Of a stretch of 64,000 nt of DNA, positions 1 through 64,000 are shown in pieces. Position 1 is the first letter of the stretch; each line of letters opens with the position of its first letter. This DNA comes from Fibrobacter succinogenes (GTDB lineage Bacteria > Fibrobacterota > Fibrobacteria > Fibrobacterales > Fibrobacteraceae). The stretch spans positions 62,001 through 126,000 of the forward strand of contig CADBHQ010000015.1 in NCBI GenBank assembly GCA_902794535.1, in the 5' to 3' direction. The notes beneath the pieces are model-generated. The model was not told the origin of the DNA and did not search any database. It was given only the letters and a program-made list of their open reading frames with translations. The position numbers and the translations under genes were made by a program.

Positions 1-195
1 GTGCAAGAATTCGAACGCGCTGGCCACCTGGACAAGCTCCCGAATTTTATCGCAGGCTTCGGCGCCGACTTTTACGGCCTTAAGCGGACCACGCAGCAGA
101 TCGAAGTCGTCCGCGAAAAGTGGACTGTACCCGCGATCGTAAACGGAGTCGTCCCGCTCGCCGCCGGCCAGGAACTCGACTGGAAGCTCGCATAA
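1..195 (+). CDS. pyrC: Dihydroorotase, C-terminal fragment
   Basis: The last 64 codons of dihydroorotase, which cyclises carbamoyl aspartate to dihydroorotate in cytosolic pyrimidine synthesis. The frame is already open at base 1, so the true start and the N-terminal metal-binding residues lie outside the window. The visible tail has the family pattern: GADFYGL (fragment residues 21-27), then VVREKW, then VPLAAGQELDW at the end, resembling the end of the E. coli-type homodimeric enzyme. aroD starts only 16 nt downstream but seems to have its own promoter inside the end of this gene. The assignment rests on the tail only, so it is good but not certain. Confidence 0.8.
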   Translation: MQEFERAGHLDKLPNFIAGFGADFYGLKRTTQQIEVVREKWTVPAIVNGVVPLAAGQELDWKLA

Positions 196-199
196 TTTT

Positions 200-207
200 T
201 ATATTTG
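200..207 (+). promoter_or_regulatory. Putative -10 element for a leaderless aroD mRNA
   Basis: TATATTTG lies four bases (CGCC) before the aroD ATG and there is no Shine-Dalgarno sequence. The first six bases match a -10 hexamer and all eight match the TAnnTTTG element known from Bacteroidetes promoters. A good -35 or -33 element is not visible (TCGACT at 176-181 is the best candidate). If used, transcription would begin at or next to the A of the start codon. Confidence 0.4.
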
Positions 208-211
208 CGCC

Positions 212-976
212 ATGATTTCTGACTCTCGCAAATACCTTGTGGGGCTTGTGGGCCCCGACGTTCTCGAAGCCGCCGAAAAGGACTTGTTCCATCCGGTGCG
301 TCTCGACCTCGACTGCTGCGACGCCATCGAAATCCGCTACGATTTCTTTGACGAATCCGTGTGGCCCACCCTTTCAGAAAGAGTCCGAAACATTGTCGCA
401 AACAAAATCCAAATCGGCACCATCCGCTTAAAGCGCGATGGCGGCAAGTTCCCCGACGCCCGCGCCGTCGAACGCCTGGAGCTTTGGAAGCAAATTCTTT
501 CGGCAAGGCAAGTTCCCGAATGGCTAGACCTCGAGCGCGACTGCCTGAACGATTTCAAGACATTGAACGATATGGCCTACCCCATCGGTGTCGGCCTGCT
601 CATTTCGGAACACAACTTCGAACGCATTCCGACCGACATGGAACTTGAAACCTTCGCCGCAGACCTCAAGCGCGTAGGCGCCCAGGGTCTAAAGATTGCA
701 GCCATGAGCAATTCCGACAGCGACTGCGACCGCCTATACAAGTTCGCAAAAAAGTACGGCAAAAAATTCCAGATGTTTGCCGCCTTCGGCATGGGTGAAA
801 CCGGCAGAGTCAGCCGCCTTTGGTCGTTGAACGAAGGCGCAAACCTCACCTACGGCTCCATCGGACACTCCGAGGCACCGGGACAAATCGAAGTCTCTAT
901 TATGCGTCGCGCCCTCGATCAAAGCGAAAATTTGCATTCCCAGATGGAAATTTTGGCTTTTTTGGAGCAATTCTAG
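212..976 (+). CDS. aroD: Type I 3-dehydroquinate dehydratase
   Basis: Converts 3-dehydroquinate to 3-dehydroshikimate in the shikimate pathway (cytosol). The 254-aa length fits the single-domain type I TIM-barrel enzyme. Key residues are visible: EIRYD at 40-44 (substrate-binding Glu), the base His134 in ISEHNF, the Schiff-base Lys161 in LKIAAM, and the substrate Arg202 in the GETGRVSRLWS segment followed by LTYGSIG. The ATG at 212 is the only sensible start; it has no ribosome binding site and sits directly behind a -10-like element, so the mRNA may be leaderless. It follows pyrC by 16 nt. The type I class is clear from the lysine motif. Confidence 0.92.
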   Translation: MISDSRKYLVGLVGPDVLEAAEKDLFHPVRLDLDCCDAIEIRYDFFDESVWPTLSERVRNIVANKIQIGTIRLKRDGGKFPDARAVERLELWKQILSARQVPEWLDLERDCLNDFKTLNDMAYPIGVGLLISEHNFERIPTDMELETFAADLKRVGAQGLKIAAMSNSDSDCDRLYKFAKKYGKKFQMFAAFGMGETGRVSRLWSLNEGANLTYGSIGHSEAPGQIEVSIMRRALDQSENLHSQMEILAFLEQF

Positions 977-1075
977 TCATTTTTGATATTTTTTCGTTTC
1001 AAAGGGCATATTTTTGTCCAAACGGCGCATTTTTTTGCTAAATATCCATATTGAAATTTACAAAAGGAAGTAACC

Positions 1076-1540
1076 ATGCGCCTTTCCGAAAGGTTTGTCG
1101 ACAATTGCATTCTGATTAACTCCAAGAGCACGTCCAAGGAAGAAATCCTGAACGAACTCGTGGATACGCTTTGCAGTGCCTACAAATTGGATCACCGCAA
1201 TGAAATCTTTGATGCCGTCTGGACGCGCGAACAGAGCCGTTCCACCGGTATCGGTTGTGGACTTGCCGTTCCGCACGCCAAGATTGACTGCGTAGACCGC
1301 ATGTGCATGGCAGCAGCCACCATCGAAGGCGGCCTGGATTTCGCCTCGTTCGACGGCGAACCGGTATACCTGATCATTTTGATCGTAAGCCCCGGCAACA
1401 CCGTGGGCCCGCACCTGAAGGCTCTTTCCTCTGTCAGCCGTCTTTTGGCCGATGGCGGTGTCCGTAAGGACCTGATTGCCTCCAAGGACCCGGCCGAGTT
1501 CCTGACGATTCTCCGCGCCGCCGAAGACAAATACCTCTAA
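1076..1540 (+). CDS. PTS EIIA component (fructose/mannitol, PtsN-like)
   Basis: A 154-aa stand-alone PTS IIA domain of the fructose/mannitol/nitrogen class. The phosphoacceptor is His67 in GLAVPHAK, the family signature; the later GNTVGPHLKALSSVSRLL segment with a second His is also typical. No EIIB, EIIC or HPr gene is next to it, so it could be a regulatory PtsN-type protein or part of a dispersed transporter; sequence alone does not decide. The start is supported by AAGGAAG eight bases upstream of the ATG. The 100-bp gap after aroD is AT-rich, so a separate promoter is likely. A tRNA gene with its own promoter follows. Confidence 0.85.
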   Translation: MRLSERFVDNCILINSKSTSKEEILNELVDTLCSAYKLDHRNEIFDAVWTREQSRSTGIGCGLAVPHAKIDCVDRMCMAAATIEGGLDFASFDGEPVYLIILIVSPGNTVGPHLKALSSVSRLLADGGVRKDLIASKDPAEFLTILRAAEDKYL

Positions 1541-1545
1541 TCCCC

Positions 1546-1574
1546 TTGACAGGCTAGAAAAAGTTTTCTATAAT
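1546..1574 (+). promoter_or_regulatory. Consensus sigma-70 promoter of tRNA-Val
   Basis: TTGACA at 1546-1551 and TATAAT at 1569-1574, separated by exactly 17 bp: a perfect match to the housekeeping consensus. The tRNA begins 12 nt after the -10 box, so only a few leader nucleotides are transcribed. Confidence 0.9.
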
Positions 1575-1586
1575 TGCGCCTACCTC

Positions 1587-1661
1587 GGACGGTTAGCTCA
1601 GTTGGTTTAGAGCGCTGCTTTCACACGGCAGAGGTCACTGGTTCAAATCCAGTACCGTCCA
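1587..1661 (+). tRNA. tRNA-Val (anticodon CAC)
   Basis: A complete cloverleaf is visible. The acceptor stem GGACGGT (1587-1593) pairs with ACCGTCC (1654-1660); the D arm is GCTC/GAGC; the anticodon arm is CTGCT/GGCAG around the loop TTCACAC, giving anticodon CAC, which reads the valine codon GUG; the T arm is ACTGG/CCAGT around TTCAAAT. The discriminator base is A1661. The next bases are CTA, so the 3' CCA is not encoded and must be added by a CCA-adding enzyme (see cca at 57.8-59.1 kb). Confidence 0.95.
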
Positions 1662-1668
1662 CTAGAAA

Positions 1669-1695
1669 GGCTTCCTACCCCGGAAGTCTTTTTTG
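1669..1695 (+). terminator. Terminator of tRNA-Val
   Basis: Inverted repeat GGCTTCC (1669-1675) and GGAAGTC (1682-1688) with one G-T pair, followed directly by a T run. It ends the tRNA transcript eight bases after the tRNA. Confidence 0.75.
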
Positions 1696-1778
1696 TTTTT
1701 TGGTACTTTAGGAGCAAGTTATTTTGTTATCTTGTCTCCACAACGCAACGTTTTAAAGCCTGTAGGCATCTAAAAGGC

Positions 1779-3083
1779 ATGATTAATACCAAAGTCCTCA
1801 TTACCGCAATCCTTACAACAGCCGCCCTTTCTACGACGGCTCTTGCCGAAGGCTCCTGGACCTTAGAGGACTGCCTCAAGCAAGCCAAAAAGGCAAGCCT
1901 AAAACTTGAATCGGCCAAGCTCCGCGAGCAGTCCGCCGACATTTCAATTAAGCAGGCTAAATCTAGCGGCGGCCCTACCGTAAGTGCAAGCATCCAGAAC
2001 ACGCTCTACGACCACCCCTTTATCGACAACGAAGACCATTATCGATTGAACCTCGGCATTTCGGGATCATACTTGCTATGGGACGGCGGCGCCACTAGCT
2101 TGAACGTGGAATCCAAGAAACTTTCCAAAGAAGCGACCGTCCTTGCCACAAAGCAGACCGAACGCAGCGTGCAAGAAAGCGTGCTAAACGCCTACATGAG
2201 CCTGCTTGCCGCAAACGAGAACCTGCGTACTGCAGACGCCTCGGTCGAACTTGCCCAGGCCGAATTCGAGCACTACAGCAAACTCTACGAAGCGGGCTCC
2301 ATTACCAAGAAAGATTTGACCCAGTCGCAGTCCAACGTGCTGCAAAAGCAAACCTCGCAGCTCACCGCTCAGCTTTCGGTCAGCACCGCGAAAACCACAC
2401 TACGCCAACTTCTGGAACTTGACGACAACGCGGAATTCCAAATTACCGCACCTGAAACAAATATCGAAAGTCCCGATTCCCTTGAACCGCTCCCGACATT
2501 CGAACAGCTCAAGACGGACGCCCAAAACGCACACCCCGGACTCAAGTCCGACAGCGTGTCCGTGCGCGCCGCCCAAAAAAACACAAAAGTCGCCAGCAAG
2601 GGCAATTCCATTACTGTGACTCTCGGAGCCAATTCCAGCACGGGCTTGCAAGCTTGGGAATCCGATGCCTACAAGAACCAGCTCAAGTACGGTTGGCAGA
2701 ATTCTATTACGCTTGGCATTAACATTCCGATTATCGATGGTGGTGCAACCGCAAGCAAAGTCTTGCAGGCACAAGTCAGCGAAACCGAATCGCAGGTCAG
2801 CCTCAAAGAAGATTTAAAGACCCTCGAAAACAATCTCGAAAAGCTCTATCTAAATGCTATGAGCGCCGACATGCAATGGAAGGCAGCAATCCTCCAAGTG
2901 CAGGCCGAATCCGAAGCACTCACCGTAGCCGAGGAACAGCGTAACGCAGGCGCCCTCACCTATACCGACTTCCTGAGTCAAAAGAACAACCTCGAAAAGG
3001 CACAAATTACGCTCACCAACGCAAAATACACGAGCCTTTTATCCCGAAAGCTCCTTGAATTATACCAAGGCAAGCTGGACTAA
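1779..3083 (+). CDS. TolC-family outer-membrane efflux protein
   Basis: A 434-aa outer-membrane factor: the exit duct of tripartite efflux pumps or type I secretion. An N-terminal signal peptide (about residues 1-23, cleaved after TALAEG) is followed by the TolC start pattern WTLEDCLKQA and two copies of a long-helix/strand repeat. Typical landmarks are RLNLGISGSYLLWDGG and the equivalent ITLGINIPIIDGG in the second half, and AGALTYTDFLSQKNNLEKA near the end. No inner-membrane pump or adaptor gene is next to it, so its partner is unknown. The ATG at 1779 is preceded closely by AAAAGG. A strong terminator follows, so it appears to be a single-gene transcript. Confidence 0.88.
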   Translation: MINTKVLITAILTTAALSTTALAEGSWTLEDCLKQAKKASLKLESAKLREQSADISIKQAKSSGGPTVSASIQNTLYDHPFIDNEDHYRLNLGISGSYLLWDGGATSLNVESKKLSKEATVLATKQTERSVQESVLNAYMSLLAANENLRTADASVELAQAEFEHYSKLYEAGSITKKDLTQSQSNVLQKQTSQLTAQLSVSTAKTTLRQLLELDDNAEFQITAPETNIESPDSLEPLPTFEQLKTDAQNAHPGLKSDSVSVRAAQKNTKVASKGNSITVTLGANSSTGLQAWESDAYKNQLKYGWQNSITLGINIPIIDGGATASKVLQAQVSETESQVSLKEDLKTLENNLEKLYLNAMSADMQWKAAILQVQAESEALTVAEEQRNAGALTYTDFLSQKNNLEKAQITLTNAKYTSLLSRKLLELYQGKLD

Positions 3084-3104
3084 TCAAAAATAAACGTCAG
3101 ATGT

Positions 3105-3135
3105 TGCGCCCCTGAAACAAGGGGCGTTTCTTTTT
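3105..3135 (+). terminator. Terminator after the TolC-like gene
   Basis: GCGCCCC (3106-3112) pairs with GGGGCGT (3121-3127) around a short loop, followed by TTCTTTTTG. Confidence 0.85.
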
Positions 3136-3226
3136 GTACCTAATGTCATGCCGGGCCTAACCCGACACCTCCTTTTCATACCCAATAAGGCACTTTGCGC
3201 CTCCACAGCAAAAATATCTGCGGAAT

Positions 3227-3241
3227 TGGCACGCCTTTTGC
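3227..3241 (+). promoter_or_regulatory. Sigma-54-type -24/-12 promoter of hsp20
   Basis: TGGCACG at 3227-3233 and TTGC at 3238-3241 place the GG and GC dinucleotides exactly 12 bp apart, as sigma-54 (RpoN) requires. The preceding T and following T also fit the consensus. The expected transcription start is near 3253, giving a leader of about 70 nt before the hsp20 ATG. The activator and rpoN are not in the window. Confidence 0.75.
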
Positions 3242-3325
3242 TATTAGGTGGGTGTAAACAAAAACAGGGCACCAAACCGAGGCAAACCGCCAAAGATTGG
3301 ACCCACATCCAAAGAGGTTAAAATT

Positions 3326-3697
3326 ATGACACAGTTTATTCCGAGCACTTTCTACGGTATCCAGAACTTCCTTGACAACTTGAACGCCTGCAACGCCCAG
3401 AACGAATGCAGCTACACGCCCAAGGCCGACTACTATGAAGTCGACAACGGCTTCATGCTTGAAGTGGAACTCCCGGGCGTCAAGAAGGAAGACTTGGACA
3501 TCCAGGTCGAAAAGAACATCATCACCGTCAAGGCAACGCGTAACCGCAAGGAAAGCAAGTTCACATACGAGCGCAGCTTCCGCCTGGCCGACGATATCGA
3601 CACCGAAAACATCAAGGTCTCCCTCGAAAACGGCGTCTTGTCGTTCGCCTTGTCAAAAAAGCAGGCCGCAGCCGCCCGCAAACTGACGATTGACTAA
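3326..3697 (+). CDS. Hsp20 family small heat shock protein
   Basis: A 123-aa ATP-independent holdase chaperone of the cytosol. The alpha-crystallin domain spans about residues 35-115, with the usual ELPGVKKEDLDIQVE, ITVKATR and GVLSFALSK segments; the C-terminal KLTID provides an L-x-I anchor used in oligomer assembly. The ATG at 3326 is preferred over an upstream in-frame GTG at 3248 because AAAGAGG precedes it and the family motif spacing fits. The gene stands alone between terminators and has a sigma-54-type promoter, so expression is probably under an enhancer-binding activator rather than only heat-shock control. Confidence 0.92.
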   Translation: MTQFIPSTFYGIQNFLDNLNACNAQNECSYTPKADYYEVDNGFMLEVELPGVKKEDLDIQVEKNIITVKATRNRKESKFTYERSFRLADDIDTENIKVSLENGVLSFALSKKQAAAARKLTID

Positions 3698-3725
3698 GCC
3701 TAAAAAGTCCCCAAAATACGCGAAA

Positions 3726-3746
3726 TTTGCCCCCAAAAGGGGCAAA
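3726..3746. other. Short GC hairpin after hsp20
   Basis: TTTGCCCC (3726-3733) pairs with GGGGCAAA (3739-3746). There is no long T run, so it may protect the hsp20 mRNA 3' end or act as a weak terminator ahead of the stronger one at 3789. Confidence 0.4.
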
Positions 3747-3787
3747 AATCGTGTAAAAATTAATCTTTTTCATCATACTCCTTCCCC

Positions 3788-3815
3788 GAAAAGACCCCGA
3801 AAGGGGTCTTTTTGT
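3788..3815 (+). terminator. Rho-independent terminator after hsp20
   Basis: AAAAGACCCC (3789-3798), a GAAA tetraloop, and GGGGTCTTTT (3803-3812) continuing into T residues. This is a near-ideal intrinsic terminator. Confidence 0.9.
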
Positions 3816-3939
3816 GTAAATTTTTTGTTATGGACAGTTTATCAATGAGCCCTGTAATTTTTCCGGTACAAATCACCCCATGAAATATATTTTTGGGATA
3901 GAGGGCTAAAGAGTGTTTTGGGCCCAAAAAGGAGTAAGT

Positions 3940-5439
3940 ATGGGAAAGCAGTTCTCAACGCTGTTATCAACAGCACTTGTTGCTGCATTGTGCGGCACAG
4001 CATCTGCATATACATTGAACGGTACCGTCACCGGTAAAGACGGCAAGGCTATCCAGGGCGCGGACGTAAAACTCCTCAAGAGAAACAAGTCCACCACCAC
4101 TGATGAACAAGGCAAGTTCACCTTCCAGGAAGAAACAATCGGTCTTACACAGGCTCGTAGCGCCGGCGGTTTCAGCGTCACTAACGGCGTTTTGAACTTT
4201 ACTCAGAATGGTAGCTCCCCGGTTCAGGTCAAGATTTTTGATATGGTCGGCAACCAGGTCTTTGCTCAGACCTTCCAGGGTTCCGGCTCTGTGGATCTGA
4301 ATTCCGTTATCGAAGCTCAGGGCACCTACCTCGCCCGCGTCAAGCTCGGTTCTGCACAAGAAACGATTCGCTTTAACGCTTCCGGTAGCTTCTCTGGTTC
4401 TGCAATGCAGAAGCACCAGGCTCTCGCAAGACTTTCCAACGAACAGGACACCTTGAGAGTCACTTTCGAAGGCTATGACACCCTCAAGACATACCTCCCG
4501 AACCTTGACACGACCGTAAGCATCAAGCTTAATGAAGTCTCTTCTGAACCGACATTCAAGTTCGGTTACGCAATGAAGAACACCCCGACCCCGAGTAAGG
4601 GCTGCGGCACGACTTCCAAGCTGCAAAAGACCAAGAGTGTCGAAAACGGCGACCGTTTCGAAATGAGAGTCGGCAGCGACAACCGCGAATACTTCATCAC
4701 GCTACCGAAGAACTACGACAACAAGAAACCTTACAAGTTGCTCTTCGCCATGCACTGCATGGGCTCTAACGCCGAAGACTTCGTTCACCACTATGCGGAC
4801 CAGGACCATCCGAGTCCGTACTACGGCCAGCAAAAACTCGACACCGAAGGCAACTACATCTTCGTTTCTCCGCGTGGCGATACCGACGGTATGCCGTGGA
4901 GCGTATCTAGCGACAAGGACCACGTGTTCATTAACCAGTTGCTTACGACTCTCGAAGAAAACTACTGCATTGACACCAGCCGCGTGTTCATGACGGGCTT
5001 CAGCTTCGGTGCCATGGTCACGAACTCCATGGCCCAGGACATGCAAGACCGCCTGCGCGCAGTCGCTGTCTATGCAACCGCCGACTACAACATCTACTTG
5101 CCGAAGAACAAGGGCTTGCCTATCGCCTGGATGGCTGTGCACGGCAAGAACGACGGCACCTGCCAATACAACCGCGCTCGTGACAGTGCACTCAAGCGCA
5201 TCCTCAAGAACAACGGTAAGGCCGACGCAGATGGCAACTTCACCGACGCCAGCGCAGAAAAGCCGAAGGAAGTCGGTGGCAGCGGACACCTCTGCTATGA
5301 TTTCACAACCGTCGACGAACGCTTCCCGGTCAAGTTCTGCAGCTGGAATGGTCAGCACCAGTGGACCGCCTACGACAACGGCAACTGGCAGAACACCTGG
5401 GTTCCTGAAGAAGTTCACAAGTTCTTCGAACAGTTCTAA
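3940..5439 (+). CDS. Secreted CE1-like esterase (feruloyl/acetyl-xylan or PHB-depolymerase family)
   Basis: A 499-aa exported esterase. Order of parts: signal peptide (1-23, ending TASA), a carboxypeptidase-regulatory-like beta-sandwich with GKDGKAIQGADV (about 24-70), a domain resembling the sorting/FlgD-like sandwich seen on Fibrobacter enzymes (about 75-150, VKIFDMVGNQV), then an alpha/beta-hydrolase domain (about 230-499). The catalytic triad can be placed at Ser355 (GFSFGAM), Asp405 (HGKNDG) and His473 (NGQHQW). Such enzymes usually remove ferulate or acetate from xylan; the substrate is not certain from sequence. The ATG at 3940 has AAGGAG upstream and gives a proper signal peptide. It is flanked by terminators, so monocistronic. 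Unusually the sandwich domain is internal rather than C-terminal. Confidence 0.85.
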   Translation: MGKQFSTLLSTALVAALCGTASAYTLNGTVTGKDGKAIQGADVKLLKRNKSTTTDEQGKFTFQEETIGLTQARSAGGFSVTNGVLNFTQNGSSPVQVKIFDMVGNQVFAQTFQGSGSVDLNSVIEAQGTYLARVKLGSAQETIRFNASGSFSGSAMQKHQALARLSNEQDTLRVTFEGYDTLKTYLPNLDTTVSIKLNEVSSEPTFKFGYAMKNTPTPSKGCGTTSKLQKTKSVENGDRFEMRVGSDNREYFITLPKNYDNKKPYKLLFAMHCMGSNAEDFVHHYADQDHPSPYYGQQKLDTEGNYIFVSPRGDTDGMPWSVSSDKDHVFINQLLTTLEENYCIDTSRVFMTGFSFGAMVTNSMAQDMQDRLRAVAVYATADYNIYLPKNKGLPIAWMAVHGKNDGTCQYNRARDSALKRILKNNGKADADGNFTDASAEKPKEVGGSGHLCYDFTTVDERFPVKFCSWNGQHQWTAYDNGNWQNTWVPEEVHKFFEQF

Positions 5440-5464
5440 AATTTCCTACACACACTCCAACCTC

Positions 5465-5496
5465 AAGGGTTCGCCATCAAAGGCGAACCCTTTTAT
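5465..5496 (+). terminator. Terminator after the esterase
   Basis: AAGGGTTCGCC (5465-5475) pairs with GGCGAACCCTT (5482-5492) around a six-base loop, followed by TTATTATA. Confidence 0.85.
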
Positions 5497-5499
5497 TAT

Positions 5500-5869
5500 A
5501 CGCTGCCAATGATCTACGAGAACTCCAAAAGGATTAACCAGTCATTGGCAGCCCTTCGTTTCGACAACAGGCCAATGCCTGTTGCCTCAACTCGGCACTT
5601 ATTATATGCAAGCAAAAAAAGCCCGAAATAAATTCGAGCTTCCAAAATTATCTGGTCACAGAATAAAAACTTAGAGAGTCGAGCTAGGCCAGGTCCTAAT
5701 CTCTATCTTGATACAGAAACAAGTTTCTGACAAGATAGGATTACGACATCCTTCAACGAACAATGGGCTACGCCCATTTCCCGCACTAAAGTGCGGAGTT
5801 TCAGTAGCGCTCACCCCCGTAGCGTACTAAGTCGTACGTGAGGGGGCGAACAACGCCGCATAGCGAAGA
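5500..5869. other. Highly structured 370-bp intergenic region between convergent genes
   Basis: No credible gene. It holds several inverted repeats: GCTGCCAATGA with TCATTGGCAGC (about 5502-5552, 11 bp); CAACAGGC/GCCTGTTG (5565-5584); CTATCTTG/CAAGATAG (5703-5738) enclosing CAGAAAC/GTTTCTG; and CCGCACT/AGTGCGG near 5780-5800. On the minus strand there is a terminator at 5612-5640, so a structured minus-strand RNA ending there, either a long glmM 3' UTR or a separate small RNA, is possible. RNase P RNA, tmRNA and 6S hallmarks were not found. Confidence 0.5.
5612..5640 (-). terminator. Minus-strand terminator within the structured intergenic region
   Basis: Read on the minus strand: GCTCGAA, four-base loop, TTCGGGC (one T-G pair), then seven T residues. 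It would end glmM readthrough or a small minus-strand RNA about 230 nt past the glmM stop. Confidence 0.6.
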
Positions 5870-7210
5870 CTATATAAGTTTTTCGACTTTAGTGCAGAGA
5901 GCTTCGGCTTCACTAGCAGTCGGAGCTTCCGCAATGACTCGAATCACCGGCTCCGTATTACTGGCGCGCACATGCACCCAAGACTTTTCCTTGCCAAGCC
6001 ACAGGCCATCGCGTTCATCCATGGTCCAGCCTGCAAATTCAGCCTTGACCTTGGGCAAGATATCAGCCACCTTTTTGTCGCCGAGTTCAAACTTTTTCTT
6101 GGGCATGGCGTAAGACGGATTTTCAGCCACGAACTTTTCCGGACCGCCGTTATGGTGAGCCATCCAGCTGAGCACGAGAGCAGCAGCCACGAGGCTATCG
6201 CGACCGTAGTGGAGAGCCGGGAGAATCACGCCGCCGTTGCCTTCGCCACCGATAACGCAGCCCTTTTCAATCATCTGCAAGCTTACGTTAATTTCGCCGA
6301 CCTTAGCGCGGCTGAATTCACAGCCATACTTTTCGGCAACGTCTTCGTTCATGCGACTTGTAGACAAGTTAACGCAAACGCTACCTTTCTTCTGGCTAAG
6401 AACTTCTTCGGTCGCAATGGCAAGCGTGTATTCTTCACCAATGCTCTGGCCAAGGCCATCAACAAGTGCGCAACGGTCCGCATCCGGATCCACCGCAAAA
6501 CCCACAGCGCAACCGTTATCCTTAACAGCCTTGCGCAGGTCGCCCAAGTTTTCGGGAATCGGTTCGGCTCCACGCGGGAACGTGCCATCGGGTTCGCAGT
6601 GCACGCGCACCACTTCGCAACCGAGCTGTTCCAAGAGGCGCGGCACAATGTAGCTGCCTGCACCGTTCACAGCATCGACTGCCACCTTGAAATGCTTGGC
6701 CTTAATGGCTTCCACATCGACAAACGGAATCTTCAAAGTGCCATCGACATGCACGCCGTCGGCATCCTTCATGAATTCATACTTGCCCATGCCGCGGTAA
6801 TCCGGATACTTAAAGTTGTCGGCATCGGCAAGTTCAAACAATTGCTTCACGTCGGCAGGACCAAGGAACAGGCCCTTGTTGTTCAGGAACTTGAGGGCGT
6901 TCCATTCCAGCGGATTGTGGCTTGCAGTAATGATAATGCCTGCGTCGGCCTTCAGTTCGGTCGTAAGGATTTCAACGGAAGGGGTCGTCGAAAGGCCGAC
7001 TTCCACCACATCGACGCCCGACAGACGACAGATGCCCGCGACAAACTGACTGATGGCGTCGCCCGTCGGGCGGCTATCGCGGCCGATTACCACACGCTTG
7101 GCCTTGGTAATCTGCAAAAAGGCGCTTACATGGCTCTTTAAAACTTGGGGGGTAAGGGTATCGCCAACAATCCCGCGAATACCCGAAATAGAACGCATTA
7201 ATTTAGACAT
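5870..7210 (-). CDS. glmM: Phosphoglucosamine mutase / phosphomannomutase family
   Basis: A 446-aa alpha-D-phosphohexomutase. The phosphoserine is Ser97 in TASHNP; the Mg2+ loop is DPDADR (241-246); the sugar-binding loop is GEGNGG (322-327); the phosphate-binding loop is RASNTEP near the C-terminus. All four domains are present. The probable reaction is glucosamine-6-P to glucosamine-1-P for UDP-GlcNAc (peptidoglycan, LPS), but this subgroup includes phosphomannomutases, so the substrate is an inference. The ATG at 7210 is chosen over an upstream in-frame ATG at 7240 because GGAGAA lies just before it and the family starts with a short SISGIRG lead. It is divergent from the first GGDEF gene. 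Confidence 0.85.
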   Translation of the reverse strand: MSKLMRSISGIRGIVGDTLTPQVLKSHVSAFLQITKAKRVVIGRDSRPTGDAISQFVAGICRLSGVDVVEVGLSTTPSVEILTTELKADAGIIITASHNPLEWNALKFLNNKGLFLGPADVKQLFELADADNFKYPDYRGMGKYEFMKDADGVHVDGTLKIPFVDVEAIKAKHFKVAVDAVNGAGSYIVPRLLEQLGCEVVRVHCEPDGTFPRGAEPIPENLGDLRKAVKDNGCAVGFAVDPDADRCALVDGLGQSIGEEYTLAIATEEVLSQKKGSVCVNLSTSRMNEDVAEKYGCEFSRAKVGEINVSLQMIEKGCVIGGEGNGGVILPALHYGRDSLVAAALVLSWMAHHNGGPEKFVAENPSYAMPKKKFELGDKKVADILPKVKAEFAGWTMDERDGLWLGKEKSWVHVRASNTEPVIRVIAEAPTASEAEALCTKVEKLI

Positions 7211-7281
7211 AAATTCTCCATTTTTATCAAAAAGATACAAAAATATTATGTATTATTAAAGGTTGAAGAAGGCACAAAACA

Positions 7282-8439
7282 ATGAATCCTTTGTTCAATT
7301 TGGAGAGTATTTACATTACAAATATCATCGGCATCGTTCTGATGGCCGTCATGATAGCATGTAATCTTTGGCGTCTGCAAAACAGAAATCACGCCAACAC
7401 AAACCTGCTCGCCATGATGTTTTTTGCCCTGACAAGTTGCATCGCAGACCCGATTTCCTATACCACAAAAGGCCTCTCGGGAACTATCGCAATCGCGTCC
7501 GTTTATATAACAAGTACTTGGCTTTTCGTCGCAAACATGTTCGCCGTGTTCAGTTGGAACCGATTCCTTGCCTATTACCTGAACGGAAGAATATCGAAAA
7601 GAGCAAACCTGTTTCTGAACACGACTGTATCCATCGGTCTAATCCTGCTCATCATTAATTTCTTCTACCCCGTTGTATTTTCTATTGATGAAAACAACCT
7701 GTACACCCGTAAAAGCCTGTATTTCTTTTTCTTGATTGCCGACTACCTTCTTGTCATTTACAGTCTTATCACTTACTATAGGAGCAAGAAGAAAGGGGGG
7801 AACCTGAAATTCTTCCCTATCTGGGTATTCATCGTTCCCATCCTCATTGGCGGAATCATCCAAACCGTATTCTACGGCATATCGGTCATTCCTACAAGCA
7901 TTACGATTTCAATTGCCGGAATTTTAGCGAGCCTGCAAAACGAAATGATTTACCGCGATGTGCTCACCGGCCTTTTCAACCGCACCTATCTAGATTACAA
8001 ACTCAAAAAATTCGCAAAGCGCCCCAAACAAAATATTACGGGCCTTATGCTCGACCTTAATGATTTCAAACGCATCAATGACGAATTCGGACATTTTGTG
8101 GGCGACGAAGCTCTTGTTGCCACCACGCAAATCTTGCAAAAAGCCGTAGGCAGTCTCGGCATTGTCATCCGTTATGCAGGCGACGAGTTTATTATTCTCA
8201 TCAATACTCAAGACGACTCTGTCACCCAGGCCTGCATCGACAAGATTCAGCAGTCCTTCTCGCAATTCAACAACAAGAACGACAAGGCATACAACCTTTC
8301 GGCCGCAATCGGTTGTTACAAACTGAACTTAAAAGAAGAAAGTGTCGACACCTTTATCAACACCATTGACTCCCGCATGTACGAAAACAAGAAGGCTTTC
8401 TATGCGTCTCACAGAGTTATGGATCGTCGTAAGCACTAA
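7282..8439 (+). CDS. Membrane-bound GGDEF protein, probable diguanylate cyclase
   Basis: A 385-aa protein with about six or seven hydrophobic segments in residues 10-220, then a GGDEF domain (about 225-380) that would make c-di-GMP in the cytosol. The domain has DVLTGLFNR, the metal-binding Asp258 (LMLDLNDF) and an active-site motif AGDEF (299-303); Ala in the first position is found in active enzymes too. No RxxD inhibitory site precedes the motif. The N-terminal membrane region has no recognisable ligand domain and may be a small-molecule sensor. It is followed 90 bp later by a paralogue with a degenerate active site. Confidence 0.85.
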   Translation: MNPLFNLESIYITNIIGIVLMAVMIACNLWRLQNRNHANTNLLAMMFFALTSCIADPISYTTKGLSGTIAIASVYITSTWLFVANMFAVFSWNRFLAYYLNGRISKRANLFLNTTVSIGLILLIINFFYPVVFSIDENNLYTRKSLYFFFLIADYLLVIYSLITYYRSKKKGGNLKFFPIWVFIVPILIGGIIQTVFYGISVIPTSITISIAGILASLQNEMIYRDVLTGLFNRTYLDYKLKKFAKRPKQNITGLMLDLNDFKRINDEFGHFVGDEALVATTQILQKAVGSLGIVIRYAGDEFIILINTQDDSVTQACIDKIQQSFSQFNNKNDKAYNLSAAIGCYKLNLKEESVDTFINTIDSRMYENKKAFYASHRVMDRRKH

Positions 8440-8460
8440 ATCACTACATCGTATTACATA

Positions 8461-8492
8461 AAATCGGTAATTTATATAAAAACTACCGATTT
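8461..8492. other. Hairpin between the two GGDEF genes
   Basis: AAATCGGTA (8461-8469) pairs perfectly with TACCGATTT (8484-8492) around a 14-base AT loop. No T run follows, so it could be a weak terminator for the first gene, an mRNA-processing site, or an operator for the second. Confidence 0.4.
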
Positions 8493-8529
8493 GCGAAAAA
8501 AGTGATTATATTAATAGTAGGGGATCAAC

Positions 8530-9684
8530 ATGGAACCGACTTTTGAACTTACAGCGGTTTACGCAACGAATATTTTTGGGATAGTGTTACTTGCCGTTTT
8601 AATAGCGGGTAACGTATGGCGCTTTCGTGAAAGAGGGTCCGAAAACGCCTATCTTCAGCTATTGCTTTTTTTCACGTTCTGCACCTGCGTTCTTGATCCT
8701 ATTGCCTACACGGCCGATGGCCGCCCCGGAACAATCGCCCGTATCTTCGTGTACGGCAGCAACGAACTTCTATACCTCACCAACATGTTCAGCGGTGTTT
8801 TCTGGCTACTGTTCCTTGCCGAGCACCTGAACTACCGTTTTTCAACCGCCCACCGCAACGTTCTCGGTTTTTCCATTGTCCTAGGACTGGTTCTTGTCAT
8901 TCTCAACAATTTCGTTCCGATTATTTTTGACATTTCCGCAAACAACGTCTATACCCGCAGATACTTCTGGATTTACACCATTATAGATTACGGCCTCTTA
9001 CTGGACAGCCTTATCATCTATCTCATCTGCAAACACAGAGGCGGGCCGCTCAAATCGTTCCCTGTTTGGATTTTCTTTTTCCCGATTATCGCAGGGACAG
9101 TCGCCCAATCGCTCTTTTACGGAATCTCCGCTATTTCTTCGTGCACCGCAATTGCAATCGCGGGCGTATTCTCATCTATTCACGGAGAACGCGTCTATAG
9201 AGACAAACTCACCAACGTTTACAATTATGCTTACCTAGCAATCTTGAGCCGGGAATACAAGAAAAAGAAAAAAGACCTTCATGTCACAGGAATTCTCGTA
9301 AACGTCAACAGCTTTAAAAAGATCAACCAAAATTACGGCAGAGTCATCGGAAACAGGGTCCTTACCAAGGTCACCAAGGTTCTAAATCGCGCCGTGGGCG
9401 AACTCGGAATTATCGTCCGTTATTCAAGCGATGAATTCATTGCATTCATCAACACCACGAACGAAATAGCCGTCAGCATGTGCATTACGCGTATCAAGGC
9501 CGGCCTGAACGAAGTCAACACATTCAGCAATTCGTACAAACTTACCACCTGCATTTGCAGCCAAAGTTACGATACTTCTAAGACCATGGACGATTTCATT
9601 GACGAAATCATGAGATCCATGCAAGAAGAAAAAACCAGTTACTACACGCAACTGCAGTACAATCACCGCGACATTAACGAATAA
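8530..9684 (+). CDS. Membrane-bound degenerate GGDEF protein, paralogue of the preceding gene
   Basis: A 384-aa paralogue of the gene at 7282 with the same multi-span N-terminus (same YTNIFGIVLLAVLI-type opening) and residue numbering kept through the C-terminal domain. The active-site motif reads SSDEF (299-303) and the metal-binding Asp is Asn258 (LVNVNSF), so cyclase activity is unlikely. Such domains often act as c-di-GMP or GTP sensors or as partners of an active cyclase; this is inference. AGGGGATC precedes the ATG at 8530. It ends 7 bp from the convergent dinG stop. Confidence 0.82.
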   Translation: MEPTFELTAVYATNIFGIVLLAVLIAGNVWRFRERGSENAYLQLLLFFTFCTCVLDPIAYTADGRPGTIARIFVYGSNELLYLTNMFSGVFWLLFLAEHLNYRFSTAHRNVLGFSIVLGLVLVILNNFVPIIFDISANNVYTRRYFWIYTIIDYGLLLDSLIIYLICKHRGGPLKSFPVWIFFFPIIAGTVAQSLFYGISAISSCTAIAIAGVFSSIHGERVYRDKLTNVYNYAYLAILSREYKKKKKDLHVTGILVNVNSFKKINQNYGRVIGNRVLTKVTKVLNRAVGELGIIVRYSSDEFIAFINTTNEIAVSMCITRIKAGLNEVNTFSNSYKLTTCICSQSYDTSKTMDDFIDEIMRSMQEEKTSYYTQLQYNHRDINE

Positions 9685-9691
9685 TTCCAGG

Positions 9692-12418
9692 CTACTTTAA
9701 AGCAGCCTTAATCTCGTCAATGGAGCCTGCAATCTTCTGCTTGTTATTCCAAATACGCATGAAGGTTTTGCCGTAATGTTCGACAACCACACGGTTGTCC
9801 AGAATCAGCACCTTACCGCTATCTTCTTCGGAACGAATCAGGCGACCAAGGCCTTGGCGTAATTCCATGAAGGCTTCGGGAACAAAGTAATCCTTGAACG
9901 AATTCTTACCTTCAGCTTTCATCTTATTGGTAATGCCTGCGACCAGCGGATCCACCGGATTCGGGAATGGGAGTTTCGGAATCACCAAAAGTTTTAATGC
10001 ATCGCCCGGGAAGTCAACGCCTTCCCACAGGCTCTGGCAACCAAGCAAGCATGCGCCGCGGGACTTGCGGAACATAGCCACAAGGCCGTCCAAAGCACCA
10101 TCTACATGCTGGCACAAAAGCAGTTTACCCTTTTCAGCAAACAACGGAGCGAGGGCTGCCTGAGCCTTCATCATCGCAGAAATACTGGTAAAGAGAACCA
10201 TCGTATTTTCTTCGACTTCAGGCAAAACAGCGCAAAGCGTTTCATTTACGGCGTCGTTGTATTCCTGCGTTGAGGGTTTGGGCAAATACTTCGCCACAAT
10301 CACCGAGCGATTTTCATCTTTCTTGCCCGATTCATTATACACGCGCAAGAACGGAGACTTCTTTCCGCCCGGAGCATCCATACCCATTTTTTGCACGAAA
10401 TAGGTCAAGTCGCCCTGAACCGAAAGCGTTGCCGAGGTAAACGTGGCAGACTTAATCCACGGATAGAATTTTTCTTTCCAGGTCGCGCTTGCTTCAAGCG
10501 GACTTGCATGCAACTTGATGGTATGCGGGTTGAAAGGTTCTTCCATATAGAAGGCCCAATCTTCACGGCCAGCCTTGGTAATGAATTCAAAGTCCTGCAA
10601 GAAACGGGAAAGTTCTGTCATGCGACCGTTCACATCGCTCAACAAGCCCGAAAGAGCCTGCTGCGCACGTACTGCAGCGGCAAGGGTATCCGCAAGCTTG
10701 ATTGCGTTCAAGCCCTGGTCCATAAAGGCAGAGGGATCCGCATCGTATTCGGCCATAATTCCCGAAGAATACGTAAAGCCGTTGCGGTTATTTTTCTGCT
10801 TTGCAAGCTTCTTGCCAATCTTCATGAAGAAACGATGCAAAGCCTTTTCCGTTTCAGAAAGCGATTCAGAAAGGTTCACGCAAAGATTGTGAATTTCAGT
10901 TTCTTCGACAGGGATACGCTTTTCAATTTCGGCAAGCAAGCCGTCGCGGTTTTCGTTTTCGTGACCCCTAGACGGAATAAGCGTCTTGATAATATTTCTG
11001 AGAGCAAAGAACGAAATGGTTCGGCCAAATGCCTGACGGCTCACCTGCGGGAGTCTATGCGCTTCATCAAACACGATATGTTCATAAAGCGGAAGCAGTG
11101 CAAAATCCACCGCCATATCGGCAAGGAACAGCGAATGGTTCACCAGCACCAAGTTGGAATTCATGGCACGGCGCTTGGCTGCGAGAGCCGGGCACTTGCT
11201 GTAATGCGGGCACTTTTCACCAAGGCACGACTTTGCAGAGCTTGCAAGCTTAGACCAAAGCACACGATTGCGGCCCTGACTAAAGGAATTGCATTCGTTC
11301 ACATCGCCCGTTGTAGTTTCAAATACCCACGGCACAATCGCCATAAAGGAATCGCGTTCGTCGCTCAGCAACAGGCTTTGCGGAGCCTTCAAGATTTCTT
11401 CGAACTTGCGAAGGCACAGGTAATTTTCACGGCCCTTGAGTACGGCCGCTTTCAATTTGCCATCAAACAGGCTTGCAACCAGCGGAATATCTTTACTCCA
11501 AAGCTGTTCTTGCAGTGCCCGGGTCGCGGTGCTTATCACCACGCGCTCGCCCGACACTGCCTTGCAGGCGGCAGACACCAGGTAAGCAAGCGACTTGCCC
11601 GAACCCGTCGGCGCTTCGAGCACGCAAAGGCCACCCTTGTGCATGTTGCGTTCCACCACCGAGGCGTAATCTTGCTGATTCGAACGAATCTGGAAATTTT
11701 CAACCTTCGTCGAAAGGAGGCCGCCTTCTTTAAAGAATTCACTCACACGCGGAGCGCGTTCCTTTGCCGGTGCATCTTCCAGCGGGACATCCGGCAGCTT
11801 GTACTGCGGAAGATCCGAAGCGCCTTCGGATTCATTCCATACCAGCGACCAGTACGAACCCCTGGCAACCTTCGAAAGTGCATTCACAAGCCACGGGTCC
11901 ATACTTGCAATCTTGTCAAGCGCCATCACGAAAAGGTGCCCGCATGCTTCCGCATCCGGGAGCGCACGGTGAGCGCGGCTACGTTCAATGCCCAATTCCT
12001 GTACCAAAGTATCCAAGCGATGATTCGGCACATTCTGGTAGGCAATGCGCGAAACCGTCAGCGAATCCCACACCGGATGGTCATCGAACGAAATGCCGAC
12101 CTTTGCAAAAGTCTGCTTCAAGAACTTGGAATCAAACATCGCATTGTGTGCGACAATCGGCAAATCTCCAATGAAAGCATAAATCTTTTGAGCGACAGCA
12201 GCAAACGGTTCTGCGGCTTCAATATCTGCATTGCTGATACCTGTCAAGCTTTCGATAAACGGACGAAGCGTTGCATTCGTAGGCTTTACCAAGTAATCGA
12301 CCGATTCGCCCTGCACACCGTTTTCAAAGCGCACCAGCGCCACTTCGATGATTTCGTCCTTTTCAAAATCAAGGCCCGTCGTTTCAAGGTCAATCGCAAC
12401 GAAAGATTTCATTTCCAT
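9692..12418 (-). CDS. dinG: DinG-family helicase with N-terminal DEDDh exonuclease domain
   Basis: About 908 aa. The N-terminal exonuclease (1-170) carries DLETTG, HNAMFDSKFL and HRALPDAEA, the DEDDh residues of DnaQ-type 3'-5' exonucleases. The XPD/DinG-type SF2 helicase follows, with Walker A APTGSGKSL, DEAH in the order DEAHRL, and a C-terminal arginine-finger segment GLGRLIRSE. Between motifs Ia and II lie four cysteines (NYLC, then C-x4-C-x5-C in SCLGEKCPHYSKC) fitting an Fe-S cluster. B. subtilis-type exonuclease-DinG fusions usually lack this cluster. Its role is probably in DNA repair or R-loop removal. ATG 12418 is favoured over 12430 because AGGA lies five bases before it. Confidence 0.88.
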   Translation of the reverse strand: MEMKSFVAIDLETTGLDFEKDEIIEVALVRFENGVQGESVDYLVKPTNATLRPFIESLTGISNADIEAAEPFAAVAQKIYAFIGDLPIVAHNAMFDSKFLKQTFAKVGISFDDHPVWDSLTVSRIAYQNVPNHRLDTLVQELGIERSRAHRALPDAEACGHLFVMALDKIASMDPWLVNALSKVARGSYWSLVWNESEGASDLPQYKLPDVPLEDAPAKERAPRVSEFFKEGGLLSTKVENFQIRSNQQDYASVVERNMHKGGLCVLEAPTGSGKSLAYLVSAACKAVSGERVVISTATRALQEQLWSKDIPLVASLFDGKLKAAVLKGRENYLCLRKFEEILKAPQSLLLSDERDSFMAIVPWVFETTTGDVNECNSFSQGRNRVLWSKLASSAKSCLGEKCPHYSKCPALAAKRRAMNSNLVLVNHSLFLADMAVDFALLPLYEHIVFDEAHRLPQVSRQAFGRTISFFALRNIIKTLIPSRGHENENRDGLLAEIEKRIPVEETEIHNLCVNLSESLSETEKALHRFFMKIGKKLAKQKNNRNGFTYSSGIMAEYDADPSAFMDQGLNAIKLADTLAAAVRAQQALSGLLSDVNGRMTELSRFLQDFEFITKAGREDWAFYMEEPFNPHTIKLHASPLEASATWKEKFYPWIKSATFTSATLSVQGDLTYFVQKMGMDAPGGKKSPFLRVYNESGKKDENRSVIVAKYLPKPSTQEYNDAVNETLCAVLPEVEENTMVLFTSISAMMKAQAALAPLFAEKGKLLLCQHVDGALDGLVAMFRKSRGACLLGCQSLWEGVDFPGDALKLLVIPKLPFPNPVDPLVAGITNKMKAEGKNSFKDYFVPEAFMELRQGLGRLIRSEEDSGKVLILDNRVVVEHYGKTFMRIWNNKQKIAGSIDEIKAALK

Positions 12419-12453
12419 TTGATTCCTCATTCAAACTTTCATCAAATTCTATT

Positions 12454-14235
12454 CTACAATCCAGGCACCACGCCAGCCAAGCTATCCAGCACATTCTCGC
12501 CATTCTTGACTTTAAGCGTATCGTTAATAGCCCGCCACTGAGAACCGTAACGGAACGGGTCTACCGAGCCACCATCCGGCAGCTTCTTGCCTTCTTCGGG
12601 CACATAGTAATCCATCAAGTATGCGCCTTCTACCAGGCCGTCAAAACTGAAACTGCCATCGGGTTTGCAATTTTCAAAGTAATAGTTCTTGGTTTCAGCC
12701 GAAAGCAAACGCACCATGGTCTTGGGAGTTGCTCCCGGAATTTTACCACGCAGTTTAGCAAGTTTCAGTTTGCTGACCGTTTCAAACTTTTGCATCTTCT
12801 GGTACTTAAGTTCTACAACTGTATCGCGCTTGCCATTGCTATCGGCGGCCGCGAGCGTTGTATCCATGTAGCCCATCAAGAAATTCACAGCAATGTCGGT
12901 ACCCCACGGCTCAGGATTTTCAACCGCAAAACGCACTGGGTCAATTTGCTTTACTTGAACCTGGGTCGTATCCTTGTTAATCGCAACGTAGAACGTCTGC
13001 TGCAAAGAATCGAGTTTCGGCTTGTTAAAGTACACCACCAGCGAATCATCCGGGAAAAGCGCCTTGGCCTTGGAATTCGACTTCACGCCAGCTACCTTGG
13101 GCGGGAGCGTATCGCCTTCCATCTTGTTCCATTCCCATTCCACTTCGTTACGCAACGTATCAAGCGTGCGGAACATGGAATCCTTCGCGGCAGAGCAAAT
13201 GAACTTGTACAGCACTTCTTTCTTGGGCGCCGGATCAAAATAGAACTGCGGTTTGTTGGTACTTGCACTCAAGTACACCAGTTTCGGATAAAGTTTCTTC
13301 TTTTCAGGCGACTCTAAGTAGCAATTCGATGTATCGGTAAACGCAGAATCAAAGTACACGTTGCGCGTAAAAGTCGCTTCGAGCACATTGGCAAACGGCT
13401 GCGACACCGAAGAAAGTTCCAACTTGGTTGTGTCCATATCGGCAATGGCAAGCCACAACGTATCCTTCGTTTCGGCGGTCAATTCCAGGTCACCGGTCCA
13501 AATGCCCACTTGTTCTGTCGAAAGTTCAATTTTCTGGTTACCATTGCCGTCCATAAAAGCGACCACGCGGTAATGGCCCGCCTTAAGACCTGTCAGCGTA
13601 AAATGGCCCGCACTGTCGGCACGCGTCACATACAGCGGCGGTTCCTTCAACAGCATCGGATCCTTGCTCAGTTCCTTTGTTGTCGTGTCGCGGTACTTAT
13701 CCAGATAGTGTTTGGAATTACGTTCTTCGCCCATCAAGAAAAGTCCGATACTCGGGTATTCCTTTTTGCGGGCCATCGCTTGGTCCACAAGCACACGACC
13801 CGAAAGTGTCAGCGAATCGATAATTGCACCCGTCGAGAACACCACATGGAACGGTTTCGCCAAAGCGTTGCCATGCAAGTCCTTGATTCCGCCCGCAAAT
13901 GTCACCGTATAAGTCGTACCGGTATCTAAAACCGCCCGTGACGATAGCACCAGGCTCTTGCCGCTTACTTCAAAGCGCAACTTTTTATCGATCGGCGGCG
14001 AAATAGAAACAGCACTGCGCGGAATCGAAGCGTTAATCCATTCATCGAATTCGAGCTTAATCATAAGCTCGTTCGGATGATTCGTCGTATTCGGAGCCGG
14101 GTAAACGCCCGCCACGCGCGGCGGAAGCTTATCTTCGGGGCCACCCGTAGGCGCCACCTGCGTTGCACACGACAAGAGCCCTGCCGCACACAAAGCCGCC
14201 AAGGCGGCACCGTATTTTTTTAACAACGAATGCAT
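12454..14235 (-). CDS. Lipoprotein with N-terminal Ig-like (Big_5/SbsA-type) domain
   Basis: A 593-aa exported lipoprotein; the lipobox is LLSC with Cys23. After it comes PTGGPEDKLPP (29-39), a pattern common just behind the lipobox in FCB-group Ig-like lipoproteins, followed by an Ig-like domain (about 40-130), a prealbumin-like segment (about 190-240, GHFTLTGLKAGHYRVVAFMD) and further beta-rich sequence. No enzymatic motif was recognised; a structural or surface role is likely. Its ATG overlaps the lepB stop by one base (TAATG), suggesting translational coupling with signal peptidase I. Confidence 0.75.
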   Translation of the reverse strand: MHSLLKKYGAALAALCAAGLLSCATQVAPTGGPEDKLPPRVAGVYPAPNTTNHPNELMIKLEFDEWINASIPRSAVSISPPIDKKLRFEVSGKSLVLSSRAVLDTGTTYTVTFAGGIKDLHGNALAKPFHVVFSTGAIIDSLTLSGRVLVDQAMARKKEYPSIGLFLMGEERNSKHYLDKYRDTTTKELSKDPMLLKEPPLYVTRADSAGHFTLTGLKAGHYRVVAFMDGNGNQKIELSTEQVGIWTGDLELTAETKDTLWLAIADMDTTKLELSSVSQPFANVLEATFTRNVYFDSAFTDTSNCYLESPEKKKLYPKLVYLSASTNKPQFYFDPAPKKEVLYKFICSAAKDSMFRTLDTLRNEVEWEWNKMEGDTLPPKVAGVKSNSKAKALFPDDSLVVYFNKPKLDSLQQTFYVAINKDTTQVQVKQIDPVRFAVENPEPWGTDIAVNFLMGYMDTTLAAADSNGKRDTVVELKYQKMQKFETVSKLKLAKLRGKIPGATPKTMVRLLSAETKNYYFENCKPDGSFSFDGLVEGAYLMDYYVPEEGKKLPDGGSVDPFRYGSQWRAINDTLKVKNGENVLDSLAGVVPGL

Positions 14236-15638
14236 TAGTCAATCAGCTGGATAATCTTGCCGAGACGGCCCCAGCGAATGCGGAACGGCAAGCGCCACCA
14301 AGTAAACGGATTCTTCAAGGCAAATGCTTCATCATCGTTTTCGAACGAGAAGTAAATCACGAAGGCCTTGGCGCGAATATTTCTGAGCGACACAAAGCCC
14401 CAGTAACGGCTATCGGCAGAATTATCGCGGTTGTCGCCCATCATAAAGAACTGCGGCGTCTTAACCACATAGGTATCAATCGGCTTGCCACCTACGAGCA
14501 ACTTGCGACGAATTTCATACTTCGATTTTGCAGGAGCATCAAGCGTATCGCCGGCAACACCTTCCACCGTCTTGGCACCATCTTGCGGAGCATCCACATC
14601 AACAAGTTCTACAGTGCCAGCATTATCTTCTTCGGCCTGGTTCAACAAAGCCACGTTGCCTTCGAGGTCACGCAACAGAGAGCCTTCAAAAGCCATATAG
14701 CTCACTGGGCGCGTAAATCCCCCCTGAACCTTCGGGTCGATCATGGGCAAATAGGCCATGCGAGAAAGTTCCTTGAAGTACGCAAACGACATCACGCCCG
14801 AAAGGGTGTCACCCTGGGTCAAGCGCTGCTGAATCAGCGTGCGGTTTCTAGCAAAAAATTCATTCAGAGCAAGGCCGCGGTCATTTTCAACCGGGAGTTT
14901 AAAGTTTTCAAAATCGTAGTTGTTGATTTCGACAGAATCCTTCCACAGAGAAATATCAAGTTCCACCGCTTCATCCGGATTTTCTTGCGCCACCAAGGAA
15001 CGCAGCCACCACAATTTTTCAAGCGGCATCGAATCAATGGTAAACGTATCACCCACAGACGGGACCACAAACGCATCGCGTTCATCACGCGGAGAATAAG
15101 TACGCGCCATCGCCGTATACTTGCCACGACCAGGCAAAGTATCTTGCAACACACCATTCACGAAAAGGCGACCCTTATGAACAGCCACCGTATCGCCACT
15201 CACCGCGACACAACGCTTAATGTAGTCCTTCGGACCATCGGCGTAATGAATCAAATGCGGTTGACCAGCCTGCGGTTCATGGTCCCAATAAAGGTTACCG
15301 AACATGAGCGCATTGAACAAGTGGGTGTAACGCTCTGGGTTGCCATCAGGATATTCCGGCTCGCCCGGGTAACGGAAAATCACCACATCACCCTTGGCAG
15401 GGTAAGCGTAGCCAGGGAACTTCTGGTTACTAAACGGAATCGGCGAACCATAAGTAAACTTGAGGCCCAGCAAAAAGTCACCCGTATGCAAAGTATCTTC
15501 CATCGATCCACTCGGAATCTGGAAAGCCTGAATCACATACTGAATCACAATTAAAGCAAGAGCCACCGGAACAATGATTTCCCGGAGCAGGCCCTTCGCA
15601 AACTTTTTCCACGAAATCGGCTGTTTATCTTTTTCCAT
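14235..15638 (-). CDS. lepB: Signal peptidase I, long form
   Basis: Cleaves signal peptides at the periplasmic face of the inner membrane. One membrane segment (about 20-38) is followed by the catalytic Ser45 in IPSGSMEDTL and Lys141 in YIKRCVAVSGD; the box E equivalent MMGDNRDNSADSRYWGFV lies near residue 410. Length (467 aa) exceeds E. coli LepB by about 140 aa because of a large insertion (about 160-390) between the lysine box and the GDN box. The ATG at 15638 gives the normal short cytoplasmic tail; the ORF can be extended to a TTG at 15659 but neither has a strong ribosome binding site. Next to a LytTR regulator and an Ig-like lipoprotein. Confidence 0.9.
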   Translation of the reverse strand: MEKDKQPISWKKFAKGLLREIIVPVALALIVIQYVIQAFQIPSGSMEDTLHTGDFLLGLKFTYGSPIPFSNQKFPGYAYPAKGDVVIFRYPGEPEYPDGNPERYTHLFNALMFGNLYWDHEPQAGQPHLIHYADGPKDYIKRCVAVSGDTVAVHKGRLFVNGVLQDTLPGRGKYTAMARTYSPRDERDAFVVPSVGDTFTIDSMPLEKLWWLRSLVAQENPDEAVELDISLWKDSVEINNYDFENFKLPVENDRGLALNEFFARNRTLIQQRLTQGDTLSGVMSFAYFKELSRMAYLPMIDPKVQGGFTRPVSYMAFEGSLLRDLEGNVALLNQAEEDNAGTVELVDVDAPQDGAKTVEGVAGDTLDAPAKSKYEIRRKLLVGGKPIDTYVVKTPQFFMMGDNRDNSADSRYWGFVSLRNIRAKAFVIYFSFENDDEAFALKNPFTWWRLPFRIRWGRLGKIIQLID

Positions 15639-15683
15639 AAAATTCAACGTTAAAGACAAGAAATTCAGCAGTAATTTAGAAAA

Positions 15684-16451
15684 TTACAGCGTTCTAATCT
15701 TCTTGACGAGTGAGCGGCTCACCACCAGCTGGGTTGCAGCCTTGTCGCGCAACACCATCACCATACGGCCAGCATCGCCCTTGCGGCATTCAGCAATGTA
15801 GTCGATAGCCACAATGTGAGAACGATGCACGCGAGTAAAGTGTTTCGGGTCGAGTTTCTTTTCGAGTTCCACCAGCGGCGTATCAATCACGTACTGGCCG
15901 TTCACGGTATAGACCGTCGTGTACTTTTCTTCGCTATGGAATCGAATCACTTCGTCAATATTCACAAAAACGATGCGGTCGCCCACCTTGACCTGCAAAC
16001 GCTGCAAGTAAAGGCCACTCATGTCCACAAGGTTGCGCAGCTTTTCCCAGTTCAAGTCAGAGGGAATCGTCGTGTCGTCCACCTGTGGAATTGCCTTACG
16101 CAATTTTTCAATAGAGGCGGCCAAACGTTCAGGTGCCACCGGCTTCAAAAGGTAATCCACCGTATTTTCTTCGAACGCCTTAAGCGCAAAATTATCGTAC
16201 GCAGTCGTGAAAATCACCAGCGGGACATCGTCACCCTGCAGGGAATGCAACACTTCGAAAGCATCCATGTCGGGCATCTGGATATCCAAAAAGACCACGT
16301 CAGGAATCATCTCGTGAATCATCTTGACAGCCTGTACTCCCGAACCGGCTTCGCCCAAAATTTCAATTTCAGAAGAATAGGGTTCCAAAAGCGAAATCAT
16401 ACGCTTGCGGGCAAGCGGTTCGTCATCAATCACTAATGCGGTACACTGCAT
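15684..16451 (-). CDS. LytTR-type response regulator
   Basis: A 255-aa two-component response regulator. The receiver domain (1-125) has the acidic pair Asp10/Glu11 (DDEP), the phosphorylation site Asp56 (VVFLDIQMP), Thr in FTTAYD and Lys in LLKPV. The C-terminal LytTR DNA-binding domain (about 150-255) shows RIVFVNIDEVIRFHSEEKYT and FTRVHRSHIVAIDYI. No histidine kinase is adjacent, so it is an orphan here. It probably binds direct repeats upstream of its targets. An NlpE-like lipoprotein gene lies 13 bp upstream and lepB 45 bp downstream. Confidence 0.9.
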   Translation of the reverse strand: MQCTALVIDDEPLARKRMISLLEPYSSEIEILGEAGSGVQAVKMIHEMIPDVVFLDIQMPDMDAFEVLHSLQGDDVPLVIFTTAYDNFALKAFEENTVDYLLKPVAPERLAASIEKLRKAIPQVDDTTIPSDLNWEKLRNLVDMSGLYLQRLQVKVGDRIVFVNIDEVIRFHSEEKYTTVYTVNGQYVIDTPLVELEKKLDPKHFTRVHRSHIVAIDYIAECRKGDAGRMVMVLRDKAATQLVVSRSLVKKIRTL

Positions 16452-16464
16452 ATTACTCCTTAGG

Positions 16465-16983
16465 CTATTTTCCCTTCTTTACTGTATCCGCAACAGCGGA
16501 ATCCTTTGCCGTATCTTTTGCAATAGTCTTTGGCTTGACTTTGAAAATGCGAATCAGTTCAGCGGCCATACCATCTTTGTCTTCGTACACGGTACCGGCC
16601 GCCGTCATATACTGCAAATTGCCAAACTTGGCTCGCTTAAAATTCCAATGACCTTTATCGCCCTCAAGAGTCACCTTGATAGTGCTATCCGTTACGGCAT
16701 ACGTTCCCTTCAGGGAATCCGTTTCCATCGTATCTTTCAACACCAGTTGAATCGCTTCGACGGAATTGTCTTCGCCAAGAGTCATGCGCACCATGCGACT
16801 CGTGCAATCATCGCACGGCAATCTTCCGGAATAAAGTCCCGGCACATCCTTCGGGATTTCAATCGCAGGCAAATCCGGCAACGGTGCGGATTTTTCTTCT
16901 TCACAAGCCATCAAGGCAAAGACAGCAAGCAATGGCAAAGCCATTCTTGCAACAGGGAGAACCATGGATTTAAACCTCTTCAT
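16465..16983 (-). CDS. NlpE-like lipoprotein (copper resistance NlpE N-terminal domain)
   Basis: A 172-aa lipoprotein with lipobox LMAC (Cys27). Residues 49-60 read GLYSGRLPCDDC, the NlpE N-terminal signature with its CxxC pair, followed by the small beta-barrel. In E. coli NlpE activates the Cpx envelope-stress system when surfaces or copper are sensed; here that role is only inferred. The C-terminus is a short charged tail rich in KD and AVAD. It lies directly upstream of the LytTR regulator (13 bp), which makes an envelope-sensing pair possible. Confidence 0.75.
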   Translation of the reverse strand: MKRFKSMVLPVARMALPLLAVFALMACEEEKSAPLPDLPAIEIPKDVPGLYSGRLPCDDCTSRMVRMTLGEDNSVEAIQLVLKDTMETDSLKGTYAVTDSTIKVTLEGDKGHWNFKRAKFGNLQYMTAAGTVYEDKDGMAAELIRIFKVKPKTIAKDTAKDSAVADTVKKGK

Positions 16984-17029
16984 GGTTCACAATGTAGTAA
17001 TTTAAATTTGAAACAGGCTTTTAAAGCAA

Positions 17030-17920
17030 CTAAAATCCGGCTGAATAAACGACCCTAAAGCCAAGCGTCTGACTTCGATGCTTGGGGTTTTTCTTGTCAC
17101 GTTCGGCAGAAGCTAGAGCAGTTGCCTTATCGGACCATCCGCCGCCGCGAATTCCCTTGTACGAACCCTCAGCGGGGCCTGTATAGTTCGTTTGCGAAAC
17201 CGTCGGATACGAGCCGTACCAATCGTTCACCCATTCAGCAACATTGCCCGCCATATCATAAAGGTCAAGGTCATTCGGGGTAAAGCCGGCAACCGCTACG
17301 GGGCCCTTATTTTGTGCATAATACGCATATTTCGAGGCGACATCGGTATCCCAGTAGTAAGTCGTCAAGGTCCCCGCACGGGCTGCAATTTCCCATTCCA
17401 TTTCTGTTGGGAGGCGCACCGTTTCCGCCGCGTAGTTTACAGACAAATTCTCTAATTCACCACCATCATTGACCGATTCATAAACATAAGCCGTATCATA
17501 TCCCACTTTTTTTGCAAGCGCATTGCAAAAAAGGGCTGCATCGTACCAGCTTACATTGAAAACCGGATAATCATCGCCCAGCTCATCGTCTTTAGAAATA
17601 GAGCCCATGATTTTGCGGTAAAGACCTTGCGTCACCTCGGTCTTGCCGACAGAAAATGCACTAATCTTATAGTCTACAGTACCGCGAGTAAAGGAAACCG
17701 CCGGCACCCTTACCATCTCTAAATAGTCCGAAAGTTCTGCCAATTCCGAAGATTCCGCCGAAGAGCTAGAACCCGCTTTACCGCTAGAACTTTTCCCTTT
17801 ACCAGAATCGTCATCACCATGGTATACCGGCACCAACTCCGTAGATTCCCCATCCGCTGTGCAAGCGGCTAGGAAAGCGACCGTCAAGCCGACCAATAAT
17901 GTGGCGATTCTTCGTGTCAT
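17030..17920 (-). CDS. FGE/SUMF1-domain lipoprotein
   Basis: A 296-aa lipoprotein: lipobox LAAC (Cys20), a Ser/Gly/Lys-rich linker (about 40-62), then a formylglycine-generating-enzyme-like domain with GKTEVTQGLY, DDYPVFNVSWYDA, RLPTEMEWE, DLYDMAGNVAEW, GIRGGGW and the closing GFRVV. Enzymes of this fold can oxidise Cys to formylglycine, but most bacterial exported members have no known activity and may be ligand-binding folds. The start overlaps the end of the upstream M6-like gene by four bases (ATGA), so the two are translationally coupled and may act together. Confidence 0.8.
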   Translation of the reverse strand: MTRRIATLLVGLTVAFLAACTADGESTELVPVYHGDDDSGKGKSSSGKAGSSSSAESSELAELSDYLEMVRVPAVSFTRGTVDYKISAFSVGKTEVTQGLYRKIMGSISKDDELGDDYPVFNVSWYDAALFCNALAKKVGYDTAYVYESVNDGGELENLSVNYAAETVRLPTEMEWEIAARAGTLTTYYWDTDVASKYAYYAQNKGPVAVAGFTPNDLDLYDMAGNVAEWVNDWYGSYPTVSQTNYTGPAEGSYKGIRGGGWSDKATALASAERDKKNPKHRSQTLGFRVVYSAGF

Positions 17921-20900
17921 TTTACCACTCCTATGCGGTAGAGTTTCTGCTTGGTTTTGCCGCTTTCAAATTTCACCTTGAGTCGAGCTGTATAAACGTC
18001 AGAACCAAGGTCCTTCAAATCAAGGTTTTCAAACTGGTTGCGGCCCTGCTTTGCATCGCTCATTTTTGCCTTGAATACGCAAAGTCCGGTAATATCATAG
18101 AGTTCAAGCGTTGCATTCTTTGCTGCCGCACCGATTTCAAAGCGAGCCTTCGCCTTGCCGCCGCGAACCGGATTCGGGAACATGAAGAATTCAGAAATTT
18201 CATCCTTCGCAGAGACCTTCTTTACATCGGCAAGCTTAGAGGCATCAAAGTAGCCCGTACGTTCGTTACCACCGGCCGGAAGCGCCCACGCGGCATCCGA
18301 TTCTGTGGCATCGCTAGAGGCCTTGCGCAGGCGGAAAGCCGTCAGGTTATTGCGATGCAGCGCATAAAGTTCCGGACCCGCAGATTTCTTGTCAGACACA
18401 GCGTTTGCCACAAAGATGCTCATCGGCTGAACAACCTTTGTAGAATCCATGTCTTCGTAGCTGCCAGCGGCAATCGGGAATCCGTCCGTCACCTGCTTGC
18501 CCTTGCCGGTAAACGCATACACCAGGCCATCGCTGCTCGGCACCAGAATTTCAGGCGTGTCGTCGCCCGTCACATCTACAAGAATCGGGTCACTAAAGAA
18601 TCCATAAACAGGGAATCCAGCAATCGGAAGCCCCGAACGGTCGAGAGCGTACACCAGATTGTCACCAAGGAATACGATTTCAGGATAGCCGTCGCCGTTG
18701 ATGTCACCGATAGCAATGCCGGAGGTTTCATGTTTCAAGCCACTCGTACCTGCAGAACCGCGCTTGTAGTTTTTGGTCCATTTCAAGTCCGTCTTTTCAT
18801 TTGCAGCAGTCGAAACCGCAACCGTTCCGCGACTACCAACCGCAATCATTTCTTCTTTGCCGTCACGATTCAAATCGGTACAAGCAAGTCGATATTTCTC
18901 ATCACCCCGGCCATTCAATTTCACTTCGACACCATGCAAATATGCAGAGCCTGCCGAAGCCACATAATAAGCAAAGGCGGGTTTACCATCTTCGGTGCCA
19001 CAATACGCCATGTCGGTAATACCAGTGTGGTTGCCGGCGCCTTCGTTGCCGAGAGCAGTCACCTTGCCCTCTTTTGCATTATAGACAAAGGAGCCTTTTA
19101 CCGTTGTATAGTAAATGTTGCCGTCAACAATAACGGGCCCTGTCAAAGCAGAATCAATCGTAATTGCGTCTTGCGTCGGGAGTCCACCTACAAAGCTCGT
19201 TTTCACGAATTTACTCGTATGCAGGCTGTAAACATCCTTGCCATCGCTTGCCATGCCCACCAGCGGCCCATAGCTTGCGCCCACGCGGTACAGCGGAACT
19301 TCACGTTCGGCATTGTCGCGGCTCAATGTCTTTTGCACAATTGCGGTATCTGCCGGGAACAAGGTATCGCCCATCGCATTGAACACTTGAAGAGTACCAT
19401 CCATTGCTCCAGCAACAATGAGTTTTTCACCATCGCTTTCAGGATTGTCAACAAACACAGCGCCACGCACAGCAGAGGCAAGGCCAATGTTACGCGGGAA
19501 TTCGGCGCCATCGATGCTTCCGTCATCAATGCTAATGGTCACGCTAATCTTTTGCGCGCCAAAGTTCACCACGCTATCGCCCATGAACGAATTAGAGGTC
19601 TTTTCCGTACGGGCACCCTTCGGCACATTCACCGCAATTTTGATTCCGGTATAGCCGCCCTGGGTCGTCATGGTGTTTGCATAACCGGTAGAACCAATCG
19701 TCTTGACCGTATCAAACTTCTGCTTGGAATCCTTGTTCGGCTTACGCAAGTGCGGCAACAAGTCCGTACCCGATCCGTAGTCATAAGTATCTTCGCCAAG
19801 GGCATTCTTGAACGTCTTGCCAATGCTCAAAATGCCATCGGCTTCGACCATCGCAATACCGAACTGGTGGTCGCGCAAAGTGTCGCCACCCCAGAAGTTT
19901 GCAATGCCGTATTCCAAGGTTTCACGCAAATACCAATCATTTACGCGCCACACCACAATACCGCTTGCCGGGAGGCCCGCATCGTAGCTGTCAATATCAA
20001 CGATAACACCCTTCGCCTTTTTATTGTTGGCCTTGCACTTTTTCGCACAATCCACGCTATCTTCAAAAACCAAATGCAAGCTATCTACAGGCACGGTCTT
20101 GATTGTCGTATCGGTACTTTCACCTGCAGCGCTCAGCGACACGCTGACTTCGCCCTCTTTATTCCAACTGCGCTGACGGTTTTCAATCAGCAGGTATTCG
20201 CTTGCAGAAAGCGGAACCTTCACAATCTCGGTTCCCTTGCCGGTGCCCGCAGCCGAAATTTCGACCGTCACGGGCTTGCCTGCCACCGGGCGCACTTCTT
20301 TTACCGGAGTCCAGCCCATGTAGGCACGTTCCCACGCCGCCGGCAGCGAAGGCAAGAATCCATTGCCCGCATTATAGCCCGCAAAGTCCATCACATCGTA
20401 ATAACCCAAGCGGCTAATGCCCTTCACCACATCGTATGTATTCGGGAGCCCCAGTTCACGCGCGATCTGGTTCACAATAATTCCATTCACGCCCCAGTTC
20501 AGGCCGTCTTGCGACGCGGTTTCGCTCGTGACCATAATCGATTTCAGCGTATCGATGGCAGCATCCTTCAACAGCAGGGCTTCGGCCACCAGCGAATCCT
20601 CTTTGCCATTCGCCTTCTTGCCCTCCTTACGGAGCGCCACATTCTTAATCGAATCCGGCAAGTACTGCCAGGCAGACTTGTCAATGTACACATCCATAAA
20701 GTCGCCCGGCGTATCGGCGCCGCGCGTCCCCATGCTACCGCCATCAACCAAGCGGCTTGCACCCGCATGAATAATCATGTAGGCACGTTTTGTATTCGGG
20801 TTCTTCGAAAGCGGTTCCTTGAACGGAGAATCGCCCGATTCATGCGCCGCCATCACGGCGTCATAAATAAACTGCAAGTAGTCGCGACTGCGGGCATCGT

Positions 20901-21300
20901 CGAATTCCGCCGTCTTTTCGCCCTTCATCTTGCTTGTGCGGTTATAATCGATAATCTGCTTTTTCAGCTTGTAGGCACTCGATTCCTTCGGATAAAAGTG
21001 CGCATCGATGACCACATTACCGTTACTCGCCTTGTTAAAGTAGGCATTGGCAAATTCAAAATGCTTTCTCCAGTAAGGCACACTGTTACGCACACCCACA
21101 GGGTCTAAACTATAAGCATCTTTTTTCGTCTTGTCAGAATCAAAAAGCCCCGTTCCCGTCGTCAGGCTGTTATCTGTTTTTTCTTCGGCAAATTCCACAC
21201 GAATGGCAAACACCTGCAGCGTATCTGCCGCAAACGTCGTCGCTAAAGAGAATAGCCCAAAAACCAATGCAAAAATCTTAGCATTCAACTTCATAACCAT
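17917..21300 (-). CDS. Secreted M6-protease-like protein with degenerate active site, FG-GAP-like repeats and T9SS-like C-terminus
   Basis: A 1127-aa exported protein. Signal peptide 1-25 (TTFA/AD). The N-terminal half resembles immune-inhibitor-A/M6 metalloproteases, including RLGYYDVMDFAGYN and AAWERAYMGWTPV, but the place of the zinc motif HExxH reads N277-Q-I-A-R281 (before ELGLPNTYD), so zinc binding and catalysis are not expected. The middle has FG-GAP-type blades (DLNRDGKEEMIAVG, IGDINGDGYPEIVFLG, DVTGDDTPEILVPSSDG). The end (about 1035-1127) is a sorting-type domain (FMFPNPVRGG, LELYDITGLCVF). It overlaps the FGE lipoprotein gene by ATGA. A second ATG six bases in (21294) is an equally good start; no clear ribosome binding site. 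Confidence 0.8.
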   Translation of the reverse strand: MVMKLNAKIFALVFGLFSLATTFAADTLQVFAIRVEFAEEKTDNSLTTGTGLFDSDKTKKDAYSLDPVGVRNSVPYWRKHFEFANAYFNKASNGNVVIDAHFYPKESSAYKLKKQIIDYNRTSKMKGEKTAEFDDARSRDYLQFIYDAVMAAHESGDSPFKEPLSKNPNTKRAYMIIHAGASRLVDGGSMGTRGADTPGDFMDVYIDKSAWQYLPDSIKNVALRKEGKKANGKEDSLVAEALLLKDAAIDTLKSIMVTSETASQDGLNWGVNGIIVNQIARELGLPNTYDVVKGISRLGYYDVMDFAGYNAGNGFLPSLPAAWERAYMGWTPVKEVRPVAGKPVTVEISAAGTGKGTEIVKVPLSASEYLLIENRQRSWNKEGEVSVSLSAAGESTDTTIKTVPVDSLHLVFEDSVDCAKKCKANNKKAKGVIVDIDSYDAGLPASGIVVWRVNDWYLRETLEYGIANFWGGDTLRDHQFGIAMVEADGILSIGKTFKNALGEDTYDYGSGTDLLPHLRKPNKDSKQKFDTVKTIGSTGYANTMTTQGGYTGIKIAVNVPKGARTEKTSNSFMGDSVVNFGAQKISVTISIDDGSIDGAEFPRNIGLASAVRGAVFVDNPESDGEKLIVAGAMDGTLQVFNAMGDTLFPADTAIVQKTLSRDNAEREVPLYRVGASYGPLVGMASDGKDVYSLHTSKFVKTSFVGGLPTQDAITIDSALTGPVIVDGNIYYTTVKGSFVYNAKEGKVTALGNEGAGNHTGITDMAYCGTEDGKPAFAYYVASAGSAYLHGVEVKLNGRGDEKYRLACTDLNRDGKEEMIAVGSRGTVAVSTAANEKTDLKWTKNYKRGSAGTSGLKHETSGIAIGDINGDGYPEIVFLGDNLVYALDRSGLPIAGFPVYGFFSDPILVDVTGDDTPEILVPSSDGLVYAFTGKGKQVTDGFPIAAGSYEDMDSTKVVQPMSIFVANAVSDKKSAGPELYALHRNNLTAFRLRKASSDATESDAAWALPAGGNERTGYFDASKLADVKKVSAKDEISEFFMFPNPVRGGKAKARFEIGAAAKNATLELYDITGLCVFKAKMSDAKQGRNQFENLDLKDLGSDVYTARLKVKFESGKTKQKLYRIGVVK

Positions 21301-21313
21301 AATTTACAAAAAA

Positions 21314-22063
21314 TTATTCCCCGACGCGCTTGAAGCTCTTGGGAATGTTCAATCGCCAGGTTCCTGAACTGAACGATTTGTTTCGGGCAATCTTCTTGAT
21401 CTTGATTTCCAGGAATTTTTCGCCATCCAAATCAAACTCAATTCTCGACGGAGTATCCACACCCTCGAATTGCTTGAAATCATTAAAATGAATGGTTTCG
21501 GTCTTGCCGCCGCGGCCCATGCGAGAAAGCCAAACGACGTGGCCACCCTCTTTGGCAAATCGGAAAAGGCGCCCTATCTTTTCGCGGGCATAAGTCACGC
21601 CTTCCATGCGTGTCGAATCTTCGGGCGGCTCGACTTCTTCATAGCCTTCGGGCAACAAGCGCCCGTCAAAAATGTCTGCTACCTGATGAATATGCACCAT
21701 CGGGATAGCATCACTGTTCAAGAGTCCGACCATGTAGCCCACACCCTTCATGTAAAGCTTTTCGGTCGGGAAAGTCATCTGCCAGCCTTCTTCTTTCCAC
21801 AAGAGCGACGCGACCCCAATTCCCAGCGGGCCCGTGAGTTCCATACGGTAACGCTTGCCCGGCACCGAGAAAATGACGGCGTCCAGTTCCTGCGTTTTTC
21901 CTTCTTCATAAATCGTCAGCAAAAACTTGGCGCGCAGACTATCACGCGGAGCCTCTTGAGCGCTATCGACCGCAGCGGCAGGCTCCACCACAGGCTTTTT
22001 ACCCGCGCATCCGGCAAGAACGCACAGAGAAAGTAGCACCAATATGGAATAGATAAACTTCAA
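21314..22063 (-). CDS. Lipoprotein, LolA/LolB-like fold (DUF4292-like)
   Basis: A lipoprotein with lipobox LAGC. The ORF can start at a TTG at 22108, but AAGGA lies seven bases before a TTG at 22063, and starting there gives a textbook signal sequence (MKFIYSILVLLSLCVLAGC), so 22063 is chosen (249 aa). The body has the curved-sheet pattern of LolA/LolB-type lipid carriers (KFLLTIYE, GKRYRMELTGPLGIGVASLLW, GWQMTFPTEKLYMKG). It sits directly downstream of a TPR lipoprotein gene, an arrangement also seen for DUF4292 genes in Bacteroidetes. A role in lipoprotein or LPS handling is inferred. Confidence 0.65.
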   Translation of the reverse strand: MKFIYSILVLLSLCVLAGCAGKKPVVEPAAAVDSAQEAPRDSLRAKFLLTIYEEGKTQELDAVIFSVPGKRYRMELTGPLGIGVASLLWKEEGWQMTFPTEKLYMKGVGYMVGLLNSDAIPMVHIHQVADIFDGRLLPEGYEEVEPPEDSTRMEGVTYAREKIGRLFRFAKEGGHVVWLSRMGRGGKTETIHFNDFKQFEGVDTPSRIEFDLDGEKFLEIKIKKIARNKSFSSGTWRLNIPKSFKRVGE

Positions 22064-22099
22064 CAAAAGGTCCTTCGATTCAATCAATTTGGCTCTTGT

Positions 22100-22175
22100 G
22101 ACATGCAATGTGAAATGTGTAATGTGTGATTCATCATCTCACATTTTTCATTCCACATCTCACATTAGCCACAGT
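22100..22175. repeat. Degenerate AATGTGAGATG-type direct and inverted repeats
   Basis: Between the TPR and LolB-like lipoprotein genes, the minus strand has AATGTGAGATG twice (separated by 10 bp) followed by ACACATTACACATTTCACATT, which partly complements them. The block can fold into an imperfect stem. It looks like an intergenic simple repeat; no gene is present. Confidence 0.55.
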
Positions 22176-22182
22176 TTACTTC

Positions 22183-24117
22183 CTACTTTTTATTAAAGTA
22201 TTTCTTTACGGCAGGGTGATGCGGCTGCAATTTTTTCAATTTCTTGTAAGCGGCCTTGGTTTCGTTCTTCATGCCAAGCGCTTCATAAATGGCAGCCATA
22301 TGTTCCCAGTAGACATAGTCATCGTCAAAATGCGGGCTCTTGATAAGCTTCATCACCGTCAGGGCATCTTCAAACATTCCCTTGCGGTAAAATCCCCAGG
22401 CTCTTGAATCCAAGTACGCTTCAGACGGCTCGCCCTTCTTTTCTTCCATTAACAAAGCTTGGTCGACCATACCGATTCCCTTGTCAAGTTCTTCGGGGCT
22501 ACGATTCAAGTCAATCAGTGTGTAGCCATAATAGTTCAACACTTCGGCGCGGTCAATGGAGGGATTCACAAAGCGAAGCACATATTCGAAAATGGCAAAC
22601 GCTTCATCATAACGTTCCATGCGTTCCAAGTTCATGGCGCGCACCACGCGAACCTGCAAATCCGAAGAATCCTTCGAAGCAAGATCCTTGTACAAGCCAT
22701 CGGCACGTTCACGCAAACCCATCGCATTCTTGATTCTTACAGAATCCCCGATATCCTTCTGCAAAATGTCCTGGGCTTCGGCACTCAAAAGGCGGGCATA
22801 CACATTACGGAACTGGCGCCTGTTACGCTCAACATCCATCTTCATGCGGACCATCGAAGCAGAATCCGCAATTCCTTCCATCGGAGTCCACTTGTCCCAC
22901 ACGGCAATCAACGAGTCGAGCATCTTATAGGCTTTATTGTACATTCCAGCTGTGCCATAAGTCAATGCAAGCGACGCCTTATCGCCACCCATCGCAGCAG
23001 AATCCGCCTTTTCGGCATAGCGTACCGCATCTTTAGTCTTCTTTTCTTTAAAAGCAATCGCCGAAAGCGTGTGGTATGCACTCGTTACATAAACCCGCTG
23101 GTCACCCATATTTTCTGCGGCATATTTCAAATGCACTTTTGCACTATCCACATCGCCATATACGTTTTCGTACTGACCCAAGAAACTAGCCAACAGCGGA
23201 GTACGCACCATGTCAACCAAATACTTTTTCTTGAGCATTGCATAGGCTGAATCGCGCTTGTTGTTTTCGGCCAAGGCACTCATCAAGAGCACCACCATGG
23301 ATTCATCTTCTTGCGTCGATTCCGTAAGCGTGTCAACAACGGCCTGAACTTCTTTCAAACGTTTTTGGAACACAAGCCCTTGCACCATTTGCAAAAGCAT
23401 TTTCTTGTCGCCCGTGGCTTCGTGACCTTTTTCAAAAAGTTCCACGACAGCAGAATCCCTGCCCAAATCCAGCAGCAATTTAAGCTGACGCTGGAAAAGT
23501 GTCGGCATGAAATTCACCTGCGGCAGCAACAAATCATACACACGAACCAGTTCCTTAGCATCTTGAATGGCTTCCAGGAACAAGCTATAATCGTACAAAA
23601 GCGTCATGTCCTGGTAGCGCGAAGAATCTAGCGCCGCATTAAAGTACTTGCGGGCAGAATCGGCACGGCCGTCCTTCACGTACAGGTGTGCAAGAATACC
23701 AAGTTGAGAAGCGGTAGCGCGACCTTTCAATGTTTGGGCTCGCTGAGCCTGCAACAGGGCGAGCGAATCCGAGCCCTGCGACATCATGATTTCAGCAAGC
23801 TTGAATGCGAGATAACGGCTCTTGGGGTCCGATTCAGCCGCATGTTGCCAGAACACATTTGCCAAAGCCTTCTCGCCGCGAAGTTCCATTTCTTGGGCGC
23901 GAATGAACGACTCGTGCGCCGCATCTACATTCGGCGCATAAGCTTGTTCTTCGGCAAATTTGATAGAATCCAATTTTGCATTAACTGCAGCGGCAATCGC
24001 AGCAGAATCAGCAGCAGTCAGGGCACTACTCTTTTTCGACGAAGCACACGCTCCGAGCGAAAGCGACATCGTAAAAAGAGTCGCTATCAAAGAAAGTGAA
24101 AGTAGCAATGCCCTCAT
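22183..24117 (-). CDS. TPR-repeat lipoprotein
   Basis: About 644 aa. N-terminal lipoprotein signal with lipobox LGAC, then a helical body with many tetratricopeptide-like units (for example LAHLYVKDGRADSARKYF, LVRVYDLLLPQ, SAYHTLSAIAFKEKKTKDAV, EVLNYYGYTLIDLNRSPEE, MAAIYEALGMKNETKAAYK). Probably a periplasmic scaffold anchored in the outer membrane. The ATG at 24117 is preferred; a TTG at 24135 would overlap the PASTA gene. It follows the PASTA-domain gene by 7 bp and precedes the LolB-like lipoprotein, so these form an operon with a likely envelope-assembly theme. Confidence 0.82.
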   Translation of the reverse strand: MRALLLSLSLIATLFTMSLSLGACASSKKSSALTAADSAAIAAAVNAKLDSIKFAEEQAYAPNVDAAHESFIRAQEMELRGEKALANVFWQHAAESDPKSRYLAFKLAEIMMSQGSDSLALLQAQRAQTLKGRATASQLGILAHLYVKDGRADSARKYFNAALDSSRYQDMTLLYDYSLFLEAIQDAKELVRVYDLLLPQVNFMPTLFQRQLKLLLDLGRDSAVVELFEKGHEATGDKKMLLQMVQGLVFQKRLKEVQAVVDTLTESTQEDESMVVLLMSALAENNKRDSAYAMLKKKYLVDMVRTPLLASFLGQYENVYGDVDSAKVHLKYAAENMGDQRVYVTSAYHTLSAIAFKEKKTKDAVRYAEKADSAAMGGDKASLALTYGTAGMYNKAYKMLDSLIAVWDKWTPMEGIADSASMVRMKMDVERNRRQFRNVYARLLSAEAQDILQKDIGDSVRIKNAMGLRERADGLYKDLASKDSSDLQVRVVRAMNLERMERYDEAFAIFEYVLRFVNPSIDRAEVLNYYGYTLIDLNRSPEELDKGIGMVDQALLMEEKKGEPSEAYLDSRAWGFYRKGMFEDALTVMKLIKSPHFDDDYVYWEHMAAIYEALGMKNETKAAYKKLKKLQPHHPAVKKYFNKK

Positions 24118-24124
24118 GAACTTT

Positions 24125-24898
24125 TTAATCCGCAATCACGAAGTTAACCTTGGAATCAGGCGGCAAGTAATCGCCATGCTTCGGCGAAGTTTCAATCACC
24201 GTTCCAGGCTGACGGCCTTCTTCGTCTTTTTTGCGTTTGATTTTTCCTACTTTAAAGCCAAGCGTTTCCATCTTGATGTAAACGTTGTCAATAAGTTCAC
24301 CGCTAAAATCCGGAAGAGCAGTTTTACCCTGGGTAGCGCCAGCCGAAATCACGACCTTCACCGTGTCGCCAATGCGAACTTTTTCGCCGGCCACTGGAAT
24401 CGTGCGAATCACGACGCCACGCGGAATGCTTTGGTGCGCACCTTTCACAATCGCACCCTGGACAAGGCCTGCGCGAGCAAGCGAAATAGAGGCTTGCTTC
24501 TGGCTCTTGCCGCGCAAATCGGGAATTTCTACTTCGCGAAGGCCCAAGCTTCTCGTGAGCTTGACCGTACGCCCGAGCTTTGCGGTACGTCCGGCGGCAG
24601 GCATCTGCACAAGCACCATGCCGGCAGGAATCTGTGCGCTGTAGCGGCCTTCTTCAAGCCATTCGTACTTGAATCCGGCATCTTCCAAAGCTTTCTGGGC
24701 AGCTTCTTCGCTCATGCCTTCCAAATTCGGGACTTCACCCGTCGAGGCAAAATGACCCGAGAAAATCGGCATGATCAACTTATCAACCGCAAAGGCGAGC
24801 ACAATCAAAAGCACAATCCAAATGCCGATTGCCTTCACTACCGGAGCTTTCTTGGCCCACGCGAGCAATTTATTCAAGAAATTCTTTACTTTATCCAT
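24125..24898 (-). CDS. Membrane-anchored PASTA-domain protein
   Basis: A 257-aa protein with one N-terminal membrane segment (about 20-45) and three PASTA repeats facing the periplasm (starting near VPNLEGMSEEAAQKAL, IPDLRGKSQKQASISL and LPDFSGELIDNVYIKM). PASTA domains bind peptidoglycan fragments or beta-lactam-like ligands and are best known from Ser/Thr kinases and penicillin-binding proteins; here no kinase or transpeptidase domain is attached. The ATG at 24898 is used. It is flanked by the Crp/Fnr regulator (upstream, 15 bp) and the TPR lipoprotein. Confidence 0.85.
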   Translation of the reverse strand: MDKVKNFLNKLLAWAKKAPVVKAIGIWIVLLIVLAFAVDKLIMPIFSGHFASTGEVPNLEGMSEEAAQKALEDAGFKYEWLEEGRYSAQIPAGMVLVQMPAAGRTAKLGRTVKLTRSLGLREVEIPDLRGKSQKQASISLARAGLVQGAIVKGAHQSIPRGVVIRTIPVAGEKVRIGDTVKVVISAGATQGKTALPDFSGELIDNVYIKMETLGFKVGKIKRKKDEEGRQPGTVIETSPKHGDYLPPDSKVNFVIAD

Positions 24899-24913
24899 AA
24901 TCAAGTGTCGTCG

Positions 24914-25627
24914 CTACCCTTTAGTAGCTTTTTCCTGCAAAGCAGTCTCGTCAAAAATCACAATGTCCTTGCCGGTCATGGCAATTGCGTTTGCCTTAAC
25001 CAGCATCGAACAAATGCGGCTCACCGTTTCGCGAGTGGTGCCCGACATATCGGCCAACTGCTGCTGGGTCGGGCGGTTGTGAATCACCGTGACCATTTGA
25101 CCGTTGTCGGTATGAATACGCATACCGCGTTCTTCCATCAAGTTCAGGAGAGTACCGGCAACGCGACCGCTCACAGACATGGTAGAAAGGGAACCAATCT
25201 GCTTGTTTGCCTTGCGCAGCCTCTTGCACATTTCAGACAACAGACACATTGCAATTTCAGGAGTCTTTCGAATCAAGGAAAGGAACGGCTCGCGATGAAT
25301 AATCATCAACTGAGCATCGGTCACGGTACGAACCGAGGCAGACCTCGGTTCGCCGTCGATGAGCGACATTTCACCAAAGAAGTCACCGCGTTCCAAGAAA
25401 CTGAGGATGGTTTCGCGACCATCGACGCCGGTCATGTACACCTGCACCGTTCCCGATGCAATCAGGTACAAGGCCTTCATCGAGCAGTCGCCTTCGAGTA
25501 CCACCGTTTCATCGCGGTTGAAGTCCTGGACAACAACCAAGTTGGCAAGCAAGCCAAGTTGTTCTTCTGTCAATTCAGAAAAGAGATCCACGCCTTTCAA
25601 AAGGCTGCATACATCGTTGTTGTCCAT
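24914..25627 (-). CDS. Crp/Fnr family transcriptional regulator
   Basis: A 237-aa regulator. The cyclic-nucleotide-binding barrel (about 10-130) has GDFFGEMSLIDGEPRSASVRT-type sequence, whose FGEMSL and RSASV resemble the cAMP phosphate-binding cassette, followed by the long dimer helix and a winged helix-turn-helix (about 165-220) with TQQQLADMSGTTRETVSR as the recognition helices. There is no N-terminal cysteine cluster, so it is not an oxygen-sensing FNR. It likely responds to a cyclic nucleotide. It lies between purA and the PASTA gene. Confidence 0.9.
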   Translation of the reverse strand: MDNNDVCSLLKGVDLFSELTEEQLGLLANLVVVQDFNRDETVVLEGDCSMKALYLIASGTVQVYMTGVDGRETILSFLERGDFFGEMSLIDGEPRSASVRTVTDAQLMIIHREPFLSLIRKTPEIAMCLLSEMCKRLRKANKQIGSLSTMSVSGRVAGTLLNLMEERGMRIHTDNGQMVTVIHNRPTQQQLADMSGTTRETVSRICSMLVKANAIAMTGKDIVIFDETALQEKATKG

Positions 25628-25649
25628 AACCTTCTCCTTCTTTTAGATT

Positions 25650-26916
25650 TTAGTCCAGATCTACGATGATGCTCTGGTCACGCTTTGCACCGATCGAAAT
25701 CATACCGATCTTCACACCCACGAGTTCCGCCATGCGGTTCAGGTACTTGCGGGCATTTTCCGGCAGGTCTTCGAGTTTGCGGCACTTGGTGGTATCGCAC
25801 TTCCAACCCGGCATTTCTTCGTAAACCGGCACGCAGCGGCCGACCTTCGAAAGCTGGTTCGGGAAGTTTTCGATCTTTTCACCATCGCATTCGTAGTGAG
25901 TACAAATCTTGATAGAATCGAACGTATCGAGCACGTCGAGCTTGGTAATGGCGAGGTGAGTGAGACCATTCACCACGGCAGCCTTGCGAACCACCGGAGC
26001 GTCGAACCAACCGCAGCGGCGGTTACGGCCCGTGGTAGCACCGTATTCGTTACCAATCTTACGGAGCGTTTCGCCCGTTTCGTCCAAAAGTTCAGTCGGG
26101 AACGGACCGTTACCCACGCGGGTCGTGTAAGCCTTCACGACACCCACCACCTGGTCAATAGCCGTCGGGCCAATGCCTGCGCCGCAGCTTGCATAGCCAG
26201 CGACCGTATTGCTGGAGGTCACGAACGGGTAAGTACCCTGGTCCACGTCGAGAATAGTACCCTGGGCACCTTCGAACACCAAGCGCTTGCCAGCCTTCAC
26301 AGCGGCATAGAGCATAGCGCTCACATCGCGCACGAACGGCTTGATCTTCTGACCGAGTTCGAGGTAGTCCTTGATGACCTGTTCCGGATCAATTTCGGGA
26401 ACATCGTACATCACCTTAAATTCTTCGTTGTGAACCTTGGCCATCGCTTCGACGCGGGGGCGCAGTTCGCGTTCGTCCATCAAGTCGCCCACGCGGACAC
26501 CGATACGGTTCACCTTGTCGCTATAGCAGGGGCCAATGCCGCGGCCCGTGGTGCCGATTGCACCCTTACCGGCCTTCTTTTCCTTGGCCTTGTCGAGGGT
26601 AGAATGGTACGGGAGCACCACGTGTGCGTTGTCGGCAATGAACAGGCGACCTTCCGGGTTGATACCCTTGGTGTGCAAGTCGGCGATTTCTGCCAAAGTC
26701 TGCACCGGGTCAAGCACCACGCCGTTACCGATTACGCAAATCTTGTCATCATGCATAATGCCCGAGGGAATCAGGTGGAACACGAACTTCTTGTCGCCCA
26801 CTTCCACGGTATGGCCTGCATTGGCGCCGCCCTGGAAACGCACGATGTAGAAAATCAACAACCTTGGCCTTGCCTTCGTCACCCCACTGGGAACCGATTA
26901 CAACACGATTTGCCAT
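25650..26916 (-). CDS. purA: Adenylosuccinate synthetase, reading frame broken near the N-terminus
   Basis: Makes adenylosuccinate from IMP, aspartate and GTP (AMP synthesis). The main frame (25650 to about 26850) encodes VRFQGGANAGHTVEVGDKK onward to the normal C-terminus. The genuine start is the ATG at 26916, with AAGGA upstream, which reads ANRVVIGSQWGDEGKAKVVDF, the family's GTP/IMP loop, but in a different frame. The two frames meet near 26850. Compared with the usual VD-(7 residues)-YVVR spacing, about 17 nt are missing at the junction. A lone ORF starting at 26882 would lack the catalytic GDEGK loop. Because the gene is normally needed, a sequence error or a recent deletion is likely. 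Everything downstream of the break looks intact. Confidence 0.88.
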
Positions 26917-27162
26917 ATATCCTTCGTTTTTATTTCTAGTTAAACACGAAAATAAGCTACCCAGGGAATTTCCCTGAGCCCTTTTTCGCCATAAAGATAA
27001 AAAAGTGGGGTTTCAATGGCGCCAAGCGGACACCCAAAGGCATCGTTTTAGCCCAAAAACAGGCATTTATTGTCAAAAAATCCATACAAATCAAAATACA
27101 TCAAACTTTTTTTTTGCTTACAATTTTTAATTTGTACGCACTTATTTAAAAGGGAGCTAAAA

Positions 27163-29826
27163 ATGAAGAAGAAATTTCTACTCGTATCGACACTCATTTG
27201 CATGCCGGTTTTCTTCGGCTGTCTTGAAGAAACAAGTCAGGTTTCCGAACCCGAACCGGAACAAGAACAGGAACCGTTTTACTGTGTAACGGAACCTTTG
27301 CAAGACTTAAGCGGGCTTAAGGTTATTTGCGGCGGTGACTCTGTCGGCATTGTCCAGAACGGAAAAGACGGCAAGGACGGTCTCGACGGCATCGACGGAA
27401 AAGATGGCGAAAAGGGTGAAAAAGGTGATAAAGGCAATGACGGTAAAGACGGCGTCAATGGTAAGGACGGCGTAGACGGTAAAGATGGCAAGGACGGAAC
27501 CTCCTGCTATATCGCCGAAAATGCAAAAATTGACAGTTTTGACATTTACTGCGGCGACGAAAAAGTTGGCGAACTGCACAACGGTAAAGACGGTGCAGAC
27601 GGCAAAGATGGCGCCAATGGTAAAGATGGCGTAAACGGCAAGGATGGCACCAATGGCAAGGATGGTAAGGATGGAGCCTCCTGCACAGTCAAGGTCAACG
27701 CCGAAAACAACGGTTACGACATTTACTGTGGTGGCGAAAAGGCCGGCGAACTCCACAACGGAAAGGACGGCGCAAACGGAAAAGATGGTACCAACGGTAA
27801 AGATGGTAACGACGGCAAGGACGGTAAGGATGGCGCCTCTTGCACCGTAAAGCAAAACAACGACATCAATGGTTTCGACATCTTCTGTGGCAACGAAAAG
27901 GTCGGCGAACTCCATAATGGAGCCGACGGCAAGGACGGCGCTAACGGAAAGGATGGAACCAATGGTAAAGACGGCAACGATGGCAAAGACGGTAAAGATG
28001 GAGCCTCTTGCTACACTGTTGAAAACACCGAAGGCAATGGTTACGATGTCTACTGTGGCGACGAAAAGGTCGGCACGCTCCGCAATGGAGCCAACGGCAA
28101 AGACGGTGCAAACGGTAAGGACGGTACCAATGGTAAAGATGGTAACGACGGCAAGGATGGTAAGGATGGCGTCTCTTGCTATGTAGCCGAAAATCTTGAA
28201 ATCAATGGCTTTGACGTTTACTGTGGCAACGTAAAGGTTGGCGAACTCAAGAATGGCGCCGATGGTAAAGATGGTACCGATGGCAAGGATGGTATCGACG
28301 GTAAGGACGGAAAGGATGGCGTCGATGGCAAGGATGGTAAAGACGGAACCTCTTGCTCTGTCGTAAAGAACGACAAGATCAACGGATACGAAGTTTACTG
28401 CGGCAACGAAAAGATTGGCGAACTTTACAACGGTAAAGACGGCAAGGACGGAGCCGACGGAAAAGATGGTACTGATGGCAAGGATGGCAACAACGGCATT
28501 GATGGTAAGGATGGTACTTCTTGCCGCGTCGAAGCCAACGATGACATCAATGGCTACGATGTCTACTGCGGTAAAGAAAAGGTCGGCGAAATTCGCAATG
28601 GCGAAAAGGGCGCCGACGGCAAGGACGGTAAAGACGGAACCGACGGCAAGGATGGTAACGATGGTAAGGACGGAAATTCTTGCCGTGTCGAAGCTAACGA
28701 CGACATCAATGGTTTCGATGTCTACTGTGGCGAATTCAAGGTCGGCGAACTCCGCAACGGCGAAAAGGGTGCTGACGGCAAGGACGGCGCCAATGGTAAA
28801 GACGGCAATGATGGTAAGGATGGCAACGACGGTAAGGACGGAACTTCCTGCCGCATCGAAGAGAACCTGACCAACAACGGCTACGACATCTTCTGCGGCA
28901 GCATCAAGGTCGGCGAACTCAAGAACGGCGAAAACGGCAAGGATGGCGCCGATGGTAAAGATGGTACCGATGGCAAGGATGGAAAAGATGGAAAGGATGG
29001 TCAGGACGGAAAAGACGGCAAAGATGGTAAGGACGGCATTCAGCCCCTTAGCGCCGAATGCAGGGCCCTCCGCTCTACCACCGACCAATTCTCTTCGATC
29101 TACGACGTATTCGGTTGTCTCCGCCCCACTGAAAAGGCGACCTTCATTCTCCGCCACGCCGCCCGCCCCAGCGACAAGTATGGACCGAACGACCCGCTGA
29201 ACGAAACGGGCATGCAACAGTGCGCCACCGTCGGCAACAGACTTAAAGAAATGAACCTCGACGATTTCTCTTACATGCACACCTATTACTACCGTGCCAA
29301 GCAATCCGCATGGATTATCGGCAACAACAAGGGTCAATACATGGGCGATAGCAGCACCTGGTTTGGCGAAACCGACAACAGCTTCCAGACCACAAACAAC
29401 GATCTGTTAGAAAAGGTGTACGTCAAGAACGAAGGCAAACGCAGTTCCTGCAAATCTGGTTGGGGTGGATTCGCAAAAGCCGCCTACAGAGAATATGACA
29501 ACGACAACCAGAGAAACAATTGCGAAGCCGCCTTCTACAACATTGACAGCATTGTTGACGTTGTTGTTCAAAGACACTTCACCTACGACAAGATGAAACC
29601 GGGTGTTACCCTAGCCATTTCGCACGACCAGTTCCTCGCCCCGTTCGTCATCTCCATCAGCAAGCGCAAGATTCATGGCGACAATGGACGCGACTTGCGT
29701 TACCACAAGTACTCCAACGATCAGCATTGGATCAACTACCTCTCCGGTGTAGCCATCATCACGGATCCTGACGACAACATCAGAATCATCCCAGTCACAG
29801 CACTCGACAAGGGATTCTTGCAGTAA
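27163..29826 (+). CDS. Collagen-like repeat lipoprotein with C-terminal histidine phosphatase domain
   Basis: An 887-aa lipoprotein (lipobox FFGC, Cys20). Residues about 40-630 contain ten modules of roughly 50-60 aa, each made of a small two-cysteine unit (pattern SC....N..INGYDVYCG..KVGELRNG) and a Gly-x-x collagen-like run rich in GKDG, GADG and GTNG. The C-terminal part (about 655-887) is a histidine-phosphatase-superfamily domain: RHAARP with His665, GPNDPLNETGMQQC, and a second His821 in AISHDQF. A collagen triple-helix stalk presenting a phosphatase-fold head on the cell surface is the natural reading. The ATG at 27163 has AGGGAG upstream; an earlier in-frame start at 27070 has neither ribosome site nor signal peptide. 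A terminator follows. Confidence 0.85.
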   Translation: MKKKFLLVSTLICMPVFFGCLEETSQVSEPEPEQEQEPFYCVTEPLQDLSGLKVICGGDSVGIVQNGKDGKDGLDGIDGKDGEKGEKGDKGNDGKDGVNGKDGVDGKDGKDGTSCYIAENAKIDSFDIYCGDEKVGELHNGKDGADGKDGANGKDGVNGKDGTNGKDGKDGASCTVKVNAENNGYDIYCGGEKAGELHNGKDGANGKDGTNGKDGNDGKDGKDGASCTVKQNNDINGFDIFCGNEKVGELHNGADGKDGANGKDGTNGKDGNDGKDGKDGASCYTVENTEGNGYDVYCGDEKVGTLRNGANGKDGANGKDGTNGKDGNDGKDGKDGVSCYVAENLEINGFDVYCGNVKVGELKNGADGKDGTDGKDGIDGKDGKDGVDGKDGKDGTSCSVVKNDKINGYEVYCGNEKIGELYNGKDGKDGADGKDGTDGKDGNNGIDGKDGTSCRVEANDDINGYDVYCGKEKVGEIRNGEKGADGKDGKDGTDGKDGNDGKDGNSCRVEANDDINGFDVYCGEFKVGELRNGEKGADGKDGANGKDGNDGKDGNDGKDGTSCRIEENLTNNGYDIFCGSIKVGELKNGENGKDGADGKDGTDGKDGKDGKDGQDGKDGKDGKDGIQPLSAECRALRSTTDQFSSIYDVFGCLRPTEKATFILRHAARPSDKYGPNDPLNETGMQQCATVGNRLKEMNLDDFSYMHTYYYRAKQSAWIIGNNKGQYMGDSSTWFGETDNSFQTTNNDLLEKVYVKNEGKRSSCKSGWGGFAKAAYREYDNDNQRNNCEAAFYNIDSIVDVVVQRHFTYDKMKPGVTLAISHDQFLAPFVISISKRKIHGDNGRDLRYHKYSNDQHWINYLSGVAIITDPDDNIRIIPVTALDKGFLQ
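27360..29040 (+). repeat. Tandem collagen-like/Cys-module coding repeats
   Basis: Ten related units of about 160-180 bp encode GKDG-type runs plus a two-cysteine module. Synonymous codon changes between units (GGT/GGC, AAG/AAA, GAC/GAT) show they are diverged rather than identical, but the block is long enough to invite copy-number change or assembly collapse. Confidence 0.85.
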
Positions 29827-29842
29827 GCAATAATGCGTAATA

Positions 29843-29878
29843 CAAAAGAGACCAACCTTCGGGTTGGCCTCTTTTTTT
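29843..29878 (+). terminator. Terminator after the collagen-like gene
   Basis: AAAGAGACCAACC, a TTCG tetraloop, then GGTTGGCCTCTTT (one A-C mismatch) running into T residues. Confidence 0.88.
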
Positions 29879-29882
29879 CCAT

Positions 29883-32459
29883 TTATTTTTCCAAGCTTTT
29901 TATCAATGAATCCAGCCGCGCAGACAAGTGTTCTGCGCCTGCAGCGCACAAGTGGTCATAATCGTTTGCCATAGCATTCGTATAGTCATGTGCTCCAAAC
30001 TTATTTTCATCCATCAATATAAAATGCGGATACACGCTGGCCAACGAATCAAAGAACGCTATTATTTCCTTTGCAACACTTCTGCGTACTCCATATCGGC
30101 CAAAACTACCTGTTTTTGCATACTTGGGAGATTGCGGATAAACCAAGCCAATTATTTTAAATCCCTTGTTTTGTGTACTATCAATAAATGCTGTCAAGCT
30201 ATCAATACTTTCCGCAAGGTTTTTCTCTTCATTCCCCGACAAAATCGAATCTCCCGAAGCTCGAATCTCTGGGCCCCAGCCATTCGATAGCATTTTCAGA
30301 AAGCCATGGGTATTGACAAAGTTCAACGAGTCTTCGCTAGAATAGCAAACATTCGCATCTACGACTACTTCAAAGTTCTCAGGCACACCAGCCTTCCAAA
30401 AACCATGATTCTTGTCATAAATATATCCTGGAGCCTGTTTAAAAAATTTTCGTTCCCTCACTGCAATGTCATTTTTCATTAAATCAGGAGATATCTCCAC
30501 AATCAAATATTTAAGCCCATGCGCATGCGGTACTACATAATTGTCAAGCAAATAAAGTTCCGTCCACACATCTCCACCAACATACCCCAAATTTAAGGAA
30601 GGCATCGGAATCAGCGCAGGGTCAAAGCCTCTCTCAGCACGCGAAGTTCCGACAGCTATCATCTTCAAGGTATCCCGCATATCCCAAAACATGCGCATTT
30701 TTAAAGCAACAGACTTTTCTCCCGCCTGCAAAATAGGATCCCAATACATGCCAGCACTATCTAAGTCCAAGTATTCGTTTTCAAAAAACACCTTCGGCAT
30801 CACCCATAAACTCGGATGCCACAATTCATTTCCTTCAGCAAGTTCAATCATGCTAGAATCAAGAACATTCACCAGCACCAATTTTGCATGTTCACCACGT
30901 GCATTCACAAGCGTCGCAACCGACCAATTCTCGCGGCCAGCCCATTCGGAATGGTCAAAAGAATATCCCTTGGGCGCAGGAATAGCACGAATCAATTTTC
31001 CACTGCTGTCAGCAACAAGCAAGCGTTCATGAACGCCATACTTTTCGCTAGCAAATTTTCTTCCTGTAGAACCGCCAAAATCCAAAAAGAGCACTTGTTT
31101 CAAGCCGTCTTTCGAAAGCGACGCATTGCAAGCCTGTTCCCCATTGTACCAAATTTCATCTTTTCCGTTTGCATGCACACGTAGTTTACGTGCACCCGAC
31201 ACCGCCAAATTTCCGCCTTTTTCAAAACCGCTATGGTAAGCTCCATTTAAAACTTTCTTTGGCTTTCCGAATTTTCCATTTGAAAAAGGCACCATCCATG
31301 TTGCATGCGCAAAGAACTCTGCATCGTCACTATTATCACCAGCTCCATCTACATACACAATTGAAGTATCGCCATTTGAGTCTACATGCCAACGGGGTAT
31401 CGCCGCATTTTTCACATCCAGTTTTACAAGTTCACTTCCATTCACATCCAAATTTCTCACATACACCGAAGACTCACCATTAACGCCCTCTATTCCCGTA
31501 CAGAAAGCGACCTTCATGCCGTCCGGTGAAATTTCTGGATGAAACACGGGAATGCTATCGTAGATTTCAACAACATTCGCAGTTCCCCCACTGAAATCGA
31601 CATACATTAAATTATCAGTCTCACCATTTCTAAACACAAGCTTTGCATGCCTCGTTCCAATTTTTTCTTGAATATCTGACGAATAAGCTTTCATTTTCAC
31701 AAAACTCGTTTCAGACTTACCACGTCCATTCATCCACACCGCATTCGGAATTCGTCCAAACGCCAAACGAAAACCCATGTACGACAAAAGAGTCGATGCA
31801 GTCACAGGATAAACGTCACCGCGATTATCAAGGTTCATTTCCGCAATCGAATTAGCAATCGACCCACCCTTAACAACCTTTTCACGCAACGAATTACCTG
31901 TAGGTGTGCCCACATAATTTTCTACAACCGTATCCCTAAAATCACCAAGCCAGTCATTTGTCATCTCAAGGGCATTACCAGCAAAATCACAGAAGCCAAT
32001 CGAATCCGGCAAAGCACAAACCGCTTGAAGTGTAAAATTCGAATTTGCAGAATTCCAGCTATTCACTCCAGGATTCCATGTCTGCGACGCAGCCATCACC
32101 CATTCCGCTTCGGTCGGCAACCGAAATCCGTCTACGTCAGTACGAGTCCCTAGACCTTCCAAATTCACGCAACGACCATCCGAGGTAAACATGGGCTTAT
32201 GATACGCATAAACCGTATCGTAGCCATTCGCCTTACTATAAGCATTCGCAAAAAGAACGGCCTCAAAATACGACACATCAGACACGGGCAAACCACGACC
32301 ACAATTCAAACCAAAATACCAGTCTTCGTTTCGGGATATTTCTTTATACTCGTCGCAAGTCACTTCGTGAATTCCGAGCGAATACTCGTAATTCAGATTC
32401 ACGCGCATTTTCCCGTCACCCAACAAAACAGACGCCCCATTCGGCACGATACGCATCAT
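29883..32459 (-). CDS. TIGR02171-like protein (FGE + propeller + SGNH-like), separated from its signal peptide by a frameshift
   Basis: An 858-aa ORF of the large Fibrobacter paralogous family TIGR02171. Residues 1-235 form an FGE-like domain (GIHEVTCDEY, GLPVSDVSYFEAVLFANAY, RLPTEAEWV, GFCDFAGNALEMTNDW, VVKGGSIAN, YMGFRLAF). Residues about 260-560 look like a TolB/WD40-type propeller (PEISPDGMKVAFCTG). The C-terminal 280 residues contain VGTSRAERGFDPALIP and NDYDHLCAAGAEHL, resembling SGNH-hydrolase blocks. Family members are lipoproteins, but this ORF starts cytoplasmic-like at MMRIVPNG. The lipoprotein signal is encoded just upstream in another frame (32456-32584). One extra A would fuse them. 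Function unknown. Confidence 0.8.
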   Translation of the reverse strand: MMRIVPNGASVLLGDGKMRVNLNYEYSLGIHEVTCDEYKEISRNEDWYFGLNCGRGLPVSDVSYFEAVLFANAYSKANGYDTVYAYHKPMFTSDGRCVNLEGLGTRTDVDGFRLPTEAEWVMAASQTWNPGVNSWNSANSNFTLQAVCALPDSIGFCDFAGNALEMTNDWLGDFRDTVVENYVGTPTGNSLREKVVKGGSIANSIAEMNLDNRGDVYPVTASTLLSYMGFRLAFGRIPNAVWMNGRGKSETSFVKMKAYSSDIQEKIGTRHAKLVFRNGETDNLMYVDFSGGTANVVEIYDSIPVFHPEISPDGMKVAFCTGIEGVNGESSVYVRNLDVNGSELVKLDVKNAAIPRWHVDSNGDTSIVYVDGAGDNSDDAEFFAHATWMVPFSNGKFGKPKKVLNGAYHSGFEKGGNLAVSGARKLRVHANGKDEIWYNGEQACNASLSKDGLKQVLFLDFGGSTGRKFASEKYGVHERLLVADSSGKLIRAIPAPKGYSFDHSEWAGRENWSVATLVNARGEHAKLVLVNVLDSSMIELAEGNELWHPSLWVMPKVFFENEYLDLDSAGMYWDPILQAGEKSVALKMRMFWDMRDTLKMIAVGTSRAERGFDPALIPMPSLNLGYVGGDVWTELYLLDNYVVPHAHGLKYLIVEISPDLMKNDIAVRERKFFKQAPGYIYDKNHGFWKAGVPENFEVVVDANVCYSSEDSLNFVNTHGFLKMLSNGWGPEIRASGDSILSGNEEKNLAESIDSLTAFIDSTQNKGFKIIGLVYPQSPKYAKTGSFGRYGVRRSVAKEIIAFFDSLASVYPHFILMDENKFGAHDYTNAMANDYDHLCAAGAEHLSARLDSLIKSLEK

Positions 32460-32584
32460 TCCGAATCAACCGCAGGAATCCCTGCATCGGCCACCGACCC
32501 CTCTTGCTCTTCATAATGCGAATTCGAACACGCCCCGAAAAGGACGCAGAAAAGGAGGCTAGCAACTAGCCTCCCGAAATTCAT
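32456..32584 (-). pseudogene. Detached lipoprotein signal-peptide ORF of the TIGR02171 gene
   Basis: A 42-codon ORF: MNFGRLVASLLFCVLFGAC (lipobox FGAC, Cys19), then a short acidic stretch ending AVDSE and a TGA. The TGA overlaps the ATG of the large ORF (ATGA). Reading GGAAATG instead of GGAATG would join it in frame with MMRIVPNG. It is most simply the 5' end of the same gene, cut by a one-base deletion. Confidence 0.75.
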
Positions 32585-32625
32585 TTTTGGAATTCTCGTT
32601 TTCACGACACGCGCACCGTTTTCGA

Positions 32626-33609
32626 TTACGGCACCTCAACGCTGTCGAGAATCTTCTGCACGACAGTTTCGGCAGAGACTTCTTCTGCTTCGGCCTCGTA
32701 GCTCAAGATAATGCGGTGGCGGAGCACTTCCATCGCAACGGCCTTCACGTCTTCCGGCGTCACGTAGGCGCGACCCTGGATGAACGCATGGGCCTTCGAA
32801 GCCTGGGCAAGGCCGATAGAAGCACGCGGAGAGGCGCCCACTTCCACAAAGCCCACCAGGTCGCTGCGCTTGATGCTGCCCGGATCGCGGGTCGCAAGTA
32901 CAAGATTCACGATGTATTCGCGCACGCGTTCGTCCACATACACCTGCTTCACCAGCTGGCGGGCGGCCAGAATATCTTCCTTCGTGGCGACAGCCTGCGG
33001 CTGGCGGAGCCCCGCACCGGCAACGGCGTCGAGAATCTTCATTTCGTCGGCCTTGTTCGGGTAAGACACCTTCACCTTCAAGAGGAAACGGTCCACCTGA
33101 GCTTCCGGCAGCGGATACGTACCTTCCTGCTCAATCGGGTTCTGCGTGGCAAGCACCAAGAACGGTTCGTCGAGCTTGAACGTCTCGTCACCAATCGTGA
33201 TATGGCGTTCCTGCATGGCTTCGAGCAAGGCGCTCTGCACCTTCGACGGAGCACGGTTAATTTCATCAGCGAGCACCAGGTTCGTAAAGAGCGGGCCCTT
33301 GCGGGTCTCGAACTTCGCTTCCTTCGCGTTGTAAATCGTGGTACCCAGCAAGTCGGCCGGCAACAGGTCGGGCGTGAACTGGATGCGCTTGAAATCCAGC
33401 GAAACGGCATCGGCAAAAGCCTTCACCGCCGTCGTCTTGGCAAGGCCCGGCAGGCCTTCCAGCAGCACGTGACCGTCGGCCAGAATACCCGTCAAAATGC
33501 TTTCCACCAGAGCCTTCTGGCCAATCACCGTCCCTTCCACTTCACGTAGCAAGTTCATGCAAAAAGCGCTCTGCTGTCTAACCTTTTCCGAAAGTTCCTG
33601 AATATCCAT
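32626..33609 (-). CDS. MoxR-family AAA+ ATPase
   Basis: A 327-aa AAA+ chaperone-like ATPase: Walker A LLEGLPGLAKTT, Walker B LADEINRAPSKVQSALLEAMQE, sensor 1 LATQNPIEQEGTYPLPEAQVDRF, and a C-terminal lid with GASPRASIGL. MoxR proteins usually assist a VWA-domain partner in assembling or activating complexes; no VWA gene is adjacent here. The TIGR02171 gene follows after 41 bp, so both may be co-transcribed. GAAGAGG lies about nine bases before the ATG. Confidence 0.92.
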   Translation of the reverse strand: MDIQELSEKVRQQSAFCMNLLREVEGTVIGQKALVESILTGILADGHVLLEGLPGLAKTTAVKAFADAVSLDFKRIQFTPDLLPADLLGTTIYNAKEAKFETRKGPLFTNLVLADEINRAPSKVQSALLEAMQERHITIGDETFKLDEPFLVLATQNPIEQEGTYPLPEAQVDRFLLKVKVSYPNKADEMKILDAVAGAGLRQPQAVATKEDILAARQLVKQVYVDERVREYIVNLVLATRDPGSIKRSDLVGFVEVGASPRASIGLAQASKAHAFIQGRAYVTPEDVKAVAMEVLRHRIILSYEAEAEEVSAETVVQKILDSVEVP

Positions 33610-33714
33610 TTAGTTAACCTCTTCTGTTTTCGCGAATTAAGATACAAAATTCCACGAAAAAAGGCAAATTAATCCCGAGTTTTAGACCGAAAGAAAGAAA
33701 ATGCCACACGGATT

Positions 33715-33750
33715 TGAAATGCCTAACGGCATTTTCTTTTTTATCAAAGG
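33715..33750. other. Hairpin downstream of the 33788 lipoprotein gene
   Basis: AAATGCC, loop TAAC, GGCATTT with a second distant AAAATGCC copy upstream; a T-rich tract follows on the plus side and CTTTCTTTC on the minus side. It probably ends the minus-strand lipoprotein transcript. Confidence 0.45.
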
Positions 33751-33787
33751 TGGGAATGGTTCCCCCTAGCACCCCCATATTCTTCTT

Positions 33788-34549
33788 TTAAATTCGTCCT
33801 TTATCTTCGGTAAATGACAATGATTCCTTCTTTGAATGAATCATCCAATCCAGAGATACGGAAAAACGATTCCTATCTTCGCTGATATCTCGCCCATAAC
33901 GAAATTCCAATGAAAAATTCCCATACGAAACATAACCGCCCGCACCCACTTCTGTATAACGAATAGATTTAGGGCTCCCCATACAAGATCCCGTAGGACC
34001 AAAGCCCCCTCCGCAATCTTCTTCTTTCCAATAGGATTCTCGTCCATTTTTAGAAATATGTTCTGTCAATCCAAACCGCAATTTTTCACCTGCATAAAAT
34101 TGCTCTATAGTAGATATACCTCCAGTCCACCCCACTACAGCTGTTTTACCACCTCCCTCATCAACGCGATCAGACAACGGGAGCAAATTACTCCAAGCCA
34201 TCACACCAAAATTTTTCGACACAAAACCCGGTTGCCAAATCGGAGTCAAGCTCTGCAATCCAATTCCTAAAGTAAAATGAGATTTATTGAAATAATGTAT
34301 CGCAGATAAATCAACCGGCCACTCATCCGATTCTATCTCATCATAACCAGACGGCAAATAATCTAAATCCCTTTTTGTTTCATTTACTAAATCGCCCGTA
34401 TACATAGACAATGTCAAAGCAGTTGTTGCAAAGTCTTCTCTATACGAATCCATAAAGGCAGCTGCAGAAGGCGGACGAGTTATAACGCTGCACCCCGCAA
34501 GCAGCAGGGCGCACACCGCCAACACAATCCATAAAATTCCGCGAGTCAT
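33788..34549 (-). CDS. Uncharacterised lipoprotein, possible outer-membrane beta-structure
   Basis: A 253-aa lipoprotein with lipobox LAGC (Cys20). The body alternates short beta-prone stretches (FTLGIGLQSL, VGWTGGISTIEQF, LRFGLTEHI, AGGYVSYGNFSLEFRYGRD, RFSVSLDWMI), as in small outer-membrane barrels, and has two cysteines (CGGGFGPTGSC) that could form a disulfide. I do not recognise the family. No ribosome binding site is obvious before the ATG at 34549. It stands alone between hairpins. Confidence 0.7.
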   Translation of the reverse strand: MTRGILWIVLAVCALLLAGCSVITRPPSAAAFMDSYREDFATTALTLSMYTGDLVNETKRDLDYLPSGYDEIESDEWPVDLSAIHYFNKSHFTLGIGLQSLTPIWQPGFVSKNFGVMAWSNLLPLSDRVDEGGGKTAVVGWTGGISTIEQFYAGEKLRFGLTEHISKNGRESYWKEEDCGGGFGPTGSCMGSPKSIRYTEVGAGGYVSYGNFSLEFRYGRDISEDRNRFSVSLDWMIHSKKESLSFTEDKGRI

Positions 34550-34614
34550 TATCTACAAAATAGAATATCCAGGCAAAACCCGGATTCATTCCATCAGCCT
34601 ATTCGCGGACTTCA

Positions 34615-34653
34615 TCAAATAAAACGAACCATTTTCCCCACGCCGGGAAAATG
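34615..34653 (-). terminator. Terminator after the TfoX-like gene
   Basis: On the minus strand CATTTTCCC pairs with GGGAAAATG around a six-base loop, followed by GTTCGTTTTATTT. Confidence 0.65.
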
Positions 34654-34663
34654 ATCAGCGCAA

Positions 34664-35005
34664 TTACTTTTTTTTCTTCTTCGCAGGGGCCGGTAACTCG
34701 GGAAGCATCGCGTCGAGCAAACGAACTAAGAGGTCGTTGTCTTCAATCTGTTCGTTGGTCACGCGGAGCATGGGCTTAGCGCCATCGTATGGCAGCTGCT
34801 TCTTTGCGGCAGGGAGCATCGCCAAGGCCGCAGGCACGGGCTTTACCAGCAGGCGGTCATCGTAAATCCCGCCAAAGATTTTCCCGTCAGCGTACAAGAT
34901 GTACTCGCCCATCATCTTGCGGGTAGTCACGCGGAAACCACCTTCAAGCAGCTTTCCATTGAACTGCTCCAAAACATGGTCACGAAACTTCTCTGAACTC
35001 GGCAT
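34664..35005 (-). CDS. TfoX/Sxy N-terminal-domain protein
   Basis: A 113-aa protein with the TfoX N-terminal domain pattern: TTRKMMGEYILYADGKIFGGIYDDRLLVK (given in parts: RKMMGEY, LYADGK, GGIYDDRLLVKP). It lacks the C-terminal TfoX domain and ends in a run of five lysines after PAPAK. TfoX/Sxy regulates competence in gamma-proteobacteria, but stand-alone N-domains are common and of unknown role. GAGAGGA precedes the ATG. It is divergent from the SMR gene. Confidence 0.82.
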   Translation of the reverse strand: MPSSEKFRDHVLEQFNGKLLEGGFRVTTRKMMGEYILYADGKIFGGIYDDRLLVKPVPAALAMLPAAKKQLPYDGAKPMLRVTNEQIEDNDLLVRLLDAMLPELPAPAKKKKK

Positions 35006-35023
35006 GGATTCCTCTCAACTTTT

Positions 35024-35053
35024 TTCACAATATAAAAAATTAATTTGTATATT
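35024..35053 (+). promoter_or_regulatory. Putative promoter of the SMR gene
   Basis: TTCACA (35024-35029) and TATATT (35048-35053) with an 18-bp spacer. The ATG begins only six bases after the -10 box and there is no ribosome binding site, so a leaderless mRNA is likely. Confidence 0.45.
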
Positions 35054-35059
35054 CTCCAC

Positions 35060-35392
35060 ATGCTCAACTACGTATTCCTCATCCTCGCCATTGTCGCGGA
35101 GGCGGCCGGCACCACGCTCCTCAAGATGTCGGAGCAGTTCACCAAACTCGTCCCGTCCATCGCCTCGCTCGTCTGCTACGTGGCGTCGCTTTACCTGCTG
35201 AGTCTTTGCCTGCGCAGCATTCCCATCGGCATCGCATATGCCACCTGGTCGGCGCTCGGCATCGCCCTCATCACCATCAGCGGCATCTACTTCTTCAAGC
35301 AGATGCCAGATTTAGGAGCCATCATCGGGCTCGTCCTGATTATTTCAGGCGTTGCCGTGCTGAATATATTTTCGAAGATGGATATCCACTAA
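35060..35392 (+). CDS. Small multidrug resistance (SMR/EmrE-like) transporter
   Basis: A 110-aa inner-membrane protein with four hydrophobic helices. Glu14 in LAIVAEAAGTTLLK occupies the position of the proton/substrate-coupling glutamate of EmrE, and the GIAYATWSALGIALITISG helix 3 is typical. It would export cationic drugs or guanidinium-like compounds as a dimer. The ATG at 35060 is preferred to an upstream TTG (35045), which would fall in the -10 box. It converges with the lipoprotein gene at 35399. Confidence 0.9.
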   Translation: MLNYVFLILAIVAEAAGTTLLKMSEQFTKLVPSIASLVCYVASLYLLSLCLRSIPIGIAYATWSALGIALITISGIYFFKQMPDLGAIIGLVLIISGVAVLNIFSKMDIH

Positions 35393-35398
35393 GATATT

Positions 35399-36058
35399 CT
35401 ATTCGATAGGTTCTATCTGCGGTCTTATCCTACAGGGGGAGATAACCATCTCGGCGAAAGGTCTCCAGTACGGGTCTGTATAGACGCGGGCCAAGTTTTC
35501 CGGACAGCCTTCGCATTCCAGGGGGTTCGTCTTGACCTCGCATTCAATGGCGTCTTCGTTAGTATCGATGAATGTCCCGCCCTCGGCTTCGCAGGAATCC
35601 CGGAATGCCTCCTCGATACCAGTGACGTACTTGGCCGAGTTGCGGCTCAACGTTTTCGATACAGTGCTGTCGTCCATGGAGAGGTGCTCGCTATAAGTAA
35701 GGGTGTCTTCTGCCAGTTCGCAGCGGATGTAGTCACTTGTTCCCCAATACATATTGGCTACTGTCCCGCTTTCTAATTGGACCCTGTGAGGGAGGCACCA
35801 CATGGGATTATCCGGATGTTCTGGGCTTTCGACACACCAGTGGTCGACCATGATCATTTTGCTGAGCGTGTAGCCTTCCAGCCAGCTTTCGGGAATGGAG
35901 TCCGTTTCGTCCGTCGGATTGACGCGTGCACGTTGTTCCTCGTTGTTGCCGGATGCCTGCGAAACGGCTTGTTCCGGGGCGGACGCGTTGTCGCTTGAGC
36001 AGGCGTACAACGCGATTGCGGCAAAACCGCAGACGATAGTTTTGATTGCGTTTTTCAT
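35399..36058 (-). CDS. Uncharacterised lipoprotein, paralogue of its upstream neighbour
   Basis: A 219-aa lipoprotein (lipobox YAC, Cys20). After an acidic linker, the body has eight or more cysteines in pairs. Its end resembles that of the neighbour at 36085: SCEAEGGTF here versus DCITEGGTL there, then an ECEV/TCEL cysteine, then VYTDPYW versus QYTDPNW, then a final Cys-Arg (SPCR / GICR). So the two arose by duplication. AGGAGG precedes the ATG. It is the last gene of the regulator-lipoprotein-lipoprotein unit. Function unknown. Confidence 0.75.
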   Translation of the reverse strand: MKNAIKTIVCGFAAIALYACSSDNASAPEQAVSQASGNNEEQRARVNPTDETDSIPESWLEGYTLSKMIMVDHWCVESPEHPDNPMWCLPHRVQLESGTVANMYWGTSDYIRCELAEDTLTYSEHLSMDDSTVSKTLSRNSAKYVTGIEEAFRDSCEAEGGTFIDTNEDAIECEVKTNPLECEGCPENLARVYTDPYWRPFAEMVISPCRIRPQIEPIE

Positions 36059-36084
36059 AGGTTTCCTCCTAACGGTTTATGGTT

Positions 36085-36708
36085 TTAGTCGCGGCAGATG
36101 CCGACAATCAGTTTTACATACTTTTCCCAGTTGGGGTCGGTGTATTGAACACTTTCGGGTGAATTTTCATTTACGGGAGACCGCAATTCGCAGGTAAAGT
36201 TACGCTGTCGCGCGACAACGGTTTCCTCTTCTGTCAAGGTTCCGCCTTCAGTAATGCAGTCCGTTTCAAAGGGTTCTACGGATACTGAGTCGGGCAGGTT
36301 CAGGTACTTATGTATTAACGAGTCGGAAACACTTACGGAATAAACGAACCAGTTGGAATCGTTTTCGCAGAAGAGCGCTTCGAAGTGATCAAGGACTTTG
36401 TTGTACAGCGTTCCGTTCTCGACTTCAATTCCTGGAACCCGGGTTAGATCCGAAATGATAAAGTGTTGCTGCTGAGCAGCTGGCGTGTCGGAGGAAACGG
36501 GGACTACGAACGTTTTGGTCACGGTCCATTCGGCAAGAGCGCTGTCGAGCGCAACGGTGTCAACTTGCGCGGTTACGGAGTTTGCCTGTTCGTCGGTGCC
36601 GGCGGTGTTGTCTTTGCCGCAGGCAGCAAGCGAGGCGGCCGCAGTCAAGGCGAAGGCTGCCGTAAGCAGCGTGATAACGGTAGAGGAAAATGCTTTAGCG
36701 AACTTCAT
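36085..36708 (-). CDS. Uncharacterised lipoprotein encoded behind a TIGR02147 regulator
   Basis: A 207-aa lipoprotein: lipobox LAAC (Cys30), a Thr/Ala-rich linker, then a domain with paired cysteines (LFCEND, DCITEGG, FTCEL, GICRD). The ATG at 36708 is used because a perfect AGGAGG lies just upstream, overlapping the stop codon of the regulator gene (TAGGAGG). A further upstream ATG at 36726 would run through that ribosome site. Tight coupling to the TIGR02147 regulator suggests a functional link. Confidence 0.75.
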   Translation of the reverse strand: MKFAKAFSSTVITLLTAAFALTAAASLAACGKDNTAGTDEQANSVTAQVDTVALDSALAEWTVTKTFVVPVSSDTPAAQQQHFIISDLTRVPGIEVENGTLYNKVLDHFEALFCENDSNWFVYSVSVSDSLIHKYLNLPDSVSVEPFETDCITEGGTLTEEETVVARQRNFTCELRSPVNENSPESVQYTDPNWEKYVKLIVGICRD

Positions 36709-36718
36709 AGTAATCCTC

Positions 36719-37531
36719 CTATACATTGTCCGTGAGCGGGAAGAGTTGCAAGTTCAGACGGTACACGCGGTCGATTTTCTTGCAACCATTTGCAAGAGCA
36801 ATCACATTGCGACGGCACTTGTCAATTTCTTCGGAAATCCGTGCGAAAGTCAAAGCGTCGACGCCCATGGTCACTCCAGAGATATTTCGCTCGCGCACGT
36901 CAACCTTGTCAATCGCTTCCTTCGCAAGGTCGCACATTTCGCGGTTCATGCTACGAAGCGCCAAAGGAATCGCCTCCGTCGAGCCGGTAATCGCCTTGTC
37001 TGTTTGGCGGTAAACATTCTCGCCGGTTTCTTCGAGGAATTTCGCGCGAGTGAGCATCGCAAGTGAATCGCGGACCTGCTGCGCCGTGTAAAGGTGCCTG
37101 ATTCGCTTTGCCATCTCGTTCGGGAGTGCACCCGGCATCAGGGGCGCAAGCTCGCGCACAATGGAATTGATGGCTGATTCGTAGTAGGCGAACGTGTCGG
37201 AATCGATAACGCGCGCCTTCTGCTCCTTGGCGATGCGGGTGAGTTCCGTGAATGCGGCCTTCTTCTTTTCGTCGTTCGATGCATTCCCGAATTCGACCAT
37301 CTTTTCGAAATAGGTGCGTTCGAAACCCGTAAGCCCCATGGCGTTTGCCACGCGCGGGAGCCCTACGCGACTGAGTGAACTCTTGCCTTCGCAAACCAGC
37401 TTGAGGTACGAAGGCGATGCAAAGCCCGCTTCCTTCGAAAATTCGCGCCAAGTAAAACCGGACTTCTTCTTTTCTTCATAGAAGTCCTGCATATAGCGGC
37501 GGTAATCTTGATATTCAGTAATCAGTTTCAT
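36719..37531 (-). CDS. TIGR02147 family (Fibrobacter paralogous) DNA-binding protein
   Basis: A 270-aa protein of the TIGR02147 family, first described as a Fibrobacter succinogenes paralogous family. An N-terminal helix-turn-helix-like part (about 25-75: FTWREFSKEAGFASPSYLKLVCEGKSS is split as TWREFSKEAG, SPSYLKLV, GLPRVANAMGL) precedes a longer all-helical C-terminal domain (DUF4423-like). Likely a transcription regulator that senses something through the C-terminal domain. A strong promoter (TTGACT-17-TATATT) and three AATGATACAA repeats lie upstream. Two paralogous lipoproteins follow in the same operon. Confidence 0.85.
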   Translation of the reverse strand: MKLITEYQDYRRYMQDFYEEKKKSGFTWREFSKEAGFASPSYLKLVCEGKSSLSRVGLPRVANAMGLTGFERTYFEKMVEFGNASNDEKKKAAFTELTRIAKEQKARVIDSDTFAYYESAINSIVRELAPLMPGALPNEMAKRIRHLYTAQQVRDSLAMLTRAKFLEETGENVYRQTDKAITGSTEAIPLALRSMNREMCDLAKEAIDKVDVRERNISGVTMGVDALTFARISEEIDKCRRNVIALANGCKKIDRVYRLNLQLFPLTDNV

Positions 37532-37552
37532 ATTTCGTTCCCTTACACCTTC

Positions 37553-37581
37553 AATATAACCTCATTTTTTTCAAAAGTCAA
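37553..37581 (-). promoter_or_regulatory. Promoter of the TIGR02147 operon
   Basis: On the minus strand TTGACT (37581-37576), 17-bp spacer, TATATT (37558-37553). The leader before the ATG at 37531 is about 15 nt. Confidence 0.7.
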
Positions 37582-37586
37582 TATAA

Positions 37587-37688
37587 AATGATACAAAAAC
37601 ATCAAAATTCTATTAAAATCACAAATATTTGTGATATATCAGAAATTTATTTTCACGAATGATACAAGCAAAGCACCAAATGATACAA
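37587..37688. promoter_or_regulatory. Three AATGATACAA repeats and a 16-bp palindrome, putative operators
   Basis: AATGATACAA occurs at 37587-37596, 37658-37667 and 37679-37688; the last two are 21 bp apart (two helical turns) and the first lies just upstream of the -35 box. Between them, TCACAAATATTTGTGA (37619-37634) is a perfect 16-bp inverted repeat. The same 10-mer was not noticed elsewhere in the window. They may bind the TIGR02147 protein or a global regulator. The rest of the 205-bp gap (to 37737) shows no gene. Confidence 0.55.
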
Positions 37689-37736
37689 GGCGAAAGCCCC
37701 TACACACAGATTAATTTATTCGCAATAGAAATTGTG

Positions 37737-38174
37737 TTATTGACTAAAAGCCTTTTCCATATACACGCACTCGAACGTGTCATGATGGGCCTTGCCGCTC
37801 TCGTTGAAACGGTAGCCCATTTTTTCATAGAAGCCCACGGCATTTACGCGGCTCGAAATCTCGATTTTCTTGACGCCAGCCTCGCGCATCCACTTTTCGG
37901 CTTCGGCAACAACAGCCTGGCCCAAATGTTTGCCCCGGTATTCCGGCAGCACCACCACACGCCCGATTTCGGCAACGCCTTCGCGAAGCTCGAACCAGCG
38001 GCAAGTAGCCACCGGGTAAATACCGTCCAGCGCCAGAATGTAATGGCAGTTTTCGCCATCATGGGCATCGACTTCGGCATCGAGCGGGATCTGGTACTTG
38101 TGCATCATCGTTGCCATGCGCACGTAGTAGACGCCAGCGCGCTCACATTCTCTTGAAACCCGGATAATTTTCAT
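37737..38174 (-). CDS. GNAT family N-acetyltransferase
   Basis: A 145-aa acetyltransferase with the GNAT fold: motif A EIGRVVVLPEYRGKHLGQAV (acetyl-CoA pyrophosphate loop RGKHLG) and motif B IEISSRVNAVGFYEKMGY. The class resembles ElaA/YjcF-like GNATs. The substrate is unknown. It lies 11 bp downstream of the BatD-like fragment on the same strand. Confidence 0.9.
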   Translation of the reverse strand: MKIIRVSRECERAGVYYVRMATMMHKYQIPLDAEVDAHDGENCHYILALDGIYPVATCRWFELREGVAEIGRVVVLPEYRGKHLGQAVVAEAEKWMREAGVKKIEISSRVNAVGFYEKMGYRFNESGKAHHDTFECVYMEKAFSQ

Positions 38175-38185
38175 TGAAAGTCCGG

Positions 38186-38521
38186 CTAATCTTCTTCGGA
38201 AATTCCCATGAGTTTCATGGCGCCTTTCCAGGTTTCCTTGTTTTCGAAACCATCGCGCTTGCCGCCGCCGTAGCGGGCATGTGCGAATTCTTCTACAAGG
38301 GTTTCCCAGCCTTCCAATTTACCCTCTTTCACGAGGTTGTCGAGATTGACCGCGGAGGCGGCCATTCCGAATTTATCGGCCACGTATTCCTTGCAGATGC
38401 TTTCGAGTTCCAAAAGCCATTCGCGGCTATCAGCCGTATTCACTCGCTGCTTAAGAACCATCATGCGTTCGCGCAGGGCGTCTTCTGCGGCGTTTTTAGC
38501 CGCAACAGCCTCTGCACGCAC
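38186..38521 (-). pseudogene. BatD-like protein, detached C-terminal part
   Basis: A 111-codon frame beginning at a GTG. It encodes a charged helical cytoplasmic tail (AAKNAAEDALRERMMVLKQR, LLELESICKEYVADKFG, EGWETLVEEFAHARYGGGKR) that overlaps the end of the upstream frame by 61 bp. It has no ribosome site of its own, and the upstream frame ends right after its membrane helix, where such a tail is expected. So both are most likely one gene broken by a frameshift near 38520. Confidence 0.65.
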
Positions 38522-39012
38522 AAAGCCACAATAAGCCCAACAGCAAGCGGAAGCGGGTTAAAAGGTTCATTCACGCGCACGTCCACGCTTTCGCTGCGCA
38601 AATCGAGCGGTTGCCCCATTTGCGTCGGAATTTCAAACCGCATCGCCGGAATATGCAAGTTGCCCGTATCGGCCGCCAAAATCTTGTAGGTAAACGTAAT
38701 CGAGGCAACTTCCTTGCCGTCTTTCACAGAGCGTGCCGATTCCTGCGACATGCCCACCTGAGTCAGGCCCTTCGCATTCGCCGTGCCCGTCGGCACCACC
38801 AAAAGCGCACTCCCTTGCACGCCCCAAGAAACTGTCACCGGGAATTCAAACGTGTCGCCCACGGTCACCGCGGGCATCCCCCCCTGCGGCCCCGCCGAAA
38901 TCGAAATCCCGAGCTGTTCCGGCGTCGGCATTTCGATCTCCGGCGCCGCCACAACGCTATCAGTTACAGCAGAATCAGCCACATTTTCTACATTCAAAGA
39001 ATCGTTTTCCAT
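38461..39012 (-). CDS. BatD-like protein, N-terminal part (gene frameshifted)
   Basis: A 183-aa frame: an acidic N-terminus without a classical signal peptide, a BatD/oxygen-tolerance-type beta-sandwich (VTVGDTFEFPVTVSW, KEVASITFTYKILAADTG, LHIPAMRFEIPT), then a membrane helix (NPLPLAVGLIVALC) after which the frame reads a non-homologous basic tail and stops. The other frame continues with the helical tail at 38186. At the junction the DNA has GTGC twice in tandem; a third copy would restore the frame. BatD proteins work with MoxR/VWA proteins; a MoxR gene lies 5 kb away on the same strand. The ATG is eight bases behind a TATATT box, so the mRNA may be leaderless. Confidence 0.65.
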   Translation of the reverse strand: MENDSLNVENVADSAVTDSVVAAPEIEMPTPEQLGISISAGPQGGMPAVTVGDTFEFPVTVSWGVQGSALLVVPTGTANAKGLTQVGMSQESARSVKDGKEVASITFTYKILAADTGNLHIPAMRFEIPTQMGQPLDLRSESVDVRVNEPFNPLPLAVGLIVALCVQRLLRLKTPQKTPCANA

Positions 39013-39024
39013 ACGCGAAGAATA

Positions 39025-39065
39025 TACAAAAACAAAAAAGCCCCAGATACTAATCTGGGGCTAAA
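39025..39065 (-). terminator. Terminator after the GH8 gene
   Basis: On the minus strand AGCCCCAGAT, loop TAGT, ATCTGGGGCT, then a run of six T residues. Strong intrinsic terminator. Confidence 0.9.
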
Positions 39066-39091
39066 AACATTGGCGATGGAGCGCCTATCTA

Positions 39092-40594
39092 CTAAAACGG
39101 ACGCACAAAGTTACCGTTCAGCAAGGCACTGTAAATACCCATCAGAATGTCGGAGAAGTAGCTAGAGCCCGTGTTAGCCGGAGTTCTGGTGTTGAACAAA
39201 TCCGTACAGGCGCTTACCCAAGTCGGATTGGAGCCAAAACCAGTTACGCACCAAGCTCCAAGCCAATGAGACGGAATAGCCGTACCAGTGCTTGCAGCAT
39301 CGCTCTTTGCCGGATCCCATGAGTAGTTGACCATCAACGCATTCGAAGACGGATCGCCTCCAGACTTTCCAGAAATAAAGGTGTTCAGCTTCGTCAAGAT
39401 AGCCAAGGCACGTTCATCCTGGAACCAGTAGTAATCCCATGCGATACGCCACGGAATACGCACCGATTCCTTGTTGAAAGTCCAGTAGGTCTTTGCTGCA
39501 GAACCATTGTCCGGGTCCACAGCCACACCGGCCGAATTGCTCCAATCCGGGAACACGCCCGTACCGGCATTCTGCACCATAGTCATGTAAGCATACATGG
39601 CGTCGAGTACACCGGTCCAGTTATGACTCGGATCGGTATCAACCATGGCAAACAAACGGAGTGCCACCGGCGAGAAATAGCTGAGGTTGTAAACCGGATC
39701 AGCTCCCTGCCACATATCGTCATCGCCCGAGTAAATCAGCAAACTGGTCTTGTTGATTTCGTAGTCCCAAATTGCCTTCATAATTCTCTGGGCGTCGGTA
39801 AGGTATGCCACAGAACCGGTCTTGTAATACATCAAAACAAGTGACGTGGCAATATCCAGGTCAGCATCGGTAGCACTGGTATAGTCCACCTTCTTGGCAA
39901 AGCTGAAGGTAATCCACGGAGTAAGTTCGACGCCATAATAATCGCGGAACGCCCTAGAATAATTCCAGATGCGCACAAAGGCGTCGTCATCGCCATTAAA
40001 GTAGGTGAGCAACATGCCGTAGCCAACGCCTTCGGACACAGTGCAACCGCGATACTTCATGCTTGCGACATCGGAATCCTTATTCAAACAGGACTGCTTA
40101 TAGTAACCCGTATTCTGGTTAGACCAAAGCACACGACCCGCCGGCAAATACTGCGCTGTAAAAATTTCCGCAAAGTCTGCTGCACTCGAAGAATAGTAGA
40201 CCAATTCATCTTCGAGAGTTGCAAAGTGAGACGGCTTCCAAAGGGCATAAACATTGGCAGGATAAGCCGGGTTGGCAGAAGCAGCCAAAGCCACCGGCGA
40301 CGTCCAAGCAGTTCCCGGATTGGTAACCGGCGTAGTGGTACCCGGATCGGTCGGAGTCGTGGTGCCCGGGTCAACAGGAACAGTTGTACCAGGGTCGGTC
40401 GGAGTAGTTGTACCCGGATCTGTAGGAATTGTCGTACCGGGATCGGTCGGAATAGTGGTCCCCGGATCAAGCGTCGGATCCACAACAGGATCAGGTATAC
40501 CAGACGTAGAATCGTCACCACATGCAGCAAGGCCAAAAGCCAAGCTCAAGGCCAAAGGAGCCATCATGGGGGTTAGAAATTTCTTGAAATGCAT
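39092..40594 (-). CDS. GH8 family glycoside hydrolase lipoprotein
   Basis: A 500-aa surface lipoprotein (lipobox LAAC, Cys25). A linker (about 38-95) has repeats of DPGTT(I/T/V)PT. The GH8 (alpha/alpha)6 barrel follows: catalytic acid Glu188 in VSEGVGYGMLL and the conserved Asp243 in ATDADLDIATSLV, plus the aromatic subsite motifs (WKPSHFATLEDELVYY, DDDMWQGADPVYNLSYFSP). GH8 enzymes hydrolyse beta-1,4-glucan, xylan or licheninan; the substrate cannot be told. GAGG lies before the ATG. A promoter with TATATT is 27 bp upstream. It is part of the carbohydrate region with GH5 genes. Confidence 0.9.
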   Translation of the reverse strand: MHFKKFLTPMMAPLALSLAFGLAACGDDSTSGIPDPVVDPTLDPGTTIPTDPGTTIPTDPGTTTPTDPGTTVPVDPGTTTPTDPGTTTPVTNPGTAWTSPVALAASANPAYPANVYALWKPSHFATLEDELVYYSSSAADFAEIFTAQYLPAGRVLWSNQNTGYYKQSCLNKDSDVASMKYRGCTVSEGVGYGMLLTYFNGDDDAFVRIWNYSRAFRDYYGVELTPWITFSFAKKVDYTSATDADLDIATSLVLMYYKTGSVAYLTDAQRIMKAIWDYEINKTSLLIYSGDDDMWQGADPVYNLSYFSPVALRLFAMVDTDPSHNWTGVLDAMYAYMTMVQNAGTGVFPDWSNSAGVAVDPDNGSAAKTYWTFNKESVRIPWRIAWDYYWFQDERALAILTKLNTFISGKSGGDPSSNALMVNYSWDPAKSDAASTGTAIPSHWLGAWCVTGFGSNPTWVSACTDLFNTRTPANTGSSYFSDILMGIYSALLNGNFVRPF

Positions 40595-40621
40595 AACAAC
40601 CTCGTTTTGCGTTTTTTCTCA

Positions 40622-40649
40622 AATATATATTTTATTGCCGTTTTTTCAA
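40622..40649 (-). promoter_or_regulatory. Putative promoter of the GH8 gene
   Basis: On the minus strand TTGAAA (40649-40644), 16-bp spacer, TATATT followed by TG (40627-40620). Confidence 0.5.
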
Positions 40650-40689
40650 CAAACCAGACCAAAAATTAATTTTAGTGTAATCTAGGTCA

Positions 40690-40732
40690 TATCAAAAAAA
40701 GAAAGGGCCGCGGGAACCCGCAACCCTTCCTT
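40690..40732 (-). terminator. Terminator after the carbohydrate-binding-like gene
   Basis: On the minus strand AAGGG-TT-GCGG, loop GTTC, CCGC-GG-CCCTT, then TCTTTTTTTG. Confidence 0.8.
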
Positions 40733-40752
40733 AAGATTTTACCGAAGTAAGA

Positions 40753-41655
40753 TTACTTCAGCATGATCTGCTGAGAGAGACCCATAGCGCGAACCATGTA
40801 GACACCAGCCTGGAGCTTGGAAAGATCCATGGTCTTCACAGAGGAGGCTGCCATAACAACCTGACCCTGGAGGTTCACAATTTCAGCCTTGGCAACAGAC
40901 TTGCCGAAGGAAAGGGTACGGCCAGCGAGCTGAGCCTTCAGAGAAGACTGCATAGCCTTGGCACCGATAGCAGTGCGGCACTTACCGTAGTCACCAACCT
41001 GCATAATGTTGAATTCACCGGTAGAACCAGTCTTGGCCTGCACCTTCACCTTGATAGAAGCGAGAGATGCAACAGCTTCGTCGATGGAGATGGACTGGTC
41101 AGCCTTTGCCCAGCTCGGCTGAGCAAACTTAGCCCAAGGAACATCAACAGACTTACCAGTGGCAGACTTACCCATGTCATAAGCCGGGTTAGCGTAACCG
41201 ATCTTAGCGTCGTTAGCGTCGCCGAGACCAAGTTCGAGGGTAGCAGCATGCGTTACAGAAAGCGTCATGCAAACACCACTCATAGAGGAAGCATCAACCG
41301 GGATAGCCTTACCAGCAGCGTCGGCACCACCAACGTTGAAGCCGATACCGATGAACGGGTCATAATCCAAGGTACCCTTACCGAGGGTGTAAGTACCGCA
41401 GATACCGGTGACGCAAGCTTCGAGAACAGGTTCAAGTCCACCGTAGTCCGGATCCGGATCAGCAGCCCAAGTCACAACAGATTCGCCACCATCAGCAGCG
41501 TCGTTGTAATTGTACCAGTAACCGGAGTTATCTTCGCCAGCGTCGAGTTCGGTATCAACACGAGCAATACCATCTTCACCATTCCAGGTCACGAAACCAA
41601 AGGAAAGGGAAGCAGCTGCCAAGATGGCAGAAGCGCTAAGAATTTTCTTGTTCAT
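40753..41655 (-). CDS. Secreted carbohydrate-binding-like protein with C-terminal sorting domain
   Basis: A 300-aa exported protein: signal peptide (1-20), a beta-sandwich of CBM type (about 22-215; aromatic-rich VTWNGEDGIARVDTELD, GYWYNYNDAADGG, VDVPWAKFAQPSW), and a C-terminal T9SS/sorting-type domain (about 235-300; GRTLSFGKSVAKAEIVN, LQAGVYMVRAMG). Four cysteines may pair. No catalytic domain. It probably binds plant polysaccharide at the cell surface, or acts as a small adhesin. A strong promoter and GAGAGAG ribosome site suggest high expression. Confidence 0.72.
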   Translation of the reverse strand: MNKKILSASAILAAASLSFGFVTWNGEDGIARVDTELDAGEDNSGYWYNYNDAADGGESVVTWAADPDPDYGGLEPVLEACVTGICGTYTLGKGTLDYDPFIGIGFNVGGADAAGKAIPVDASSMSGVCMTLSVTHAATLELGLGDANDAKIGYANPAYDMGKSATGKSVDVPWAKFAQPSWAKADQSISIDEAVASLASIKVKVQAKTGSTGEFNIMQVGDYGKCRTAIGAKAMQSSLKAQLAGRTLSFGKSVAKAEIVNLQGQVVMAASSVKTMDLSKLQAGVYMVRAMGLSQQIMLK

Positions 41656-41704
41656 AATTCTCTCTCTTTTTTAAAGTTATGCCCATAAGGGCGGTTCGCA
41701 CCCT

Positions 41705-41734
41705 AATATATCTTTTTTTTTCGCAAGCTGTCAA
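41705..41734 (-). promoter_or_regulatory. Strong promoter of the carbohydrate-binding-like gene
   Basis: On the minus strand TTGACA (41734-41729), 18-bp spacer, TATATT (41710-41705). The leader is about 40 nt. The remaining 300 bp up to the GH5 start (42052) are AT-rich without a gene. Confidence 0.75.
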
Positions 41735-42051
41735 ATATTTTTTCCTTTTTTTCGCTAAAAAACGGACACCTATTGCACAAACCCTAAAATCTTCAAAAAA
41801 ACGCAAAAAGGATAATAAAAATTTACCAGATATGCCGATTTTCGCTATTTTTAACAAATGTAAGCGAAATCACATTCGATACACGCGCACATTTTTTATT
41901 TCTTGCGAACAGCGATAAAAAGGCCGAAAAAATATATTTTTTCCCGTATTCACAAGTAAACATTATTTTAGGGGCGGAACCCTCCAAATATTCCATAATT
42001 AAGGTATCTTTACCCTCGATGGGAAAAAAGGGATTATCTAAGGGAATCATT

Positions 42052-44286
42052 ATGAATATTAAAAAACTTATCCCCTGCCTGCTCGCACTCGCTGCGGTAC
42101 CGGCACTCGCGGCAGCATCCACTGCCACCCCCAAACGCATTGGCCCTGTCAGCTATTATGGCGCTCTCCATACTGACGGCGGTAAAATCGTTGGCGCCAA
42201 GAACGGTCAAGAAGCCATGATTCGCGGTATGAGCCTTTTCTGGTCCGACGCTACTGGCATGCCGTACTACAACAAGAACGTGATTACTTGGGCTGCCGAA
42301 AACCTGCCCATGGACGTTTTCCGTTTTGCTATGGGCATTACCTATTACGATAGCGATGGCGGTACCAGCAACGCCCTCGACGAAAGCTATTCCTACGCCG
42401 GCGCCCCCGATGGTTACATGGGCATTATCGACCAGATGGTCGAAGCCGCTATCGAAAACGACATTTACATTATTTTGGACTGGCATAGCCACCGCGCAAC
42501 CAACGAACAGAATATCGCAAAGACCTTCTTTGAACAGGTTGCCAAGAAGTACAAAGACGTTCCTAACGTCATTTACGAAATCTTCAACGAACCCGTAAGC
42601 CAGAGCTGGGATCAAGTGAAGGGCTACGCCAACAACATTGTTCCGCTCATCCGCAATAGCACCGACAACCTGGTTCTGGTCGGTACGCCGAGCTGGTCCC
42701 AGATGACCCAATACGGTGGCGTAAACGGCAAGAACGTGGGTTACGTTCTCCACTTCTATGCAGGCACCCATGGCGTAGGCACCTACGGTGGCCGCGCAAC
42801 ACAGGCAAAGAGCAGCGGCAATGCCGTGTTCATTACCGAATGGGGTACCACCAATGCCGACGGTGCAGGCAGCCCGAGCAGCGGCAGCACCCAGGAATGG
42901 ATGAGCTTCATGGAAACGAACAAAATCAGTAACTGTAACTGGAGCTTGCGTGCAGTCGGTAGTAAATACGCCGTCAACAACAAGCAAGAAACTTCCGCCA
43001 TGTTCAGCGGCAGCGATGACCTGAACACGATCGGTAAGCTCAACAGTGCAAGCTACAGCGAATCCGGCAAGCTCGTTAAGGATTACCTTTCGAAGAACGC
43101 AACCGATTGGCCCAGCTTGTTCGCCAAATCTCTGAAAACCGGTTCTTGTTCCTTTAACGCTACGACAGTTAAAGAATCCGCTGGTAACGTTGCAAGCGTC
43201 CTCAAATCTGGCTGTACTTACACCTCCAGCAACGAAAACGTCGTGACCTCTACGGGCGATATCAAGAAAGCTGGCTACGTTATCATGACCGGTAATGATG
43301 GCTCTCAGTCCCTGGTTATCGTTAGCGCCGAAGCTAAGCAGACTATTGCAGGTTTTGTTGATCTCAAGTGCTACAACAACGGCGACTGCACCAACAACAG
43401 AACTCAGAAGTACTCTGGTGGCCAGAATATGGAATGGGTCGTCTCCGTGGCTAACACCACTGATGAAGGCGCCAAGTTCACTCTGACCTCCCTTGACCCG
43501 AGCGTTGTCACGGTCAAGACTGCCACCTGTTCCGACGCATCTTGTTCTTCTCTCCAGAAGGGCAAGCAGGTTGTCATGTATGAATTCAAGGGCTACGGTA
43601 CCGCAAAGGTCGTTGCCACCGCACCTGCAGCAGCTGGTTTCCCCGCCCTGCAAGACACGGTTGAAGTCAGCTACCTCAAGACAGCCAACAGAATTCACAG
43701 TAACTTCGGTAAGGGTGCCGACAAGCAAGGTTTCGTTTACCTCACTCCTAGTGAAACCAAGGCAAAGTTCCTCCCAGACACCGCCTTGAACGAAAAGGCT
43801 AAGGTTACCTACACCTTTAACGGCAAGGAATCTTCTGATTACCTGACCAAAAACGGCAATGACCTCGTTGCCGGCAGCCAGAACGCCATCGTAATCGTTA
43901 CCGGCCATGCCGACGAAACAGCGAACTACGGCGAAGTCACCCGTTCTACCACGGTGATTATTGGCGACCTCGCCTCTGCCGTGAACGCCGAAGAATACTA
44001 CGCCGCGTTGCAGAAAATGAATGGCGAAGAACAAGGTATTGGCGTCTTCAAGACAAAGCCGACTCTCCCGCTCCGCGCCACCATTGCTAACGCCCAGTTG
44101 CTCGTCAACTCCAAGGAATCTGGAGACATTCACGTGGATGTGTTCTCGATTATGGGTCAGAAGGTTGTCTCTAAGGTTATAAGCAACAACTCGACCGTAT
44201 CCCTCGGAAACATTCCTACTGGCGCTTACCTGATTACCGTAAGACAGGGCGTCAAGCAGCTGAACATCAGGTGGACCAAGAAGTAA
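42052..44286 (+). CDS. Secreted GH5 endoglucanase with Ig-like modules and C-terminal sorting domain
   Basis: A 744-aa secreted cellulase. Signal peptide 1-21. The GH5 TIM barrel (about 30-330) has the acid/base Glu180 (IFNEP), the nucleophile Glu263 (ITEWG), and supporting motifs LFWSDATG, DVFRFAMG, ILDWHSH and VLHFYAGTHG. Then come beta-rich modules (about 360-660) with several disulfide-capable cysteines, and a sorting-type domain (about 670-744; IHVDVFSIMGQKVVSKV, GNIPTGAYLITVRQG). Probably endo-beta-1,4-glucanase of the cellulose-degrading surface. AAGGGA precedes the ATG at 42052. Monocistronic, with a strong terminator. Confidence 0.92.
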   Translation: MNIKKLIPCLLALAAVPALAAASTATPKRIGPVSYYGALHTDGGKIVGAKNGQEAMIRGMSLFWSDATGMPYYNKNVITWAAENLPMDVFRFAMGITYYDSDGGTSNALDESYSYAGAPDGYMGIIDQMVEAAIENDIYIILDWHSHRATNEQNIAKTFFEQVAKKYKDVPNVIYEIFNEPVSQSWDQVKGYANNIVPLIRNSTDNLVLVGTPSWSQMTQYGGVNGKNVGYVLHFYAGTHGVGTYGGRATQAKSSGNAVFITEWGTTNADGAGSPSSGSTQEWMSFMETNKISNCNWSLRAVGSKYAVNNKQETSAMFSGSDDLNTIGKLNSASYSESGKLVKDYLSKNATDWPSLFAKSLKTGSCSFNATTVKESAGNVASVLKSGCTYTSSNENVVTSTGDIKKAGYVIMTGNDGSQSLVIVSAEAKQTIAGFVDLKCYNNGDCTNNRTQKYSGGQNMEWVVSVANTTDEGAKFTLTSLDPSVVTVKTATCSDASCSSLQKGKQVVMYEFKGYGTAKVVATAPAAAGFPALQDTVEVSYLKTANRIHSNFGKGADKQGFVYLTPSETKAKFLPDTALNEKAKVTYTFNGKESSDYLTKNGNDLVAGSQNAIVIVTGHADETANYGEVTRSTTVIIGDLASAVNAEEYYAALQKMNGEEQGIGVFKTKPTLPLRATIANAQLLVNSKESGDIHVDVFSIMGQKVVSKVISNNSTVSLGNIPTGAYLITVRQGVKQLNIRWTKK

Positions 44287-44310
44287 TCTAGACCACAAGA
44301 AATTCCCTTA

Positions 44311-44346
44311 AAGAAAGCCGGGCGCAAGCCTGGCTTTCTTTTTTTT
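44311..44346 (+). terminator. Terminator after the GH5 gene
   Basis: AAGAAAGCCGGGC, loop GCAA, GCCTGGCTTTCTT (one G-T pair), then eight T residues. Confidence 0.9.
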
Positions 44347-44349
44347 CTT

Positions 44350-44564
44350 AACGACTATGTCTATCGAGACAACAATCCATTATGCATTCATAAACGGACA
44401 TTGTTACCTGTAATAGACATACAGATAAGCAAGCATATGAATACTGCACTCAACAAATTATTGTGAAGAGCGCAGCCTTATAGCGATATAACGAATCCTT
44501 TTGAAAGGCTAGAAGAGCCAACAGGCACTACCCATATATTGCACTAGTAAGAAGCTCTTGCATA
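44350..44564. other. Structured 215-bp intergenic region between convergent genes
   Basis: No ORF. TATGTCTAT near 44354 pairs with ATAGACATA near 44412, enclosing AACAAT/ATTGTT; further down GAAGAGC and GCTCTTG can pair. It lies between the GH5 terminator and the operon terminator. It may be a small RNA or untranscribed spacer; nothing known was recognised. Confidence 0.4.
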
Positions 44565-44565
44565 C

Positions 44566-44602
44566 AAAAAGAATCCCGGGCTATCGCCGGGATTCTTTTT
44601 CA
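44566..44602. terminator. Bidirectional terminator, end of the surface operon
   Basis: AAAAAGAATCCCGG, 7-base loop, CCGGGATTCTTTTT. Symmetric A and T runs allow it to work in both directions; the surface operon (44637-54562, minus) ends here. Confidence 0.85.
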
Positions 44603-44636
44603 AGCCTTATTCCAAAGAATAATTTTATAAAGAGAA

Positions 44637-45692
44637 TTACTTCTTCTTAGCCTTGTAATTGACTTCGGGGCGGAGCTGCAAGCCGATAGTCACCAAGAGG
44701 GAGACAATCGGTTCGTGATGGTCTTGCGAGAGGTCGTAGACCGCAACGCCAGCCATACCTTCGCTCTTGACCTGCTGAGCTACAGCCTTCACAGACGGAA
44801 TACCCATGAACACGATAGTTTCTGCATCGCTCACGGCCACTTCGGACTTAGAAGAAGCATCGAAGGTCACCTTGTATTCCGGAGAATCAAACTTGCCCAT
44901 AAGTTCGGCGTAAGACACGTAACCTTCGTTACCGCTACCCGTACCCTGGTGAGAAGATCCAAGACCCTTAGCACCGCTCCAAGTTTTACCGTAAAGGAAA
45001 ATTACCGGAACGAGCAAGTCGCCATTCACGCCAGCGCCCTTCACCGCGTTCAGGGTTTCTTCGACAGAGGTAGCACTCTGGTTCGGAACCACAGAAGAAT
45101 TTTCTTCAGTCATCTGGTCGGCCATGAACACGTCCACATAAGCGAGGCGGTTCAGGGCATCAGCCTTGTAGGCATCCATGCCGGCTGCCGGATAAATCAC
45201 GGCGGTCACCGGAGCGCCCGAAAGGCCATCGACCAAGGCGTTCAGCAACTTGGCATAATCTTCGGCATCTTCAGCCGTGAGGTTCTGCCAGTCGACTTCT
45301 ACGCCGTCGCCACCGTTTGCAGAAAGCCAGCTAGAGACATTCGAAACAAAAGTCGGCAGGAGTTCTTCGGAAGAAGCGATAGCCTTCAAGTTGCCTTCGT
45401 TTTCGATACCACCCACAGAAACAATCAACTTCACGTTGTTGTCCTTGGACATCTGCACGAGCGTCTTGAAGTTTTCAGCATCGTTTTCATCCGCAAAGGC
45501 GACCGAACCATCTTCACCGGCAGCAAGGCCGACATAATGAATGTCCGTCACAAAGTTATAGCGGATATCTTTCGGATAAAACTGAGAATACTGGCTCCAG
45601 TAGGGATAAAAGCCAACTACCTTGTCGGCAGCAGCCTGGGCTGTAATAGCAGCCCCAAGAGCAAGAGACAAAAGAATCGGTTTAATATTCAT
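44637..45692 (-). CDS. GH18-like secreted protein, catalytically degenerate
   Basis: A 351-aa exported protein (signal peptide 1-20, ending TAQAA) with a GH18 TIM barrel: VVGFYPYWS, YVGLAAG, VKLIVSVGG, SYAELMGKF, VAVYDLSQDH. The GH18 active-site signature DxxDxDxE here reads D129-G-V-E132-V-D134-W-Q136: the acid/base Glu is Gln and the second Asp is Glu, so hydrolysis is unlikely. It may be a glycan-binding (lectin-like) subunit, as known for chitinase-like proteins. It is the last gene of the five-ORF surface operon. It ends in a KAKKK tail. GAGGTG precedes the ATG. Confidence 0.85.
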   Translation of the reverse strand: MNIKPILLSLALGAAITAQAAADKVVGFYPYWSQYSQFYPKDIRYNFVTDIHYVGLAAGEDGSVAFADENDAENFKTLVQMSKDNNVKLIVSVGGIENEGNLKAIASSEELLPTFVSNVSSWLSANGGDGVEVDWQNLTAEDAEDYAKLLNALVDGLSGAPVTAVIYPAAGMDAYKADALNRLAYVDVFMADQMTEENSSVVPNQSATSVEETLNAVKGAGVNGDLLVPVIFLYGKTWSGAKGLGSSHQGTGSGNEGYVSYAELMGKFDSPEYKVTFDASSKSEVAVSDAETIVFMGIPSVKAVAQQVKSEGMAGVAVYDLSQDHHEPIVSLLVTIGLQLRPEVNYKAKKK

Positions 45693-45716
45693 AAATTCAC
45701 CTCATCCTAATTAAGT

Positions 45717-46739
45717 TCACGGGCTTGAAGAGGTCAGAGCGTTACCATCAGCATCTACCATGGGCTGACCATCTTCGCCAATAAGCGGTTCCGTGATGGT
45801 GTAGCGAAGGAACTGACCCAAATTATCGGTCGGTTTGCATCTTCTATAAGCCCAACCATGTTCCTGCGCAAAGACCGCATACTGGGAGCTAATGGCAAAC
45901 GTATCCAATTCAAAGGCCTGCAATATCGCAAGGTCATCGCGGCTGCCGTTATAATTATATAGTTCGGCTTTCTCAAGCAGTTTTTTACTCACCGATCCAG
46001 GAACAATACTATCTTTTACAGACGCAACAACGTCCGATTCGATTATTCGCAAACCGGCATCTTTACCCTTAGTCACTTTAGTATTGAAGCTGTATTCATC
46101 ACTTCCGTAAGTTGCAGATTCACCACCACATGTGACGCTATACTTGAACTTTGTGCATTTTTCATTTTTATCTTTGCGAAGACATACACTGCTATCAATT
46201 ACAACAGATTCGTATCCAACAACTTTGGCAATGAGCGAATCGTTTTCCGTACTCTTTGTAATAGCATCTTTATCGCAAATATAGACGGCAGTAAAATTAG
46301 CTGTAGAGTCGTCAGATATCTTCTTTACACCTACACTAATCGTATCCATCTTATACGTCGTATCATGAACAGCAGTAGGAACAAGAGACTGTTCCCACAT
46401 TTCATCAGGAACGGCCGCATAGGTACGCAAGATATAATGAACCGTGGCGGTATCATCCTCGAAGGCTTTTTTGTCTGCGGGAATGCTATCTGTTGTGTAT
46501 GCTTTATAAGCTTCGGCACCGAGAGCCTTGTAGGCAACCGTGTCTCTATTATTCAAATTCCGAATATAATCCTGAATCTGCAAACGAAGTAATTCCGGGT
46601 GGAGTTCTAGGTATTCCTGGGTGTTAAAATCGGCAGGAACAAAGCCCTCAACAGCTTCGACATCGTCTACCGCCATAGAAGAGCAGCCAACAAAAGCCGA
46701 GGCAACAGCAACCGAGAATAAAATTTTAAAGTTTTTCAT
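45717..46739 (-). CDS. Uncharacterised lipoprotein of the surface operon
   Basis: A 340-aa lipoprotein (lipobox FVGC, Cys19). After HPELLRLQIQDYIRNLNNRD the body is mixed alpha/beta with a cysteine group (YICD, SSVCLRKDKNEKC, SVTCGG) and the ending GEDGQPMVDADGNALTSSSP. I do not recognise the family. It sits between the barrel protein OMP3 (11 bp) and the GH18-like gene (24 bp), so it is probably an outer-membrane-anchored partner of that complex. GAGGTG lies before the ATG. Confidence 0.75.
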   Translation of the reverse strand: MKNFKILFSVAVASAFVGCSSMAVDDVEAVEGFVPADFNTQEYLELHPELLRLQIQDYIRNLNNRDTVAYKALGAEAYKAYTTDSIPADKKAFEDDTATVHYILRTYAAVPDEMWEQSLVPTAVHDTTYKMDTISVGVKKISDDSTANFTAVYICDKDAITKSTENDSLIAKVVGYESVVIDSSVCLRKDKNEKCTKFKYSVTCGGESATYGSDEYSFNTKVTKGKDAGLRIIESDVVASVKDSIVPGSVSKKLLEKAELYNYNGSRDDLAILQAFELDTFAISSQYAVFAQEHGWAYRRCKPTDNLGQFLRYTITEPLIGEDGQPMVDADGNALTSSSP

Positions 46740-46750
46740 TGCAACACCTC

Positions 46751-48886
46751 TTAGAAATTCACCGTCACATCGGCAATGATTACGTTCTTATCAATAGAAA
46801 GTTCTTGGTTTGCAACCATGTTAGTAACCGGATCAACACCACCCAAGAACGAAATCTTATCCGTCAGCAAACCATACTGAACAGAAATGAACGAATGCGG
46901 GGCGATTTTGAATCTCGGACCAACAAGCAGCAAGGATTCTTCGGCCTTGGTGATTGAAGCGAGACCGGAAACTTGATAAGCCACGCCAAATTCGCGAGTC
47001 GACATTTGGTAGCCAGCCAAGAGAGCAAACGGACCATATACGTCTGCATTAAGGCCTGCCATAATGCGGTCGTTCTTACGCTGGAAGCCCTTGTCTTCTT
47101 CGGCATGGTCATAAGAGCCCTGAAGCTTAATCTTGCGATCAAGTCCAAAGAGGCGGCCAAAGTCAACACCAAGACCTGCGGCATAGCGAGTGAACTTGTC
47201 TTCCTCGATATCGGAATTCACCGTCGAAATCATGCCGAAGAGAACGTTCAATTCAACAGCACCATTCCAAGCGAGGTCCAAATTCACGTTCAAGCCCTTG
47301 CGGTCAGGAGTTGCAACACCCATGGGGAGAGCCATGTCGTTTGCCGGATCCACCATGAAGAGTTCCGCTTCGATTTCGCGCATTTTCTTGACATCGGCAT
47401 TGTAGCCATTGCGATAGAAGTGAGCATTCTTGTAGTTGTTGTACAAGCGAGAATACAAGTATTTCGATTCACTCTCATTCGAAAGAGCATTATTGCCATC
47501 CGAAGTCATCAAGTTGCCTGCATAAAGCGGATTAGAATTGTACACAGTCATGTACATATTTTCGAGGCTAGACATACCGAATGCATCGACCAAGCTAGAA
47601 TAACTACCGTCCTTGAACAGGGCGTTTGCATTCAGCACGGTGGCACCACCACGATAAACCGGGCTAGAGGCCATTTCGCTCCAGAACTTTTCATTGTTCT
47701 GCAAGTACATCACTTTGAGGTTAGCATCAATGCCCGCAAGATCAAGCGTTACATACGGTTCAACATAGAAGCTTGCTCCATTTATCTTGTCCAATTCCTC
47801 AGACGCGATCTTGGCTTTTTGATTTTCATTTATCTTGATGATGACAATCGTATCTTTACGTCCCTGGCTTGCCATTACAGTGTCATAAACAACCGGGTAT
47901 TCAGTAATCTGGTAGGAACGCTCTCTATTAGACGACATATAGTCAATAGATTGTTTCAAATTGCTCATGGCAAATTCGCCGTTCAACCCAAAGCCAAACG
48001 GAGAATCCTTAAGCAGTTCCTTGGAATCGAAACCCGCTTCGATAGAAAGCACGGCATTGTCTTCGTAGTGCACAGTGTCTTCTTTGCCGATTGCACGAGA
48101 GCGGCTAGCCTTGATGCGGTCAAACACATCAGTATAGTTCACACCAAGGTGAGCTCCAAAGGCATCGGCTCCGAGACGCAGACCATAGAAGTAGCGGTCC
48201 GTCCAATCGAAGTCAAAGAACGCCTGGTCGGTCTTTTTGGCAGCATCGCGCATGCGGGCGCCAGTCACCTGAGCATGGATATCACTCAAGGGGCCAACAT
48301 TACCGCTATGGAAGTCTACATTAAGACCCTGCAGCAAGCGGCGGCTCGTAGTATCCAGATTACGCTGGGCCAAAGCTTCAACACGCTTTTCAGCAAAGAT
48401 ATCGGGTTCCTGGAGCAGCTTTTGCTGCGGGGTATACAGAGTATAAGGCGTATAGCCGACACGCATGTAACCCAAGTTGAAATCCACGTGTTTGTTCAGG
48501 ATTTTACCATCATAGCTGAACCAGTGGCCAATCACAGGATTGTTGTTTTCGTCAAAGCCACTCTGCCAATCCTTATGCAAACGAAGTTCAATCGTTGCCT
48601 GAGTTTCAGAACTCGGACGAGCCGTAAGAACCAAGTTAGCATCGGAGAACGCCTGGTTTTCTTGCGTCGGAGAATCATCGCTGAACTGGTCAGACTTGGC
48701 CATAGAGGTAAGAGCGCCAGCTTTGACGGTACCGTTAAACTTGAGTCCCAGAACGGCAGTGCTCAAGGAATCAAGTTTCTGCAAAAGCGAAGTCTGCTGA
48801 GCTTCAACACTTTCGCCTTCAGCAAAAGCGGTCGCCGTAGCGAACAAAATGGCAGAGGTAAGAGAAATTTTCTTGTTAAACATCAT
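46751..48886 (-). CDS. Large outer-membrane barrel protein (third of the surface operon)
   Basis: About 711 aa. Signal peptide to about residue 23 (AFAEG), a short coiled-coil-like stretch (QQTSLLQKLDSLSTAVLG), then a beta-rich barrel with alternating strands ending in IADVTVNF, a typical outer-membrane C-terminus. It is a paralogue of the second half of the upstream fused ORF: compare QQKLLQEPDIFAEKRVEALAQR here with IDIMYEPQIFARKRYMAEHE there, and ANLVLTARPSSETQATIELRL with ADLNFGFRPWENVRANATLRL. GGGAGGG sits seven bases before the ATG at 48886, which is preferred to 48892. Porin or adhesin role inferred. Confidence 0.75.
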   Translation of the reverse strand: MMFNKKISLTSAILFATATAFAEGESVEAQQTSLLQKLDSLSTAVLGLKFNGTVKAGALTSMAKSDQFSDDSPTQENQAFSDANLVLTARPSSETQATIELRLHKDWQSGFDENNNPVIGHWFSYDGKILNKHVDFNLGYMRVGYTPYTLYTPQQKLLQEPDIFAEKRVEALAQRNLDTTSRRLLQGLNVDFHSGNVGPLSDIHAQVTGARMRDAAKKTDQAFFDFDWTDRYFYGLRLGADAFGAHLGVNYTDVFDRIKASRSRAIGKEDTVHYEDNAVLSIEAGFDSKELLKDSPFGFGLNGEFAMSNLKQSIDYMSSNRERSYQITEYPVVYDTVMASQGRKDTIVIIKINENQKAKIASEELDKINGASFYVEPYVTLDLAGIDANLKVMYLQNNEKFWSEMASSPVYRGGATVLNANALFKDGSYSSLVDAFGMSSLENMYMTVYNSNPLYAGNLMTSDGNNALSNESESKYLYSRLYNNYKNAHFYRNGYNADVKKMREIEAELFMVDPANDMALPMGVATPDRKGLNVNLDLAWNGAVELNVLFGMISTVNSDIEEDKFTRYAAGLGVDFGRLFGLDRKIKLQGSYDHAEEDKGFQRKNDRIMAGLNADVYGPFALLAGYQMSTREFGVAYQVSGLASITKAEESLLLVGPRFKIAPHSFISVQYGLLTDKISFLGGVDPVTNMVANQELSIDKNVIIADVTVNF

Positions 48887-48901
48887 ATTCATACCCTCCC
48901 A

Positions 48902-51900
48902 TTAAAATTCCACATTAAGGGAAGCTTCAAGGACCGTCTGGGAGAACTTACTCTTGTAAGAGCCCGTTTCATCTTTAGTCACGTCGTAGTACTCCGGCAG
49001 GTTCACAACACCTTCAGTCGAACCGGCGGTAGTAAGCAACATCGTGTTGTAATCGTTTTCAACATTAATCATGCCGAAATTCACAGCAAGCCATGCGTTA
49101 GAGGCGATGTTGTAATCGAGACCAACCATCCACTGCATTTGCTTACCCTTCATGAGCGGAGCAAGTGCGGTATAAACATTAGAAGCGTTAGTATATTCCG
49201 TATTGATCATCTGGAAACCGGCATTGAATCCTAAACGCGGCAGGTATTGCACGTAAAGGCCTGCGTTGATAAAGTCGGACTTGATTTCGCTGGTCTGATC
49301 GAGCAGGCCAATTTCAACCCAATTATCAGTATCCATGGAACGTTCGGAATGCTTGTAAGAACCCGAAATTTCGAGCGGCTTCGAGAAACCGAGTGCCTTA
49401 AAGACATCAATCTTCGCACCACCGCCAAATTCCATAAACTTAGCAGCCTTGTAGTTAAGGATAGTGACATTACCTAGATGATCGTCAATCACCGTACTCA
49501 CCGGCTTCACCTGATTAAAGATACTAAAGAGTCCCTGAACTTCGACGAAATCCTTGAAGTTTGCAATCAGGTTGGTACGAGCACCCATGCGGTTTGCCGT
49601 TGCAAGACCGTTCGGCAGAGACATCTGCAAAGCCGGATCAGAGAGCTGTTCAAGCAAAGCAAGCTGGTTACGCGTATAAACGTTAGTTGTCCAAGAATTC
49701 TTATTGTAATTTGCGATATTGTAACTGTTAGTTACACTACCACCGAAAGCGTCGTCGTCTGTTCCGAACGGCTTTAAAGCGTCAGTTTCGCTAGCATGAC
49801 CACCAAAAGCAATCGGACTAAACTTGGGAGAGAAGTTATAGAGAGCGTCGAAAGAGGAATATAGCGGAGAATTCACGCCATACTTGACAGACTTGCCATC
49901 CTTATCGGAGTTCTGAATGCGCTGGGCAAAGAATCTCGGAGACTGAGCAAGGTTGTTAAACCAAGTACTGTCGTTTCTCACGAAATCCACAGCAAGGCGA
50001 ACACCGAAGTCATCGGTCTTGTAACCCACATTGGCATTCACCAAGAGGGCCATGCCGTTTTGGGATTCCTTTTCAAAGCCAGACAATTCAAGGTACGGAA
50101 GTTCCGTGTCTTTGTCTAGAGCAAATGCACCCGTCGGATTACCAGCTTCATCGAGTTCCAACGCCCAAGAGGTATCAGGCGTATAGACCTTATCGTTAGA
50201 CATTGCGAATTCGCCCGTCACATCAAGAATCAAGTTCTTGTTGCCCATCAAGGAAGCCACATCGGCACCGAGACGGCCGCTTACAATAAAGGTTTCCTGC
50301 GGATTGAGTTCGTAGGGGTTGATGTCCTCCTGTTTATAATCAGAATTTACAACATAGGCCCCTTCTTTTTTCTCATGACGGTATGTGTAGGAGTAGCTAT
50401 CCTCGTTGTCGAAGATGTACATCGGAGTCACGCCCAAGTACAAAGAACGATTGAGCGGCAACATTTCGAAGTTGCCAGCAGCTACGAACTTGTCCATATT
50501 GGCAGACTGAGATGCACCCCAAACTTCATCGTTTGGAAGGATGTTGCCTTCGGCACCGCTAAGATCCAAGACCGCCGTGCGGTTGAGTCGAGCAAACAAG
50601 GCTTCGGCACGAATTTGACCAAGGGCGTCACCCAGGTCAGAGCGGAACTGGATGTTTGCACCCTGCAGGTTGCGCTGGTTACCTTCGATAAACTGTTCAT
50701 GTTCGGCCATGTAACGCTTGCGAGCAAAAATCTGCGGTTCGTACATGATATCAATGCCCGGCAAGAACAAGGTCAGCGGAGAATATTCCTGACGGAAATC
50801 ACCCACAACCCAGTATAGGTTGTTACCTACGTTGCCTTCGGCATTGAGCCACGCCACAGAGATGGACTTGGCAGCAGAAGCGAAGTATTCCTGCATACCG
50901 GCTTCAAGGCGAAGGGTCGCATTGGCGCGAACATTTTCCCAAGGACGGAAACCGAAGTTCAGGTCAGCCGTAACGAATTCATCTTTTTCCACATTCGGCA
51001 TGTGGTTGATACCCGTTGGGTCATCATCGGTATTGAATCTGGACGTCTGGGCTACAGCCCTAATGCTACCGGTGATTTCGACACCGCGCTTGGCGTTAGC
51101 GGAATCAACCTTGCTCTCAATCAATTCCTGATTTTCTACAACCGAGGCTGCAGAAGCGGCCATAGAGGCAGCAAGGATAGCGGCAAAAGTCTTTTTCATA
51201 TTCATAGTCTTTTTCATGTTCCAGTCATTGACAGAAATAGTTTCGTCGGAATGAGTCATCCATTTGTAACGCACATGCAAGCCGACACGGTCAGAGAAGT
51301 CCCAATCGAAGCCGACACCAAGTGCTGTTTCCAAGTAGTTAATCGGAGCCTTCTTGTAGTAGAAGGTATTCACCTCATTCTGATACATAGACTGCTTAAG
51401 AGAAACATCGTAAGCGACAGTGGTGTAGGCGCGGTCGGAACGGAAGGTTTCGAGACCAAGGATACCCACCATGTGGAAGGTCGGAGTCACGGCGACTGAA
51501 GGTTCAAACTGACCGTAGAAACTCCACAGGAGCATGTCCTTCTGAGATTCGCTATAAGCAATCGGGGCTATCGTCGTAGAAATGCCCGAAAGAGCGGCGT
51601 AACCAGTCATCATGATAGTGCGGTCGGTACCAAACCAGCCACCGATATCATAGCCACCCATAAAGGACATGTAAGAAGACCACTTGGTGTGCGACGGAGC
51701 TTCGCCAGTATTTTCAGCCTTCTTGACCTGTTCGACATTGTCGTAGGCCACGAAGGATTCCCAAAGTTCCCAAGTTCCACCGTAAAGACCACCCTGCTGA
51801 CGGTACTGCTTGACACCCTTTTCAGAGTTGCTGTAGATACCGGTGCGAGCCACATAGGCCGCACCATTGGCATTACCGGAGTCAGCAATAAAGAGCGGCT

Positions 51901-53809
51901 TGTGCTTGGTCCAAGAATTGGTGGATTCCCACATATTGCGGCCGTTCAAGCGATAGTTGAAGAAGATTACGTCTTGGCCTTCTTCAATCTGGCGGTGCAA
52001 GCCATACTGGAAGTCAAAGTAGCCGCGATTGAAGGTGGGTTCTAACTTAAAGTTAAGGCCAGCCATATTCGGGCTATAACGCATGGAACCACCGTTCAAA
52101 TAAACTTCGTCTTTACGCCAGCTGTTAAAGCGGGACGGGTTGCTCAAAGAATACGGAGAGTAGAAATCCTTCGGGAGGAAGATTGCTTCAACCGTCATGG
52201 GCCAACCTTCAATGTACTTGGACTGAGCCTTGATGTAGACACCCACCTGCGGAGTATTCATATTGGACTTGTAATAGTCAGCCAAGAAACCATTGTTGGA
52301 ACTTGTACCACCATCTTTATAGTCAATAGCATCGGGTGTACGGAAGAACTTGACAGAATCTGTCATGCTCACACCCACATCGGCCATCAAGTAAAGTTTC
52401 GGTGTCACGTTGCCCTTGATATCAAGAGAAATCACATGGTTGTTGAGAATCGGCGGGCACGGAATCTGCACCTTCGGATCAGTTTCACTGGGGCAAGTGT
52501 TCATGTACTTCATCTGCGTCAGGTATTCGGGCTGATAAACGATGTCGTTATCGAAGATGACGCCCATATAGTTCAAGCCAAGAGTAAGATTGTCCGCAAT
52601 CTTTTCCTTGGCGATACGACCATGATAAATGGAACCGCTAAAATCGTAGCCGCCGGACATTTCGAGTTCACCCGGCTGACCACCGTACATACGCAGACCG
52701 TCGCGGGCACCGATATCGGCATCGGCCGGCTGAGACACGAGGAACTGAGCCTTCATATCGAACGGGAGCTGGTAGAAGTTGGCAAACACGCCACCGAAGC
52801 TACGGTTGGTCCAGAATGCACGACCACCTTCTTTAACCGGCTTAAAGACCTTTTCCTTATAGTAAGTAGAAACGGTCTTTTCGTCTTCGAACAGTTCGTA
52901 CTGCCAAGCAAAGCGCGGGTTGGTTTCACGTTCCCACATGGTCAACGGAGAAGCGTTTGCCCAAATCACGCCACCGGCAGTCACGTAGGCACCAAAGACA
53001 CCTGCGCGGATATCCACACCGAAGTTCATTTCTTCGTTGATGGTTGTAGAGTAGTAGTCCGTGGAGTGGTCGTACATGACACGCTGATCCTTGGTCGGAG
53101 CCTGTGTCGGTTGGCTACCCAAGTAGTTGGAGTAGAGGCCGGACAAGGAGAACGGGAAACTCATGTTCGTCCACAAGGTCATGTAGGAGTTCGGCATGGC
53201 CACAATGTTCATGTTGAGCACAGCGTCAACAGAAGTGCGGGCCAAATCGTTCTGAACCCAGGGGCTCGGTTCGGAATAATGGAAGTTCTTCAAGCGGAAG
53301 GCCATATAGCCAGAGACCGCGAGCGGAAGATCGTCCTTACCCATGAGGGTCGATTCCATATTGTTGGCAAGCGTATCAAGGCCTTCTTCAACATTGGCGA
53401 CTTGAGTCTTTGGATCAAGCTTCGAAGAAGCGTTCACCACGAGCGGCTGGTAAGGAACCGTTTCAGCCGGCTTGGAAAGGTCTGCCACAGGGGCTGCAGC
53501 CGGTTCTTCAGCAGGAGTTTCTGCTTCGGCAACGGCTTCTTCGGCAGGAGCCGGTTCAACAGTTTCTTCGACCGGAGATTCATCAGAGCTTTCCTCGGCT
53601 GCCGGTTCGGATTCCGTAGCGTCAGCAACAGATTCTTCAGATGCAGAAGCGTCTTCGGCAGCAGGTTCTTCAGCAGCTTCAGGAGCAGCCTCTTCTACAG
53701 CCGGAGCGGATTCTTCGAATTCTTCAGAGGACACATCTTCGTCCATCTGAGCAAGGGCCAAAGACGTGCAGCAAAGCAGAGTCGTAAATAGTGTAGGTAA
53801 TTTGCGCAT
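48902..53809 (-). CDS. Two outer-membrane barrel proteins fused in one 1635-aa ORF
   Basis: Residues 1-864: signal peptide (1-20, LALAQ), an acidic Ala/Glu/Pro-rich linker (22-110), then a barrel-like domain (SGYMAFRLKNFHYSEPS onward) ending at HVRYKWMTHSDETISVNDW. At residue 865 (base 51217) a second, complete signal peptide begins: MKKTFAAILAASMAASA at 871-887, followed by a second barrel paralogous to the protein at 46751, ending in SLNVEF, a barrel-type C-terminus. The first barrel lacks the usual final aromatic strand, so its end, its stop codon and the spacer seem deleted in frame. The original state was probably two genes of about 870 and 765 codons. Functions are unknown; porin or adhesin of the surface operon. 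Confidence 0.75.
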   Translation of the reverse strand: MRKLPTLFTTLLCCTSLALAQMDEDVSSEEFEESAPAVEEAAPEAAEEPAAEDASASEESVADATESEPAAEESSDESPVEETVEPAPAEEAVAEAETPAEEPAAAPVADLSKPAETVPYQPLVVNASSKLDPKTQVANVEEGLDTLANNMESTLMGKDDLPLAVSGYMAFRLKNFHYSEPSPWVQNDLARTSVDAVLNMNIVAMPNSYMTLWTNMSFPFSLSGLYSNYLGSQPTQAPTKDQRVMYDHSTDYYSTTINEEMNFGVDIRAGVFGAYVTAGGVIWANASPLTMWERETNPRFAWQYELFEDEKTVSTYYKEKVFKPVKEGGRAFWTNRSFGGVFANFYQLPFDMKAQFLVSQPADADIGARDGLRMYGGQPGELEMSGGYDFSGSIYHGRIAKEKIADNLTLGLNYMGVIFDNDIVYQPEYLTQMKYMNTCPSETDPKVQIPCPPILNNHVISLDIKGNVTPKLYLMADVGVSMTDSVKFFRTPDAIDYKDGGTSSNNGFLADYYKSNMNTPQVGVYIKAQSKYIEGWPMTVEAIFLPKDFYSPYSLSNPSRFNSWRKDEVYLNGGSMRYSPNMAGLNFKLEPTFNRGYFDFQYGLHRQIEEGQDVIFFNYRLNGRNMWESTNSWTKHKPLFIADSGNANGAAYVARTGIYSNSEKGVKQYRQQGGLYGGTWELWESFVAYDNVEQVKKAENTGEAPSHTKWSSYMSFMGGYDIGGWFGTDRTIMMTGYAALSGISTTIAPIAYSESQKDMLLWSFYGQFEPSVAVTPTFHMVGILGLETFRSDRAYTTVAYDVSLKQSMYQNEVNTFYYKKAPINYLETALGVGFDWDFSDRVGLHVRYKWMTHSDETISVNDWNMKKTMNMKKTFAAILAASMAASAASVVENQELIESKVDSANAKRGVEITGSIRAVAQTSRFNTDDDPTGINHMPNVEKDEFVTADLNFGFRPWENVRANATLRLEAGMQEYFASAAKSISVAWLNAEGNVGNNLYWVVGDFRQEYSPLTLFLPGIDIMYEPQIFARKRYMAEHEQFIEGNQRNLQGANIQFRSDLGDALGQIRAEALFARLNRTAVLDLSGAEGNILPNDEVWGASQSANMDKFVAAGNFEMLPLNRSLYLGVTPMYIFDNEDSYSYTYRHEKKEGAYVVNSDYKQEDINPYELNPQETFIVSGRLGADVASLMGNKNLILDVTGEFAMSNDKVYTPDTSWALELDEAGNPTGAFALDKDTELPYLELSGFEKESQNGMALLVNANVGYKTDDFGVRLAVDFVRNDSTWFNNLAQSPRFFAQRIQNSDKDGKSVKYGVNSPLYSSFDALYNFSPKFSPIAFGGHASETDALKPFGTDDDAFGGSVTNSYNIANYNKNSWTTNVYTRNQLALLEQLSDPALQMSLPNGLATANRMGARTNLIANFKDFVEVQGLFSIFNQVKPVSTVIDDHLGNVTILNYKAAKFMEFGGGAKIDVFKALGFSKPLEISGSYKHSERSMDTDNWVEIGLLDQTSEIKSDFINAGLYVQYLPRLGFNAGFQMINTEYTNASNVYTALAPLMKGKQMQWMVGLDYNIASNAWLAVNFGMINVENDYNTMLLTTAGSTEGVVNLPEYYDVTKDETGSYKSKFSQTVLEASLNVEF

Positions 53810-53818
53810 AAAATCCTC

Positions 53819-54562
53819 TTAAATCTCGTTGCGGAACGGATAGTTCATCGGACCTTCGTAAGCCTTACCATGCTTCTTGATCACGATATCGTCAATCCAG
53901 ACCTTGAAGGACTCGTTTTCATCTTTACGGACTTCAAGACGGAAGCCCTTGAAGTTGCTCCAGCTAAAGGGCAGCATGACTTCACGAGTGTTCTTGGCAT
54001 CCCAGTACACACCGGTCGTACCGAACAGCTTGAGCGGAATGCTAAAGTGTTTCCATTCAGTGGTGATTTCGCCAAGGCTCTTGGAACGGAGTTTCACCTG
54101 CAGGGATTCGCCACCGCTCTTCACGCCGTCGTCCACCAACACGAACAGGGCGTTTTCGCCACCCTGGGCACCCTTGATCCAGAACTCGAGGACGCCTTCT
54201 TCAAAATAGGGGGTCAAGTCGACAGATCCGGCAATACAAATTGCCACACCGGAATAGTCGCTCGCAATAAGTTCAATTTCCATGGAAAGAGCACCTTCCA
54301 TAGCATACTTGTCCGTAAGAACCGGTTCGGGGTTTTCACGCGGGTACTGGTAAGTATATCCACCACCACGCGGAATAGCTTCGCGCATCACGACAGACAC
54401 GACATCCTTGTCGGGTCTGAAAGGCTTCGCCTGCTTTGTGACAAAACGGGACTGGTCGCGGTCGCGGTAATCGCTAAAACCATAACCAGCAAAAGAGAAA
54501 GACGCTAAAAGGAGAACGCCCAAGGCGCACGCCCAACTTGCTTTATGCGGTTTTACGTTCAT
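53819..54562 (-). CDS. Exported carbohydrate-binding-like protein, first gene of the surface operon
   Basis: About 247 aa. Signal peptide (ALGVLLLASFSFAGYG), then a beta-sandwich resembling CBM11/CBM30-type binding domains: ALSMEIELIASDYSGVAICI, GVLEFWIKGAQGG, LQVKLRSK, EWKHFSIPLKLFG, FSWSNFKGFRLEVRKDENE, VWIDDIVIKK. No catalytic residues. It begins the operon; the ATG at 54562 gives a proper signal peptide, while an extended TTG-type start at 54622 would lie in the promoter. The next ORF starts 9 bp downstream. Likely glycan recognition at the surface. Confidence 0.7.
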   Translation of the reverse strand: MNVKPHKASWACALGVLLLASFSFAGYGFSDYRDRDQSRFVTKQAKPFRPDKDVVSVVMREAIPRGGGYTYQYPRENPEPVLTDKYAMEGALSMEIELIASDYSGVAICIAGSVDLTPYFEEGVLEFWIKGAQGGENALFVLVDDGVKSGGESLQVKLRSKSLGEITTEWKHFSIPLKLFGTTGVYWDAKNTREVMLPFSWSNFKGFRLEVRKDENESFKVWIDDIVIKKHGKAYEGPMNYPFRNEI

Positions 54563-54595
54563 AATATCTAAAAATCTCCAGATACGGACCACTAC

Positions 54596-54622
54596 AATAT
54601 AACTTGTTTTTGGGGAACTCAA
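54596..54622 (-). promoter_or_regulatory. Putative promoter of the surface operon
   Basis: On the minus strand TTGAGT (54622-54617) and TATATT (54601-54596), spacer 15 bp, shorter than ideal. No other promoter-like site is clear before the first gene. Confidence 0.4.
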
Positions 54623-54754
54623 CGGGCAAAAAAATCAAAATGCTTGTGGAATTGGGATACACCACCCCGAAAAGCCTTGATTTTACGCGATTTTAGCGGT
54701 TTCAAAGGTAAACATAATTTTTTATTAAGACTTTCCTTACGCCTTAAAAAAGTG

Positions 54755-54762
54755 TAAATTTG
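54755..54762 (+). promoter_or_regulatory. TAAATTTG element upstream of the second GH5 gene
   Basis: TAAATTTG (54755-54762) with TTTC 19 bp upstream (54732-54735) resembles the Bacteroidetes -33/-7 promoter (TTTG-N19-TAnnTTTG). The following leader ATTTGTACGC is identical to one before the collagen-like gene (27130-27139). Confidence 0.45.
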
Positions 54763-54797
54763 TACGCGCTTTATTACCTTTAGCTATAGCTCCTTTT

Positions 54798-55949
54798 GTG
54801 GCCGCATTAGGCATCGTCTTTGGCGCATGCTCTAGCGAAGGCAATCCCCATACCCCAGCAACAATCACCCCCAAGGAGCCTGACACAACCAAACAAGAAA
54901 CACGTCTTATCATCCCTATTAACTATAGCCTTGGCCGTGCCATGAATGCCCGTATCGGCAAGGGAATCAACCTAGGCAACTCTTGGGATTCTCAGGGTAG
55001 ATCCCTAGATTGCAGCTGGAGCAACTGTATCGAAGACAGCGATTTCGCAGTAATCAAGGCAACGGGATTCAACTCCGTCCGTCTCCCAGTACGTTGGCAG
55101 CAAAATTCCGACTACAGCACGCACACTGTAGACCCCGAAAGACTCGCCGGCGTTAAAGAAGACATCCAGCTGGCTATAGACCAAGGCCTTGTGGTTATCG
55201 TGAACTTCCATCATTATGTAGAATTGAACTGTGCCGGTGGCGGCGGACAGGGTTGCACCTATGATTCCACCGCTTACGAAGCCGAAAAAACTCACTTCCT
55301 TGGCTTGTGGGCTCAAGTCGCCCAGGAAATGGATGCATTCCCCGACACTATGCTTGTTCTTGAAATCTTGAACGAGCCCACCATTTCCAACGCCGAACGC
55401 GTAGACAAGCTAATGAACGATGCTTACCAAGTCATTCGCTCCGTCACGAAGACCAAAACCATTATGTTCGAATCTTACCATTCGGCGAAATTTGCTGATT
55501 TGGACATTTTGCACCTGCCCGCCGATGGAAATATCATCTATACGGGCCACTACTACGAGCCCTACGGATTCAGCCACCAGGGGCACAGCTTCAATTGCAA
55601 GGGCGATGCCGCATACAGCAATACGGCCGCCTCCGACCTAGCATCGTACGCGAAACAGGCCAAAGCCCTTTACCCCGACGTAGACGGTGTAAACAGCATT
55701 CCCTTGAATATGGGTGAATTTGGCATTTCTGGAGGAACAGATTACGCAAACAGAAACACCTGTAAAGAAGGCGAATCGCTCCCCTCTGCCAAAATGAAAG
55801 CTCAATGGGCAATGCTTTCCATCAAGGCAGCCGAAACCAATGGCATGTCCTGGAACTATTGGGGCTTTACAAAGGTTGGCGGATTCGAAGCCTACGACCG
55901 AGATGAAGCCACCTGGTACGAAGGCTTTCCCACAGCTTTCGGACTTTAA
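54798..55949 (+). CDS. GH5 family glycoside hydrolase lipoprotein, N-terminus uncertain
   Basis: A 383-aa GH5 enzyme if started at the GTG 54798. The GH5 barrel has GKGINLGNSWDSQ, FNSVRLPVRW, VIVNFHHY, acid/base Glu193 (LEILNEPT), TGHYYEPYGF, nucleophile Glu307 (NMGEFG) and WNYWGF. Probably a beta-1,4-glucanase or mannanase of subfamily 2/4 type. The N-terminus (MAALGIVFGACSSEG) is a lipobox with too short a hydrophobic part and no basic lead. The frame stays open upstream to 54729 but has no standard start codon there, so the true 5' end may be damaged or non-canonical. It is the neighbour, divergent, of the surface operon. Confidence 0.85.
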   Translation: MAALGIVFGACSSEGNPHTPATITPKEPDTTKQETRLIIPINYSLGRAMNARIGKGINLGNSWDSQGRSLDCSWSNCIEDSDFAVIKATGFNSVRLPVRWQQNSDYSTHTVDPERLAGVKEDIQLAIDQGLVVIVNFHHYVELNCAGGGGQGCTYDSTAYEAEKTHFLGLWAQVAQEMDAFPDTMLVLEILNEPTISNAERVDKLMNDAYQVIRSVTKTKTIMFESYHSAKFADLDILHLPADGNIIYTGHYYEPYGFSHQGHSFNCKGDAAYSNTAASDLASYAKQAKALYPDVDGVNSIPLNMGEFGISGGTDYANRNTCKEGESLPSAKMKAQWAMLSIKAAETNGMSWNYWGFTKVGGFEAYDRDEATWYEGFPTAFGL

Positions 55950-55958
55950 TTAGACTTT

Positions 55959-56726
55959 CTATGGGCGCACAAGCGTGCCGCCCCAATGCTCGTCGAAAAA
56001 GGCTTGGAACAAAGGTTCCGGGCCTTTTTTCAATTCTTCGATAACGTCGGCAACGGAGCGTCCGCTACGGTAAAGTTCGCGGTAGGCACGGGAAAGGGCC
56101 TGGATCCGTTCTTCAGGGAACTGTTCTGGATGCAGGCGCAGAGCGTGCAGATTTAAGGCGCCGTAGCGGATGGGGTTTCCAGACGCCTTGGTGCACGGGG
56201 GAACATCGCGGTCCACCTTATGGGTGCCACCCACGAAAGCGTAGGCGCCGACCTGATTGCGCTGCTGGATAGCGGTAACGCCACCGATGGTCGCATATTC
56301 GCCGATGCGCACATGACCGCCCAACTGGCAACTGTTCGCAATAACGACGCCCTCGCGAATGTCGCAGTCATGGGCGATATGCGAGTAGGCCATCACAAGC
56401 ACCTTGTTTGCCACATGAGTGAAACCGCCACCCTGCACCGTGCCGCGATTGAGCGTGCAATATTCACGAATGGTGCAATTTTCGCCGATTTCAAGCCGAG
56501 TTGGTTCACCGGCGTATTTTAAATCTTGCGGTGGACCACCGAGAATGGCTCCGTCATAGACATGCGTGTTTTTCCCGACCGAAACCCCACCGTACACATG
56601 CACGCGGGATTCCAAAATGACACCTTCGGCAATTTCAGCACCGGCATCGACCAAGCACCAGGGGCCAATAATGGCAGATTCGTGTACTTTGGCTTGCGGG
56701 CTTACAAATGCAGAAGGATGGATCAT
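55959..56726 (-). CDS. lpxA: Acyl-ACP--UDP-N-acetylglucosamine O-acyltransferase
   Basis: First step of lipid A synthesis: acylation of UDP-GlcNAc at O-3 (cytosol). 255 aa, the usual length. A left-handed beta-helix of hexapeptide repeats (IHPSAFVSPQAKV, GVSVGKNTHVYDG, VVIANSCQLGGHVRIG) with the catalytic His119 in SHIAHDCDI, and the C-terminal helical domain with NLHALRL. The start ATG at 56726 lies four bases behind TAAATTTG without a ribosome site, so the mRNA may be leaderless. It ends nine bases from the convergent GH5 stop. Usual neighbours (lpxC, lpxD, fabZ) are not here. Confidence 0.93.
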   Translation of the reverse strand: MIHPSAFVSPQAKVHESAIIGPWCLVDAGAEIAEGVILESRVHVYGGVSVGKNTHVYDGAILGGPPQDLKYAGEPTRLEIGENCTIREYCTLNRGTVQGGGFTHVANKVLVMAYSHIAHDCDIREGVVIANSCQLGGHVRIGEYATIGGVTAIQQRNQVGAYAFVGGTHKVDRDVPPCTKASGNPIRYGALNLHALRLHPEQFPEERIQALSRAYRELYRSGRSVADVIEELKKGPEPLFQAFFDEHWGGTLVRP

Positions 56727-56730
56727 GCCC

Positions 56731-56738
56731 CAAATTTA
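56731..56738 (-). promoter_or_regulatory. Putative -10 element of lpxA, back to back with that of the GT2 gene
   Basis: On the minus strand TAAATTTG, then GGGC, then the lpxA ATG. On the plus strand TAATTT (56740-56745) lies seven bases before the GT2 ATG at 56753. Both occupy the same 26-bp gap. No good -35 is seen for either. Confidence 0.35.
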
Positions 56739-56752
56739 CTAATTTTAACCGC

Positions 56753-57856
56753 ATGGGTGGTATAATCATTGCAAGCCTCACCGCACTGTACGTAATCTTG
56801 TTCCTATTCTTTATAATAGGGGTGATTCGTACGCACCGTTACAGAGGGCCTAAGGCAACTCCGAGTGTATCGGTCGTGGTGCCCATGCGCAATGAAGAAG
56901 AATTTGCGCAGCGCACGCTCGAAGCGCTGGCCGAACAGGACTATGTAGGCGAATGGGAAGTGATTTGTGTAGACGACCGTTCGACCGATTCCACCAAGGA
57001 GATTCTCGAAAAGTTTGCAGCCACCCACCCGAAATTCAGAGTACTTTCGCTACCGCAGGATTTGCCCACAATCGCAAGCCCCAAAAAGCGCGCCCTCGAA
57101 AGCGCCTTCAAGATTGCAAAGTACGAAGTACTTTTGACCATGGACGCAGACTGCATTCCGCGCAAGAGCTGGATTACCGCCATGGCAGGCCGCTTTAACG
57201 ACGGCATTTGCATTGTGCAAGGCCCTAAGCAAAATAACGGCAGCCGCACGATGCCGCACCTATACCAGAAACTCGAAACTTTAGGCTACACCGCCATGGA
57301 AGCCGCAGGCTTTAGCTGGGGGCACCCGATTGTGGCATCAGCTGCATGCCTCGCCTACAAAAAAGACCTGTTCTTTGCCGTGGGTGGTTTTGGTGACTTG
57401 GTGAACCTTTCGAGTGGCGACGACGACATGCTCATCCACAAGATGATGAAAATTCCGGGCACCAAAGTCTGCTACAATCTAGACAAGGACGCCGTGATTG
57501 AAACCGCTCCGGTGCACACTTGGAAGCAACTTTTTAACCAGCGCGCCCGCTGGAGCAGCAACGGCACCAATTACGAAAGCAAGGCGTACATCTTGATGCT
57601 CACGCTGATTTACACCTATTACATCTGGATGTTCATTAGCCCTTGGTGCGTTCTCTTTTTAGATTGTCCTTGGCAGTGGTGCGTATTCAGCATTCTGCCC
57701 AAGATTCTGGTGGACTTTGTTTTCTTGATGATTGCTTCTTGGAAACTGCATGCCAAGCGCAAAATGCTTGCGTTCTTGCCGACCGAAGTGATTCAGATTC
57801 CGATGATTGTGTTTGCCGTGCCCGCAGGCATCACAGGCATGTTCAGATGGAAATAG
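56753..57856 (+). CDS. Membrane-bound GT2 family glycosyltransferase
   Basis: A 367-aa inner-membrane glycosyltransferase. One N-terminal helix (about 3-22), a GT-A domain with SVVVPMRNEE, VDDRSTD, the metal-binding TMDADC (DxD), VGGFGDLVNLSSGDDD (acceptor acid) and QRARW, then C-terminal membrane helices. The class resembles processive or lipid-linked sugar transferases (TIGR/CESA-like family). The ATG at 56753 is used rather than 56708, which would run into lpxA. The last 14 bp overlap the convergent cca gene. Confidence 0.88.
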   Translation: MGGIIIASLTALYVILFLFFIIGVIRTHRYRGPKATPSVSVVVPMRNEEEFAQRTLEALAEQDYVGEWEVICVDDRSTDSTKEILEKFAATHPKFRVLSLPQDLPTIASPKKRALESAFKIAKYEVLLTMDADCIPRKSWITAMAGRFNDGICIVQGPKQNNGSRTMPHLYQKLETLGYTAMEAAGFSWGHPIVASAACLAYKKDLFFAVGGFGDLVNLSSGDDDMLIHKMMKIPGTKVCYNLDKDAVIETAPVHTWKQLFNQRARWSSNGTNYESKAYILMLTLIYTYYIWMFISPWCVLFLDCPWQWCVFSILPKILVDFVFLMIASWKLHAKRKMLAFLPTEVIQIPMIVFAVPAGITGMFRWK

Positions 57857-59135
57857 CGGAGCGCGCCCAGGCAATAGCCTCTTCAGCGTTTCTGATTTCG
57901 CCGTCGAGTTGCAGTTCGAAACTCTTCTTGATGATTTCGCCCATTTGCTTGCCCGGCTTAACACCCATATCCATGAGCATTTTACCCATCAGGTAAGGCT
58001 GCGGCGCTTCTTCGATTAAATCTAATTCACTCGCCGCATTCCAAAACTTGTCGGCAAAGCATTCGCCATCGGCCGCAGAGCCCGCATAGAATTCGCGAGG
58101 AGTGCATTTTACAAGCAAGCCGAGCAACTTCAAACCACCCAATTTTACAGCAAGGCGGCGGAGTGCCGGAGCATCGTTTACGATAGCCGTATCTAACTCT
58201 TGGTAAGCCTTCAAAAGCGGAGGCACAATCTTGAGCAAGTGAGTTTCGTTCGTAATGCGTTCCAGGAATTTGAGCGAAGTTTCAGGAGAACCACACAAGA
58301 GAGCGGCAAAAGCGAATTCCATTGCCTGCGCCTCGGGCAATGTATCACGCCAAGGAACCATGTTATCGAGAATCGTTCCGAGAGTTTCCCAAGAATCCTT
58401 GAACGGATGAATCTCGGGGAAATATTCATCAAGCTTGATATCCAAAAAAGCCTTGAGACCGAGCGAAGGCTTGCCCGGCTTCAGGAGCCATTTCTTGAAT
58501 TCTTCGAACAGACGTTCTACGGAAAGATCATCCAAAGAAAGTGTGCGGCAAAGTTCAACCGTATCGGGTGCAAGCGAGCAACCAAAGCGGCTCGCAAACT
58601 GTACCCCGCGCAGAATGCGCAAAGAATCTTCGGCAAAAGCCGGACCCACATGACGCAAGGTGTGCGATTTCAAGTCGTCAATACCGCCATAAGGGTCACA
58701 AAGCGTGAGTTCCGGTAGTTCCATGCCCATGGCATTGATGGTAAAATCGCGTCGGAGTGCGGCTTCTTTAAAACTCAGTTTTTCGTCGGTATGCACTACG
58801 AAACCGCGGTGACCATAGCCAACTTTGCTTTCGGTACGCGGGAACGAGAAATCAAGCGACAGGCCCTTCATGGCAAGGTGAATCACGCCAAAAGCCTTGC
58901 CCACCAAATTCGTACGGCCATACTTTGAAAGAATCGGAACGAGAGCGTCTTGCGCCATGTCGTATACTTCGACATCGTAGTCGCGGCAAGACTTGCCTAA
59001 AAGCGCATCGCGAACCCAACCGCCCACTAAAAACGCACGGCCGCCCGCTTCGCGGATATCGCCTGCAATCTTAAGCAAACGTCCGGGCAAATCCGGTTCG
59101 AACCACTCGCCTGCAAGTGTCTGGATTTTTGCCAT
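57843..59135 (-). CDS. cca: CCA tRNA nucleotidyltransferase / poly(A) polymerase family
   Basis: A 430-aa class II nucleotidyltransferase. Motifs: LVGGWVRDALLG, DYDVEVYD (metal aspartates), RRDFTINAM, DPYGGIDDL and the helical region EDSLRILRGVQFASRFG. It adds CCA to tRNA 3' ends; the tRNA-Val of this window does not encode CCA, which fits a need for it. A split A-adding/CC-adding pair cannot be excluded. It overlaps the convergent GT2 gene by 14 bp and is followed upstream by a lipoprotein gene 13 bp away. Confidence 0.88.
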   Translation of the reverse strand: MAKIQTLAGEWFEPDLPGRLLKIAGDIREAGGRAFLVGGWVRDALLGKSCRDYDVEVYDMAQDALVPILSKYGRTNLVGKAFGVIHLAMKGLSLDFSFPRTESKVGYGHRGFVVHTDEKLSFKEAALRRDFTINAMGMELPELTLCDPYGGIDDLKSHTLRHVGPAFAEDSLRILRGVQFASRFGCSLAPDTVELCRTLSLDDLSVERLFEEFKKWLLKPGKPSLGLKAFLDIKLDEYFPEIHPFKDSWETLGTILDNMVPWRDTLPEAQAMEFAFAALLCGSPETSLKFLERITNETHLLKIVPPLLKAYQELDTAIVNDAPALRRLAVKLGGLKLLGLLVKCTPREFYAGSAADGECFADKFWNAASELDLIEEAPQPYLMGKMLMDMGVKPGKQMGEIIKKSFELQLDGEIRNAEEAIAWARSAISI

Positions 59136-59148
59136 CTGCTAAATCGCC

Positions 59149-59580
59149 CTACTGGAAACTGCCGGCATCTGCAGCAGAAGTGTCAACGGCTGCGGAATCC
59201 GAAGGTTGTTCCACAGACTTGTAGCGGTCGTAAATGCTTGTGGTTTCTACGCCCGAAGAATCCTGAAGGGCCTTGGTCACAGAAACTTCACCATCTTTTC
59301 CAGCATTTGTCGAATCGGTCAATTTCGACTTCGATGAATCCGAAGCGGCAAAGCGATCATAAATACTCTGACGCTGCGCAACCCCTTCGGACTTCTTCTG
59401 AGCTTCTTCTTCGCGGCATACGCGCAATTCCTCTTCGGCATAAGCACGCTGGTCCGGCGAATAGGTCATGGTATTCAAACGGTATTCCATTTCTTCGCAA
59501 ACGAGACCCTGACGCTCGCCAGCACAGCCAACCAGCACCGCGGCGACGCCCAAAAACAACCAGATTGCAGCACGTTTCAT
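59149..59580 (-). CDS. Small uncharacterised lipoprotein
   Basis: A 143-aa lipoprotein (lipobox LVGC, Cys19). After an N-terminal cysteine-containing helix (LVCEEMEYRLN, EEELRVCREEEAQKK), the sequence repeats SIYDRFAASDSS and SIYDRYKSVEQPSD, with low-complexity Ser/Asp/Ala between. I do not recognise the family. GAGG lies six bases before the ATG at 59580, which is chosen over 59595. It sits between the PorZ-like gene (upstream, 18 bp) and cca. Confidence 0.7.
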   Translation of the reverse strand: MKRAAIWLFLGVAAVLVGCAGERQGLVCEEMEYRLNTMTYSPDQRAYAEEELRVCREEEAQKKSEGVAQRQSIYDRFAASDSSKSKLTDSTNAGKDGEVSVTKALQDSSGVETTSIYDRYKSVEQPSDSAAVDTSAADAGSFQ

Positions 59581-59598
59581 TATTCGCCTCGACACCGA

Positions 59599-61782
59599 TT
59601 AATGGACAACTATGAATTTGCCTTTCTTTACTTTAGAGCCGTCTTTGACGACGTAATAATAGACGCCCGGAGCAACAAATTTGCCAATCTTATCGCAGCC
59701 ATCCCATTCAACCTTTCCGCCCAAGAGATCATCTTCGCGGAACGATTTAATCAAGGCGCCTCCACGGTTATAAATGCTTACCACCGAATTTTCGGTAACA
59801 CCTTCAATCGTAAAGCGTTCATGAATCTTCGGCCTAAACGGAATCGGATAAGCATAAACCTTTATCTCGGCAGAATCCGTCATGTTCTTGCTTGCGTCAC
59901 GCAAATCTTTGCGCTGGTAATAGCTCACACCATTGTCATGAGCAAACCAGGCAATACCAAGCACATGGTCAATGGCGACATCCAGAACACTGTTATCAAG
60001 CAAGCCGTCTTTTGTCGTGAAATTTTTCACCACCAACGTGTCAGGAGATCCATTCTTGGGCGTCAAGCGGAATACACCTTGGTTTGCCGTACCAACCCAC
60101 AAGTTTCCATGGACATCGACATCAATTGAGGTATATTCGGGGCCAACCATTCCGTTTGTCGATGTCGGCGAAAGAAGGGTATCCTGTTCTTCATCTAAAT
60201 AAACCAATGAAGACATAGATACAATCCACAGCCTTTTTCCGACAGAATCGTAGGCAATGTCAATAGGCGTAGGAGAAATGCCCCCATAGGTTTTCACGTT
60301 CCCGATGGGTTCAAGCTGTCCGCCGTTGGATTTAGGAGGTTTGAACTTGTGGACATCAAGTTCACCAGAGCTAGCATTAACCGTTCCGGCCCTACTTGCC
60401 GTATAAACCAACCAGTTTCCATCATCATCGAAGGTTGCATACATTGCCCCGGGAATCGCCCTAGAACCAACTTGACTTGCGCAAGAGACTTCACCATCCT
60501 TGGTAAAATAGGATATACCGTAATGACCGTTTTTACGAGCCGTCGATGACAAGAAACCAGATTTATCGGGAGCAGGAACCGTAGAAAAAGAAACGGTATA
60601 GTTTGTAATGATGGTGTCGAGACACAATCCATCTGTACTCCTAAACCAGAAATCATGCTGTTCGCCCCATTGAGAATACATCGTAAAGGAGAGCCCCCAA
60701 ATATGGTAAAACACATGACCATCGGGCAAATACGACAAAACCTTCATTCTCGTATAGGCATTACTAGCGTTACCAAGGCCGCCATACACTTCTTCAGGCT
60801 TTTTCCAGCCCGTCAAGTTACCATAACTCAATTTGCCATCAACCGAAGCGGCAAGAACGCCACCGACAGGTGTTGCCTGCAATTCATAGGTTGCACCCAA
60901 AGGAAATTTCTGGTATTCTGTCAGGTCTTTGATCTTTTTTGCACCATTTGCCAAATAAAAGACATTTTTCGGGCCCACGAGATACGTCCCGTCTTGAAAC
61001 TTGACTTGCCATTTAACCCAGCTCTTAACCTTAATCACGGTGTCTTTTTCAGCCTTAATCGTAGTGTCCCTGTAATACAAAACGGAATCTTTCAAAACAA
61101 CGCCATCGACATTGACCTCGTCTTCACTCAATGTTTCTAAGCCAGCAACCGAAGTCTTGGGAGAAAGGGACGCCCATGACGAGGGTGAAACAAGATGCTT
61201 GTCTTCGGAAAGATGATCCCAATCCATTTTACGGACATACAAGGCTTTTTCCATTTTCACGTACAGGGAATCGCCATGAACAACCATCTTTTGAATTGGA
61301 CTTGCAGAAAGCATGGCGTCTCCGATACGATCAATCGTCAAAAGAGAACGATTCTGCATGAGATCAAAGAACGCGAGGCGATCTTCAAATGCAATCACCA
61401 AAATGGTCTTGCCAAGCACAGCCCCATGGGGAATTGCCCGGACATTATTCTTGACATAAGAACGGTTCAGGACAATCCAAGGCTTTTCGCCTTCGCCAAG
61501 AACCGCAACAAGTCCATATTCGGAAACGGCATAATAGCCAATCGAAGAACCTACGATAGAATAAAACTTCGAGGTTTCGAGACCGTGATCGGAATGATAC
61601 ACCAAATCGCCATCGAGGGCACGATAACGGATACCCCCATCGGTCGCAAGCAAGATACCTTTATCACCAAAAGGCACGACATCGTGAATGGGGAACGGAT
61701 TGGAAAACGCCCCCCATTGATCGGCGGCACCAACATATACTGCCAAAAGCAGCAGGCATAAAATAAGAGATTTGAACTTCAC
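59599..61782 (-). CDS. PorZ-like secreted propeller protein with C-terminal sorting-type domain
   Basis: A 727-aa exported protein: signal peptide (1-20), two beta-propeller regions (about 25-250 and 300-630; VFPFGDKGILLATDGGIRY-type blades, GPEYTSIDVDVHGNLWVGTANQGVFRLTP near the end), and a C-terminal beta-sandwich (about 645-727; VYAYPIPFRPKIHERFTIEG, APGVYYYVVKDG). This order matches PorZ, a surface-exposed T9SS component, but two-component-regulator-propeller proteins of other roles share it. It is encoded 9 bp downstream of an ECF-type sigma factor, so that factor may control it. Confidence 0.68.
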   Translation of the reverse strand: MKFKSLILCLLLLAVYVGAADQWGAFSNPFPIHDVVPFGDKGILLATDGGIRYRALDGDLVYHSDHGLETSKFYSIVGSSIGYYAVSEYGLVAVLGEGEKPWIVLNRSYVKNNVRAIPHGAVLGKTILVIAFEDRLAFFDLMQNRSLLTIDRIGDAMLSASPIQKMVVHGDSLYVKMEKALYVRKMDWDHLSEDKHLVSPSSWASLSPKTSVAGLETLSEDEVNVDGVVLKDSVLYYRDTTIKAEKDTVIKVKSWVKWQVKFQDGTYLVGPKNVFYLANGAKKIKDLTEYQKFPLGATYELQATPVGGVLAASVDGKLSYGNLTGWKKPEEVYGGLGNASNAYTRMKVLSYLPDGHVFYHIWGLSFTMYSQWGEQHDFWFRSTDGLCLDTIITNYTVSFSTVPAPDKSGFLSSTARKNGHYGISYFTKDGEVSCASQVGSRAIPGAMYATFDDDGNWLVYTASRAGTVNASSGELDVHKFKPPKSNGGQLEPIGNVKTYGGISPTPIDIAYDSVGKRLWIVSMSSLVYLDEEQDTLLSPTSTNGMVGPEYTSIDVDVHGNLWVGTANQGVFRLTPKNGSPDTLVVKNFTTKDGLLDNSVLDVAIDHVLGIAWFAHDNGVSYYQRKDLRDASKNMTDSAEIKVYAYPIPFRPKIHERFTIEGVTENSVVSIYNRGGALIKSFREDDLLGGKVEWDGCDKIGKFVAPGVYYYVVKDGSKVKKGKFIVVH

Positions 61783-61791
61783 GCCCTAAAA

Positions 61792-62409
61792 TTACGAAAA
61801 TTCACTCGCCCGCGTTAGCCAATCGTCAAAATTCGTGCAAGAACTTTCGTTATTTTTTTGTTTCGACATATATTCGCTCTTTTTTCGACGCATCTTCTTG
61901 ATTGCTTCAGATCTTCTTTTTAAGAACGTACTCCGGCTAACGCCACAAAACAGGCTCGCCTGGGTAGCCGGGATTTCGCCGATATAGGAATATTCTATCG
62001 CCATTTTTTCGACCGGAGAAAGGCATCCCATCAAAAAGTCCAATTCATTGCGCAAAGCGCGCCTTCGGCGTTTTTCCAAAACCTCTTGGTCAATTACCCC
62101 ACCCGAGGCATCGTATGTGGCGGAATTGTCCGACAAGCATGAAAACGGGACAACCGGAGGTACCCTTCGGTTCATATCGCTAAAAGCGTTGCGGACAACG
62201 GTCCGAAACCACGAATCCACCGGTTTCTTCAGGTCTAAAGTATACGCTGACCGGCATAAACGGAGTGCAACCTCTTGAAAAAGGTCTTTTGCGCCGTCAG
62301 GGTCATTACTCTTGAACTGACAGAGTTTGTAAATTTGTGAGGCATTCTTGCGCCACACTTTTTCAACCCACTTGGGAGTTTTTTCTGTTAAAATTCTTGA
62401 TTTTGACAT
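61792..62409 (-). CDS. ECF-type RNA polymerase sigma factor
   Basis: A 205-aa sigma-70-family factor with regions 2 and 4 only. Region 2: DGAKDLFQEVALRLCRSAYT and SWFRTVVRNAFSDMNRR; region 4: LSPVEKMAIEYSYIGEIPATQASLF and GVSRSTFLKRRSEAIKKM. The linker is short and the C-terminus has a 20-residue Ser/Lys-rich tail. No anti-sigma gene is adjacent. It precedes the PorZ-like gene by 9 bp, so both form an operon. No clear ribosome site is visible before its ATG. It is divergent from dsbD. Confidence 0.85.
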   Translation of the reverse strand: MSKSRILTEKTPKWVEKVWRKNASQIYKLCQFKSNDPDGAKDLFQEVALRLCRSAYTLDLKKPVDSWFRTVVRNAFSDMNRRVPPVVPFSCLSDNSATYDASGGVIDQEVLEKRRRRALRNELDFLMGCLSPVEKMAIEYSYIGEIPATQASLFCGVSRSTFLKRRSEAIKKMRRKKSEYMSKQKNNESSCTNFDDWLTRASEFS

Positions 62410-62425
62410 TTGACAACCAGGAATT

Positions 62426-62455
62426 TTGACAGCGAACTTTCAGTTGCGATAAAAT
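62426..62455 (+). promoter_or_regulatory. Promoter in front of dsbD
   Basis: TTGACA (62426-62431), 18-bp spacer, TAAAAT (62450-62455). Only two bases separate the -10 box from the ATG at 62458. TTTGACA also occurs at 62402 and 62409, giving three copies in 30 bp. Confidence 0.6.
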
Positions 62456-62457
62456 TT

Positions 62458-64000
62458 ATGAAAATAAAACTGAAAAAACGAAATTTTGGAAATTTTGCAA
62501 ACAGGTGTTTGCAGCTATCAACAGCTTTTTTCATTTCAGCTCTTTTTCTGGTAATTTATCCACAATCTGTTAACGCCCAAGAGTTCAATATGAACTCGAT
62601 GCCGCCCCCGGATATGCAGATGCAATATAGCGCGGGCGCATTGAAAGACGGCGGAAAATTGACCGTGTGGGTAACCATTCCGGAAAAGTGGCACGTAAAC
62701 GCAAACGAAGTCACCGACGAATTCTTGAAGCCATCTTCGATTGTGGTGAAAGCCGAAGGAATCGAATTCGGTGATGTGGTGTGGCCCAAACCCATTAAGG
62801 AATACAACGAGGCGCTAGAACTCGAGATTTTGACTTTCCGCGGTGAATTCAAGATTGAAATTCCCGTAAAGAGCGTTGGTGAAAAATACGACAGCCTTGG
62901 AACTGAAGTGACCTTCCATTACCAGGCCTGCGACAATTCCATTTGCCTCGCGCCTGCAAGCAAGACGATTTCGCTCAGCGGAAATGCGGCTGGCGTAAAA
63001 TCCAGCAATGTAAATAGCAGCGCAAAAAAAAACGACTCCGAAAATGAAGTAACCGCCAGCACAAGCGACAATGAGAACTTGGAAACGAGCGATGCAGGCG
63101 CCACCGCTTCGGCAGGAATTATCGCCCTTTTGTTTTTCGCTTTCCTCGGCGGAATCATTCTGAACTTGATGCCGTGCGTTTTGCCGGTGCTTTCGCTCAA
63201 GCTCTTTAGCCTGATCAAGCAGGCCGGCGAAAATCGCGGACGGCTCCTCGCTTTGGGAGGAGCCACAACGGCGGGCATTCTGGCAAGTTTCTGGGCGCTG
63301 GCCGCCGTTGTCGCCGCCGTCAAGGCCGGCGGCGGGTCCGCGGGCTGGGGCATGCAATTCCAAAGTGCTGGATTCATCGCCTTCATGGTCGTGATTCTGA
63401 CTGCATTTGCCATGAGCTTTTTCGGCGTGTTCGAAGTGTGGCTCCCGTGGGGTGCCACCACGAAGATGGACGAAGCCGGCCATAAGGCGGGCTTCGCAGG
63501 CGCCTTCTTTACTGGAGCGCTTCTTGTTCTTTTAAGCACGCCGTGCTCGGCCCCCTTCCTCGGCACAGCCATGGGATTTGCCTTTGCGCAGACGACGCCC
63601 GTACTCTTCTTATTCTTTACCGCAGCAGGGCTCGGCCTTGCTCTCCCCTACATGCTCGTAAGCGCCTTCCCGAAAATTCTGAAGGTATTCCCGAAACCAG
63701 GCCCGTGGATGGTGAAACTCCAAAAGGTGATGGGCGTATTGCTCCTTGCAAGTGTCATATGGCTCTTGTGGATTGTGAACGAACAAGCCGGCACCGCTGG
63801 CGTCGGGATGTTCGCCATCGTCGTGGTGGCAAGCGTTGCCTGTAGCGTACTGCTCGGCAAATTCGCGCCGCCGGGAGTCGCCTTCGGTCGCGAAGTCGCC
63901 GGATTCGGTTTGAGCATTGTCGTTCTCGTATCAATCTGGTTTGCCGCAATCGCTCCTGAATACGAACGTGCTGCCAGCGAAAAGTTCAACGCCCGCATGC
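62458..64000 (+). CDS. dsbD: DsbD/ScsB-like thiol:disulfide interchange protein, C-terminus cut by the window end
   Basis: 514 codons are present. A signal-like N-terminus, a periplasmic DsbD-alpha-like domain (about 40-190; YQACDNSICLAP carries the CxxxxC cysteines), then the membrane domain with NLMPCVLPVLSLK and LLSTPCSAPFLG, the two redox cysteines that pass electrons across the membrane. The C-terminal thioredoxin domain would lie beyond base 64000. It supplies reducing power to the periplasm. The ATG at 62458 gives a lysine-rich lead; a TTG further in (62512, behind ACAGGTGT) is an alternative because the -10 box is so close to the ATG. Confidence 0.88.
   Translation, partial: MKIKLKKRNFGNFANRCLQLSTAFFISALFLVIYPQSVNAQEFNMNSMPPPDMQMQYSAGALKDGGKLTVWVTIPEKWHVNANEVTDEFLKPSSIVVKAEGIEFGDVVWPKPIKEYNEALELEILTFRGEFKIEIPVKSVGEKYDSLGTEVTFHYQACDNSICLAPASKTISLSGNAAGVKSSNVNSSAKKNDSENEVTASTSDNENLETSDAGATASAGIIALLFFAFLGGIILNLMPCVLPVLSLKLFSLIKQAGENRGRLLALGGATTAGILASFWALAAVVAAVKAGGGSAGWGMQFQSAGFIAFMVVILTAFAMSFFGVFEVWLPWGATTKMDEAGHKAGFAGAFFTGALLVLLSTPCSAPFLGTAMGFAFAQTTPVLFLFFTAAGLGLALPYMLVSAFPKILKVFPKPGPWMVKLQKVMGVLLLASVIWLLWIVNEQAGTAGVGMFAIVVVASVACSVLLGKFAPPGVAFGREVAGFGLSIVVLVSIWFAAIAPEYERAASEKFNARM

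Follow-up and report, generated by a model that had tools for sequence, protein, structure and literature searches.

Members of the histidine phosphatase superfamily require a catalytic quartet (PMC10218301). Their two branches differ in further active-site residues: branch 1 carries a Glu and lacks an additional active-site Arg, branch 2 carries an Asp together with that Arg, and the Sts proteins represent a known mixed case, in which the Glu is combined with the extra Arg (PMC10218301). The phytases of branch 2 are marked by the motifs RHGXRXP and HD, with the Asp of the latter acting as proton donor (PMC3669009). Bacterial collagen-like proteins such as Scl1/Scl2, Lcl, and Bucl consist of an extended Gly-X-Y region and a non-collagen domain at one terminus (PMC11162425, PMC4565658), an arrangement shared by the protein described here.

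We analyzed a window of 64,000 nucleotides from an assembly of Fibrobacter succinogenes (GCA_902794535.1, contig CADBHQ010000015.1, positions 62,001 to 126,000; the assembly comprises 3.3 Mb in 69 contigs). All coordinates refer to this window. Our main reading, to which we assign a probability of roughly 70%, is that one of its genes encodes a Fibrobacter outer-membrane lipoprotein presenting a predicted histidine phosphatase at the tip of a collagen-like stalk, away from the cell. Support is strong for the gene itself and for the predicted fold of its product, while the enzyme function is a prediction. According to the original prediction, no such union on a lipid anchor was known, and a published description was indeed not found: the open-licence literature yielded no paper on histidine phosphatases in Fibrobacter or on their combination with bacterial collagen-like proteins, and three main S85 papers mention neither phosphatase nor collagen. 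Such a negative result is not proof of novelty.

Gene architecture and the collagen-like stalk

As originally predicted, the gene occupies positions 27163-29826 on the forward strand; it is supported by its open frame, its recurrence, and the dN/dS of its head. Translation would start at the ATG at 27163, upstream of which a GGGAG resembles a ribosome binding site, and end with the stop codon at 29824-29826, giving a product of 887 aa. From N- to C-terminus, this product consists of a signal peptide with Cys20, a Glu/Pro tether, alternating Cys units and Gly-X-Y runs, and a head of ~260 aa. Between the gene and its convergent neighbor (29883-32459), a scan detected a hairpin with a T run behind it, resembling a terminator (29852-29867, forward strand), the count of such sites in the scan being close to the shuffled expectation. 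We also noted an antisense open frame of 676 aa (27307-29337, reverse strand) overlapping the stalk, which we judged to be a composition artefact of the repeated GKDG codons.

The signal peptide (27163-27222, forward strand; VFFG-C) is likely lipidated at Cys20, as suggested by its sequence and by the lipoboxes of homologues. The lipobox itself, MKKKFLLVSTLICMPVFFG-C20, is off consensus with a Phe at -3; several homologues display better, canonical ones, e.g. L-T-G-C in L012 and L-N-G-C in L011. The lipoprotein signal implied by the proposed lipid anchor is likely. The residues following Cys20 (aa 21-40) form the acidic Glu/Pro tether. The protein would be exposed at the cell surface, as opposed to the periplasmic side.

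The stalk (27361-29043, forward strand) is composed of ten Gly-X-Y runs with nine standard 26-aa Cys units between them. Each run comprises 9-16 triplets; the total of 109 triplets compares with a mean of 5 and a maximum of 27 in composition shuffles of the stalk. The long uninterrupted Gly-X-Y repeats typical of bacterial collagen-like proteins are present, and the Pfam Collagen profile (PF01391) matched ten stretches (161.9 bits, threshold 27.2, E = 3e-48). Membership of the SclA/SclB adhesins was ruled out by the NCBIfam cut-offs (147.5 versus 325 bits for SclB and 42.3 versus 400 bits for the other model); an LPXTG anchor is likewise absent from the 887-aa sequence. The close strain L075 (head identity 98%) has a shorter frame overall, indicating that the number of repeats is variable.

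Possibly, the stalk forms no triple helix but serves as a monomeric, flexible, acidic, Gly-rich spacer, to which the Cys units alone give shape. Proline is absent from all 109 triplets, 55 of which are GKD, and related heads are borne on Ser-rich linkers, so that any spacer may do. Nevertheless, we regard this reading as rather unlikely, given the strict Gly-X-Y periodicity of all ten runs, the strength of the Pfam Collagen match, and the Cys units, which begin and finish in phase with the triplets.

These units correspond to ten C-x14-C spacings at aa 41-56, 115-130, 174-189, 227-242, 283-298, 339-354, 398-413, 454-469, 507-522, and 563-578, compared with at most four in 1000 composition shuffles. 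The ten two-cysteine modules originally counted are thus present, but the first is of a divergent type, hence nine standard units and one deviating unit. This N-terminal unit (27283-27360, forward strand; aa 41-66, C41-C56) is defined by its sequence and by homologues, and the stretch containing it also opens most of the complete homologues that were read. After the first unit, the units follow one another at a spacing of 53-59 aa. Across a set of 84 distinct units of 39 residues, neither the two Cys nor the Gly and Asn positions near the unit end showed any variation.

Using 66 aligned modules as input, AlphaFold predicted (as a monomer only) a three-stranded meander for an example unit with its flanks (28327-28443, forward strand), with strands at residues 10-15, 20-25, and 28-34 and a core pLDDT of about 90. 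In the first hairpin (strands 10-15 and 20-25), Cys10 and Cys25 lie opposite one another. Because the two Cys face each other within one hairpin, the model favors an intrachain disulfide clasp. Animal collagens carry interchain cystine knots at the ends of collagen runs, and the units had been proposed to act as trimerisation knots through interchain disulfides. Such a role would agree with the presence of two Cys per unit, always conserved and situated at the ends of the collagen runs. However, in the monomer model they occupy the usual site of an intrachain bond; the proposal is not supported, and we consider it improbable. A trimer built of Cys units is possible. The disulfide unit between collagen runs could also be of interest to those who design recombinant bacterial collagens.

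The predicted phosphatase head and its active site

The C-terminal head (aa 625-887; 29035-29823, forward strand) is predicted to be a histidine phosphatase by AlphaFold, Foldseek, and comparison of the family profile with the PDB. The AlphaFold model (pLDDT 95.7, pTM 0.93) adopts the alpha/beta fold of the superfamily. Foldseek returned 214 PDB matches at E ≤ 0.001, the top ones all being histidine phosphatases; the leading matches were RosC (5.5e-7), PGAM5, PspA, and further branch-1 enzymes. Their E values lie at about 5e-7 with a probability of 1.0, and their TM-scores are moderate (0.37-0.50 by query length). A viral fold library contributed nothing beyond generic histidine phosphatases. 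With the Pfam profile His_Phos_1 (PF00300), the head scored 20.1 bits and thus just below the gathering cut-off of 21.7, which was exceeded by its paralogues L005 (45.3 bits) and L002 (22.2 bits); all 37 family heads matched this profile, the best at 8.6e-14. Searching the PDB with the family profile recovered phosphatases and phosphoglycerate mutases from 4.7e-8. For the branch-2 profile PF00328, no significant match was obtained; of the 37 members, a single one matched, at E = 0.09. The head also contains four Cys that its eight nearest homologues retain, a pattern that fits an extracytoplasmic protein. Both parts of the original prediction, collagen-like stalk and histidine-phosphatase head, are borne out by the Pfam match and by the AlphaFold and Foldseek results.

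The RHAAR motif (29152-29166, forward strand) comprises R664, the putative nucleophile H665, and R668. R711 (29293-29295, forward strand) represents the second arginine of the catalytic quartet, and H821-D822 (29623-29628, forward strand) the second catalytic His and a candidate proton-donor Asp. All six residues (R664, H665, R668, R711, H821, and D822) are invariant in the 37 aligned heads. His665, His821, and RHAARP are located where they had been predicted, and a loss of the essential Arg and His residues was looked for and not observed. In the superfamily quartet, R664 and R711 supply the arginines and H665 and H821 the histidines.

In addition, RHxxR and an HD are found in 72 of 72 distinct heads, corresponding to the Asp-containing HD and the extra Arg of RHGxRxP in branch 2; from its place in the motif, R668 would be this extra Arg. 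The Pro of RHGxRxP is present in the head encoded in the window but is not kept across the family. Of the acidic residues, D822 alone is invariant among the 37 aligned heads; no Glu is, and a conserved branch-1 catalytic Glu is absent. Because D822 is the only invariant acid, yet sequence and fold sit with branch 1, the active site looks mixed, with a branch-2-like RHxxR/HD on a branch-1-like fold. We do not claim membership of the phytases: HD and RHxxR fit, but a match to the branch-2 profile is absent.

Alternatively, the head might use a phosphatase fold for binding, making the protein a collagen-like adhesin, akin to Lcl or Scl, that attaches to plant fibre or to other cells. Bacterial collagen-like proteins often are adhesins (Lcl, PMC11162425), FISUMP heads share the stalk type within the genus, and the locus varies strongly between conserved neighbors. 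However, the catalytic Arg, His, and Asp residues are invariant even at 25-30% head identity, whereas a head serving only for binding should have lost some of these residues. An adhesin appears to us a poor bet, and a phosphatase remains the preferred reading of the head.

Recurrence, locus variation, and exchange of stalks

At least 20 Fibrobacter genomes, as counted by handle, encode collagen runs, Cys units, and head within a single open frame, some of the loci ending inside the head. The related loci, recovered by scanning contigs with an 8-row alignment, belong to Fibrobacter MAGs and to one genome named only Fibrobacteria bacterium. A fusion of two genes by a frame error or an assembly artefact might be considered, since the neighboring purA of the same assembly does have a frameshift. 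The original prediction would have had to be given up had the fusion been absent in relatives; its presence in these genomes, among them near-complete ones and G152 of the same species (859-aa frame), rules an artefact out for practical purposes.

In most loci with enough flank, the gene is adjoined by moxR (32626-33609; 95-100% identical). Where the loci reach it, purA is the other neighbor (L075, L080, L081, L087, and L078/L086, the latter two being one contig). Since this moxR/purA setting is kept even where heads are only 32-33% identical to that of the window, the locus is a single orthologous site that changes rapidly while the genes on either side are conserved. Purifying selection acts on the head, as indicated by its low dN/dS, which spans 0.04-0.15 versus close orthologues (0.036 to L075, the closest strain; 0.12-0.13 to L009 and L010, a class at 79-85% identity). 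When compared in 60-base steps, the heads of L009 and L010 were 96-100% identical in the C-terminal half and 63-87% identical in the N-terminal half. This near-identity next to a diverged half points to recombination inside the gene, within the head.

Several further observations were made on the neighboring genes. The purA gene (25650-26914, reverse strand) is frame-shifted near its 5′ end, where it lacks a short stretch that all five compared relatives possess; this is either a strain variant or an assembly error, and the relatives have intact copies. The convergent neighbor (29883-32459, reverse strand) encodes 858 aa with an FGE-sulfatase-like domain (PF03781). Its counterpart at the same place is 69% identical in L075 and 52% identical in L087, and several other loci are without a match. 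A 253-aa protein without Pfam match is encoded at 33788-34549 (reverse strand), and its relatives in L065 and L071/L083 are tandem copies adjoining moxR (30-62% identity). A phage or plasmid origin was rejected, as IMG/VR contigs and PLSDB plasmids contained no relatives of the head at the sensitivity used.

The head belongs to a lineage-specific multicopy family. Eight matches to its profile are present in the genome of the window, and most well-assembled Fibrobacter genomes contain 5-10 copies. The profile spans nine genera of the phylum, eight in Fibrobacteraceae and one represented by a weak match (E = 2e-7) in G065, from another family of the same phylum. Two paralogous heads in tandem, with larger unnamed N-terminal regions, were noted at G000:C17:10398-12684, a pairing that recurs in many genomes. 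Family members carry (i) collagen stalks with Cys units, (ii) Ser-rich linkers, or (iii) larger other N-terminal regions. A tree built from 72 heads places every clear collagen-stalked head in a single 31-row group (support 94/95), inside which Ser-rich linkers are scattered. Given this interspersion, stalks were exchanged or lost several times within the group. The same kind of stalk bears FISUMP heads in L111, L112, and L114, and on this basis we consider that stalk and head have been exchanged separately in Fibrobacter. Extending these patterns, the proteins may be interchangeable surface tools, the phosphatase head being swapped among stalks and a trimeric, disulfide-riveted stalk among heads, on rods of ~100 nm; this broader idea is tentative and open to doubt. 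In its details it would have the head move among collagen, serine-rich, and other stalks, the stalk move among enzyme and FISUMP heads, and the rods reach off the cell, which we put forward with equal reserve.

Proposed function and comparison with known systems

For the collagen-stalked phosphatase, we propose the following sequence of events. The protein would be exported by Sec and lipidated at Cys20, as suggested by its signal sequence with the deviating -3 position. Judging from the Pfam Collagen match, the ten Gly-X-Y runs would join two other chains as triple helices, which would measure about 90 nm in total were they helical throughout. Each C-x14-C unit would interrupt the helix as a beta-meander, its fold being modeled and its disulfide clasp deduced from the strand register, and might act as a rivet, a register-setter, or a flexible joint. 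The head would then hydrolyze phosphomonoesters. Judging from roles in the superfamily, R664, R668, and R711 would hold the phosphate, H665 would be the nucleophile, H821 would assist, and D822 would give the proton. Candidate substrates, at the level of a guess, are phytate or other plant phosphate esters, phosphosugars, phospho-glycans, and nucleotides. The hosts of this gene, members of the genus Fibrobacter, are gut bacteria that digest plant fibre. Speculatively, the cell would take up the freed phosphate or the dephosphorylated nutrient, or a surface phospho-glycan would be trimmed. Genes for phosphate uptake did not stand out among the examined neighbors, which speaks against the proposal.

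Among known systems, the head shares its fold, its profile similarity, and the catalytic Arg-His-Arg-His set with branch 1 (PF00300; RosC, PGAM5, PspA, PhoE/YhfR). Unlike those proteins, it is part of a protein with an export signal and a stalk, and it has an invariant Asp after the second His and no conserved Glu. The extra Arg and the Asp are like those of the branch-2 histidine acid phosphatases and phytases (PF00328; PMC10218301), whereas the missing PF00328 match of the Fibrobacter heads and the branch-1 identity of the leading Foldseek matches set them apart. Some FISUMP/Fib_succ_major proteins (TIGR02145, PF09603) have collagen stalks of this type, but their head domain is unrelated. 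Finally, in contrast to Scl, Lcl, and Bucl, the Fibrobacter protein carries an apparent enzyme as its head, regular Cys units within a stalk devoid of proline, and a lipoprotein-type signal instead of LPXTG.
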